In this document: positions 1-35,778 of the stretch, in pieces
Layout: every line of letters begins with the position of its first letter
Position numbering within the stretch: the stretch's first letter is position 1
Origin: Rhodocyclaceae bacterium
Lineage (GTDB): Bacteria > Pseudomonadota > Gammaproteobacteria > Burkholderiales > Usitatibacteraceae
Length of the DNA stretch: 35,778 nucleotides
NCBI GenBank assembly: GCA_020247545.1
Contig: JADCIX010000065.1
Coordinates: 1 to 35,778 of the forward strand
Reading direction: 5' to 3'
Program-made: the position numbers and the translations under genes
Notes under the pieces: generated by a model
Told to the model about the DNA's origin: nothing
Seen by the model: the letters and a program-made list of their open reading frames with translations, nothing else
The model's database searches: none

Positions 1-76
1 CCTCCGGCGTGAAACCGCCCAACAAAGCGCACTGAATCAGGTATCTTTCGTCTAGGGTAAGATCCGAACGTTTCAT
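1..76 (-). CDS. IS30-family transposase, N-terminal fragment (runs off the window)
   Basis: The minus strand reads from an ATG at 76 to the window edge and encodes about 25 residues, beginning MKRSDLTLDERYLIQ and continuing CALLGGFTPE. The LTLDERYLI pattern is typical of the first helix-turn-helix of IS30-type transposases, which often start LTLEERYQI. A purine-rich ribosome site, AAAGGA, lies a few bases upstream of the ATG, supporting this start. Only the N-terminus is visible, so the DDE catalytic domain cannot be checked and a stand-alone HTH protein is not excluded. The call rests on a short similarity recognised by eye. Confidence 0.6.
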   Translation of the reverse strand, partial: MKRSDLTLDERYLIQCALLGGFTPE

Positions 77-180
77 GGCAGTGTCCTTTCGTCTTGAGAA
101 ACAAAAGGGTACCGCCGTTCGATACCTTACCCCCTAAATCAACCCCCTAAAGGTCGTCGACATTTGCTGTTGAATTCACG
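1..180. mobile_element. Probable terminal part of an IS30-like insertion sequence
   Basis: The transposase fragment at 1-76 is followed by about 100 bp of non-coding DNA ending near a segment (160-178) containing TTGCTGTTGAATTCAC. On the other strand this reads GTGAATTCAACAGCAA, which resembles the AT-rich terminal inverted repeats of IS30-type elements. The other end and the target duplication lie outside the window, so the boundary is approximate. The segment also has two imperfect repeats of CCCCCTAAA at about 130-150. The element lies just downstream of arsS, whose coding region appears intact. Confidence 0.45.
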
Positions 181-213
181 AAAATGCTTGAAGGTGACCG
201 TCTTTGCTTGAGT

Positions 214-1215
214 TTACTCGGCTGCCATCAGCGCCGCCGACGTCTCGCCGTCGTTGTCGAGCGCGCCACCGCAGCTGGAACCCTGCCCGGCGGTGCAGCC
301 GTAACAATGATCTTTCACCACAATCGGGTTACCGAGCAAATCCACTGCCATTAAATCGCGCAGATGCGGCTTTAGTCCCCTTCCGTGTTGCAGCGGCAAA
401 CCTAGCATCTGGTTGAAGTCACAGTCGTAAACGTAGCCTTGGTAGTCGACTGACAACAGCGAGCGACACATCACACTATCCAGATTGTGCTGCTGAAAAT
501 TCGCCACCAGCAAATCCATGTACCCCTCGAACTCGCCTTTTGATACCAGCGTCGAGCCAAAGCGTTGGATCGGCATATTGGTGATCGTGAAAAGATGGTT
601 AAAGACGATACCGAAATTCGCTTGCAGCAGGCGATGATAGTCAGCCTCCAGCGCCTCTTGTGGTGGCGGCAACTTGGCACCCTGCGGGTTGTAAACCAAG
701 TTCAAGACGAGGCCGCTGTCTGGTTTGCCGTAACCGAGCGCATTGAGCTTATTGAGTCCGGCAATTGAGGCATCAAACACGCCTTCACCGCGCTGTTTAT
801 CGACGTTTTCCTGTGAGTAACACGGCAGCGATGCTGAGACTTCCACTTGCTGTTCGGCGAGAAACTGCGCGAGATCTTCAAAACCAGGCTCACTCAAAAT
901 GGTGAGGTTGCAGCGATCAATTACGCGCACTTGCGTTTGCCGTGCGGCGACCACCAGCCGACGAAAGTGATCATTCAATTCAGGCGCACCACCGGTCAAA
1001 TCCAGCGTTGTCACCTTTGATGCCTGCATGAAGGCAATCACGTCGTCGATGGTCTCGGTCGACATCATTTCTGTGCGGTCGGGGCTGGCGTTCACGTGGC
1101 AGTGAAAACACGCCTGATTACACTTGTAGCCAAGATTGACCTGCAAGGTATCCAGCGCTTTGCGGCGGATGTGCGGGAAACCGCGCGATTTCATCAGATG
1201 CAGGGTTTGATGCAT
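214..1215 (-). CDS. arsS: ArsS-like arsenosugar biosynthesis radical SAM protein
   Basis: This 333-residue protein matches the ArsS family, radical SAM enzymes that act after ArsM methylation to attach a 5'-deoxyadenosyl group to dimethylarsinous acid, the first step of arsenosugar synthesis. The radical SAM cluster motif CNQACFHC lies at residues 32-39 (Cys32, Cys36, Cys39), followed by the glycine-rich LTGGAPE stretch. The C-terminal DUF3641-type region carries YDCDFNQML and a CYGCTAGQGSSCGG cysteine cluster that may hold a second iron-sulfur cluster. Some family members use selenocysteine; none is needed here because the frame is open throughout. The usual partner arsM is not in the window, so the gene stands alone between an IS30-like end and a restriction-modification pair. 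Assignment by motif and overall pattern; the function is known from the family. Confidence 0.85.
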   Translation of the reverse strand: MHQTLHLMKSRGFPHIRRKALDTLQVNLGYKCNQACFHCHVNASPDRTEMMSTETIDDVIAFMQASKVTTLDLTGGAPELNDHFRRLVVAARQTQVRVIDRCNLTILSEPGFEDLAQFLAEQQVEVSASLPCYSQENVDKQRGEGVFDASIAGLNKLNALGYGKPDSGLVLNLVYNPQGAKLPPPQEALEADYHRLLQANFGIVFNHLFTITNMPIQRFGSTLVSKGEFEGYMDLLVANFQQHNLDSVMCRSLLSVDYQGYVYDCDFNQMLGLPLQHGRGLKPHLRDLMAVDLLGNPIVVKDHCYGCTAGQGSSCGGALDNDGETSAALMAAE

Positions 1216-1474
1216 GGCAGCTCGGAGTGGTTAATCAGTCGATACAGGACAATACGTGGTTTATCGTTTGTCGGATGTTGGGTAGTCGCGCAGAGGGCGA
1301 ATTGCTAACGAGAGCGTTCGTTGGTATCGTGACGGTCAAATTTGAAACCCTGCCGCAGCCTGCCTCGAAATATTCTGATTCGCTCCAACAACTTGTGGAT
1401 GGCAGCCATCGTTTGCACCTTTCTCTTGGGCGGGCTTAGGTGTGCAAGACCCACGAAATTTAAAGACGGCTTTT
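1216..1474. other. 259-bp intergenic stretch between arsS and the restriction gene
   Basis: No convincing gene is seen. The short open frames here have no ribosome site and no recognisable protein pattern. The stretch should contain the arsS promoter (minus strand) and the end of the restriction-modification transcript. I could not identify a clear -35/-10 pair or a strong terminator hairpin. Confidence 0.4.
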
Positions 1475-2404
1475 TCATTCAGTCTCACCAAGCGCGGCTC
1501 GTATCGCGTGTTCGTATGCGCCTGCCGCTGGCAGGTTTGTTGGCGAACTGAACGCAATTTGTACTTGCTGAACGGTGGTGGTCTTGGCCGGAAGGAAGTT
1601 GATTGAGCGAGGTTTGCCGTTCACCTCATCACCAAGCTGAATTGGCACAAAAGTGAGTGTGCTGTTGTTGATTGGGTAGTCCGCTAGCGAACTCCCTAAC
1701 CGATCCAGTATCTTTTCATAAACCGGCTGCGGGCAGGCGAAGAATAAGCCGCTCCTGCAAAGTGCCTCGCGTTCCAGAAGATGGCCTTTGTAAATCAGTT
1801 GCGGCAATATTCGCTTGTTGACGTTTTCCCAATTTGGCCCTGCAGATATTCCGGAAAATGCGGTGTTATTAAGCGCTGCTTCACGTTCTGCGCGATAACT
1901 GCCAATAGTGTCCATGGTCTGTACTTCCAACGCTGCGAATTCCAGCAGGCAGTGGCGTTCGTCGAGTCGCGCGAGTATCCAGTCGACAAAAAAACCAGTG
2001 GCACGTCGGCCTTGTACTGCGCGTCCAGGCACCTTCAATTCGCCGCCCCAGCCTTTACCAAAAACTGCGACCAGCGTCGCACCCTTGATCAGCGTTTGAC
2101 TCTTTGCCTGTCGCCCGTCGAAGAGGATGACGTTCTCGACGCGGAATGCTGTCTTAGCGACATGCGAGAGTAGCTTGTACTGCTCTGCATACAAACGAAT
2201 TGGACAGATGACAACTGGCGTCGTACTGTTGCCTTGTGCAATCGAGCAAACGCCGGACCGGATGCGGTTGGCAGATGAGCCAATCTCCTTGGTACAGGGC
2301 TTGTTGTCAGCGAATGGACAGCTCTGCTCTTGACGTGCGGCTATCGCCGCTGCGGAGGTGTCGGCAACCGAGTAACCGAACAGCTCAACGATCTTTCTAG
2401 CCAT
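1475..2404 (-). CDS. NotI/EagI-type restriction endonuclease
   Basis: This 309-residue protein resembles the NotI family (Pfam NotI), type II enzymes that cut GC-rich palindromes of the CGGCCG or GCGGCCGC kind. The sequence shows the family's N-terminal cysteine set: Cys29 in SCPF, Cys37 in PCTKE, Cys53 in GVCS and Cys67 in ICPIR. In NotI four cysteines hold a structural iron. A candidate PD-(D/E)XK core is Glu122-x-Lys124 in GGELK, with Asp96 a possible upstream acid. Its ATG lies inside the end of the methyltransferase gene (8-bp overlap), so modification is encoded first and restriction is probably translationally coupled to it. The length is near EagI's (about 300) and shorter than NotI (about 380). 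The recognition sequence is inferred from the family only. Confidence 0.8.
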   Translation of the reverse strand: MARKIVELFGYSVADTSAAAIAARQEQSCPFADNKPCTKEIGSSANRIRSGVCSIAQGNSTTPVVICPIRLYAEQYKLLSHVAKTAFRVENVILFDGRQAKSQTLIKGATLVAVFGKGWGGELKVPGRAVQGRRATGFFVDWILARLDERHCLLEFAALEVQTMDTIGSYRAEREAALNNTAFSGISAGPNWENVNKRILPQLIYKGHLLEREALCRSGLFFACPQPVYEKILDRLGSSLADYPINNSTLTFVPIQLGDEVNGKPRSINFLPAKTTTVQQVQIAFSSPTNLPAAGAYEHAIRAALGETE

Positions 2405-3680
2405 TCACGGCATTCGCCAAAATCGAGGCATCGGTTGCGTTGTGCGCAACCAGATGCGCGCGAATTGAATGGGCAATTGCCTCGGCCATTTGCACTGGAA
2501 CGGCGTTTCCAACTTGAATGTATTGTGAAACCCTAGACCCGGCGAATCGATAGGAATCAGGAAACGATTGAAGTCGCGCCGCTTCGCGAACGGTGAGCGT
2601 ACGGTCTTGGTCAGGCAAGAACACGGTCCCCCAATGCGGGTCACATTTTGTTAAGACTGTTCCCGAGAGCCCATTAAAGTCCAGCCTCCCATAACGTTTT
2701 GTGTGGTCCGATTTACGGGCGCTTTGCATTCCCTTGGGGAGGAGATCGAAGGGAATGTCGCGCCATGAGCCGCCCGGGGGTACGTGCTTCATCCGCTCGA
2801 TATTCTGCTTTGATAGCTTTGCGGCGTGGTGGTTAAACGTGATTCCTTCAGGGTTTCGCAGGCGCAACGCATAGGTGCTAGTCGCATCATGCGTGTATCC
2901 GACTTCTTCAGCACCTTCTCCCATCTCTAGCCTAGGCAAATCGCGGATCGCATCACCAACTGTAACTGCCGGAGACAGGCGTTCGCGATCGAGGGATAAC
3001 GCGGGGAACGTCAAGGATGCACCGCCCCTAAAATTTGCTCTACCTTTTGCGAAGTGGGTCGGCGATGGATGTTCAAGCTGCCCCAGGCGAGATCCCAATA
3101 AAATCAACCTCCACCGCTCTTGGGGAATACCATAGTGCGGTCCGTAGAGGATCTTTACGCTCAACTCGTAACCTAGTGTCCCAAACACTTGCAAAATCTG
3201 ACGGAAGACTGCCCCGTCTCCCATCGACAATAGCCCCGGTACGTTTTCGAACATGATTGTCTTTGGCTCGAACTCCTCAACAAATCGCGCATAGTGCTTG
3301 AACATGCTGTTTCGGGGGTCCGCTAAAAAGCGGGAGGGCGCGTTGATCGAGAACCCTTGGCAGGGCGGCCCACCGACCAAAACATCCAGTTCGCCCGAAA
3401 GCAAGTTGAGTTGCGTTCTTAGTTCACACGCGTTAACTTCCTCGATAGGTTTGCACTCTGCCCGAACTCCGGGGTGATTAAGCGCAAATGTCTCGATCGC
3501 CTCCGGCATGAAGTCGTTCGCGAAAGAGCAATTAAACCCCGCCTGCCTAAATCCCTGCGTTAACCCTCCTGCACCGCAGAAAAGATCAATTGTGCTGAGA
3601 GGAGCTAGATACCGTTTCGGCGTAGGTTCTGACGCGACCAAGCGAAGGCGACGTACTTTGCTGGCGGGCTGTTTCATCAT
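2397..3680 (-). CDS. DNA (cytosine-5-)-methyltransferase of a type II restriction-modification pair
   Basis: This 427-residue enzyme carries the ordered motifs of C5-cytosine methyltransferases. Motif I is DLFCGAGGLTQGF (residues 32-44), and motif IV is GGPPCQGFS with catalytic Cys107. Motif VI is ENVPGL (145-150), motif VIII is QERWR (187-191), and motif X near the C-terminus is QVGNAVPVQMAEAIA. The region between VIII and X is the target-recognition domain, which includes THDATSTYALRLRN. It protects host DNA by methylating the site cut by the overlapping NotI-type endonuclease. Two ATGs in tandem (3680, 3677) make the start uncertain by one residue. A short inverted repeat upstream (3716-3735) could serve autoregulation. 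The pair sits among unrelated genes, as mobile restriction-modification modules often do. Confidence 0.95.
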   Translation of the reverse strand: MMKQPASKVRRLRLVASEPTPKRYLAPLSTIDLFCGAGGLTQGFRQAGFNCSFANDFMPEAIETFALNHPGVRAECKPIEEVNACELRTQLNLLSGELDVLVGGPPCQGFSINAPSRFLADPRNSMFKHYARFVEEFEPKTIMFENVPGLLSMGDGAVFRQILQVFGTLGYELSVKILYGPHYGIPQERWRLILLGSRLGQLEHPSPTHFAKGRANFRGGASLTFPALSLDRERLSPAVTVGDAIRDLPRLEMGEGAEEVGYTHDATSTYALRLRNPEGITFNHHAAKLSKQNIERMKHVPPGGSWRDIPFDLLPKGMQSARKSDHTKRYGRLDFNGLSGTVLTKCDPHWGTVFLPDQDRTLTVREAARLQSFPDSYRFAGSRVSQYIQVGNAVPVQMAEAIAHSIRAHLVAHNATDASILANAVNG

Positions 3681-3715
3681 TTTTTCTCGCGGGCTGGGTT
3701 GTCGGAGTTAAACCC

Positions 3716-3735
3716 GTATCGATAAAGTTGGATAC
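3716..3735. promoter_or_regulatory. Inverted repeat upstream of the methyltransferase gene
   Basis: GTATC and its complement GATAC are separated by 10 bp, giving arm centres about 15 bp apart, 36 bp upstream of the methyltransferase ATG. Restriction-modification systems are often controlled by a small C protein or by the methyltransferase binding a palindrome at its own promoter. No C gene is visible here, so methyltransferase autorepression is the more likely use if the site is real. With 5-bp arms it could be chance. Confidence 0.25.
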
Positions 3736-3815
3736 TGTTCAAATATTCAGTAAAATTTAGCATCCTTCTTTCGCATTAACAACAACTTGTTCAGGGAGTA
3801 GCCCTTGGTGCTCCA

Positions 3816-5813
3816 TCAGCCTTTAACAACGACCGAAACAACCTGCTCGGCAGTAATACCAAAATGTTTGTACAACACGCCCGCTGGTGCTGATTCACCA
3901 AAGGTGTCGATGCCAACCACCGCGCCGTCCAGGCCGACATATTTGCGCCAGTAATCGGTGACACCTGCTTCAACCGCCACCCGCCGGACGCCTTTAGGCA
4001 ATACACTTTCGCGGTAGTCTGTGCTCTGTTGATCAAATTCAAAGGTCGATGGCATGGACACCACCCGAACGTGAATGTTGTCGGTAGACAGCAGCTTTTG
4101 CGCTTCCATCGCCAGCGCAACTTCCGTACCTGTCGCAATAATCACCGCCGCAGGTTTGCCTACGCCGCCCTCTTTCGACAAAACATAACCGCCACGAGCC
4201 ACGTTCGCCAGCACATCTGGGTCGCGCTTTTGGAAGGGCGAATTCTGCCGCGAGAAAACGAGGCACGTCGGACCATTGTGACGCGCTAATGCATGCCGCC
4301 ATGCCGCAGCAGCTTCGACGGTGTCACAGGGACGCCACAGATCCATATTCGGAATGAGGCGAAGGCTGGCGACATGTTCGACCGACTGATGCGTCGGACC
4401 ATCTTCGCCCAAGCCGATCGAGTCGTGCGTAAACACACAGATGTTGCGAATTTTCATCAGCGCGGCCATCCGCAGGGCATTTCGCGAGTAATCGCTGAAT
4501 GTCAAAAAGGTACCGTGGTACGGCGCAAACCCGCCGTGCAATGTCATACCGTTGGCAATGGCCGCCATACCGAATTCGCGCACACCAAAGTTAATGTAGT
4601 TACCGCCGTAGTCGACACTCAGCGCTTTGCTCCCGCTCCAGTTGGTGAAGACCGAGCCGGTCAGGTCGGCCGAGCCACCAATCATCTCCGGCATCGTTTG
4701 TGCGAAGGCTTCGATAGCGAACTGAGACGCTTTGCGGGTGGCGACCGTCTCCGCCTTTTCGACCGACTTCGCCATAAGTGCGTTACCGGCTGCGGTGAAG
4801 TTGGTCGGCAAATCGCCCCGCATGCGGCGTTTGAACTCCGCAGCGAGTGCCGGCTCGGCATGTTCATAGGCGGTAAAAACGCCGCTCCATTGCGCCTCAA
4901 GTGCAGCGCCTTTGTGCGTGGCGTCCCACGCATCGTAAATGTCTTGCGGGATTTCGAACGGCGCATGCCTCCAACCAATGGCCTCACGCGTCGCAGCGAC
5001 CTCTTTGTCGCCCAGCGCCGCGCCGTGAACCTTGTCCGTGCCGGCAAGGTTGGGGGAGCCTTTGCCAATGACCGTCTTGCAACAGATCAGTGTCGGTTTT
5101 GCAGATTGTTCTTTGGCTTCCAAGATGGCCGCGTTGATTTGCGCCGGGTCGTGCCCGTCAACATTTGGGATCACGTTCCAGCCGTAGGAAGCAAAACGCA
5201 TCGGCGTGTTGTCTCGGAACCACCCCTCAACCTTGCCATCGATCGAAATGCCGTTGTCGTCGTAGAACACAATCAGTTTGCCCAAGCCCAAGGTGCCGGC
5301 CAACGAGCAAACCTCGTGTGAGATGCCCTCCATCATGCAGCCGTCACCGGCAAATACATAGGTGTGGTGGCCGACAATCTCCATCCCCGGCCGGTTGAAG
5401 GTCCGCGCTAATTCACGTTCCGCAATGGCCATACCAACCGCGTTGGCCAGACCTTGCCCAAGTGGGCCGGTGGTGGTCTCGATTCCAGGCGTGACGCCAA
5501 CCTCGGGATGGCCGGGCGTCTTTGAGTGCAACTGGCGGAATGACTTGATATCGTCCATCGACAAGTCATAACCAGTGAGGTGCAGCAACGAGTAAATGAG
5601 CATCGAGCCATGACCGTTGGACAAAACAAACCGGTCGCGATCCGCCCAATGGGGATTTTTTGGATTGTGCTTCAGATGGTGCCGCCACAACACTTCGGCA
5701 ATTTCGGCCATACCCATCGGGGCACCCGGGTGACCCGAGTTGGCTTTCTGGACCGCATCCATGGAGAGGGCGCGGATGGCGTTGGTGATATCGGAGCGGG
5801 AGGCTTGGGTCAT
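3816..5813 (-). CDS. tktA: Transketolase
   Basis: This 665-residue protein is a full-length, thiamine-diphosphate-dependent transketolase. It moves two-carbon units between sugar phosphates in the pentose phosphate pathway and, in autotrophs, the Calvin cycle. The N-terminal domain has [18 protein letters not shown] (about 27-44), [16 protein letters not shown], and the ThDP/metal motif [12 protein letters not shown] followed by [10 protein letters not shown]. The middle domain has the catalytic glutamate region [15 protein letters not shown] and the phosphate-binding [16 protein letters not shown]. The C-terminal domain ends in [18 protein letters not shown]. The gene is divergent from speH across a 198-bp region holding a large inverted repeat. 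No gap or pgk lies next to it, unlike some betaproteobacterial tkt loci. Nothing suggests damage. Confidence 0.98.
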
Positions 5814-5896
5814 TTGAATTGGAGATCTTGAGAAAGCGACGATGGGGCGGGAGGAGGTGTGGGCGTAGCGTGCGCCAGTAATGGCGCGAAATGATC

Positions 5897-5944
5897 GGAC
5901 TGCTGACCGGATATCGCCAATTATAATTTAGCTGTCAGCAGTCC
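5897..5944. promoter_or_regulatory. Perfect 11-bp inverted repeat around a TATAAT box between tktA and speH
   Basis: GGACTGCTGAC (5897-5907) and its exact complement GTCAGCAGTCC (5934-5944) flank 26 bp that contain ATTATAAT at 5920-5927. This core is self-complementary, so it offers a consensus -10 box to both strands, toward speH and toward tktA. An arm pair bracketing a -10 box is a common operator layout; the regulator is unknown. An RNA hairpin is also possible, but the loop is long and no T-run follows. Confidence 0.45.
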
Positions 5945-6011
5945 TATATTTGCCCTCCCGCACCAGACGTTGGCGCGCCTTCCTGTCCCACCAACACTTT
6001 TGGAGCTATTT

Positions 6012-6425
6012 ATGCGCGGCCTGCACATTTTTGCGGATTTCTACAACTGCCCGAAGGGCAAACACATGGTCTCGGCCAAAGCGCTGCGCCAACTTTGTAT
6101 CAGTGCCTCGGAAGCGGCAGGTTTGACGGTGCTGGGTGACCACTTTTATCAATTCAGTGGATTTGATGAGACGCAGGCGGGTGGCGCCACCGGCGCACTG
6201 GTGCTTGCAGAGTCGCATGTGGCCGTACATACCTGGCCGGAGCGCGGCGGCGCGACGTTAGATATCTACGTTTGCAACGTCAGTGGTGACAACAGCAGCA
6301 AAGCAGAGGCGCTGTATACGACGCTACTCAGGGTATTTGGTCCGGTCGACGTCATGATCGAACGGGTATTGCGTGGGAAAGACCTGCCGATTCCCGATGA
6401 TGTCGCCTCCGCAGCCGCAATCTGA
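6012..6425 (+). CDS. speH: S-adenosylmethionine decarboxylase proenzyme (SpeH type)
   Basis: This 137-residue enzyme decarboxylates S-adenosylmethionine to give the aminopropyl donor for spermidine. It belongs to the short prokaryotic class: the self-cleavage site is in LAESHVAVHTWPE, between Glu67 and Ser68, and Ser68 becomes the pyruvoyl group. Cys88 in YVCNVSGD is the expected catalytic acid, and His69 also matches the family. The ATG at 6012 follows GGAG by a proper spacing and begins the conserved MRGLHIFADFYNC. An upstream TTG (5970) would add 14 residues without family support. The 3' end overlaps speE by 29 bp, indicating one transcript with translational coupling. Confidence 0.93.
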   Translation: MRGLHIFADFYNCPKGKHMVSAKALRQLCISASEAAGLTVLGDHFYQFSGFDETQAGGATGALVLAESHVAVHTWPERGGATLDIYVCNVSGDNSSKAEALYTTLLRVFGPVDVMIERVLRGKDLPIPDDVASAAAI

Positions 6426-7308
6426 CCTGTCGGCTGCAAAACACGTGAGCACATTGAGACTCAACGAATCGTTGACGGATACCGTGGGGGCTTACTTTGA
6501 CGCCACCTCCTGTATTGCATCCCACCAGTCTGAATACCAGCTGATTGAGATTTTTGAGTGCCCGGATCTGGGGCGGGTGATGCGCATCGACGGCGTCAAT
6601 ATGACTTCCGAACGGGATGAGTTTTTTTATCACGAAAGCCTCATCCATCCCGCAGCGACGGCGCATCCGAACCCGCAACGCGCACTCATCATTGGCGGTG
6701 GCGACGGTGGAGCCGCAGAGGAGTTGCTGAAACATCCCATCACCGAGTGTGTTTTGTGTGAATTAGATGCCGAGGTAGTGAGGCTTTCGCGCGAACACCT
6801 GCCAACAATCCATGGCGACACTTTCAACGATTCGCGTCTGCAATTGCAAATCGGCGACGGTGCGGCTTATGTCCGGACTGCCATTGCCTCGACGCCACCC
6901 GCCGCATTCGATTTGATCTACCTAGATTTGACTGACCCGGCGGGCGAGGCGGCGGAATTGTATTCACCGGCTTTTTTTGCCGACTGCAAAGCCGCGTTAG
7001 CGTCGGGCGGCGCGATGGTGCTGCATATCGGCTCGCCTTATTTTCATGCTGATCGTGTTCGAGAGGCCACTGCGAATCTGCGCGCGCAGTTTACGTTTGT
7101 CGCCCCTTACTTTGTGCACATTCCAACCTATGGTGCCACTTGGGGCTTCGCAGTGGCCTCGATGTCGCTTGACCTGAGGGGTCCCACTGAAGGCGAAATC
7201 GATTCACGTCTCAACGAGCGCGACGTTCAATCGCGCCAGTTTTATAACGGTGAAATGCACTGCGCTATGCAAGCCCAACCGGAATACGTCAGGAAACTTC
7301 TGGCGTGA
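6397..7308 (+). CDS. speE: Spermidine synthase
   Basis: This protein of about 303 residues transfers the aminopropyl group from decarboxylated SAM to putrescine. Recognisable parts are the N-terminal SCIASHQSEYQLIEIFE beta region, GRVMRIDGVNMTSERDEFFYHE, the nucleotide-binding IIGGGDGGAAEELLKH, and the catalytic IYLDLTDPAGEAAELYSPAFF region. Many homologues have DPxGPA in that last region, so the wording here is slightly unusual. The start is uncertain: tandem ATGs at 6397 and 6400 lie inside the end of speH, a GTG at 6373 is also in frame, and none has a strong ribosome site. Together with speH this makes a two-gene spermidine operon. Putrescine must come from elsewhere, since no ornithine or arginine decarboxylase is in the window. 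Confidence 0.93.
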   Translation: MMSPPQPQSDLSAAKHVSTLRLNESLTDTVGAYFDATSCIASHQSEYQLIEIFECPDLGRVMRIDGVNMTSERDEFFYHESLIHPAATAHPNPQRALIIGGGDGGAAEELLKHPITECVLCELDAEVVRLSREHLPTIHGDTFNDSRLQLQIGDGAAYVRTAIASTPPAAFDLIYLDLTDPAGEAAELYSPAFFADCKAALASGGAMVLHIGSPYFHADRVREATANLRAQFTFVAPYFVHIPTYGATWGFAVASMSLDLRGPTEGEIDSRLNERDVQSRQFYNGEMHCAMQAQPEYVRKLLA

Positions 7309-7375
7309 ACCGTAGTTGAAGCATTTGTTGGCATAATCCGTGCGCGGAAAATTCTGGATTGAGTATTCATTTCGG

Positions 7376-8533
7376 TCATTTAGATTCGACCCTTGCGCCG
7401 TCTTCGATTGCATTGGCTGGATGACGAATGACCGTTTCCTCAGGGGTGAGGCCCGCCAGCACCTCCGCCTCGTTTACATTACGCTGTCCGATTTTTATAT
7501 CCCGCCGCTTCGCGCGACCATTTTCGACAACGAAGGTGCACCACCCCTCGGCGCAGCGAAATACCGCACTTGATGGAACCTTGTTGACCGCATTGGCAGC
7601 CCAGACAACGATGCGTGTATTTACGCGGTAGCCATCACCCAGCGCCATCGGTGGGTCGACAAACTCCGCGACGACATTGGTGCGCTTTTCTTCCACGCCC
7701 AGAGCGGACACCTTGGTAAACGCATAGGGTTCGATACGCTGCACTTTTGCCGCCAGCGTTTCGCTACCGCCCCAGCCCTCGATGATGACCGCCATACCGG
7801 GTTTGACCTTGACTGCTTCGGACGACAGCAGCTCAATGACGACTTCCAGCTTGCTGAGATCGCCGACTGTCAGCAACGGGGTTCCGGCGGCGACCACCCG
7901 CTCGCTTGGATCGACGATGCGTAGAATTCGCCCGGCAACCGGTGACCGCACGCTGAAGAGGGTGTGACTGTTATCGCCTCCCGCGACCAATCCAGATTTT
8001 GCCAACTGGACATCGGCTGCCGCAGACTTGGCTCGGAAGCGCGCGGCTTCCGCTTCGTTAGCGACTTTTGTCTCTGCGTTGCGCGCCTGCTCCGCCGCTT
8101 GTACAGACATGAAGCCATCCTTTACCAGTCGCTCAATGCGCTTGGCTTCGCGTTTGGCCTGAGCGAGTTCCTCGGCGGCGCGCCGCATTAGCTCTTCCGC
8201 TTCGCGCTGTCGGCTCGCCGCCGCAGCAACCCTTGCTGTTTGTTCACCACGCTCACGCACGCTCAATGGCAGCGGTGCGATCTTGGCAACCACCTGGTTT
8301 TGCTGAACCGCATCGCCATCATGCAATTCAATACGCGTCATTCTTCCGCTGACTGGCGCTGTCACAACAAAGCGATCATGGCTGCGTGCCTCGCCCTGTT
8401 CGTCCACGGTAACTTGCATGCTGCCGCGTTCGACGCGACCGGTGTCGACCTTTAGCGGTGCGGGGCGAAAAAGCCAGACAGTCAGCGCCACCGCAACCAG
8501 GCCGAGGATCAAATAAGTGATGCTGCGCTTCAT
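7376..8533 (-). CDS. HlyD-family periplasmic adaptor of an ABC efflux system
   Basis: This 385-residue protein links an inner-membrane ABC transporter to an outer-membrane channel. It has an N-terminal membrane anchor (about residues 4-22, ITYLILGLVAVALTVWLF) and a first half-lipoyl region (VVTAPVSGRMTRIELHDGDAV). A long alanine/glutamate/arginine-rich coiled coil follows at about 95-190. The second lipoyl half is FSVRSPVAGRILRI, and a beta-barrel region leads to the C-terminus. It lies 8 bp downstream of the permease gene in the same operon, so it is the adaptor for that permease. No TolC-like channel gene is in the window. The substrate is unknown. The MacA-type order (adaptor first) is reversed here. 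Confidence 0.9.
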   Translation of the reverse strand: MKRSITYLILGLVAVALTVWLFRPAPLKVDTGRVERGSMQVTVDEQGEARSHDRFVVTAPVSGRMTRIELHDGDAVQQNQVVAKIAPLPLSVRERGEQTARVAAAASRQREAEELMRRAAEELAQAKREAKRIERLVKDGFMSVQAAEQARNAETKVANEAEAARFRAKSAAADVQLAKSGLVAGGDNSHTLFSVRSPVAGRILRIVDPSERVVAAGTPLLTVGDLSKLEVVIELLSSEAVKVKPGMAVIIEGWGGSETLAAKVQRIEPYAFTKVSALGVEEKRTNVVAEFVDPPMALGDGYRVNTRIVVWAANAVNKVPSSAVFRCAEGWCTFVVENGRAKRRDIKIGQRNVNEAEVLAGLTPEETVIRHPANAIEDGARVESK

Positions 8534-8541
8534 CTAATTCC

Positions 8542-10920
8542 TCATTCACGGGTTTTAAGAACGGCAATGAGATCGAGATGTCTCAGTCGTCGCGCCACCA
8601 ACAACGCGGACAGCATGGCCGCAACCAGTGTTGCAATGACGGGGTAGGTGAAGGACTTCACACCAAAAACCAGTGGGATCCTGAACATCTCCCTGTCAAA
8701 AATCGGCACCAATGCCGCGCTCATGCCGTATCCCATCACCATTCCAACCGGTATCGCGAGAAGGGTCAATAGCGCCTGCTCGCCCATTAGCATCACCATG
8801 ATTTCGCGTTGCGTGAAGCCGAGCACACGCAGGCTGGCGAGCTCATTACCGCGTTCCGAGAGTGAGATGCGGACGCTGTTGTAGACCATGCCACCGACTA
8901 TAACCGCAGCAAATAGCATCTCCACGAGACTGACCTGTAAAAACGCCCTGTCGATGATTTGTTTGACGCTGCCCAACATTGCCGAACGTATCGCGACGCC
9001 GCTTACGGCCGGTATCCGTTTGAGTCTGGAAAACAGTGTCTCCGCGTAAGCGGGATCCACCCGCAGCCGGGCACCGGAAATCAAATTATCCTCGCCCAAT
9101 AGCTGCGCAAGGGCCCCCGCATCCATGTATGCACCGATGCCGATCAGTTCGTCGGACAGCCCGGCAACCGCAACCTGCCGGATCTGGCGGCTGCCTTCCA
9201 GAACCTCCAGCGTGAGGTTGTCGCCGGTGGTCACCCCCAGTATCTCGCCGAGTTTTCTAGTGAGCATCAATCCTTCCGCCGGCACTTTTGTCACCCGCAG
9301 CTGGCTATCGATGATCTGGTGCAATTCACTGTCATTGGCTAAGCCAGTCAGTGCGATTTGTTTGCTTCGATGCTCATGCCGCAGCCGAACCGGCACGGCT
9401 CGAAATGGCTCGGCACGCGACACGCCCGGTAATTGCCGGATGCCAAATATTGCACTTGCGGCGCGCGGCTCGTGGAACAGGATTGTGACATCGTCACGCT
9501 GTACCAGATCGAACTGCACCGTCATCATATGATCCACCGCGTCCAGCATGAATCGGGTCACCATCATCAGCCCGACTGCAATACCAATACCGAGCACCGT
9601 GAGTAGAGCCTTCCAAGGTTTTCGGGCGAGGTTTCGCAGAATCATTCGCGCCGAGGTCGGTAGCCACACGGCAACACAGGATCGCTCAAACACCCCGGCG
9701 CGAAAATTTGTTGGCGCTTCGGGGCGCATGGCCTCAGCAGGCGTAATGGCCGCTACTCTTTTTGCGGCGGCTGTCGCGCCTGCACAGGCTCCTGTCAGAT
9801 TTACCAATGCTGCCCCCAGTATCACCTCGGGGCTGACGACCAGTTCGAGTAGCGGGAAATGGAAGTATTCTTGGTAGAGATTGGTCACCAGTTGGCCCAG
9901 ATAAAGTCCGAGCAAAAGACCGGGTAATAAGCCAGACAGCACAGTGACGAGAGAAAACTTCAAGTAGTGCAGCGCCACGCTTGCGCTTGAGTAGCCGAAT
10001 GCCTTTAGCAGGCCAATCTGCGTACGTTGCATGACCACTAGGCGGGAAAGTACGATGTAGATTAGGAAGACGGCAACGGTGAGGAATATTGCCGGTATAT
10101 AAGTCGCCGACACCCTGATTTCCGCCAGTTCATCACTCAAAAAGCGGTTCGAGAGTTGATCCTTGCGGTCGTAAGCACCGAGGCCGCCGTAAGCCGACAA
10201 CAGCCGGTCAAGACCGGCAATGACCTCCACCTCCTCGGCACCTTTGTTGAATGAATGTGGCGTCAGCGTCAGCGATACGTCGTTGAAAGCGCCCTGCATG
10301 TTGAACGCGGTGGCCAGCGACTCCCGCCCCATCCACAACACGCCGAAGCGCCGATTGTCGGGAAACAACATTCCCGGTCCCACTTCGTAAATATATTCGG
10401 GGGAAAGCGCGATGCCGACCACGGTCAGTTCCCGCCGGCGGCCATTCAGTATTGCGCCTAGCTTGTCGCCGACATCAAGTTTGTTGGCCTGCGCAAATAC
10501 TTCGCTGATCAGCACCCCGTCTGGCTGCGACGCTTCGATATAGCGCCCGCGCCGCAGATAGATATCGTTGATCATCGGCACCTGCCGTTCCGGAATTGAC
10601 ACCAACCGGCCGGAGGCCGGCTCCGCCAAGCCGGGGATATCAAGCGTGGCATCGACGATCACGCGCGTCCGGACTTGTGCAACGCCGGGAAGCGCACCTA
10701 TTACGCCGGCCAAACTCTCCGGTGCGCGCTTCAGGCTGGCAAAAACAGCCGCAAAGCGGTAGCGGTCGTAATACTTTTCCTGGGTGGCCTTTAGCGAGAT
10801 GTAGGCGCTGTGCATGCAGACCTGCGCCATTACGCCGCAGGCAACAACCAAGGCCGCTGCCGTCAATTGGCCGCGCAAATGCCAGAGATCGCGCCAGAGA
10901 ATCTTGCCAATTGGTTTCAC
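8542..10920 (-). CDS. ABC transporter permease, long FtsX/MacB type with two FtsX modules
   Basis: This 792-residue inner-membrane protein starts with one transmembrane helix (about 18-36) and a large periplasmic domain. A first FtsX module of three helices follows at roughly 270-395. A second anchor helix (about 440-460), a second periplasmic domain, and a C-terminal FtsX module (about 670-785, including the [20 protein letters not shown] coupling segment) complete it. Two FtsX modules in one chain mean it can act as a monomer, unlike MacB or LolC/E. The start is a GTG at 10920 inside the end of the ATPase gene; the overlap is GTGA, a classic sign of coupled translation. Partners are the ATPase upstream and the HlyD adaptor downstream. 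The substrate cannot be told from sequence. Confidence 0.9.
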
Positions 10921-11672
10921 CAGGAGAATTCCGATGGCTGAAGCTTGACCTCGTTGCGGTGTACCTCAACGATTGCGCCGCTGCTGATACGAATGACACG
11001 GTCGGCCATGCCTGCGATTGCGGCATTGTGTGTAATGACGGCGGTTATCGTACCGAGTTCGCGGTTCACGAGTTGAAGCACCTCCAGCACCAGCTTGCCG
11101 GTGGCATAGTCAAGCGCGCCGGTGGGCTCGTCGCACAGCAGCACATCGGGGCGCTTGGCAACGGCGCGTGCGATTGCAACGCGTTGCTGCTCACCACCCG
11201 ACATCTGGGACGGGAAATGGTCGCGCCGGTGACCCAAGCCGACCAATTTGAGCGCCTCGGTGGGATCGAGGGGATGTGCCGCAATTTCGGTTACCAATGC
11301 AACGTTTTCAAGCGCTGTGAGGCTGGGGATCAGATTGTAGAATTGGAATACAAATCCGACATGCTCGCGGCGAAAGAGCGTCAATTGGGCGTCATCAGCG
11401 CGCGTCAACTCATGGTCGCGATACAGCACTTCACCGCTGGTTGGCCGATCGAGTCCGCCAAGGATGTTGAGCAGTGTGGATTTGCCACTGCCGGATGCGC
11501 CCAACAACACGGCGAATTCGCCTTGGTACAGGTCGAGCGTGACCTCACGCAGAGCGTGGACCTCAACCTCGCCCACCCGGTAAACTTTGGAAACCTTGTG
11601 TACGTGAAATACCGAGCCAGTACTTTCCGCTGTAGTCGGGTGGGCTTCTATGCCGCCAGACGGATGTAACAT
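10917..11672 (-). CDS. ABC transporter ATP-binding protein (LolD/MacB type)
   Basis: This 251-residue ATPase powers the neighbouring permease. Walker A is GASGSGKST (58-66), the Q-loop glutamine is near 110, the signature is MSGGEQQR, Walker B is [12 protein letters not shown], and the switch histidine is in VITHN. The start at 11672 is chosen because GGAGGA lies six bases upstream. In-frame ATGs further up (11687, 11768) would add an unconserved tail. It is the first gene of a three-gene operon (ATPase, permease, HlyD adaptor) with a 4-bp overlap to the second. The family exports lipoproteins, peptides or macrolides. The particular cargo is unknown. Confidence 0.93.
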
Positions 11673-12027
11673 CAACGCTCCTCCCATTCCTGCCAAACGA
11701 TTAAACCCGGTAACAAGGGTCGGCTGGCAGCGCTCGGCAGTCGGTTCTCCTGTCGGAGATGACAGCACTGTTTGAAAAGCATACGCTTGGGAAATTGGTA
11801 ATTCAACCGGGCAAGTCGAAACACTACTTGGTTAAATGATCGGCGCGGTGACCGTGTGTTCATGTGCAATAGATTCAGGCGCTTGTACCGTTGCAACGCT
11901 TTGGATCAGCGCCACGGTCGCTGTATGGTCATGGGGTGCGTGTTACGACGCGATACCGTTGGCGTTGGAGTTATAAGTGGGATCTGCCGCACAAAATCGG
12001 AGGTACATTTGCTAGTATGTCAGCACA
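11673..12027. other. 355-bp divergent intergenic region
   Basis: This lies between the start of the ABC operon (minus strand) and the DUF1190 lipoprotein gene (plus strand), so it should hold both promoters. A TTATAA sequence about 60 bp upstream of the lipoprotein ATG is a possible -10 element. GGAGG at about 12000 is too far (some 25 bp) from that ATG to be its ribosome site. No gene with coding character is visible, though short open frames exist on both strands. Confidence 0.4.
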
Positions 12028-12372
12028 ATGTCTAATTCTCGTAAATCCAGTTCACAGGTCAACTTGGTGTTAATCAGCGCCGCAGCGGTGGCGACCTTGG
12101 CCGGCTGCGCGCAGGATGAAACGCGACGGGATGTCTACGCCAGTAAGGAAGACTGTCTTGCCGATTGGGGCAACAGCCCGGCCGACTGTGAACCTGCATA
12201 TGACCACCCACATTCACGTGGAGCGAGTACCGCCTACTACGGTCGTCCGTACATTTATCGCGGTAGTGCGGGATCACCCTCGCGCACCGGCAAGACAATC
12301 GGCTCAAGCTCCAGTACTTCGCGTGGCGGCTTTGGCTCCAGCGGGAAATCCGCGTCGAGTAGCGGCGGATGA
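12028..12372 (+). CDS. DUF1190 (YgiB/YjfM, UPF0441) lipoprotein
   Basis: This 114-residue protein is a predicted lipoprotein: a hydrophobic stretch (about 11-24) leads to the lipobox LAGC with Cys27 as the acylation site. The conserved DUF1190 core follows, RRDVYASKEDCLADWGNSPADCEPA. The tail is rich in Ser and Gly and includes YYGRPYIYRG, also as in YgiB. The biochemical role is not established. In E. coli, relatives lie beside glutathionylspermidine-synthase-like genes (ygiC, yjfC) and a DUF350 gene (yjfL), and the same partners follow here. Its last four bases, ATGA, overlap the start of the GNAT gene, so the two are translationally coupled. The ribosome site is weak. Confidence 0.85.
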   Translation: MSNSRKSSSQVNLVLISAAAVATLAGCAQDETRRDVYASKEDCLADWGNSPADCEPAYDHPHSRGASTAYYGRPYIYRGSAGSPSRTGKTIGSSSSTSRGGFGSSGKSASSSGG

Positions 12373-12881
12373 CCGCAGTCGAAACGTTATCCTCGTTTGA
12401 TGACAACGACCGGATGGCGCTTGCCGGACTGCTGCGGGACGCTGTCGAAAACGGCGCGTCGGTTGGTTACGTAATGCCGATTGACGAGGCGGATATCAGC
12501 GCCTTCTGGGCAGGGGTCTTCGAAGACGTGGTCGAAGGCAGCCGTGCACTTTTGATCGTACGCCAGAGCGGACAAATTGTCGGCTCGGTACAAATCGAGT
12601 TCGCCGGTAAACCGAACGGACGTCACCGTGCGGAGATTCAAAAAATGTTGGTGCACTCGTCCCAGCGCCGAAAAGGCTTGGGACGGCAACTGATGATGGC
12701 TGTCGAGGCGTGCGCCAAGTCGCGCGATCGATCACTGTTGGTGCTCGACACCGAAACCGCCAGCGCCGGACAACATCTTTATGCGTCAATGGGGTTCATC
12801 GCGGCGGGGGAAATCCCGAAGTTTGCGCTTGGTACCAATGGGGGCTGGTCGCCCACGACCTACATGTACAAGTTGCTTTAA
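12369..12881 (+). CDS. GNAT-family N-acetyltransferase within the YgiC-like operon
   Basis: This 170-residue protein is a single-domain GCN5-related acetyltransferase. Motif A, the acetyl-CoA pyrophosphate loop, reads VHSSQRRKGLGRQLM (about 95-110), followed by a motif B-like LLVLDTETASAGQHLYASMGF with the usual Tyr near the end. Best guess for substrate: a small molecule or an amine, because its partners are a DUF1190 lipoprotein (4-bp ATGA overlap), a glutathionylspermidine-synthase-like ligase and a DUF350 protein. Acetylation of a polyamine or amino acid destined for ligation would fit, but this is inference. It may equally be a resistance-type acetyltransferase that joined the operon. 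The tight coupling to the lipoprotein argues against a recent random insertion. Confidence 0.85.
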   Translation: MTAVETLSSFDDNDRMALAGLLRDAVENGASVGYVMPIDEADISAFWAGVFEDVVEGSRALLIVRQSGQIVGSVQIEFAGKPNGRHRAEIQKMLVHSSQRRKGLGRQLMMAVEACAKSRDRSLLVLDTETASAGQHLYASMGFIAAGEIPKFALGTNGGWSPTTYMYKLL

Positions 12882-12899
12882 TTGCCATAACGACCACCC

Positions 12900-13013
12900 A
12901 TGCAACGCGAACTCCTAATCCCGCGCCTAGACTGGCCTCAAAAAATGGAAGAGGTGGGCTTTTCTTTTAGTTTCGGCCGACCTCGCGGTCTTAACGTGGC
13001 TGCGCCAAGTTAG
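12900..13013 (+). pseudogene. Duplicated 5' end of the YgiC-like ligase gene
   Basis: The 69 bases starting at the ATG at 12900 match the first 69 bases of the intact ligase gene (start 13048) at 61 positions by my count. Both read MQRELLIP and share the run MEEVGFSF. Most differences are synonymous, so the copy diverged while still coding. After codon 23 the similarity stops and the frame ends at TAG (13011-13013), giving 37 residues. It begins 18 bp after the GNAT stop, where the original ligase gene may once have started. It is most simply the remnant of a tandem paralogue lost by deletion, but it could be kept as a leader peptide. Confidence 0.7.
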
Positions 13014-13116
13014 CCTGCACTGAAAGAAAAGCCCGCAACCACAACCCATGCAACGCGAACTCTTGATCCCTCGACCCGACTGGCCTAAAAAAATGGAGGA
13101 GGTGGGCTTTTCTTTT
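12954..13116 (+). promoter_or_regulatory. Competing inverted repeats around the ligase start codon
   Basis: A segment at 13020-13036 (CTGAAAGAAAAGCCCGC) is nearly complementary to 12954-12970 in the duplicated fragment (15 of 17 positions). It is also complementary to 13102-13116 (GTGGGCTTTTCTTTT) inside the intact ligase gene. In RNA it can pair with only one of them at a time. The ligase ATG (13048) lies between the last two, so one fold closes a loop around the start and the other leaves it open. The layout suits an attenuator-like switch; it may also simply be a scar of the duplication. Confidence 0.4.
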
Positions 13117-14187
13117 CACTCCATTGACGGGATTTACTGGGACGAGCGCGCCTGTTATCACCTCACCACGGGTGAAGTCGATATGCTCGAATCGGTGACC
13201 AACGAATTGCACCAGATGTGTATCGATGCTGCGCAGCGCGTCATTGATCGTGAACTCTTTAACCAGTTCGCGATACCTTCGGAGTTCGTGTCGGTAGTCG
13301 TGGATTCTTGGAACAACGACGAACCCACCTTATTTGGTCGATTCGATTTGTCATGGGACGGCAAGTCGCCACCAAAGCTGCTCGAATACAACGCGGACAC
13401 GCCGACCTCGTTGATTGAAGCCAGCGTGGCGCAGTGGTACTGGTTGCAGGATGTGAAGAACGGTGCGGACCAGTTCAACAGCATTCATGAGCGGCTGATC
13501 ACACGTTGGCGGGAAATTTCCGCTGAGGCGGGTATCCAGAACATTCACATGGCTTGCGCCGGCGAAAGTGAAGAAGATGTCGGCAATCTCGATTACATGT
13601 GTGATGTCGCGACACAGGCGGGACTCACTCCGAACTTCATCGACATCAATCAGCTCGGCTGGGATGCGGTTGGCAAGCGATTTGTCGATGACCGGGATAA
13701 CGAGATCGCGGCATTGTTCAAGCTCTATCCTTGGGAGTGGATGACGCGAGAAGCGTTTGGGCGCAACATCGCGTCGTCAAGCACCAAATTCTTCGAGCCC
13801 GCTTGGAAAATGTTGCTGTCCAACAAAGCCATCCTGCCAGTCTTGTGGGAGATGTTTCCTGATCATCCCAATTTGCTTCCCGCATTTTTTACGCCGCAAA
13901 AATTCAACGGTGACTTTGTAAAAAAACCATTGTTGTCACGGGAAGGCGCCAATATCAACATCCACGCCGCAAGCGGGGAGGTGTCGACTGGCGGCGAATA
14001 TGGCGAAGAAGGGTACGTTTACCAGGCCCATCATCCTTTGCCAAACTTTGCGGTTAACGGGGAGAACAACTATATGGTCGTCGGGAGCTGGATCATCGGC
14101 GACGAAGCGGCTGGTATCGGTATCCGAGAAGACGAGTCGCCGATTACCAAAAACACTAGCCGATTTTTGCCACATTATTTTGTCTGA
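13048..14187 (+). CDS. Glutathionylspermidine-synthase-like ATP-grasp ligase (YgiC/YjfC family)
   Basis: This 379-residue protein belongs to the GSP_synth family. These are the ATP-grasp ligases related to the synthetase half of E. coli Gsp, which joins glutathione to spermidine; the activity of YgiC-type members is not firmly known. Family signatures include YWDERACYHLT, GRFDLSWDG, LLEYNADTPTSLIEASVAQW, the ATP-grasp segment KPLLSREGANINI and the C-terminal VGSWIIGDEAAGIGIRED. The amidase half found in Gsp is absent, as in YgiC. It is the third gene of an operon with a DUF1190 lipoprotein, a GNAT and a DUF350 membrane protein. No strong ribosome site precedes the ATG; the leader CCGCAACCACAACCC is unstructured and purine-poor. 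A diverged copy of its first 23 codons lies just upstream. Confidence 0.9.
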   Translation: MQRELLIPRPDWPKKMEEVGFSFHSIDGIYWDERACYHLTTGEVDMLESVTNELHQMCIDAAQRVIDRELFNQFAIPSEFVSVVVDSWNNDEPTLFGRFDLSWDGKSPPKLLEYNADTPTSLIEASVAQWYWLQDVKNGADQFNSIHERLITRWREISAEAGIQNIHMACAGESEEDVGNLDYMCDVATQAGLTPNFIDINQLGWDAVGKRFVDDRDNEIAALFKLYPWEWMTREAFGRNIASSSTKFFEPAWKMLLSNKAILPVLWEMFPDHPNLLPAFFTPQKFNGDFVKKPLLSREGANINIHAASGEVSTGGEYGEEGYVYQAHHPLPNFAVNGENNYMVVGSWIIGDEAAGIGIREDESPITKNTSRFLPHYFV

Positions 14188-14215
14188 ATGAATTTTGATT
14201 GTTTGAGAGGTCTCT

Positions 14216-14632
14216 ATGGCGCGTTATCAGCTGCTGGAATCGTTTGCTGGATTCGATGACTTTCTGGTCTATCTCGGCATCGCGGCGGTCTTGCTCGCGG
14301 TGTTTGTGTCCGTCTACGTGCGTATCACCCCTTACCGCGAAATTGCGCTGATTCGCGACGGCAATATGGCAGCTGCATTCAGCCTTTCTGGAACCATCTT
14401 CGGTATGGTGCTGCCGCTTTCTTCGGCGGTGAAAAACAGTATCAACCTGATTGATCTTGCGGTCTGGTGCACCATTGCCCTGGCGGTGCAACTCATCGTC
14501 TTTGTTATTGCGCGCATTGCGCTGCCGAATATCGTTCAAGACATCCCGGCCGGCAAACAAGCTTCTGGAATTTTCTTGGGTGCGATCTCGATTGCCGCCG
14601 GCCTGCTAAATGCTGCGGCGATGAGTTACTAG
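14216..14632 (+). CDS. DUF350 (YjfL-like) integral membrane protein
   Basis: This 138-residue protein has four predicted transmembrane segments (about 17-38, 53-70, 82-102 and 114-135). It shows the DUF350 pattern: YVRITPYREIALIRDGNMAAAFSLSGTIFGMVLPLSSAV, then GILLG-like ASGIFLGAISIAAGLLNAA. The molecular function is unknown. Members are found repeatedly beside YgiC/YjfC-like ligases and DUF1190 lipoproteins, as here. It lies 28 bp after the ligase stop, preceded by GAGAGG. Its TAG stop lies in the palindrome TTACTAGTAA, which also supplies the stop of the convergent phosphatase gene. Confidence 0.88.
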   Translation: MARYQLLESFAGFDDFLVYLGIAAVLLAVFVSVYVRITPYREIALIRDGNMAAAFSLSGTIFGMVLPLSSAVKNSINLIDLAVWCTIALAVQLIVFVIARIALPNIVQDIPAGKQASGIFLGAISIAAGLLNAAAMSY

Positions 14633-15534
14633 TAATGCATCCTCACCCAGCTCTTCCACTCATCGAATAACCTTGGGTGGCGTGCGGCGACGACAGATTG
14701 TTCCCACATGGCGTCGGCGTCGTGGGTACGCCAGTAATCGTCGTGGTCGAGCGTGGCGACACGGCCGCCTGCTTCTTCGAGAATGAGTGCGCCGGCGGCA
14801 TAGTCCCACGGGCGTTCGCCGGCATGCAGAAAAATATCAATACGACCCGTGGCAAGGTGACACCACTGTAGAACCGAGGCTCCGCTTTGGCCAACTTTTC
14901 GGCAGGGCGACTTCGCGCGCAAGGCAGACTGTAGGCGACTGAGTCGTTTGACGCGGCCGATCTCAAGCCGCGCTTCGCCGAGACTCACGGCCGGCTGTGG
15001 CTTGAGCTTGTGTGCCGCGCCGGATTTTTCGACGACTGTTGCGCCGCCGTTTTGGGTCGCGAAAAAGAGTTCATCGAGGTTCGGATCGTAGACCAAACCA
15101 AACACACTTCGGCGTCGATGCATCAGAGCAACCGAGATGCCAAAGTACTTTCGGCCCGCCGCATAATTGACCGTGCCATCCAAGGGGTCAACACACCAAA
15201 ACCATTCTGCATGCTGCCAGATGTGTTGCTGCTCCGTCGGGTCCATCTCCTCACCGAGCACAGGATAATTGGCAATCTGCGGCAGCGCAGTCGCAAGTGC
15301 CGCTTCGACGGCGAGATCGGCTACAGTCACCACGGTGCCATCGTGTTTCTTCTCTGCCGCGACCCTTTGAAAACGCGGCATCAATTCGATTGCCGACACC
15401 TCGCGTACTAGAAGTGCGGTAGGTTCAATCAGGGACGAAAATGCAAACCCCAGCATTGACGGGGTGTTTGACGGCATTTGGGCCGGCGAGGCCGTCTGAA
15501 GGTGAGTTTGTGCGGAAATGCGGAGAGGCGGCAT
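14629..15534 (-). CDS. Inositol monophosphatase family protein
   Basis: This protein of up to 301 residues is a Mg2+-dependent, Li+-sensitive-type sugar or nucleotide phosphatase. It shows the metal-binding set GEEMD (94-98), DPLDGTVNYAAG (116-127) and WDYAAGALILEEAGG (about 245-260). Related enzymes act on inositol phosphate, histidinol phosphate (HisN) or 3'-phosphoadenosine phosphate (CysQ). The sequence alone does not decide; HisN-like or generic activity is possible. The first 30 or so residues look unconserved, so the real start may be an inner ATG (15477 or 15456); no start has a clear ribosome site. The 3' end overlaps the DUF350 gene by four bases in a convergent arrangement. Confidence 0.85.
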   Translation of the reverse strand: MPPLRISAQTHLQTASPAQMPSNTPSMLGFAFSSLIEPTALLVREVSAIELMPRFQRVAAEKKHDGTVVTVADLAVEAALATALPQIANYPVLGEEMDPTEQQHIWQHAEWFWCVDPLDGTVNYAAGRKYFGISVALMHRRRSVFGLVYDPNLDELFFATQNGGATVVEKSGAAHKLKPQPAVSLGEARLEIGRVKRLSRLQSALRAKSPCRKVGQSGASVLQWCHLATGRIDIFLHAGERPWDYAAGALILEEAGGRVATLDHDDYWRTHDADAMWEQSVVAARHPRLFDEWKSWVRMHY

Positions 15535-15579
15535 GGAGGCGCTATGATACTCGCCAGCCCAAGTTTCAATTCACCATAC

Positions 15580-16338
15580 ATGCCGCCACGTTTATTTTCC
15601 TCCGCGCCATTGCCACGCGCCAATTTCCCGGCGACCTACACACTCGACTCTGCCGCCGCGCGGCATATTCGGGTGCTGCGTTTATCAGTGGGCGAGGCGC
15701 TGACGCTGTTTGACAGTGCAGCCAGTGAGCCGCATGGAGAAGCTGCGGCGGTCATCACTGCCATCGACAAAAAATCGGTGGAGGTCGAAATCTCGATGTG
15801 GCGCTCGCGCTCGACCGAATCGCCGGTTGATGTTTCGCTCATCCAGGCGCTGGCCGTTGGCGACAAGATGGATTTCATCGTACAAAAGGCGGTGGAACTG
15901 GGTGCCACCGAAATCGTGCCTCTGCGCGCGGCGAGGGCCACATTGAAGTTAGACGCCGCGCGTGCGGCGAAGCGTGTGGCGCACTGGAATGCGGTGGCAA
16001 TATCCGCTTGTGAGCAGTGCGGGCGAAACCTTGTGCCGGGTGTTACCGATGCCCGCTCACTCGAGGATGCGCTCGCCAGGGCCGGCGAACAAGGGCGGCG
16101 CACGGCCATCTTGCACCCTGAGGGGGAAATCCCACTTTTGAGCTGGGCGGCACGAGAGCCAAGCGTACCGCTCTCCCTGCTGGTTGGCCCGGAGGGCGGA
16201 TTTACTGATCATGAAATCGCGCAGGCCGTTGCGCTCGGCGCGACTAAAGTTACCCTCGGACCACGCGTGTTGCGCACAGAGACGGCGGGGCTCGCGGCAC
16301 TCGCCGCAATTCAGGCCATATTGGGTGACCTTCGCTGA
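15580..16338 (+). CDS. rsmE: 16S rRNA (uracil(1498)-N(3))-methyltransferase
   Basis: This 252-residue SPOUT-class enzyme methylates N3 of U1498 in 16S rRNA. An N-terminal PUA-like domain (PPRLFSSAPL through HIRVLRLSVGEALTLFD) precedes the knotted methyltransferase domain with IQALAVGDKMDFIVQKAVELG. The SAM knot motifs are LLVGPEGGFTDHE and LGPRVLRTETAGLAAL. The ATG at 15580 gives a length near the family norm (about 243); in-frame codons upstream would add 34 residues that lack conservation. It is divergent from the phosphatase gene. A 113-bp gap with a strong inverted repeat separates it from argA. Confidence 0.96.
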   Translation: MPPRLFSSAPLPRANFPATYTLDSAAARHIRVLRLSVGEALTLFDSAASEPHGEAAAVITAIDKKSVEVEISMWRSRSTESPVDVSLIQALAVGDKMDFIVQKAVELGATEIVPLRAARATLKLDAARAAKRVAHWNAVAISACEQCGRNLVPGVTDARSLEDALARAGEQGRRTAILHPEGEIPLLSWAAREPSVPLSLLVGPEGGFTDHEIAQAVALGATKVTLGPRVLRTETAGLAALAAIQAILGDLR

Positions 16339-16412
16339 TAGAATTTGCCCCTGCTTTGCGGTTTGTTGTCAAAAATCGCATGGCTTTGCCATCGATTTTT
16401 ACCTGACTGAAT

Positions 16413-16442
16413 CGCTTGAAAGTAGCTTTGTACTTTCAAGCG
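16413..16442. promoter_or_regulatory. Perfect 12-bp inverted repeat just upstream of argA
   Basis: CGCTTGAAAGTA (16413-16424), a 6-nt loop GCTTTG, then TACTTTCAAGCG (16431-16442), all 12 pairs matched. It ends 9 bp before the argA ATG. In RNA this is a strong hairpin covering the place where a ribosome site should be, and no other ribosome site is visible. As DNA it could be an operator. It does not resemble the usual ArgR box (TGAATTAATTATTCA type), and no T-run follows, so it is not a simple terminator for rsmE. Confidence 0.5.
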
Positions 16443-16451
16443 TACACATAT

Positions 16452-17777
16452 ATGGCCCGCAGCGACAATAAAAAACTCGAAGCATTTGTGAAGTGGTTCC
16501 GCTCGGCCACACCGTTTATCCACGAATTCGGCGAACGCACCATCGTTATCGCCTTCGGCGGAGAGGTGCTTACCGACGGCGATATGATGCAGCTCGCCCA
16601 CGACATCAATGTGTTGGTGAGTCTGGAGATTCGCGTCGTGCTGGTACACGGGACACGACCGCAGATTGAAGAACAGCTCAAACAGCACGGCGTGCATTCA
16701 AAGTACGCGGAAGGACGCCGCATCACGGATGCAGATGGATTGAAGTGTGTCAAAGAAGCCAACGGCATCGCGCGCATGGAGATTGAAGCCACACTTTCTA
16801 CCGAACTTGCAAATTCACCAATGGCGGGTGCGGATATTCGGGTGTCATCGGGTAACTTCATTACGGCCAAACCCTTTGGTGTGCGTAATGGTGTGGACTT
16901 CGTCCATACCGGCGAAGTACGCAAAGTCGATGTCGAAGGCATTACGCGCCGCCTGGATGATGATGAGGTGGTGTTGCTCTCCCCAATTGGCTTTTCTCCG
17001 ACGGGCGATATTTTTAACCTCACACTGGAAGATGTTGCGACCTCGGTTGCGATCGCGATGAAAGCGGAGAAGTTGATATTCCTCACCGAGACGATGGGCG
17101 CGACAGACTCACGTAATAAATTGGTCGGCGAAGTAACCGCGTTGCAAGCGCAAGAGCTGCTGGGTAATTCGCAGCAAGCTGAAGATATTCGTTATTACCT
17201 TCCCGCCGCGATTCGCGCAGTGCGCGAGGGCGTCAAACGCGCACATCTAATTTCGCGTCACGTCGATGGCGCGCTGTTAATTGAATTGTTTACTCACCAC
17301 GGTATCGGCACGATGGTGGTGTTGGAATCACCCGACAAATTGCGCAACGCCACGCTGAATGATGTTGATGGAATTCTTGCATTAATCGATCCCCTGGCAG
17401 AGCGCGGCATCTTGGTAGCGCGCTCGCGCGAATCGATCGAAAAGGAAATTGATCGATTTGTCGTTCTTGCGCACGAGGATGAGGTGATCGGCTGTGCGGC
17501 GATGAATCCCTACCAAGGCGAAAAACTTGCCGAGTTGGCATGCCTTGCGGTAAACCCATTCTACCGCGACGGCGGTCGTGGTGAACGCATTCTGGCGCAC
17601 ATTGAAAAGCGCGCCAAAGACCGTAACTTCAAGACACTATTTGTGCTTTCCACACAAACGACGCAATGGTTTGTCGAACGTGGCTTTGCGGAGGCGGACG
17701 TTAACGCACTGCCTGCTGAGCGCCGCGAAAAGTACAACCACGAACGTAATTCCAAGGTTTACACTAAAGCGTTGTAG
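16452..17777 (+). CDS. argA: N-acetylglutamate synthase (amino-acid kinase plus GNAT)
   Basis: This 441-residue enzyme catalyses the first step of arginine biosynthesis, acetylating glutamate with acetyl-CoA; E. coli ArgA is 443 residues. The N-terminal amino-acid-kinase fold (about 1-290) has IAFGGEVLTDGD, VLVHGTRPQIEEQL and LLSPIGFSPTGD and usually binds the arginine inhibitor. The C-terminal GNAT domain (about 300-441) has LACLAVNPFYRDGGRGERIL, and the family tail is CLAVNP..STQTTQWFVERGF. The ATG at 16452 is preferred over a TTG at 16416 because that codon lies inside a perfect hairpin and adds an unconserved segment. The hairpin ending 9 bp before the ATG suggests control at translation initiation or by an operator. 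Confidence 0.96.
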   Translation: MARSDNKKLEAFVKWFRSATPFIHEFGERTIVIAFGGEVLTDGDMMQLAHDINVLVSLEIRVVLVHGTRPQIEEQLKQHGVHSKYAEGRRITDADGLKCVKEANGIARMEIEATLSTELANSPMAGADIRVSSGNFITAKPFGVRNGVDFVHTGEVRKVDVEGITRRLDDDEVVLLSPIGFSPTGDIFNLTLEDVATSVAIAMKAEKLIFLTETMGATDSRNKLVGEVTALQAQELLGNSQQAEDIRYYLPAAIRAVREGVKRAHLISRHVDGALLIELFTHHGIGTMVVLESPDKLRNATLNDVDGILALIDPLAERGILVARSRESIEKEIDRFVVLAHEDEVIGCAAMNPYQGEKLAELACLAVNPFYRDGGRGERILAHIEKRAKDRNFKTLFVLSTQTTQWFVERGFAEADVNALPAERREKYNHERNSKVYTKAL

Positions 17778-17807
17778 GCTATCAGATATCCAAAAGAAGG
17801 AAGCCCT

Positions 17808-18080
17808 ATGTCCCGCATGATCCAATGTATCAAGTTAAAAACCGAAGCCGAAGGCCTCGACTTCCCGCCGTACCCGGGCCCGATTGGCAAACGTATCTAT
17901 GAAGAAGTTTCCAAGACCGCTTGGAAAGGCTGGCTGGAGGACCAAAAACGGCTGGTTAATGAGAACCGCCTCAACCTCGCCGACCAGAAGGCACGCAAGT
18001 ACTTGGAAGAACAAATGATGCGACACTTCTTCGGCGATGGTGCCGATCAGGCAAGTGGTTACGTGCCGCCAGCGGCCTAA
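17808..18080 (+). CDS. yggX: Probable Fe(2+)-trafficking protein YggX
   Basis: This 90-residue cytoplasmic protein belongs to the YggX family, which helps protect iron-sulfur enzymes from oxidants and is thought to handle ferrous iron. The family hallmarks are all present: [21 protein letters not shown] with the conserved Cys near the start, [20 protein letters not shown] and LINENRLN-like [20 protein letters not shown]. It lies 30 bp after argA with AAGGAAG as a good ribosome site, so it is probably cotranscribed. A hairpin at 18096-18114 lies between it and convergent phoU. Confidence 0.96.
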
Positions 18081-18090
18081 AACTTGACGT

Positions 18091-18114
18091 AAAAACGCCG
18101 CTAGGACAGCGGCG
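18091..18114 (-). terminator. Rho-independent terminator for phoU
   Basis: CGCCGCT (18096-18102) and AGCGGCG (18108-18114) form a perfect 7-bp GC-rich stem with a 5-nt loop. On the minus strand the stem is followed directly by TTTTT (the AAAAA at 18091-18095), the classic form of an intrinsic terminator for phoU. In the other direction only a weak T-rich stretch follows, so it may also stop yggX transcription less efficiently. Confidence 0.7.
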
Positions 18115-18140
18115 ATGTTATGTTTAGATCTGTCTGCGGC

Positions 18141-18851
18141 TCAGTCTGCCGATGTTGCGACCTTCACCAATTCTTCAGCGGTGATGTGGCGGACGTCTTT
18201 GCCCTTGACCAAATACACAACGTATTCGCTCATGTTCTTGGCGTGGTCGCCGATACGCTCGATCGCCTTGGCGATAAACAAAATATCGATCGAGGCTGAA
18301 ATGGTGCGCGGATCTTCCATCATGAATGTCATCAACTGGCGCAGGATAGCGCGGAAGCGCGCATCCACTTCCGCGTCTTGCTGTACCACTTTGGCTGCAC
18401 CCGAAACATCCAGACGCGCAAACGCATCAAGAGATGTCTTGATCATGTCGAGCGTAATGTTGCAGGCATAACGAATATCGGCGAGCTGATGATTGAATCG
18501 CGCGCCGGACTGATGCAGTTGTTTTGCCATACGCGCAATCTTTTGGGCTTCGTCACCAATACGCTCCAAATCGGTGATAGTTTTAACCACCGCCATGACC
18601 ATTCGCAAATCGGACGCGGTTGGTTGCCGTCGGGCGATGATGTGTGTGCAATCGTCGTCAATCCCGACCTCCATTGCATTGACACGATGATCATCGGCAA
18701 TCACTTGATCCGCCAGCGCGATGTCACCGTAGGCCAAGACTTCCATCGCGCGCGTGATTTGTTGCTCGACCAAGCCTCCCATTTGTAGCACTCGCGAGCG
18801 AAGGCCTTCGAGTTCAGCATCAAATCGTTTGGAAATGTGTTCGTTTCCCAT
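18141..18851 (-). CDS. phoU: PhoU phosphate-signalling regulator
   Basis: This 236-residue protein is made of two three-helix PhoU repeats. It begins MGNEHISKRFDAELEGLRSRV, and acidic metal-binding residues recur in VNAMEVGIDDDC and DLERIGDEAQKIA, then again in IAKAIERIGDHAKNMSEYVVY. PhoU links the PstSCAB transporter to the PhoR/PhoB system and keeps the Pho regulon off when phosphate is plentiful. No pst or pho partner is nearby, so it is a detached copy. The ATG at 18851 matches E. coli-type N-termini; a TTG six codons upstream is also in frame. A clear terminator follows the gene. Confidence 0.95.
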   Translation of the reverse strand: MGNEHISKRFDAELEGLRSRVLQMGGLVEQQITRAMEVLAYGDIALADQVIADDHRVNAMEVGIDDDCTHIIARRQPTASDLRMVMAVVKTITDLERIGDEAQKIARMAKQLHQSGARFNHQLADIRYACNITLDMIKTSLDAFARLDVSGAAKVVQQDAEVDARFRAILRQLMTFMMEDPRTISASIDILFIAKAIERIGDHAKNMSEYVVYLVKGKDVRHITAEELVKVATSAD

Positions 18852-19014
18852 TACATTTTCTTTCAGCAAGTGACGTCTGGATCGGCTAAAGGTGCCGTCC
18901 CTACAAAGTCGGAAACCGTCAATTCTACGAGTCTAGGCGCGTTATGTGACGAAAAAGTGACAATTGGCCTGCAATCCAAAGCCGGGCAGCCGACTACGCA
19001 GTCTCAATTTGACG

Positions 19015-19710
19015 CTAACGGGTGATTTTTTCCACGCCATCCGGGGTGGCCAACAGCAGTACGTCCGCACTCCGGCGGGCAAAAATGCCGTTGGTGACAA
19101 CGCCAGGAATCTGGTTGATCTCCGTTTCGAGCAGCGGTGGATTGACGATGCTGAGGCCGTGAACGTCAAGAATCCAGTTGCCGTTGTCTGTGACCACTGC
19201 GCGCACTTGCCCGTCGATTTCCCGCATGCGCCACTCGGGGTGGCCGCCGAGTTTCACCAACTCCCGCGCCACGTAGCTCCGCGCCATGGGGATGACTTCC
19301 ACTGGCAGGGGAAACTTGCCCAACACGTCTACCAGCTTAGATTGGTCGGCTACACAAACAAATTTGTCCGACGCCGCAGCGACAATTTTCTCCCGAGTCA
19401 ATGCCGCCCCCCCGCCCTTGATCATCGCCAGATGTTTGGTGACTTCGTCCGCGCCATCGACATAAACGGCGATTGGTCCGGCATCGTTGAGTGCCATGAC
19501 GTCGATCCCGCCTGCTTTGAGCCGCGCAGTGGAGGCATCCGAACTGGAAACCGCCGCTTTCAATCGGTCGCGCACTTTGATCAGCTCGTCGATGAAGAAA
19601 TTTACGGTTGAGCCGGTACCGACACCGATGATGGCGTTGTCCGGCACATAGGCCATCGCGGCTTTGGCGGCTGCGGCCTTGAGGGCGTTTTGATCAGGTT
19701 TTGTGCTCAT
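19015..19710 (-). CDS. rpiA: Ribose-5-phosphate isomerase A
   Basis: This 231-residue enzyme interconverts ribose 5-phosphate and ribulose 5-phosphate in the non-oxidative pentose phosphate pathway, the same pathway as the transketolase in this window. Family motifs are [17 protein letters not shown] (phosphate binding), DGADEV with its catalytic acid, and [16 protein letters not shown] with the active-site lysine, followed by [19 protein letters not shown]. It is divergent from ilvA across about 80 bp that must hold both promoters. Length is normal for the family and nothing is missing. Confidence 0.97.
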
Positions 19711-19791
19711 GCGGGCGTCTAGGTGGGAGGAACGGTGAAATTCTTGCTACATTGTCTATTGTTCCAGAAAAACTCCTAGAAGCGCGCCGTT

Positions 19792-21303
19792 ATGCCCACC
19801 GACTATCTGAAAAAAATCCTCCAAGCCCGTGTCTATGACGTTGCGATTGAGTCGCCATTGGAGCGCTCGGTCGGCATCTCGGACACTCTCGGCAACAACG
19901 TACTGCTTAAACGCGAAGACTTGCAGCCGGTGTTTTCGTTCAAGTTGCGCGGCGCGTATAACAAGATGGCGCATCTCTCGCTGGCAGAATTGAAGCGCGG
20001 CGTGATCTGTGCCAGCGCTGGCAATCATGCACAGGGCGTTGCGCTCGCGGCACAAAAGTTGGGGTGCAAAGCGACTATCGTTATGCCGACCACCACGCCC
20101 CGCATCAAGATTGATGCGGTATCACGTCGCGGTGCGACGGTGGTGTTACACGGCGATAGTTATCACGAGGCAGGGTTGTACGCAAAGTCGCTCGCCGCCA
20201 AACGCAAACTTGTTTATGTACATCCCTATGACGACCCGTTGGTCATCGCCGGGCAGGGCACCATCGGCATGGAAATACTCAGACAGCATCAACACCCGAT
20301 TGATGCTGTGTTTGTGCCGGTCGGCGGCGGTGGGTTGATAGCCGGTATCGCGGCCTACATCAAGGCGTTGTCACCGTCGACCAAGATCATTGGTGTTGAG
20401 CCGGTGGATTCAAACGCCATGCAGGCCTCACTCGCTGCGGGCAAGCGTGTCACGTTGCCGCATGTAAACTTGTTCGCCGATGGTGTGGCGGTAAAACAGG
20501 TGGGCGAAGAAACGTTCCGGCTTGCACAGCAATATGTGGATGAAATGGTGCTGGTCACTACCGACGAGATCTGTGCGGCGATCAAGGACATCTACCAAGA
20601 CACGCGCTCAGTCATGGAGCCGTCGGGCGGTCTGGCGTTGGCTGGCATCAAACGTTACCTGGAAAAAAACAAGGTCCGCAACAAAACCTTTGTCGCCATT
20701 TGCTGCGGCGCGAACATGAATTTTGATCGGCTGCGTTTTGTCGCCGAGCGGGCATTGGTCGGCGAACACCACGAAGCGCTGCTTGCGATTACCGTGCCCG
20801 AGACGCGTGGCAGCTTCAAACGATTCTGTGAGGCTCTCGGCCCGCGCAATATCACCGAGTTCGCCTATCGCATCGCCGACGCAAAAGCCGCGCAGGTGTT
20901 TGTGGGTGTCTCCATCAGGGGGCGTGATGAGCCCAAACAACTGTTGAATTACTTCAAGAAGCAGGGCTTCGCAGCCGTCGATATGTCGGATAACGAACTG
21001 GCCAAACTCCACGTGCGGCACTTGGTGGGTGGCCACTCACCACTTGCGGCGGATGAACAGATCTATCGCTTCGAGTTTCCGGATCGTCCCGGCGCGTTGA
21101 TGAACTTTTTACAGTCGATGTCGCCTAACTGGAATATCAGTTTGTTCCACTATCGCAACCACGGCGCGGACGTGGGGCGTATTTTGGTCGGTCTGCAGAT
21201 TCCAACAAACGAACGCGCGGGGTTTGCCAAGTTTCTGAAGGCGCTCGGTTATGTCTATGCGGATGAGACGAGTAATCCGGCATACCGGATGTTCCTACGG
21301 TAG
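19792..21303 (+). CDS. ilvA: Threonine ammonia-lyase, biosynthetic
   Basis: This 503-residue PLP enzyme deaminates threonine to 2-oxobutanoate, the first step of isoleucine synthesis. The PLP lysine is Lys51 in FSFKLRGAYNKM. Other signs are the ASAGNHAQGVALAAQKLG loop and the phosphate-binding glycine loop VGGGGLIAGIAAYI. The C-terminal third carries two ACT-like regulatory domains (from about ETRGSFKRFCEALG and again YRFEFPDRPGALMNFLQSM), as in isoleucine-inhibited biosynthetic enzymes. It is preceded by a divergent promoter region shared with rpiA and followed by a palindromic element that may end transcription. Confidence 0.97.
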   Translation: MPTDYLKKILQARVYDVAIESPLERSVGISDTLGNNVLLKREDLQPVFSFKLRGAYNKMAHLSLAELKRGVICASAGNHAQGVALAAQKLGCKATIVMPTTTPRIKIDAVSRRGATVVLHGDSYHEAGLYAKSLAAKRKLVYVHPYDDPLVIAGQGTIGMEILRQHQHPIDAVFVPVGGGGLIAGIAAYIKALSPSTKIIGVEPVDSNAMQASLAAGKRVTLPHVNLFADGVAVKQVGEETFRLAQQYVDEMVLVTTDEICAAIKDIYQDTRSVMEPSGGLALAGIKRYLEKNKVRNKTFVAICCGANMNFDRLRFVAERALVGEHHEALLAITVPETRGSFKRFCEALGPRNITEFAYRIADAKAAQVFVGVSIRGRDEPKQLLNYFKKQGFAAVDMSDNELAKLHVRHLVGGHSPLAADEQIYRFEFPDRPGALMNFLQSMSPNWNISLFHYRNHGADVGRILVGLQIPTNERAGFAKFLKALGYVYADETSNPAYRMFLR

Positions 21304-21321
21304 CAATAAAAGCCCGGTCCT

Positions 21322-21361
21322 GACGGGTGTTTCCAGCCGAAAAGGCTTGAAAACGCCCGTC
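21322..21361. repeat. REP-like palindromic element between ilvA and a convergent small gene
   Basis: GACGGGTGTTTCCAGCC (21322-21338), loop GAAAA, and a right arm (21344-21361) whose complement is GACGGGCGTTTTCAAGCC form a long stem. Similar palindromes starting ACGGGT occur at 23731-23769 and 33509-33548. It lies between the convergent ends of ilvA and the small cysteine protein gene and may act as a bidirectional terminator; a CTTTTTAC follows a little later on the plus strand. Confidence 0.5.
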
Positions 21362-21373
21362 TTGTAACGCTTT

Positions 21374-21511
21374 TTACTTTTTGTCGCTGGCGGGTTGCTC
21401 CGCTTTTTTTTCTTCCGGCTTGTAATCGCCGATCACGCCCTTGAGTGGGCAGGGTTTGTAGATGGGGCATTTTGCGCAGCCGGATGCGAGCGCGATAGGG
21501 CAGAGTGTCAT
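21374..21511 (-). CDS. 45-residue cysteine-rich protein of unknown function
   Basis: The protein starts MTLCPIALASGCAKCPIY and continues KPCPLKGVIGDYKPEE with a lysine/glutamate-rich tail. The four cysteines (4, 12, 15, 21) follow the pattern C-x7-C-x2-C-x5-C, which suggests zinc or iron-sulfur binding. The start is set by TTGGAG placed six bases before the ATG at 21511; a longer frame from 21556 adds an unconserved leader. I believe similar tiny proteins occur in other betaproteobacteria, but I know of no assigned function. It converges on ilvA, separated by a palindromic element. Its short length makes it easy to miss in automatic annotation. Confidence 0.65.
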   Translation of the reverse strand: MTLCPIALASGCAKCPIYKPCPLKGVIGDYKPEEKKAEQPASDKK

Positions 21512-21738
21512 GGCGTTCTCCAAGATTGGGGGCGTCGGTGATGAGCCCGTGTCCAAAGTTTACGCGCCTTCCCCGGGCACCGTTGCCCCAATCCATTTCG
21601 CTCTAACCGAGCCACTCGCGCCTAGGTTTTGCAACTCGCGCGGTTTTTGCGCAGGCTGTCGCATTTCTGAACTGCGGCGGTGTCTCGCCAGGCAACATTC
21701 GGGCATTCATTCTTCACCTCGAATCCCAGGAGACCAAG

Positions 21739-22188
21739 ATGTTGAACTTGCACCAAGCCAAAACCCACCTCGTGCGCAGCCTTGCGCTCGTCGCGTTCTG
21801 TATCGGCAGTGCATCTGTCGGAAGTGCTAATGCCGGTGATCTGACCGTTGAAGTCAAAGGCGTTGGTGACAAAGGCAACGTCATGGTGGCGCTATACAAA
21901 CAAACCGACCAGTGGATGCGTCGAGCAACGGGTGGGAGCCAAATGCTACCCGCCAAGAAAGACAGCATGACATTGACATTCAAAGATTTGCCCGAGGGCG
22001 AATATGCGGTGTCGTTGTTTGTGGATGAAAACATCAACGGCAAGCTCGACAGCAACGCGATTGGCATCCCAACCGAACCATTCGCATTTTCCAACGACGC
22101 CTCAGGCAACTTTGGCCCGCCAACGTTTGAGCAGGCGAAGTTTGCTGTCACCAAAGACGCCAAAACCATCGTCATCAACATCAAATAA
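21739..22188 (+). CDS. DUF2141 exported protein
   Basis: This 149-residue protein has a signal peptide (positive start, hydrophobic core about 12-30, likely cleavage after SANA at 33) and a DUF2141 beta-sandwich domain. The domain shows the family pattern: VEVKGVGDKGNVMVALYK, then FKDLPEGEYAVSLFVDENINGKLDSNAIGIPTEP in two parts (the DENxNGKLDxNxxGIPxEP signature) and FGPPTFEQAKF. The function of DUF2141 is unknown; it resembles transthyretin-like periplasmic domains. AGGAG lies at a good distance from the ATG. The gene ends 10 bp before a carotenoid oxygenase gene, so the two probably form an operon. Confidence 0.85.
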   Translation: MLNLHQAKTHLVRSLALVAFCIGSASVGSANAGDLTVEVKGVGDKGNVMVALYKQTDQWMRRATGGSQMLPAKKDSMTLTFKDLPEGEYAVSLFVDENINGKLDSNAIGIPTEPFAFSNDASGNFGPPTFEQAKFAVTKDAKTIVINIK

Positions 22189-22198
22189 CGAGGCCGTC

Positions 22199-23719
22199 AT
22201 GAACCGTCGACATTTTCTCCATTCGGTTGGTGCGGCTGCGGCCACCGTCGCGACCGCCGCCGCGTCACCTGCAGTTGCACAGACACTAACGGCAACCGCG
22301 ACACGCAAAGCGTTGTTCAACGGTTCGCCAAGCATGACGCCGCTACGAGGTTATGCCGGGCAGGATGTCTCGTGTGAACGCGCTGCTGTCGAAGGTAGGA
22401 TTCCTGAGGCACTACGCGGCGTGTTTTATCGTAACGGTCCCGGTCTGTTTGAGCGTGGTGTTGGTGCCAACAAACAACGCTACAGCCACTGGTTTGATGG
22501 CGACGGTCTCGTGCACGCTTGGCGCTTTACCGACAAAGGTGTGTCACATCAGGCGCGCTTTGTACAATCGAAAAAATTCCTTGCAGAGCAGGCGGCTAAC
22601 GAATTTTTGGCACCCTCGTTCGGCTCTGCGTTTAAGGCGAAGATGCTGGTACGCAACGGTGATGACCTGAACACGGCTAACACTAACGTCTACAAATTAG
22701 GCGATCGCCTGCTGGCGATGTGGGAGGGCGGCTCGGCCACCGCGATGGACCCAGTCACGCTTGAGACCAAAGGCATCGTCGCATGGACGCCGGAACTCAA
22801 ACACATGCCGTTCTCGGCTCACCCGAAGATTGACCCCGACGGGACGTTTTGGAATTTTGGCACCCTGCTGGGTAAGATGGTGCTCTACCATCTGTCCGCC
22901 AAAGGCGAGCTAATCAAACATGCGGTGTTCGACGCGCCCACCGGCGGCATGGTGCATGACTTTGCCGTCACGCATAAACATCTGGTGTTCTTGTTGCCGC
23001 CGATCGGCATCGACTACGCCGCAATGCGCAACGGCGCGGCGTTTGGCCAGGCGCTGACATGGAAAGGTAACGAATCTACCAAGGTGTTGATCGTTGATCG
23101 CAACGATTTTTCCAAGCGGCGAATTTTGGAAATGCCGGCGTTTATGGTGTTCCACTTTGGTAACGCGTGGGAGTCGAACAACGTCATTCACGTTGATTTT
23201 GTCCAGTCCAAAGACCTAAACATCATGAGTGACTGGATGCCTCGCATGATGCGCGGTGAGACGGTTGCCCCAGACCGCTCCAACCCAGCGTTTGTCACCA
23301 TCGACTTCAACCGTGGCACTTGCTCCGTAAACATGCGCGATGAAAACTGCGAATTTCCGCGTGTCGACCCGAGATTTGTCGGATTGCGCAACCGTAATGT
23401 GTACTATCCGGTTGGCAGTGGTGACCGCGAAGAAGGCTGGGGCTTTAGTGGCGTAATGCGGATCGATACCGATTCCGGCAAGGTGGACCGTTTCAATTTC
23501 GGCGAAGACGTTGCGTTGGAAGAACACGTGATGGTGCCGAAACCCGGCTCAGCACGTGAAGGCGAAGGCTGGCTGGTTGGCGTGGGCTTCGATGTCGCTG
23601 CACAGCAGTCGTTTGCGACTGTGTTCGATGCGCTGAACCTCGCAGCGGGTCCTCAGGCGCTGGTGCGGCTGCCTTACTGGACGCCAGCGTGCTTCCACGG
23701 GCATTTTCACGCCGCGTAA
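22199..23719 (+). CDS. Carotenoid oxygenase (RPE65/lignostilbene dioxygenase family), Tat-exported
   Basis: This 506-residue iron(II) dioxygenase family member cleaves double bonds of carotenoids, apocarotenoids or stilbenes. The N-terminus MNRRHFLHSVGAAAATVATA is a Tat signal (RRHFL), which implies a folded, periplasmic enzyme; most family members are cytoplasmic. The four expected iron histidines can be placed in FSAHPKIDPDGTFWNFG, MVHDFAVTHKHLVFLL, MVFHFGNAWE and the C-terminal FHGHFH. Early family motifs are GVFYRNGPGLFE and HWFDGDGLVHAWRF. The start at 22199 is supported by the upstream ACGAGG and the signal. It follows the DUF2141 gene by 10 bp. No carotenoid biosynthesis gene is in the window, so the substrate may be imported or lignin-derived. 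Confidence 0.9.
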   Translation: MNRRHFLHSVGAAAATVATAAASPAVAQTLTATATRKALFNGSPSMTPLRGYAGQDVSCERAAVEGRIPEALRGVFYRNGPGLFERGVGANKQRYSHWFDGDGLVHAWRFTDKGVSHQARFVQSKKFLAEQAANEFLAPSFGSAFKAKMLVRNGDDLNTANTNVYKLGDRLLAMWEGGSATAMDPVTLETKGIVAWTPELKHMPFSAHPKIDPDGTFWNFGTLLGKMVLYHLSAKGELIKHAVFDAPTGGMVHDFAVTHKHLVFLLPPIGIDYAAMRNGAAFGQALTWKGNESTKVLIVDRNDFSKRRILEMPAFMVFHFGNAWESNNVIHVDFVQSKDLNIMSDWMPRMMRGETVAPDRSNPAFVTIDFNRGTCSVNMRDENCEFPRVDPRFVGLRNRNVYYPVGSGDREEGWGFSGVMRIDTDSGKVDRFNFGEDVALEEHVMVPKPGSAREGEGWLVGVGFDVAAQQSFATVFDALNLAAGPQALVRLPYWTPACFHGHFHAA

Positions 23720-23730
23720 GTCTGGTAACT

Positions 23731-23769
23731 ACGGGTGTTTTCAGCGCTTTTCGGCCGGGAATGCCCGTC
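23731..23769. repeat. REP-like palindromic element after the carotenoid oxygenase gene
   Basis: ACGGGTGTTTTCAGC pairs, with several G-U contacts, with GCCGGGAATGCCCGT on the right. It shares ACGGGTGTTT and the CCCGTC end with the element at 21322-21361. It starts 11 bp after the stop codon, where a transcription or mRNA-stability function would be natural. The rest of the 237-bp gap to 23956 shows no gene. Confidence 0.4.
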
Positions 23770-23956
23770 CCTACTAGAGTTTTATGATTTGTAATACGTT
23801 GCCGGAACGGTGGGTGCCGCCGTTCACGCCACGTCCAAGCCATTCGCGCCGCGATTGTGCAACACGTCGTAATCAGTAACCCAAGCGGCCTCTGTACGCG
23901 CTAAATTGTCGCCACTGGATTCGCCGACGGCAATATCCATACACAAGGAGGATCAA

Positions 23957-24319
23957 ATGAGCCTAAACCCCATCAAACCACTGACAGACGCGATCATGTT
24001 TCCGTTCACATTCATTTACGTGGTCGGACTGTGCGCCTTTATCAACTACTTCACCTCGCCCGGCCATTGGTGGGTGCAATGGGTCGCCTTTGGTATGGGC
24101 ATTGCGCTGATCAGTGTTTGGTTCCGTGCCTTCAAGTTTCTGGTCGCTACCGTTGGCATTGCAGCGGTCGGCTACTTCATCTATCGCTGGTGGAAAAACC
24201 GCCAATCGATGGGTGGAAAGGCCGCTGCAGAGACCGCGTTCGCCGAAGCCCAACAATTGCCTGCGCGTAATCTCGCCGCGGCCAGCAAGACCGGAACCGT
24301 AATCGACGTCGAGCGCTAG
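23957..24319 (+). CDS. Small membrane protein upstream of a LytS-type kinase
   Basis: This 120-residue protein begins MSLNPIKPLTDAIMFPFTFI. It has about three hydrophobic segments (roughly 13-31, 38-55 and 57-75, including YVVGLCAFINYF and ATVGIAAVGYFIYRWW), then a soluble alanine-rich tail of about 45 residues ending KTGTVIDVER. The start is fixed by a perfect AGGAGG six bases before the ATG at 23957. I do not recognise a named family. Its position 32 bp before a four-helix sensor kinase gene suggests a membrane partner or accessory for that sensor, but this is inference from context only. Confidence 0.65.
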   Translation: MSLNPIKPLTDAIMFPFTFIYVVGLCAFINYFTSPGHWWVQWVAFGMGIALISVWFRAFKFLVATVGIAAVGYFIYRWWKNRQSMGGKAAAETAFAEAQQLPARNLAAASKTGTVIDVER

Positions 24320-24351
24320 TTTTTCACCCCAGCCAATTCATCGGAACCTTC

Positions 24352-25536
24352 ATGGCAACTGCCCCCGAAGCCCAAGTCATCAGCCCTGAGGCTGCGCGCG
24401 CCGCTGTTGCGAAGCTCAAATTTGATATTGAGGGACAAAATTTTCATCCCCTCGAGGTCTTTCCGCTGTTTCGTCGCTGGCCACGCAGTTTTGTTCGCAA
24501 TCTGGTCTACACGCTTGTTTTTAACGCCATGTTTGCGGTGTTTTTCACCACGATGGAGCTGATTTCGGTTCGGGTGAAATCAGTCGACCAAGTGCTCAGC
24601 ATTTTTGGCAATAACTTAGTGATCTCGAACGTCATCGGCTTTGCGTTTTGGGGGGTGATGCATGGGATGGGCCCGCTGCTGCGTAAGGTCAACGCTAGTT
24701 CGTTTCTTGCGGTGACACTCTTCTACGCCGTATTGGGCACCTTTATCGTCACCGGTAGCTTCTTCTTGTTATCGCAGTTCCCGGGGTATGAGGGTATCAG
24801 TCGTTGGCTGTTTACCACCCAGCAGTTCATTTCGAGCTTTGCAATTTCATTTGTGGTTTCGTTGGTGCTGGCCTCGGCGTGGCAAAATCGCGTGAACGAA
24901 CTGACTATTCAGATCGCGATTGCCGATGAACGTGCTCGTGTCACCGCTGCTGAGCGTGCGACCACGCAAGCGAACCTGCGTGCGTTACAAGCGCAGATCG
25001 AACCGCACTTTCTGTTCAACACCCTGGCAAACGTGACGAGTTTGATTCATACACGGCCGGATGACGCGAAACATATGCTTGAGGAATTCATCGCATATCT
25101 GCGCGCCTCGCTCGCGACCACGCGGGAAAACGAAACGACCTTGGCCAAAGAGTTCGTGCTGATGCAAAGTTTCCTCGCGGTCCTCAAGGTGCGCATGAGG
25201 AACCGGCTGCAAGTGCGTGTGCAGTTGCCTGATGAGCTTCAATCGTTTGCGCTTCCACCGATGTTGATTCAGCCACTCGTTGAGAACGCAATCAAACACG
25301 GGGTGGAGCCAAAAATTGAAGGCGGCGAGATCTTGCTGAAAGCGATCAAGGTTGGCGATGTCGTGGCGATCGAAGTCACTGATACCGGCATGGGTTTTCA
25401 GAACAGCACGTCAAACGGCATCGGATTGAAAAATGTGCGCGAGCGTTTAGACAAGCTCTATGACGGCAAGGCGACGCTTACGATTGAAGACAATGTGCCA
25501 AGTGGGACCAAAATCACCATTCGGATTCCAGCTTAA
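24352..25536 (+). CDS. LytS/YehU-type sensor histidine kinase
   Basis: This 394-residue kinase has four predicted transmembrane helices in its N-terminal half (about 48-68, 83-103, 117-142 and 158-180). A short coiled linker leads to a His_kinase domain. The phosphoacceptor is His219 in QIEPHFLFNTLANVTSLI, the hallmark of the LytS/YehU class. The ATPase part shows QPLVENAIKHGVEP (N box), DTGMGF (G1) and GIGLKNVRERL (G2). The partner is the LytTR response regulator 380 bp downstream; the long gap with a repeat and a small reading frame between them is unusual. The signal is unknown, and the short periplasmic loops suggest sensing in or at the membrane. Confidence 0.93.
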   Translation: MATAPEAQVISPEAARAAVAKLKFDIEGQNFHPLEVFPLFRRWPRSFVRNLVYTLVFNAMFAVFFTTMELISVRVKSVDQVLSIFGNNLVISNVIGFAFWGVMHGMGPLLRKVNASSFLAVTLFYAVLGTFIVTGSFFLLSQFPGYEGISRWLFTTQQFISSFAISFVVSLVLASAWQNRVNELTIQIAIADERARVTAAERATTQANLRALQAQIEPHFLFNTLANVTSLIHTRPDDAKHMLEEFIAYLRASLATTRENETTLAKEFVLMQSFLAVLKVRMRNRLQVRVQLPDELQSFALPPMLIQPLVENAIKHGVEPKIEGGEILLKAIKVGDVVAIEVTDTGMGFQNSTSNGIGLKNVRERLDKLYDGKATLTIEDNVPSGTKITIRIPA

Positions 25537-25617
25537 TCGGTTCAGGCTGGCTTGACGCCACGTCAAAGGGAAGTTCCCTCAGTGTTGAACGAAATTCGTC
25601 CGCGGAAAGAGAACAAG

Positions 25618-25716
25618 AAAAGTGTCTCCCCGACGAAGGCCGGGGCCCAAGCTCCTAAACCGTTTGGAATGCGCAACTTGGATCCCGGCGCGGCTACGTA
25701 ACTTCGCCGGGACGAC
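25618..25716. repeat. GC-rich inverted repeat element between the kinase and regulator genes
   Basis: The segment opens with TCTCCCCGACGAAGGCCGGGG, itself a small hairpin, then GCCCAAG. It closes with CTTGGATCCCGG and CTTCGCCGGGACGAC, so the two ends are imperfect complements across about 95 bp. The closing CGGGACGAC-type end is of a kind dispersed in many proteobacterial genomes, and a related element lies at 35467-35541. It probably inserted between the two signalling genes. It contains no gene. Confidence 0.45.
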
Positions 25717-25779
25717 AGGCTTAAGGTGGTGCCATTAGGTGCGGGCTAAATTGGATCAGACAACAGAAAACTAACTACG

Positions 25780-25920
25780 ATGAAAATAAAAGCCATCCTT
25801 GCCGACGACACGCGGGCCGGGAATTGGCGGAACATGTTTCGCCCCTGCGAGCGCACGAGCCCAGTGCATTGGGCGCGTGAGTCTAAATCAATGAGACGCC
25901 CCCCGAACGAACGACCATGA
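25780..25920 (+). CDS. 46-codon leader-like frame resembling the start of the response regulator
   Basis: The frame begins MKIKAILADD, almost the same as MTIKAILADD at the start of the regulator gene (25917), but then diverges into an Arg/Pro-rich sequence (TRAGNWRNMFRPCERTSPVH). It ends at TGA 25918-25920, overlapping the regulator ATG as ATGA. The first ten codons match at the protein level while differing at about ten bases, mostly synonymous. Either it is the remnant of an older regulator start separated by an insertion, or it is translated and couples ribosomes to the regulator start, which has no good ribosome site of its own. Whether it is expressed is unknown. Confidence 0.4.
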   Translation: MKIKAILADDTRAGNWRNMFRPCERTSPVHWARESKSMRRPPNERP

Positions 25921-26687
25921 CCATTAAAGCGATATTGGCAGATGATGAACAAAACCTCACTGACTATCTTAAGCAGCGATTGAGCCAGATGTGGCCTGAG
26001 CTAGAGGTAGTTGCGAGCGCGGCAAACGGCCCCGAGGCATTGCGATTGATTGATGACCATGCACCCGAGGTGGTGTTTCTCGACATCAAGATGCCCGGGC
26101 TTACCGGGCTCGAAGTTGCCGGTCGGATAGACCCGAAGACACACGTTGTTTTTGTGACGGCGTACGATCAGTATGCGGTCGATGCATTTGATCGTCAGGC
26201 GGTGGACTATTTATTGAAGCCGGTCACCGATGATCGATTGCAGCGCGCGATTTCACGCCTACGGGAAAAGCTCATTAAGAAGGAAAGCCCGCAGGATGTG
26301 GCCGCGATACTGGCCTCGATTGCGAAGGTGTTGCCGACTACAAAGAGCAGCTACTTACGCTGGATACGCGCGTCGGTCGGCGAACTCACCAAACAAATTG
26401 CAGTCGACGACGTGCTGTACTTCCAGGCGCAAGATAAATACGTGAGTGTCTATACCAAGGAGGGCGGCAAAGAAAGCGAATCACTGATTCGCACGCCCTT
26501 GTCGGAGCTCATCGAACAGCTGGAGCCGGATCGTTTCTGGCAGATTCATCGCTCCACCGTGGTGAATGTTGAGCGTATCGCAGGCACCACCCGCGACGTG
26601 ATGGGCCGCACCACAGTCAAACTCAAAGACTCGAAAGCAGAGCTACAAGTCAGCCGTGCCTACAGTCACTTGTTTAAACAGATGTAA
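25917..26687 (+). CDS. LytTR-family response regulator
   Basis: This 256-residue regulator has a receiver domain (1-120) with Asp9/Asp10, the phosphorylated Asp56 in VVFLDIKMPG, Thr81 and Lys101 in YLLKPV. A LytTR DNA-binding domain follows (about 150-255), with IAVDDVLYFQAQDKYVSVYT, FWQIHRSTVVNVERI and SRAYSHLFKQM. It is the expected partner of the LytS-type kinase upstream. LytTR regulators bind repeated sites at promoters; a target cannot be named here. The start ATG overlaps the stop of a 46-codon frame (ATGA) and has no clear ribosome site. The 3' end overlaps the convergent YjdF-like gene by 14 bp. Confidence 0.94.
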   Translation: MTIKAILADDEQNLTDYLKQRLSQMWPELEVVASAANGPEALRLIDDHAPEVVFLDIKMPGLTGLEVAGRIDPKTHVVFVTAYDQYAVDAFDRQAVDYLLKPVTDDRLQRAISRLREKLIKKESPQDVAAILASIAKVLPTTKSSYLRWIRASVGELTKQIAVDDVLYFQAQDKYVSVYTKEGGKESESLIRTPLSELIEQLEPDRFWQIHRSTVVNVERIAGTTRDVMGRTTVKLKDSKAELQVSRAYSHLFKQM

Positions 26688-27300
26688 CAGCCGACCCGGC
26701 GATTTGTTTGTCATGAAATGCGCTCAACGTGACCAGCGCCGCGATTGCGCCAACCAGCGCCATAAACATGTCCGACTGGGTGTCCCAAGGGTCGCCTTGG
26801 GTTCCGAGAAATTCATCGGCATCCTGCCCCAGCCCCATCGCCGCCCACCACTCGATAAGTTCGTAGAACGCGGAAAACGCGAGACAAATGGAAATGGCGA
26901 GGAACGCAACAAGCCCACGCTGGGGAATCTTCCATTTACGAATCAACAATTCACGCGCGATAATCGCGGGCACAAAGCCCTGCGCGAAGTGGCCGATCTT
27001 GTCGTAGTTGTTGCGCCCGAATCCAAACCAATCTTGCATCCAGAATCCGAGTGGTACACGTGCGTAGGTATACGCGCCGCCGAGCATCAGAATGAGGCCG
27101 TGAATGAGGATGAGGGCGTAGAGCAAATCCGTCAGCGGAAATTTTGTTTTCGTCGCCCACATCACCGCCAGGCCGATAAAACAAGGGATTACCTCAAGCC
27201 ACCACGTTGTGCGATCAAAGGGCGACCATCCGGAGGTAATCAGCCCGATACTCCAAAGGGCGATGATCACCAGCAGTGGTTTAGGTGTTGAAGATTGCAT
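26674..27300 (-). CDS. DUF2238 (YjdF-like) inner-membrane protein
   Basis: This protein of about 208 residues is of the YjdF family, with some six transmembrane helices. Characteristic segments are SPFDRTTWWLEVIPCFIGL, FGFGRNNYDKIGHFAQGF, SAFYELIEWWAAMGLG and GDPWDTQSDMFMALVGA. The conserved charged and His residues inside helices suggest a transport or enzyme role, but none is established. The start is uncertain: the ATG at 27300 begins where similarity is expected, while an in-frame ATG at 27342 would add 14 residues. The gene is divergent from thiS, 67 bp away, and its 3' end overlaps the response regulator gene. Confidence 0.85.
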   Translation of the reverse strand: MQSSTPKPLLVIIALWSIGLITSGWSPFDRTTWWLEVIPCFIGLAVMWATKTKFPLTDLLYALILIHGLILMLGGAYTYARVPLGFWMQDWFGFGRNNYDKIGHFAQGFVPAIIARELLIRKWKIPQRGLVAFLAISICLAFSAFYELIEWWAAMGLGQDADEFLGTQGDPWDTQSDMFMALVGAIAALVTLSAFHDKQIAGSAVTSV

Positions 27301-27367
27301 AAGCGCTTCGCAAGAATAGACCCAATCAAACAAGTGTCGCATGAAACCCGCGTGCTAGAATTTTTCG

Positions 27368-27571
27368 ATGCTCAATATCAAAGTTAACGGACAGCCCGCC
27401 ACCCTGCCACCAGGCGCGCTTGTTGTGGCACTGGTAGCAACCATGCAACTAGAGGGCAAACGTTATGCCATTGAGCGCAATGGCGAGATCGTCCCCAAAA
27501 GTGCCGTCGACAGCACACCTGTCGAGGATGGTGACCAATATGAAGTTGTGATTGCGGTTGGAGGTGGTTAA
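27368..27571 (+). CDS. thiS: Sulfur carrier protein ThiS
   Basis: This 67-residue ubiquitin-like protein carries sulfur as a C-terminal thiocarboxylate for thiazole formation in thiamine synthesis. It begins [16 protein letters not shown], has the central [10 protein letters not shown] segment, and ends in AVGGG, with the C-terminal diglycine that is adenylated and thiolated. Its TAA stop shares bases with the ATG of thiG (TAATG), giving tight coupling. No thiamine riboswitch is visible, as the gap to the divergent neighbour is only 67 bp. ThiF, ThiO/ThiH and ThiE are not in the window. Confidence 0.95.
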
Positions 27572-28380
27572 TGAGTGACAAAGCTGTTGCCGCCAAGGAC
27601 GCGCCGCTCCTCATCGCTGGTCGTGAGTACTCGTCGCGATTACTGGTTGGTACAGGCAAGTATCGTGATTTTGACGAGACACGTCTCGCCATCGAAGCTT
27701 CTGGTGCCGAGATCGTCACTGTCGCGATTCGGCGGGTGAATATAGGGCAAGATCCTTCGCAACCAAATTTGTTGGAAATCCTACCGCCATCACGATTTAC
27801 CATCTTGCCTAATACTGCCGGCTGCTACTCTGCAAAAGAAGCCGTGCGCACGCTGCGGCTGGCGCGTGAGTTGCTCGATGGCCATGCGCTGGTGAAGCTG
27901 GAAGTACTCGCTGATGAAACAACGTTATTCCCAAATATGCCGGAGACGCTCATCGCGGCGAAGGAATTGGTCGCCGACGGGTTTCAGGTGATGGTTTACT
28001 GCGCGGATGATCCAATTCAAGCCAAAGCGCTGGAAGATATCGGTTGTGTTGCCGTCATGCCGCTTGCCTCACTAATTGGTTCTGGCATGGGCATCTTGAA
28101 CCCGTGGAACCTCGAAATCATCCTTGATCGTGTAACGGTACCGGTGTTGGTTGATGCGGGTATCGGCACCGCATCGGACGCCACCGTGGCGATGGAATTG
28201 GGCTGTGACGGGGTACTGATGAATACCGCAATTGCCAAGGCGAGAAACCCGGTTCTGATGGCGAGCGCGATGAAAAAGGCGGTGGAGTCCGGACGCGAGG
28301 CATTTCTGGCTGGCCGGATGCCGAAGAAAATCTATCAAGCGTCGGCGAGTAGCCCGCGTGAGGGGCGGATCGGCTCTTGA
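27571..28380 (+). CDS. thiG: Thiazole synthase ThiG
   Basis: This 269-residue TIM-barrel enzyme condenses deoxyxylulose phosphate, the glycine-derived imine and ThiS-thiocarboxylate into the thiazole phosphate of thiamine. Family motifs are [43 protein letters not shown], the Schiff-base lysine (Lys109) in [33 protein letters not shown] and [20 protein letters not shown]. It overlaps thiS by one base (TAATG). In many betaproteobacteria thiS-thiG-trmB are neighbours; here an outer-membrane protein gene and rlmI separate thiG from trmB. Confidence 0.97.
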
Positions 28381-28441
28381 GGTTCTTAAGGTAGCTTGGC
28401 TTGTCTGGAAGTTGAATCGTTGCACTCAACTTAGTGGGCAA

Positions 28442-29053
28442 CTAGAAACGCCAGTGAACACCCAGCATCACGTTCTCGGCGTCGTTGCTGCCGCGATCAC
28501 TGAAGAATTTGCGCGAGCGTTCCACTTCGAAGCGCAATCCAAGACTGCTGTTGAAGTTGTATTGAACACCAACTCCGAGTGCGCCGGTGCCAAGTAATCG
28601 TTGGCCGGCCAGCGGTGTACCGACGGTATCAACACCGTTGAAGTTTTCTGTGCGGAAGCCGGCGCGGCCTTCCAGCACTAGCGCCCTGAACACCGGGAGC
28701 GAACCGACTAAATCTAAGCCCATCGACCTCTCGCGCACCGCCAATCTGTCATGTTGGAAGAGAGCACGGCTGGTGCCTGCGGCCCGCTCCGCATATCGAC
28801 CCTCGACCGAAAAATACGGGGTGAAGCGATAACCTAATTTCATGCCGACGCTTGGTTCCGGCGAAAGCGTCAGACCACGCGAGAAATTGTAGAGATCAAC
28901 CAGCTCACTCGGCTTTTCGCTGCCGTTGAAGCCAAACTCGCTACGCGCCTGCGCGCCACTGAGCACCACGCCGCCATAGTATTGCGCGTGTGCTGCGGGC
29001 AACATTGTGGCGGCTGCAAAAGACAGCATGGCGGTAAGAAGTCTTAGTTTCAT
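28442..29053 (-). CDS. Outer-membrane beta-barrel protein (OmpA/OmpW-like fold)
   Basis: This 203-residue protein has a signal peptide (MKLRLLTAMLSFAAATMLPA, cleavage near AHA-QYYGG). Alternating amphipathic strands follow, ending in a C-terminal phenylalanine (VHWRF), as expected for an outer-membrane barrel. Strand-like segments include VGMKLGYRFTPYFSVEGRYAE, LVLEGRAGFRTENF and ALGVGVQYNFNSSLGLRFEVERS. About eight strands fit, so it is a small barrel of the OmpA-N or OmpW kind rather than a porin. The function is unknown. It converges on thiG. Confidence 0.75.
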   Translation of the reverse strand: MKLRLLTAMLSFAAATMLPAAHAQYYGGVVLSGAQARSEFGFNGSEKPSELVDLYNFSRGLTLSPEPSVGMKLGYRFTPYFSVEGRYAERAAGTSRALFQHDRLAVRERSMGLDLVGSLPVFRALVLEGRAGFRTENFNGVDTVGTPLAGQRLLGTGALGVGVQYNFNSSLGLRFEVERSRKFFSDRGSNDAENVMLGVHWRF

Positions 29054-29297
29054 AAAGCGTGCAAGGTTTAGGCCGCAATTCCTTGTTTAACCAGCATTTA
29101 AGAGAGAGTACGCCGAGCGGCGGGTCGAGTCAAGATTGGATCTTTTTTTCTACTATGCCTCGGTTCGCAACCGAACAAAGTGCCGATTTGTGACTAAAAA
29201 CGACTACTATTTTGTCGATTGGGCCCGAGATTGGTGCCAGATTGGCCTAATCAGACTGTCTACTGGTCGATTTGTTCCCAGTCAACCTTGTATTGAC
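29054..29297. other. 244-bp intergenic stretch, AT-richer than its surroundings
   Basis: This lies between the start of the outer-membrane protein gene and the end of rlmI (both minus strand), so it should contain the barrel protein's promoter and the rlmI terminator. The bases at about 29140-29290 are clearly AT-richer than the neighbours. Short open frames are present on the plus strand without ribosome sites. No gene is supported. Confidence 0.35.
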
Positions 29298-30482
29298 TTA
29301 GACCATTTTGGTCAGCAACAAACCTTTCAAGTATTCGCCTTCCGGAAAGTGAATTGACACCGGATGATCGGTACCTGCCGACAGGCGACGCGTGATCTGC
29401 GCGTCAACGCCGGCATCCAGTGCCGCCCCGGCGACGATCTTCTGAAAGAGATCGACCGATACGCCGCCTGAGCAGGAATAGGTCATCAGCATACCCCCCG
29501 GCCGTAGTAACTTGAAGCCGAGCAAGTTGATGTCCTTGTAGGCTCGCGACGCTTTTTCGACATGATGTGTGGTCGGCGCGAGTTTGGGCGGATCGAGGAT
29601 GATGAGGTCGAAGGATCGCCCCTGATCCCGTAACTTTCGCAGGTGGGCGAATACGTCCGCCTCAACCCACTCCATCGTGTTTGGGTCGATGTTGTTGAGC
29701 GCAGCAATATGTCGTCCGGACACCAACGCTGGTGCCGAGGAGTCGATCGATATGACCGTTTTTGCGCCCCCCAACATTGCTGCCGTACTCATGGTTGCCG
29801 AGTAACAAAAACAATTCAGCACATCCCTGCCTTTGGCGAGAGAGCATGTGATTGCACGATTGTCGCGCTGGTCAAGGTAGAAACCGGTTTTATGACCGTT
29901 GACGATATCAACCTCAATGGTCATCCCGCCTTCCACGATTTGAATCGCGCCGGTCAGCGGTTCACCGAGTACCAGACCGTTGCGCTGCTCGAGTCCTTCC
30001 AGTTTACGTACGTCTGCGTCCGAGCGTTCGTATACGGTGCGCGCGCCGGTCGCCTCAATCAGCAAGTTGGCCAATAACAGTCGCTGCGATTCGATGCCGG
30101 CGGTTGATAGCTGTAACACGGCCACATCGCCGTAGAGGTCTGCAACGACGCCCGGCAAACCGTCGGATTCACCGTGTATCAGGCGATACGCATTGGACTG
30201 GGCCGGCAAGTGCGACCGTCGTGAGATCGCTGCGGCGATGCGCTGCCGGTAGAACGACTCGTCGATTACAACTTTCTCGTCGAAACTCAATACCCGCGCC
30301 GCAATCTGGGAGGGGGCTGAAAAGGCTGCCGTCGCGAGGTATCTCCCGTCTTCCGCAACAATTTTGACGATGTCGCCGGAGTCAGCCGCATCGATGTTTT
30401 TGATTGCCCCCGAAAACACCCAAGGATGACGGCGCAGTAGCGACTTGTCGCGGCCCGATTTGATAACGATTTTTTTCATCAT
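29298..30482 (-). CDS. rlmI: RlmI-like 23S rRNA (cytosine-C5)-methyltransferase with PUA domain
   Basis: This 394-residue protein has an N-terminal PUA domain ([20 protein letters not shown]), a central region [21 protein letters not shown], and a Rossmann methyltransferase domain. That domain carries [34 protein letters not shown] (motif I), [10 protein letters not shown] (motif IV) and [10 protein letters not shown]. coli RlmI methylates C1962 of 23S rRNA. Motif I is slightly unusual, as most homologues read LNLFSYTGGFS, but the fold is kept. Two tandem ATGs (30482, 30479) leave one residue of doubt at the start. It is divergent from trmB. Confidence 0.92.
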
Positions 30483-30541
30483 GGCATTGTACCGAGTCGG
30501 TATCGCGCCGTGAGTTGGCCGCTCTGTGGGAAAATTGGCAG

Positions 30542-31288
30542 ATGATTAAAACTCAAACGCTGCCTGCCGACGCTGTCCTACACACCCCGGCAAACACCCC
30601 GTCGAAAAACGAGCCCACCAATCGGCCCCACCAGCCTATTCGGAGTTACGTCCTCCGGCAGGGACGGCTGTCTCCCGCGCAGGCGCGTGCCATTGATGAG
30701 GGCCAGTCATTGGTGATTCCTCATGCCTCGGGTTTGCTGGATATTGATGGCGTGTTTGGTCGTCACGCGCCAACCGCTGTTGAAATCGGCTTCGGCATGG
30801 GCCACGCGACCGCCGATATCGCGGCACTACGGACCGACGAGAACTTCATCGGTATCGAGGTTCACACACCGGGCGTCGGCTCCCTCCTTAAGATGCTCGC
30901 CGAGCGCCAGCTCACCAACGTCCGCGTCATTCAGCACGATGCGGTGGAAGTCATGACCAGCATGATTGCCGATGGGAGTCTTGCCGGGGTGCATGTTTTT
31001 TTCCCGGATCCCTGGCCGAAAAAGCGCCATCATAAACGCCGTCTGATTCAGCCTGCTTTTGCCAAGCTGCTCGCGCAGAAACTACAACCGGGTGGTTACA
31101 TCCACTGCGCGACCGATTGGCAGGAGTACGCTGAACACATGCTGGACGTATTGAATCAGGAGTCGTTGTTAGTCAATACGGCAACAGGTTTTGCGACGCG
31201 TCCTGCGTATCGAACCGAGTCTAATTTCGAACGACGCGGCCTGAAGTTGGGGCATGGTGTGTGGGATGTGGTGTTTCGCCGGGCCTGA
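30542..31288 (+). CDS. trmB: tRNA (guanine-N7-)-methyltransferase
   Basis: This 248-residue enzyme makes m7G46 in tRNA. It shows [15 protein letters not shown], the SAM motif [30 protein letters not shown], the signature [19 protein letters not shown] and a C-terminal [20 protein letters not shown]. The ATG at 30542 is preferred over a TTG at 30515; GGGAAAA lies upstream as a weak ribosome site. The N-terminal 35 residues before the conserved region are a low-complexity extension. It is a housekeeping gene, divergent from rlmI. Confidence 0.96.
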
Positions 31289-31384
31289 ACCGAATAACAC
31301 CATCACGCCCGCAGGATAACTGCACCCAGCGCGAAGCGGCAAGGCTGCAGCGCGGGCGGGTAAACTAACAGGGGAGGGATATAT

Positions 31385-32080
31385 ATGAGAAATGCACTTC
31401 GTCGTCGCTGGCTCAAATCTGCCGCAGCCCTCGGGCTACTCGGGCCTGCCGGCATTTCTGGGTTGATTCAGGAAGCGTTAGCCAAAGGTGATCTGCCCGT
31501 CACGCCGGGTATCCAGTCGCTGACTGGCGCGGTCACCGTCAATGGCCAACCGGCAAAAGTCGGTACACCGGTCAAGGTGGGAGATCGTGTGGTGACGGGG
31601 GCGAAGAGTTCTGCGGTCGTCGTGGTGGGTAAGGACGCTTATCTGCTGCGTGACAATTCAACTATTGTGCTCGAAGAATCCAAAGCATTACCCGGCTTGT
31701 TAGGCGAAGTGGCGGTGTTGACGGGCAGGGTGCTCTCGGTGCTGGAGAAACGGCTGCGCGACCAGAGGGTTCAGTACCGGGTGCCAAATGCAACCATCGG
31801 CATTCGCGGCACCGGCTTTTATGTCGAGCTCTATCCTGAACGGACTTACTTTTGCCTGTGTTACGGCGAGGCTGCAATTGACGGCAAAGGCATGAGTGAG
31901 CCGAAGCTTGTTAAATCGACACACCACGAATCGCCGCTGTGGCTGGATGATCGCGGCGGCAGCATGAAAGTCGAAGCAGGCCCATTCATGAATCACACTG
32001 ACGACGAACTCATCATGCTGGAGAAGCTTACCGGTCGTGAGCCACCGTTTGTGGCGATGGGGCTGACGGGTAAGTATTGA
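31385..32080 (+). CDS. FecR-domain exported protein
   Basis: This 231-residue protein has an N-terminal Tat-like signal (RRRWLKSAAALGLLG) and a FecR-type beta domain: VNGQPAKVGTPVKVGDRVVTG, SAVVVVGKDAYLLRDNS and VPNATIGIRGTGFYVEL. The domain ends in a Cys-bearing YFCLCYGEAAIDG. Proteins of this kind are periplasmic; in FecR proper the domain takes part in sigma-factor signalling, but no sigma factor or TonB receptor is nearby and the single-domain form has no known role. GGGGAGGG precedes the ATG. The cassette array begins 39 bp beyond its stop. Confidence 0.8.
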   Translation: MRNALRRRWLKSAAALGLLGPAGISGLIQEALAKGDLPVTPGIQSLTGAVTVNGQPAKVGTPVKVGDRVVTGAKSSAVVVVGKDAYLLRDNSTIVLEESKALPGLLGEVAVLTGRVLSVLEKRLRDQRVQYRVPNATIGIRGTGFYVELYPERTYFCLCYGEAAIDGKGMSEPKLVKSTHHESPLWLDDRGGSMKVEAGPFMNHTDDELIMLEKLTGREPPFVAMGLTGKY

Positions 32081-32119
32081 TTCAAAAGTGCCGGTGCGGG
32101 CTTGGCTAAAGAGTGATAG

Positions 32120-32237
32120 CCCTAACAATTTGGCTCTGAGCCTTTGGCTTTCTTTGGCTTCCTTTGGCTTCTTAAAGGCGGAGCTTTTTTGCGGCGTTCA
32201 GCTACCGAAGAGGGCGACTTTGACTGCCGAGTTAGAT
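32120..32237 (-). repeat. attC-like site ending the cassette array (118 bp)
   Basis: Read on the minus strand, it starts ATCTAAC (matches RYYYAAC) just after the stop of the four-helix membrane protein gene and ends ATTGTTAGGG (GTTRRR core). The inner part carries three 10-bp tandem units and only partial complementarity between the halves. Position, orientation and core ends fit the attC of the last cassette; the stem is weaker than in the neighbours. Confidence 0.6.
32141..32170 (+). repeat. Tandem 10-bp repeat (three units of YCTTTGGCTT)
   Basis: CCTTTGGCTT, TCTTTGGCTT and CCTTTGGCTT follow one another without a gap, differing only in the first base. A degenerate fourth unit (AATTTGGCTC) lies upstream. 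They lie within the attC-like site closing the cassette array, in its variable central region. Such short arrays can vary in copy number by slippage. Confidence 0.8.
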
Positions 32238-32238
32238 C

Positions 32239-32625
32239 TCATTTGACAAGCTGTAAAGCCACGTTTGCTGCAACCCATAGGCCAGCGAAGACAAAGGCAA
32301 TGCGTACAAAAAGCATGCCTACGCTGCGCGCGCGGACGAATAGGTGAAAGTACCTTGGATCGCAAAGCGTCGTAATTTTGATGACGGCGAAGAGGAGGAA
32401 CGCAAGACCAAGCAACGTAAAGCCCGCGCTCGGTAGTGCGAACAGCGCCAACAGGAGCGAGGAACTTTGTAGGCTTAGCGCCAAGGAAGCAGGCGTCTGA
32501 ACGATAACCTGCATCGTCATTGAACCGAACTGCAGGCCGAGAAAGATGCATATGGCAGACGCAACTGAGGAAAGGAACATGCGCTCCCAGAGCATGGTTG
32601 GTGTGTCAGGAAAAGGTGATCTCAT
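32239..32625 (-). CDS. Four-helix membrane protein of unknown function (cassette gene)
   Basis: This protein of about 128 residues starts MRSPFPDTPTMLWERMF. It has about four hydrophobic segments: SVASAICIFLGLQFG, SLLLALFALPSAGFTLLG, LAFLLFAVIKITTL and MLFVRIAFVFAGLWVAANVA. I do not recognise a family. It lies alone between two attC-like sites (stop two bases from the downstream site, start about 66 bp after the upstream GTTAGGC), exactly as an integron cassette gene would. The start is uncertain; an in-frame codon at 32673 would add 16 residues rich in charged residues. Membrane proteins without known function are common in cassettes. Confidence 0.6.
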   Translation of the reverse strand: MRSPFPDTPTMLWERMFLSSVASAICIFLGLQFGSMTMQVIVQTPASLALSLQSSSLLLALFALPSAGFTLLGLAFLLFAVIKITTLCDPRYFHLFVRARSVGMLFVRIAFVFAGLWVAANVALQLVK

Positions 32626-32690
32626 CCAGAAGCAATCTGGCTCTTCGGTTCTGCGCGCAGCGAAACGTCGCAAAGGATTGGCATGATTAG

Positions 32691-32754
32691 GCCTAACGTC
32701 GGAGCTAAGTGGCGCGACGTTTTGTGGTGCGTCCGGTTGAGCGACGAGTTAGGG
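32691..32754 (-). repeat. attC-like site overlapping the end of brnA (64 bp)
   Basis: On the minus strand it starts CCCTAAC, inside the last codons of brnA, and ends CGTTAGGC. The two halves pair imperfectly: TAACTCGTCGCTCAACCGG aligns with the complement of the other end, TAACGTCGGAGCTAAGTGG. These are the R''/L'' and L'/R' parts of an integron cassette recombination site. The site supplies the codons for the antitoxin's C-terminal tail. Confidence 0.7.
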
Positions 32755-32980
32755 CTTGGGCGTCAACGTACGCGTCTATCAGACGACGGATCATTCGCTG
32801 ATATTGCGTTTGATGTTTTATCGCTTCGGACTTGAAAAAATCGATGCTCTTCTTGCTGAGAGCCAAGGTGACCTTCACGCCCTCCTCTCGAAACGCCAAC
32901 TCTTCAGGCGATGGAAGGAAATCCGGGAGCACCTGAATCCGACCCAGGGGCTCATTCGTGTAGTTTGTTTTCACGCTCAT
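32705..32980 (-). CDS. brnA: BrnA-type antitoxin
   Basis: This 91-residue protein is predicted to neutralise BrnT and repress the operon. It begins MSVKTNYTNEPLGRIQVLPD. The ribbon-helix-helix part is VKVTLALSKKSIDFFKSEAI followed by HQTQYQRMIRRLIDAYVDAQ, the usual BrnA/CopG-like ending. A basic tail of about 17 residues (LTRRSTGRTTKRRAT) follows, encoded by the attC-like site, so it was probably acquired by cassette formation. The ATG at 32980 lies 29 bp inside the toxin gene, so the pair is translated in a coupled way, toxin first, as in known brnTA operons. The pair sits in an integron cassette, where toxin-antitoxins are thought to stabilise the array. Confidence 0.8.
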   Translation of the reverse strand: MSVKTNYTNEPLGRIQVLPDFLPSPEELAFREEGVKVTLALSKKSIDFFKSEAIKHQTQYQRMIRRLIDAYVDAQALTRRSTGRTTKRRAT

Positions 32981-33242
32981 ACGCAGCCTTTCCTTTGCGC
33001 CAATAGCCAGCGCCAATTATTCGAATAACCGAAGCACGATACGTAAACCGCACCGTGAGGATCCCGCCATCAACTTCGCCGAAACAATAAAACCGATCTT
33101 CGGTTTGGCTGTGGGAAACATCCTTGGCAATCACGCGCCTTGGGTCAGCGAATGCATATTGGGCGCGCCCAAAGGAAACGCGGTGCTTCAGCTGGTTTTC
33201 AGCATCCTTTTCCGGATCCCAATCGAAGCGCGTACTTGCCAT
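32952..33242 (-). CDS. brnT: BrnT-type ribonuclease toxin
   Basis: This 96-residue protein belongs to the BrnT family, RelE-fold ribonuclease toxins that stop translation. Family features are FDWDPEKDAENQLKHRVSFG, the YAFADPRRVIAKD segment, DRFYCFGEVDGGILTVRFTY and the C-terminal VIRIIGAGYWRKGKAAYERE (related to IRIISARxAxxxERxxYE). The region normally reading ISAR is IGAG here, so the usual arginine is missing and activity may differ. The ATG at 33242 is chosen over an in-frame TTG at 33248. It starts about 55 bp after a GTTAG junction that ends the 114-bp repeated element. brnA overlaps its 3' end. Confidence 0.85.
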   Translation of the reverse strand: MASTRFDWDPEKDAENQLKHRVSFGRAQYAFADPRRVIAKDVSHSQTEDRFYCFGEVDGGILTVRFTYRASVIRIIGAGYWRKGKAAYERENKLHE

Positions 33243-33295
33243 CCGCAAAGCTTATCACTTGGCAATATAAAACGCCATATTTTTGTATGGGCGCT

Positions 33296-33409
33296 CTAAC
33301 TCAATGTAAAGACGCAAAATGCCGCTTATCGCGGCAGTCGATCTCCCAATCATGTTGTAGATAACTGACTAAGTACCCATTCTAGTCAATCGCTTCTCGC
33401 TCAACCTTC
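33296..33409 (-). repeat. 114-bp repeated element, copy 1 (upstream of brnT)
   Basis: About 92% identical (105 of 114 positions by eye) to 35241-35354 in the same orientation. On the minus strand it ends CATTGAGTTAG and is followed directly by the brnT cassette, so the end has the GTTAG crossover core. Inside are a perfect hairpin (TGCCGC-TTATC-GCGGCA) and a possible promoter toward the cassette: TTGACT (33384-33389) and AGTTAT (33361-33366), 17 bp apart. It may be an attI-like site, a long attC or a promoter element. Confidence 0.75.
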
Positions 33410-33508
33410 ACTTATCGTCCCCACTGGCGGAAACGCCGAAAGCAACTCACTTCACATGTGTAGGCACGAACAAAGCAGACGCTTTGCACAAACTGAAACG
33501 CGTTGACT

Positions 33509-33548
33509 GACGGACATTTCAAGGCATAAATGCTTGAAACTACCCGTC
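33509..33548. repeat. REP-like palindromic element in the cassette region
   Basis: GACGGACATTTCAAG and CTTGAAACTACCCGTC are imperfect complements around a small inner stem (GCAT/ATGC). The outer GACGG/CCGTC and the TTTCAAG segment resemble the element at 21322-21361. The surrounding 255 bp between the GNAT gene and repeat copy 1 show no convincing gene. Confidence 0.45.
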
Positions 33549-33664
33549 CTTGCGTGTGTTTATCTCATCGGGCCGTAGTAGACGCGGGTATCGTATTCAA
33601 GCGTGACAACTCCGCGCACTTGATGTGCGTCGAATACTTCGCGGACACACGCGATTCACGCTGC

Positions 33665-34174
33665 CTACAGCGCCAACGACATAACGACGCTCGTATAGTT
33701 TGTGTCGGGCCGCCAGTCGCATGCCCCGACAACCTTGTAGCCCCAAGCTTCGTACATTGCGATGAGCGCGTGAGCAGGCGCTGCGGTGTCGAGTGCCATG
33801 GTCTTGCCGCCGTTGCGCAAAGCATGGGAAAGCGCAGCCTCGTGCAGTGCCTTGCCTAGGCGAAGACCCTTGAAGGCAGGCGCAACAGCGAACTGACATA
33901 TGGTCCACGTCGTTGGATCACGGTATAGCGCTACTTCCGAAGCCGACTGCGGTGGACGAACTGTAATGGTGCCCAAATATGCGCCATTGGATTCTGCGAC
34001 AAGGCCATGACCGGATGCAAAGCGTGCTGCGGTGTCTTTGACGCTTTGGTGTGTGCCCCAGTAGCGCAAGCCTTTTGCGGCGTGCGGCGCATAGGCGGCA
34101 TGGATGAGTTCGGTGAGCAATTCCATGTTGTCACCGAGCGTGAGATCACGAATGACGGGTACGAGGTGCGGCAT
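33665..34174 (-). CDS. GNAT-family acetyltransferase (cassette gene)
   Basis: This 169-residue protein starts MPHLVPVIRDLTLGDNMELL. It shows a GNAT acetyl-CoA loop in QFAVAPAFKGLRLGKALHEAAL and a C-terminal MYEAWGYKVVGACDW. The loop is GLRLGKAL rather than the usual RGxGxGxxL. The substrate is unknown; the early AHAAKGLRYWGTHQSVKDTAARF segment is typical of acetyltransferases acting on small molecules or proteins. The start lies only a few bases from the end of an attC-like site (34183), as expected for a cassette gene. Acetyltransferases are among the commonest cassette products, some giving antibiotic resistance; none is implied here. Confidence 0.85.
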   Translation of the reverse strand: MPHLVPVIRDLTLGDNMELLTELIHAAYAPHAAKGLRYWGTHQSVKDTAARFASGHGLVAESNGAYLGTITVRPPQSASEVALYRDPTTWTICQFAVAPAFKGLRLGKALHEAALSHALRNGGKTMALDTAAPAHALIAMYEAWGYKVVGACDWRPDTNYTSVVMSLAL

Positions 34175-34182
34175 ATTTGTGG

Positions 34183-34255
34183 GTCTTTACGTTTGACCTG
34201 AGGGGCGGGCAAAAGGTGCAGCCTTTTGGGCATCCCCTCGATGGAAGGGGTAGGC
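34183..34255 (-). repeat. attC-like site, degenerate, between the two cassette GNAT genes
   Basis: On the minus strand it starts GCCTACC (one base from RYYYAAC) just after the upstream gene's stop and ends CAAACGTAAAGAC. It parallels the CAAACGTTAGGC end of the neighbouring site. GAGGGG/CCCCTC and CAAAAGG/CCTTTTG stems fold it into a hairpin. The crossover core GTAAAGA departs from GTTRRRY, so the site may be inactive. Confidence 0.55.
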
Positions 34256-34256
34256 G

Positions 34257-34655
34257 TCACGGCCCAACCTTGGCAGTGCGTTCCATGGCTACCTCAGAAA
34301 CTTTGAAGCCAAGTTTCTCATAGAAACCGAAGATGCCCGGCCTTGCTGCGCGAAGAACCCATGTAACGCGCTCGTCTGAGCCCATAACAGCTTGGACCAG
34401 GGCTCTTCCTATACCCGTGCCACGAAGTGCCTCTTCGACGACGACCATTGAGATGTACCCGTTGGTCATTCCATCCGTGAGCGCGCGGATGAAGCCAACA
34501 ACCCGACCTTCCTCTACGGCAACAAGCGCCGACTGGGAGCGAGAGACAAGCCTTGCGAACTCTTCGGCATTTGAGACCTTGCGATCCCATCCGGCGGAAA
34601 GCAGCAGATGTCTTGCGACTTCGATCTCTTCTGACAGGATTGTGCGGATTTCCAT
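34257..34655 (-). CDS. GNAT-family acetyltransferase (cassette gene)
   Basis: This 132-residue protein starts [20 protein letters not shown]. It has the N-terminal helix, a central strand [20 protein letters not shown], the acetyl-CoA loop [20 protein letters not shown] with the classic RGxGIG, and a C-terminal [17 protein letters not shown]. The ATG at 34655 is preferred: it lies 11 bases after the GTTAGGC crossover of the attC site, giving the minimal leader TTAGGCGTCAC usual for cassettes. A longer in-frame start (34685) would read through the recombination site. The length and layout resemble many single-domain GNATs; the substrate is unknown. Confidence 0.88.
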
Positions 34656-34660
34656 GTGAC

Positions 34661-34741
34661 GCCTAACGTTTGAGGTAAGGGGCAACGCCGCTAGGCGTTG
34701 TCCAGTGAACGAAGTGAACGGCCTTGACCGAATTGTTAGCC
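34661..34741 (-). repeat. attC site (81 bp), the clearest in the array
   Basis: On the minus strand it begins GGCTAACAATTCGGTCAAGGC and ends GCCCCTTACCTCAAACGTTAGGC when its two halves are read in turn; their complements match with the usual unpaired bases. The GGCTAAC core contains the TAA stop of the GIY-YIG gene, and GTTAGGC is followed after 5 bases by the next gene's ATG. The central stem AACGCC-TAGC-GGCGTT is perfect. This is the standard layout of an integron cassette recombination site. Confidence 0.85.
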
Positions 34742-35224
34742 GCCATTCGCTCTGCCAATGGTGAGACTGTATTTTGGGGCGTTCTTTTTGTTATTGAACT
34801 CCGGCAAAGTGCCGTGTCTTTTTACGAATTCCGCAAAGCAGTCATATTCAAATTTGGCGACCTCGCCCATAACGATTAGGTCTTTGGGTTGGTTTGATTT
34901 TACGTCGCAAGGAAATGATGCTACGGAGATAAAAAGAGCGTTAACAAGTTGTTGGTAGTTTTGATATTTGTATCGAACTCGGTCGGCACCACCATGCCCA
35001 GTTTTTCCGACTATCGTGTTGTCAAATTGCTTTAGTCGAGCCCGCAGGCCGCCAGCAGAGTTTGTCATTCCGATATAGATGATTTGTTTCACCCACTCAA
35101 AAACGCTGGATGGGTTGAATTGGTCGTTGGCAAGAGCACAGACGTAGATTCCAGGGTGTTCCATACCGCAGAGAGAGTTTCTCTCTGACCACGTTGCCCA
35201 TTGTGTAAATTTGCTCTCGTACAC
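34736..35224 (-). CDS. GIY-YIG-domain protein (cassette gene)
   Basis: This 162-residue protein has the GIY-YIG nuclease core: PGIYVCAL (GIY at 25-27), [20 protein letters not shown] (YIG at 50-52, with the conserved arginine nearby) and a downstream Glu in [12 protein letters not shown]. The two halves are about 23 residues apart, longer than the usual 10-15, which points to a divergent member. The start is a GTG at 35224 preceded by AGGAG. An upstream GTTAG junction of the 114-bp element lies 17 bp away, and its stop codon TAA is part of the following attC site. As a cassette gene it could be a defence nuclease or a remnant homing enzyme. The target is unknown. Confidence 0.75.
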
Positions 35225-35240
35225 GGGTGCTCCTAGGCGA

Positions 35241-35354
35241 CTAACTCAATGTAGAGACGCGAAATGCCGCTTATCGCGGCAGTCGGTTTCCCAATCATGT
35301 TGTAGATAACTGACTAAGCACCCATTCTAGTCAATCGCTTATCGTTCAGCCTGC
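35241..35354 (-). repeat. 114-bp repeated element, copy 2 (upstream of the GIY-YIG cassette)
   Basis: This matches copy 1 (33296-33409) at about 105 of 114 positions, in the same orientation. It is again followed, on the minus strand, by GTTAG and a cassette gene. The internal hairpin and the putative TTGACT/AGTTAT promoter are unchanged. This copy is the first array feature next to the IS110-like element, where an integron integrase would be expected but is missing. Confidence 0.75.
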
Positions 35355-35466
35355 TTCTGCACCAACAGAATCGCCAAACCCAGCAAACGCCAATTGTGCG
35401 GGCATGGAAAAACGCGACGATCATCAAAAGGGGAACTTCTAAAAACCTCAAAATTGCCGTCATTTC

Positions 35467-35541
35467 AGCGCAGGCTGGAATCCAGTCCACAGCAAGATCA
35501 ATGAGTTACGAAGGTCTGGGTCCGAGCCTGCGCTGGGACGA
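35467..35541. repeat. GC-rich inverted repeat element with CTGGGACGAC end
   Basis: The segment opens AGCGCAGGCTGGAATCCAG and closes CTGGGTCCGAGCC then TGCGCTGGGACGAC. The 10-bp outer arms are exact complements and CTGGAATCCAG is itself a short palindrome. It is a dispersed type of intergenic repeat, related to the one at 25618-25716. Confidence 0.5.
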
Positions 35542-35592
35542 CGGAGTTTTTATTGACCCGGCAACTAAACATGAATAACTAAGAAAACCCCG

Positions 35593-35615
35593 CTCCCGCG
35601 CAGGCGGGAGCCTAA
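35593..35615 (+). terminator. Possible intrinsic terminator
   Basis: CTCCCGC (35593-35599), loop GCAG, and GCGGGAG (35604-35610) form a perfect 7-bp stem followed by CCTAATTTT. The GCGGGAG-type stem is also typical of dispersed repeats, so terminator activity is uncertain. Confidence 0.35.
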
Positions 35616-35639
35616 TTTTGCGTGGCAAGCGCGCGGTGA

Positions 35640-35778
35640 AATTAATGAAATGGACGCCCCCTACCTGCAACGGCATCGAAGTGCCAAAGTGGAAGTGTCA
35701 TCAACCACCAAAAGTAGGAGGAGGCGTCATGAAAGAGATTAAGGTAATTGGACTGGATTTGGCAAAGAATGTATTTCA
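35640..35778 (+). mobile_element. Left end of an IS110-family insertion sequence (runs off the window)
   Basis: The transposase fragment starting at 35729 is preceded by a GC-rich non-coding stretch starting about TGGACGCCCCCTACC (35650). In the IS110 group the non-coding left end encodes a structured bridge RNA that guides insertion. The exact left boundary and group (IS110 or IS1111) cannot be fixed from this window; the start given is approximate. Confidence 0.5.
35729..35778 (+). CDS. IS110-family transposase, N-terminal fragment (runs off the window)
   Basis: Sixteen full codons read MKEIKVIGLDLAKNVF. The start matches IS110/IS1111 transposases, whose DEDD RuvC-like domain opens with GLDLAKNVFQ or GIDVAK; the first catalytic aspartate is in LDLAK. 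A strong AGGAGGAGG lies six bases before the ATG, supporting the start. The rest of the protein, including the C-terminal transposase domain with its serine, is outside the window. Confidence 0.8.
   Translation, partial: MKEIKVIGLDLAKNVF

Follow-up and report, generated by a model that had tools for sequence, protein, structure and literature searches.

The window, the whole 35,778-nt stretch of DNA analysed here, comes from the source genome G000 (numbers with C denote contigs) and carries near its right end an array of six ORFs in five consecutive units, all on the minus strand, as the preliminary description had it. The array and its surroundings comprise the following features.

32120-32237, minus: possible decayed attC at the array end, core-like heptamers found by eye
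32239-32673, minus: membrane-protein-like ORF (label by eye), 98.0% DNA identity to G008
32691-32755, minus: attC of the BrnTA cassette, 36.5 bits, E 1.3e-7
32705-33016, minus: BrnA-like antitoxin adjoining BrnT, BrnA_antitoxin 15.1 bits, under the 26.1 cut-off
32952-33248, minus: BrnT toxin, PF04365, 78 bits (cut-off 34.5)
33296-33407, no strand given: attI-like copy c2, 93% identical to c1; 42-bp core 37/42 to the C44 attI
33484-33643, no strand given: methyltransferase-like 3' end fragment (name by eye), 75% to G008, 82% to UKL13-2
33665-34174, minus: GNAT2 acetyltransferase, PF00583, 52.6 bits (cut-off 20.7)
34183-34255, minus: attC of the GNAT1 cassette, weak, 18.2 bits, E 0.0072
34257-34655, minus: GNAT1 acetyltransferase, PF13508, 51.6 bits (cut-off 27)
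34661-34741, minus: attC of the GIY-YIG-like cassette, 34.4 bits, E 4.6e-7
34736-35224, minus: GIY-YIG-like protein (label by eye), 63% homologue in G156
35241-35352, no strand given: attI-like copy c1 at the array head; 42-bp core 39/42 to the C44 attI
35639-35778, plus: beginning of an IS110-like element truncated at the contig end, the same 140 bp occurring at other contig ends

The cargo labels proposed from the letters hold in part. BrnT and both GNATs exceed their Pfam cut-offs, while the adjacent BrnA-like partner stays below its own, and the GIY-YIG and membrane labels were given by eye. The membrane-protein-like ORF has no Pfam, NCBIfam or PADLOC match and is missing from the fetched UKL13-2 locus. 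Similarly, the GIY-YIG-like protein has no Pfam or NCBIfam match, and a sequence search of the PDB returned a single match (E 0.31); its homologue in G156 sits between two attC matches. PADLOC gave weak matches at most. The expectation that the array carries no known resistance gene is upheld, as none of the six proteins reached the cut-off of an NCBIfam model. GNAT1 has a sub-threshold likeness to several NCBIfam acetyltransferase models, including aminoglycoside ones (27.1 bits, cut-off 300).

Attachment sites were sought with an attC covariance model (R1), built without any sequence of the source genome and run with filters off on both strands of the whole window. Three matches, at 32691, 34661 and 34183, lie within 2.1 kb on the minus strand, thus giving the three or more same-orientation sites that the preliminary description had looked to as support for an integron array; a cassette array without integrase (CALIN) calls for at least two clustered attC sites in one orientation. 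The remaining six of the nine matches listed for the window score at most 10.1 bits. Four attC-like sites had been proposed, and the one at 32120 is missed by the model, which across the window gives there only an overlapping 8.8-bit match (32183-32282, E 1.9). Start codons do lie close to the crossover points, those of GNAT1 and GNAT2 being 6 bp and 9 bp from the 34661 and 34183 cores, and the BrnA-like ORF and the GIY-YIG-like ORF each have their stop codon within attC, both as first described. Sites also separate the units in three places, but the interval between BrnT and GNAT2 holds an attI-like copy and the methyltransferase-like fragment, and the model finds no attC in it. Rfam at gathering thresholds and a tRNA search returned nothing in the window.

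Evidence that these genes move as cassettes comes from the source genome itself. A DNA copy of the GNAT1 cassette, 90% identical, lies in the array on C31, with similarity confined to 34189-34739 and attC matches flanking the copy; the encoded proteins are 93% identical. The C31 cassette gives an 18.8-bit attC match at the position equivalent to the weak 34183-34255 site. At the DNA level, a movable ORF-plus-attC unit is therefore seen for GNAT1 in two arrays of one genome, and because the similarity stops at the cassette ends, the array genes are real cassette cargo. The opposite outcome, a single block conserved with fixed, identical spacers among relatives, is ruled out by the differing neighbours of BrnTA, after which comes the membrane-protein-like ORF in G000 and G008 but a GNAT2 fragment in UKL13-2. 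Between G000 and G008, cassette DNA is 97-99% identical and the three genes to the left 81-93%. Comparison with related genomes shows exchange of cassettes even though no integrase gene adjoins the array. Three attC matches that share an orientation, together with homology restricted to a single cassette, support the proposed CALIN reading, and our verdict from sequence comparison is that the locus is probably a CALIN of a chromosomal integron with the layout attI-cassettes-attI.

This layout rests on a doubled attI-like site. The "repeats" reported to the right of the array are indeed present, although their identity had been missed: they are part of an attI-like site, of which c2 and c1 are 112-bp copies flanking three cassettes, so that cargo has such a site on both sides (c2 from 33296, c1 from 35241). 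The reference attI on C44 lies between an intact intI and the first cassette; c1 heads the array here, without intI beside it. By eye, each copy has one mismatch to the GTTRRRY core, which the C44 attI fits. A simple scan of 32000-35700 for a sigma-70-like cassette promoter (Pc) found one site against 2.2 expected, outside both attI copies. The methyltransferase-like fragment is 83% identical over 121 bp to contig C7 of the same genome, the likeness being to the 3' end of a chromosomal gene. At its ends the inserted block is unlike a clean cassette insertion, GNAT2 lacking the attC that should follow it.

Whether an integrase gene once stood at this place bears on how the array arose. The locus may never have had intI, the array having arrived from a C44-like integron with a 42-bp attI piece at its end, although we regard this as rather unlikely. 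Consistent with such an origin, the similarity of both copies to the C44 attI stops after 41-45 bp, the flanks appear unrelated at the levels tested, and cassette-borne attI pieces are known in mobile integrons (PMC12901181). The c1 and c2 flanks compared with that of C44 give z values of 3.8 and -0.2 (100 shuffles), nothing convincing, and a profile of the attI-intI flank (six sequences) matched none of five flanks of this locus in either direction; these flanks therefore do not demonstrate decay of intI at the exact spot. However, a weak stretch of 28/40 positions in the c1 flank falls almost on the diagonal of the 5' region of the C44 intI. Decay in place does happen in this genome, since another locus, C90, has a flank clearly akin to the C44 one (z 16.9).

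No integrase match was found in 30000-35778 at E 5, and the orthologous loci of G008 and UKL13-2 gave chance-level matches at most. Elsewhere in the source genome, full-length intI genes are present on C44 (457.7 bits) and C18 (445.7 bits; cut-off 265), each adjoining its own cassettes, so that intI adjoining attI, the mark of a complete integron, is seen on those two contigs and not here. The proposed search of the flanking genome for intI thus came back empty at this locus and its orthologues, and positive at two others. It is possible, if unlikely, that these form a distributed integron, in which one or two integrase loci would serve several attI-headed arrays in trans through the shared 42-bp core and the attI-bounded block would move as a composite unit. 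In UKL13-2 no intI exceeds the cut-off, yet four attI-like sites are kept, and core retention alone is therefore no proof of use. The UKL13-2 genome paper (PMC5248499) nowhere uses the words integron, integrase, cassette or attC in its text.

The preliminary description placed the integrase as either lost or beyond an insertion to the right. The element at 35639-35778, which we take to belong to the IS110 family, does cut the view short, as the contig stops inside it and its far side lies beyond; its 140 bp recur on C77, C92 and C24, in each case no more than 5 bases from a contig end. A complete integron split by this element, with the array's integrase past the contig end, is nevertheless very unlikely. 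G008, 96% identical as far as 35643, lacks both the IS and any intI between attI and the next chromosomal gene, which argues that IS110 did not sever an integrase, and both source-genome intI genes over the cut-off sit on C44 and C18 beside their own cassettes. The lack of an integrase in 30000-35778 stands; its placement past the insertion fits poorly with G008 and UKL13-2, from which the better reading is that intI is probably absent at this locus, on a contig ending inside the IS110-like element. Finally, it is hardly credible that the core-like motifs arose by chance within an ordinary gene block: the model misses 32120, the 34183 site is weak, and a simple scanner (cores plus one helix) could not tell the window from 20 order-1 Markov random sequences, but two attC matches have E < 1e-6 and homology to the other array stops at the cores.

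A comparison with G008 points to how the array with a doubled attI has changed. In G008 the three-cassette block is absent and there is a single attI, which carries the c2 letter at 2/8 and the c1 letter at 6/8 of the positions that differ between the copies, changing over once, between repeat positions 21 and 46; the c2 side rests on two positions. This single site is a c2/c1 hybrid and, together with the missing block, indicates that a loss or gain of the block took place between the repeats. As the switch does not fall at the IntI crossover point, homologous recombination would be the process involved.

On balance, the locus is probably a chromosomal integron array with no intI of its own and its attI kept in two copies. 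Judging from its anatomy and the cassette-limited homology, cassettes would have entered at the attI side through attI x attC recombination, the general route in integrons. No integrase in cis would be required for later changes: the two full-length IntI encoded at other loci of the genome may shift individual cassettes in trans, and the three-cassette block may be lost or gained as a unit by crossover, presumably homologous, between the 112-bp repeats.

Known systems share parts of this arrangement. What the locus shares with CALINs is its three attC matches, all oriented alike, together with the lack of intI at this place in two relatives; what differs is that an attI-like site is kept, in two copies, inside the array and at its head. 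The C44 and C18 integrons likewise have cassettes with attC, and the attI core of C44 is nearly identical; unlike this locus, they possess full-length intI. Mobile integrons contain attI-flanked and delta-attI-type cassettes, such as attI1-aacA4 fragment-attI1, in which attI-type sites flank the cargo (PMC12901181); here the flanked cargo is three cassettes rather than one, in a chromosome, with no intI in cis and with another kind of attI. In Xanthomonas, chromosomal integrons also hold a cassette array at a fixed place, and in part of the genus their intI is either inactive or absent (PMC12444791), whereas here full-length intI genes lie at other loci of the same genome and attI is doubled.

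Integrase-less arrays are well known, and it is hard to tell those that are dead from those served from elsewhere. With a kept and doubled attI-like site, full-length integrases with a nearly identical attI core in the same genome, and a pair of genomes with and without the block, this question becomes testable at one locus, where an attI-cassettes-attI layout described for mobile integrons is found in a chromosome.

A preliminary description of this minus-strand cassette array had proposed four attC-like sites with no integrase in view. The sites were searched for with a covariance model, R1, trained on 18 hand-picked attC candidates drawn from arrays of integrons in other genomes (17 from other genera, one from contig C84 of the relative G008, none from G000, the genome under study), as circularity was to be avoided. 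R1 comprises the R''/R' and L''/L' helices plus one extrahelical base, and 91.0% of cells in its alignment pair, against 19.3-44.1% when partners are slid by 1-3 columns. Searching the whole window with filters off and listing to E 5 gave nine matches, of which the top three all lie on the minus strand:

32691-32755, minus strand, attC site (R1 36.5 bits, E 1.3e-7)
34661-34741, minus strand, attC site (R1 34.4 bits, E 4.6e-7)
34183-34255, minus strand, weak attC site (R1 18.2 bits, E 0.0072)

The remaining six reached at most 10.1 bits. The proposed sites at 32691, 34661 and 34183 are recovered (18.2-36.5 bits), and the one at 32120 is absent from the supported matches. At least three same-orientation matches to such a model had been named as support for the array, and three were found (36.5, 34.4 and 18.2 bits). 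Genome-wide, R1 gave at least 27 matches at E 0.1, spread over ten contigs and including two in the window (150 of 1622 candidates scored); the 18-bit site at 34183-34255 is not among the matches listed at that threshold. Groups of attC matches on contigs C47 (at least seven), C64 (at least five), C31 (at least three) and C71 (at least two) sit near contig ends, so the cassette arrays of this genome are probably broken up in its assembly (3.54 Mb in 95 contigs; the window is all of contig C62, 35,778 bp). In the same family, three loci (L102, L103 and L104, from G015, G017 and G019) hold long arrays adjoining intI with very similar attC sites, numbering 11, 19 and 20 candidates per ~12 kb each by our own criteria.

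The window's cargo behaves like cassettes. A second GNAT1 copy on contig C31 encodes a protein with 93% identity, and the window from 32000 on shares a single similar DNA stretch with that locus, 34189-34739 (501 of 558 positions), which is one cassette from core to core and marks the boundary of a mobile unit. The C31 copy is flanked on both sides by attC matches (18.8 and 42.3 bits). Among 300 genomes drawn from the order, own genome counted, relatives of GNAT1 occur in eight (E 1e-25) and of the GIY-YIG-like gene in two (E 1e-10). When nine GNAT1/GIY-YIG-like loci were searched, leaving out the window's own copies, five had one or more attC matches at E 0.1 (L143, L145, L146, L149, L152) and four had none (L147, L148, L150, L151). 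In G156, a genome of another family, a 63% identical GIY-YIG-like gene lies between attC matches of 18.7 and 35.7 bits.

The GNAT2, GNAT1 and GIY-YIG-like cassettes form a block with an attI-like core on each side, in the repeats c2 (33296-33407) and c1 (35241-35352), which are 93% identical. Elsewhere in G000 the repeat recurs only as its first 41-45 bp, on C44 and C90 (E 0.001). An attI site lies between intI and the first cassette, and on C44 the piece has a full-length intI (457.7 bits to TIGR02249, cut-off 265) on one side and the first cassette ORF on the other. Over a 42-bp core, c1 and c2 match the C44 attI at 39 and 37 positions; judged by sequence, both are attI-like sites. In the GTDB collection, from which records near the own genome may be missing, the core pattern turned up at five places in two genomes, UKL13-2 and G008. 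An inverted repeat (TGCCGC...GCGGCA, window 35265-35281) adjoins the core and is largely kept in nine copies at five loci; the one in c2 has TTTT after it and scores as terminator-like in the direction of BrnTA. No promoter-like site was seen in a scan of c1 and c2. An attI-like core without intI also occurs at L060:8811-8856 (C90) and L058:9547-9592 (UKL13-2). These two loci have a common flank (core 41/42, z 114.9), and this flank is also akin to that of C44 (z about 17-19). On C90, attC-bearing cassettes follow the core, and C44 (L024:9013-9258) and C90 (L060:10441-10824) end in the same coding sequence, which suggests one cassette common to both arrays.

No integrase is in view, as first described: a search of window 30000-35778 with the two IntI proteins, from C44 and from C18 (which carries the second full-length intI of G000, 445.7 bits to TIGR02249, cut-off 265), gave no hit at E 5. 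Against the stretches fetched from the two same-genus relatives in which the locus is present, G008 (L056) and UKL13-2 (L057), the two proteins gave single matches only (E 0.65 and 4.5). Past the attI in G008, 96% identity continues to window 35643, the IS110-like element is absent and argS is reached; in UKL13-2 a methyltransferase gene comes next past the array. The argS-to-methyltransferase segment of G000 lies on C7, inverted relative to G008, and the start of C7 resembles the end of a transposase gene; these three names come from reading translations, with no database result behind them. Window 35450-35617 holds dispersed palindromic repeats, and parts of 35353-35778 recur at 47 further sites in G000, IS110-like copies among them.

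In the genus, intI scores over the cut-off in six of 13 genomes, with stop codons in three of the six (G008, G010, G011). The G008 counterpart of the C44 integron (L061:9433-10494, on C84), with the same downstream gene, carries an intI with stop codons. For the locus in the window, loss of an intI is the favoured reading; less favoured is that it received an array carrying a piece of attI. Both readings rest on the comparison with the C44 flank: the next 188 bp past the core of c1 and c2 show no convincing similarity to C44 (z 3.8 and -0.2; 100 shuffles), profiles of the two flank kinds do not find each other, and one stretch of the c1 flank matches the 5' part of intI on C44 at 28 of 40 positions on nearly the same diagonal.

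Changes in the array can be followed among relatives. In the fetched locus of G008 the membrane-protein-like ORF, BrnTA and a single attI are present, and nothing there matches GNAT2, GNAT1 or the GIY-YIG-like gene. At the eight repeat positions where c1 and c2 differ, the G008 attI agrees with c2 at the two closest to the core and with c1 at the remaining six. Left of the repeat the aligned positions that differ number 49, of which 48 are c2-like in G008; right of it all but one are c1-like. This hybrid is, by its sequence, the product expected of one crossover between c1 and c2, either a loss in G008 or, run the other way, a gain in G000. The change from c2 to c1 letters falls between repeat positions 21 and 46, away from the core, which supports homologous recombination, by which the two repeats would have recombined. 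The inverted repeat lies within this interval. At this locus UKL13-2, too, carries a pair of attI-like copies, and a different ORF (162 aa) lies between the two. In the same genome brnA and brnT are separated by a transposase-like gene (L057:6857-8398).

CALINs, intI loss and attI-flanked cassettes are already published. A second or duplicated attI, or attI without intI, in a chromosome as here was not found in titles and abstracts, with incomplete literature coverage. As reported, a functional IntI can mobilise CALINs in trans (PMC12444791), attI1 flanks a cassette fragment on both sides, and IntI1 excision exceeds 97% when both flanking sites are identical (PMC12901181). The C44 and C18 integrases may likewise act on this array in trans. 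If the attI1 result holds here, the fact that the c2-c1 block has persisted points to these integrases seldom acting on it. Between G000 and G008 the membrane-protein-like ORF, attC, BrnA and BrnT share 97-99% identity, and for G000 against UKL13-2 the values for BrnA and BrnT are about 97-98%, whereas the three genes left of the array reach 81-93% in either comparison. Exchange of cassettes or blocks is thus more recent than the divergence of the chromosome next to them.
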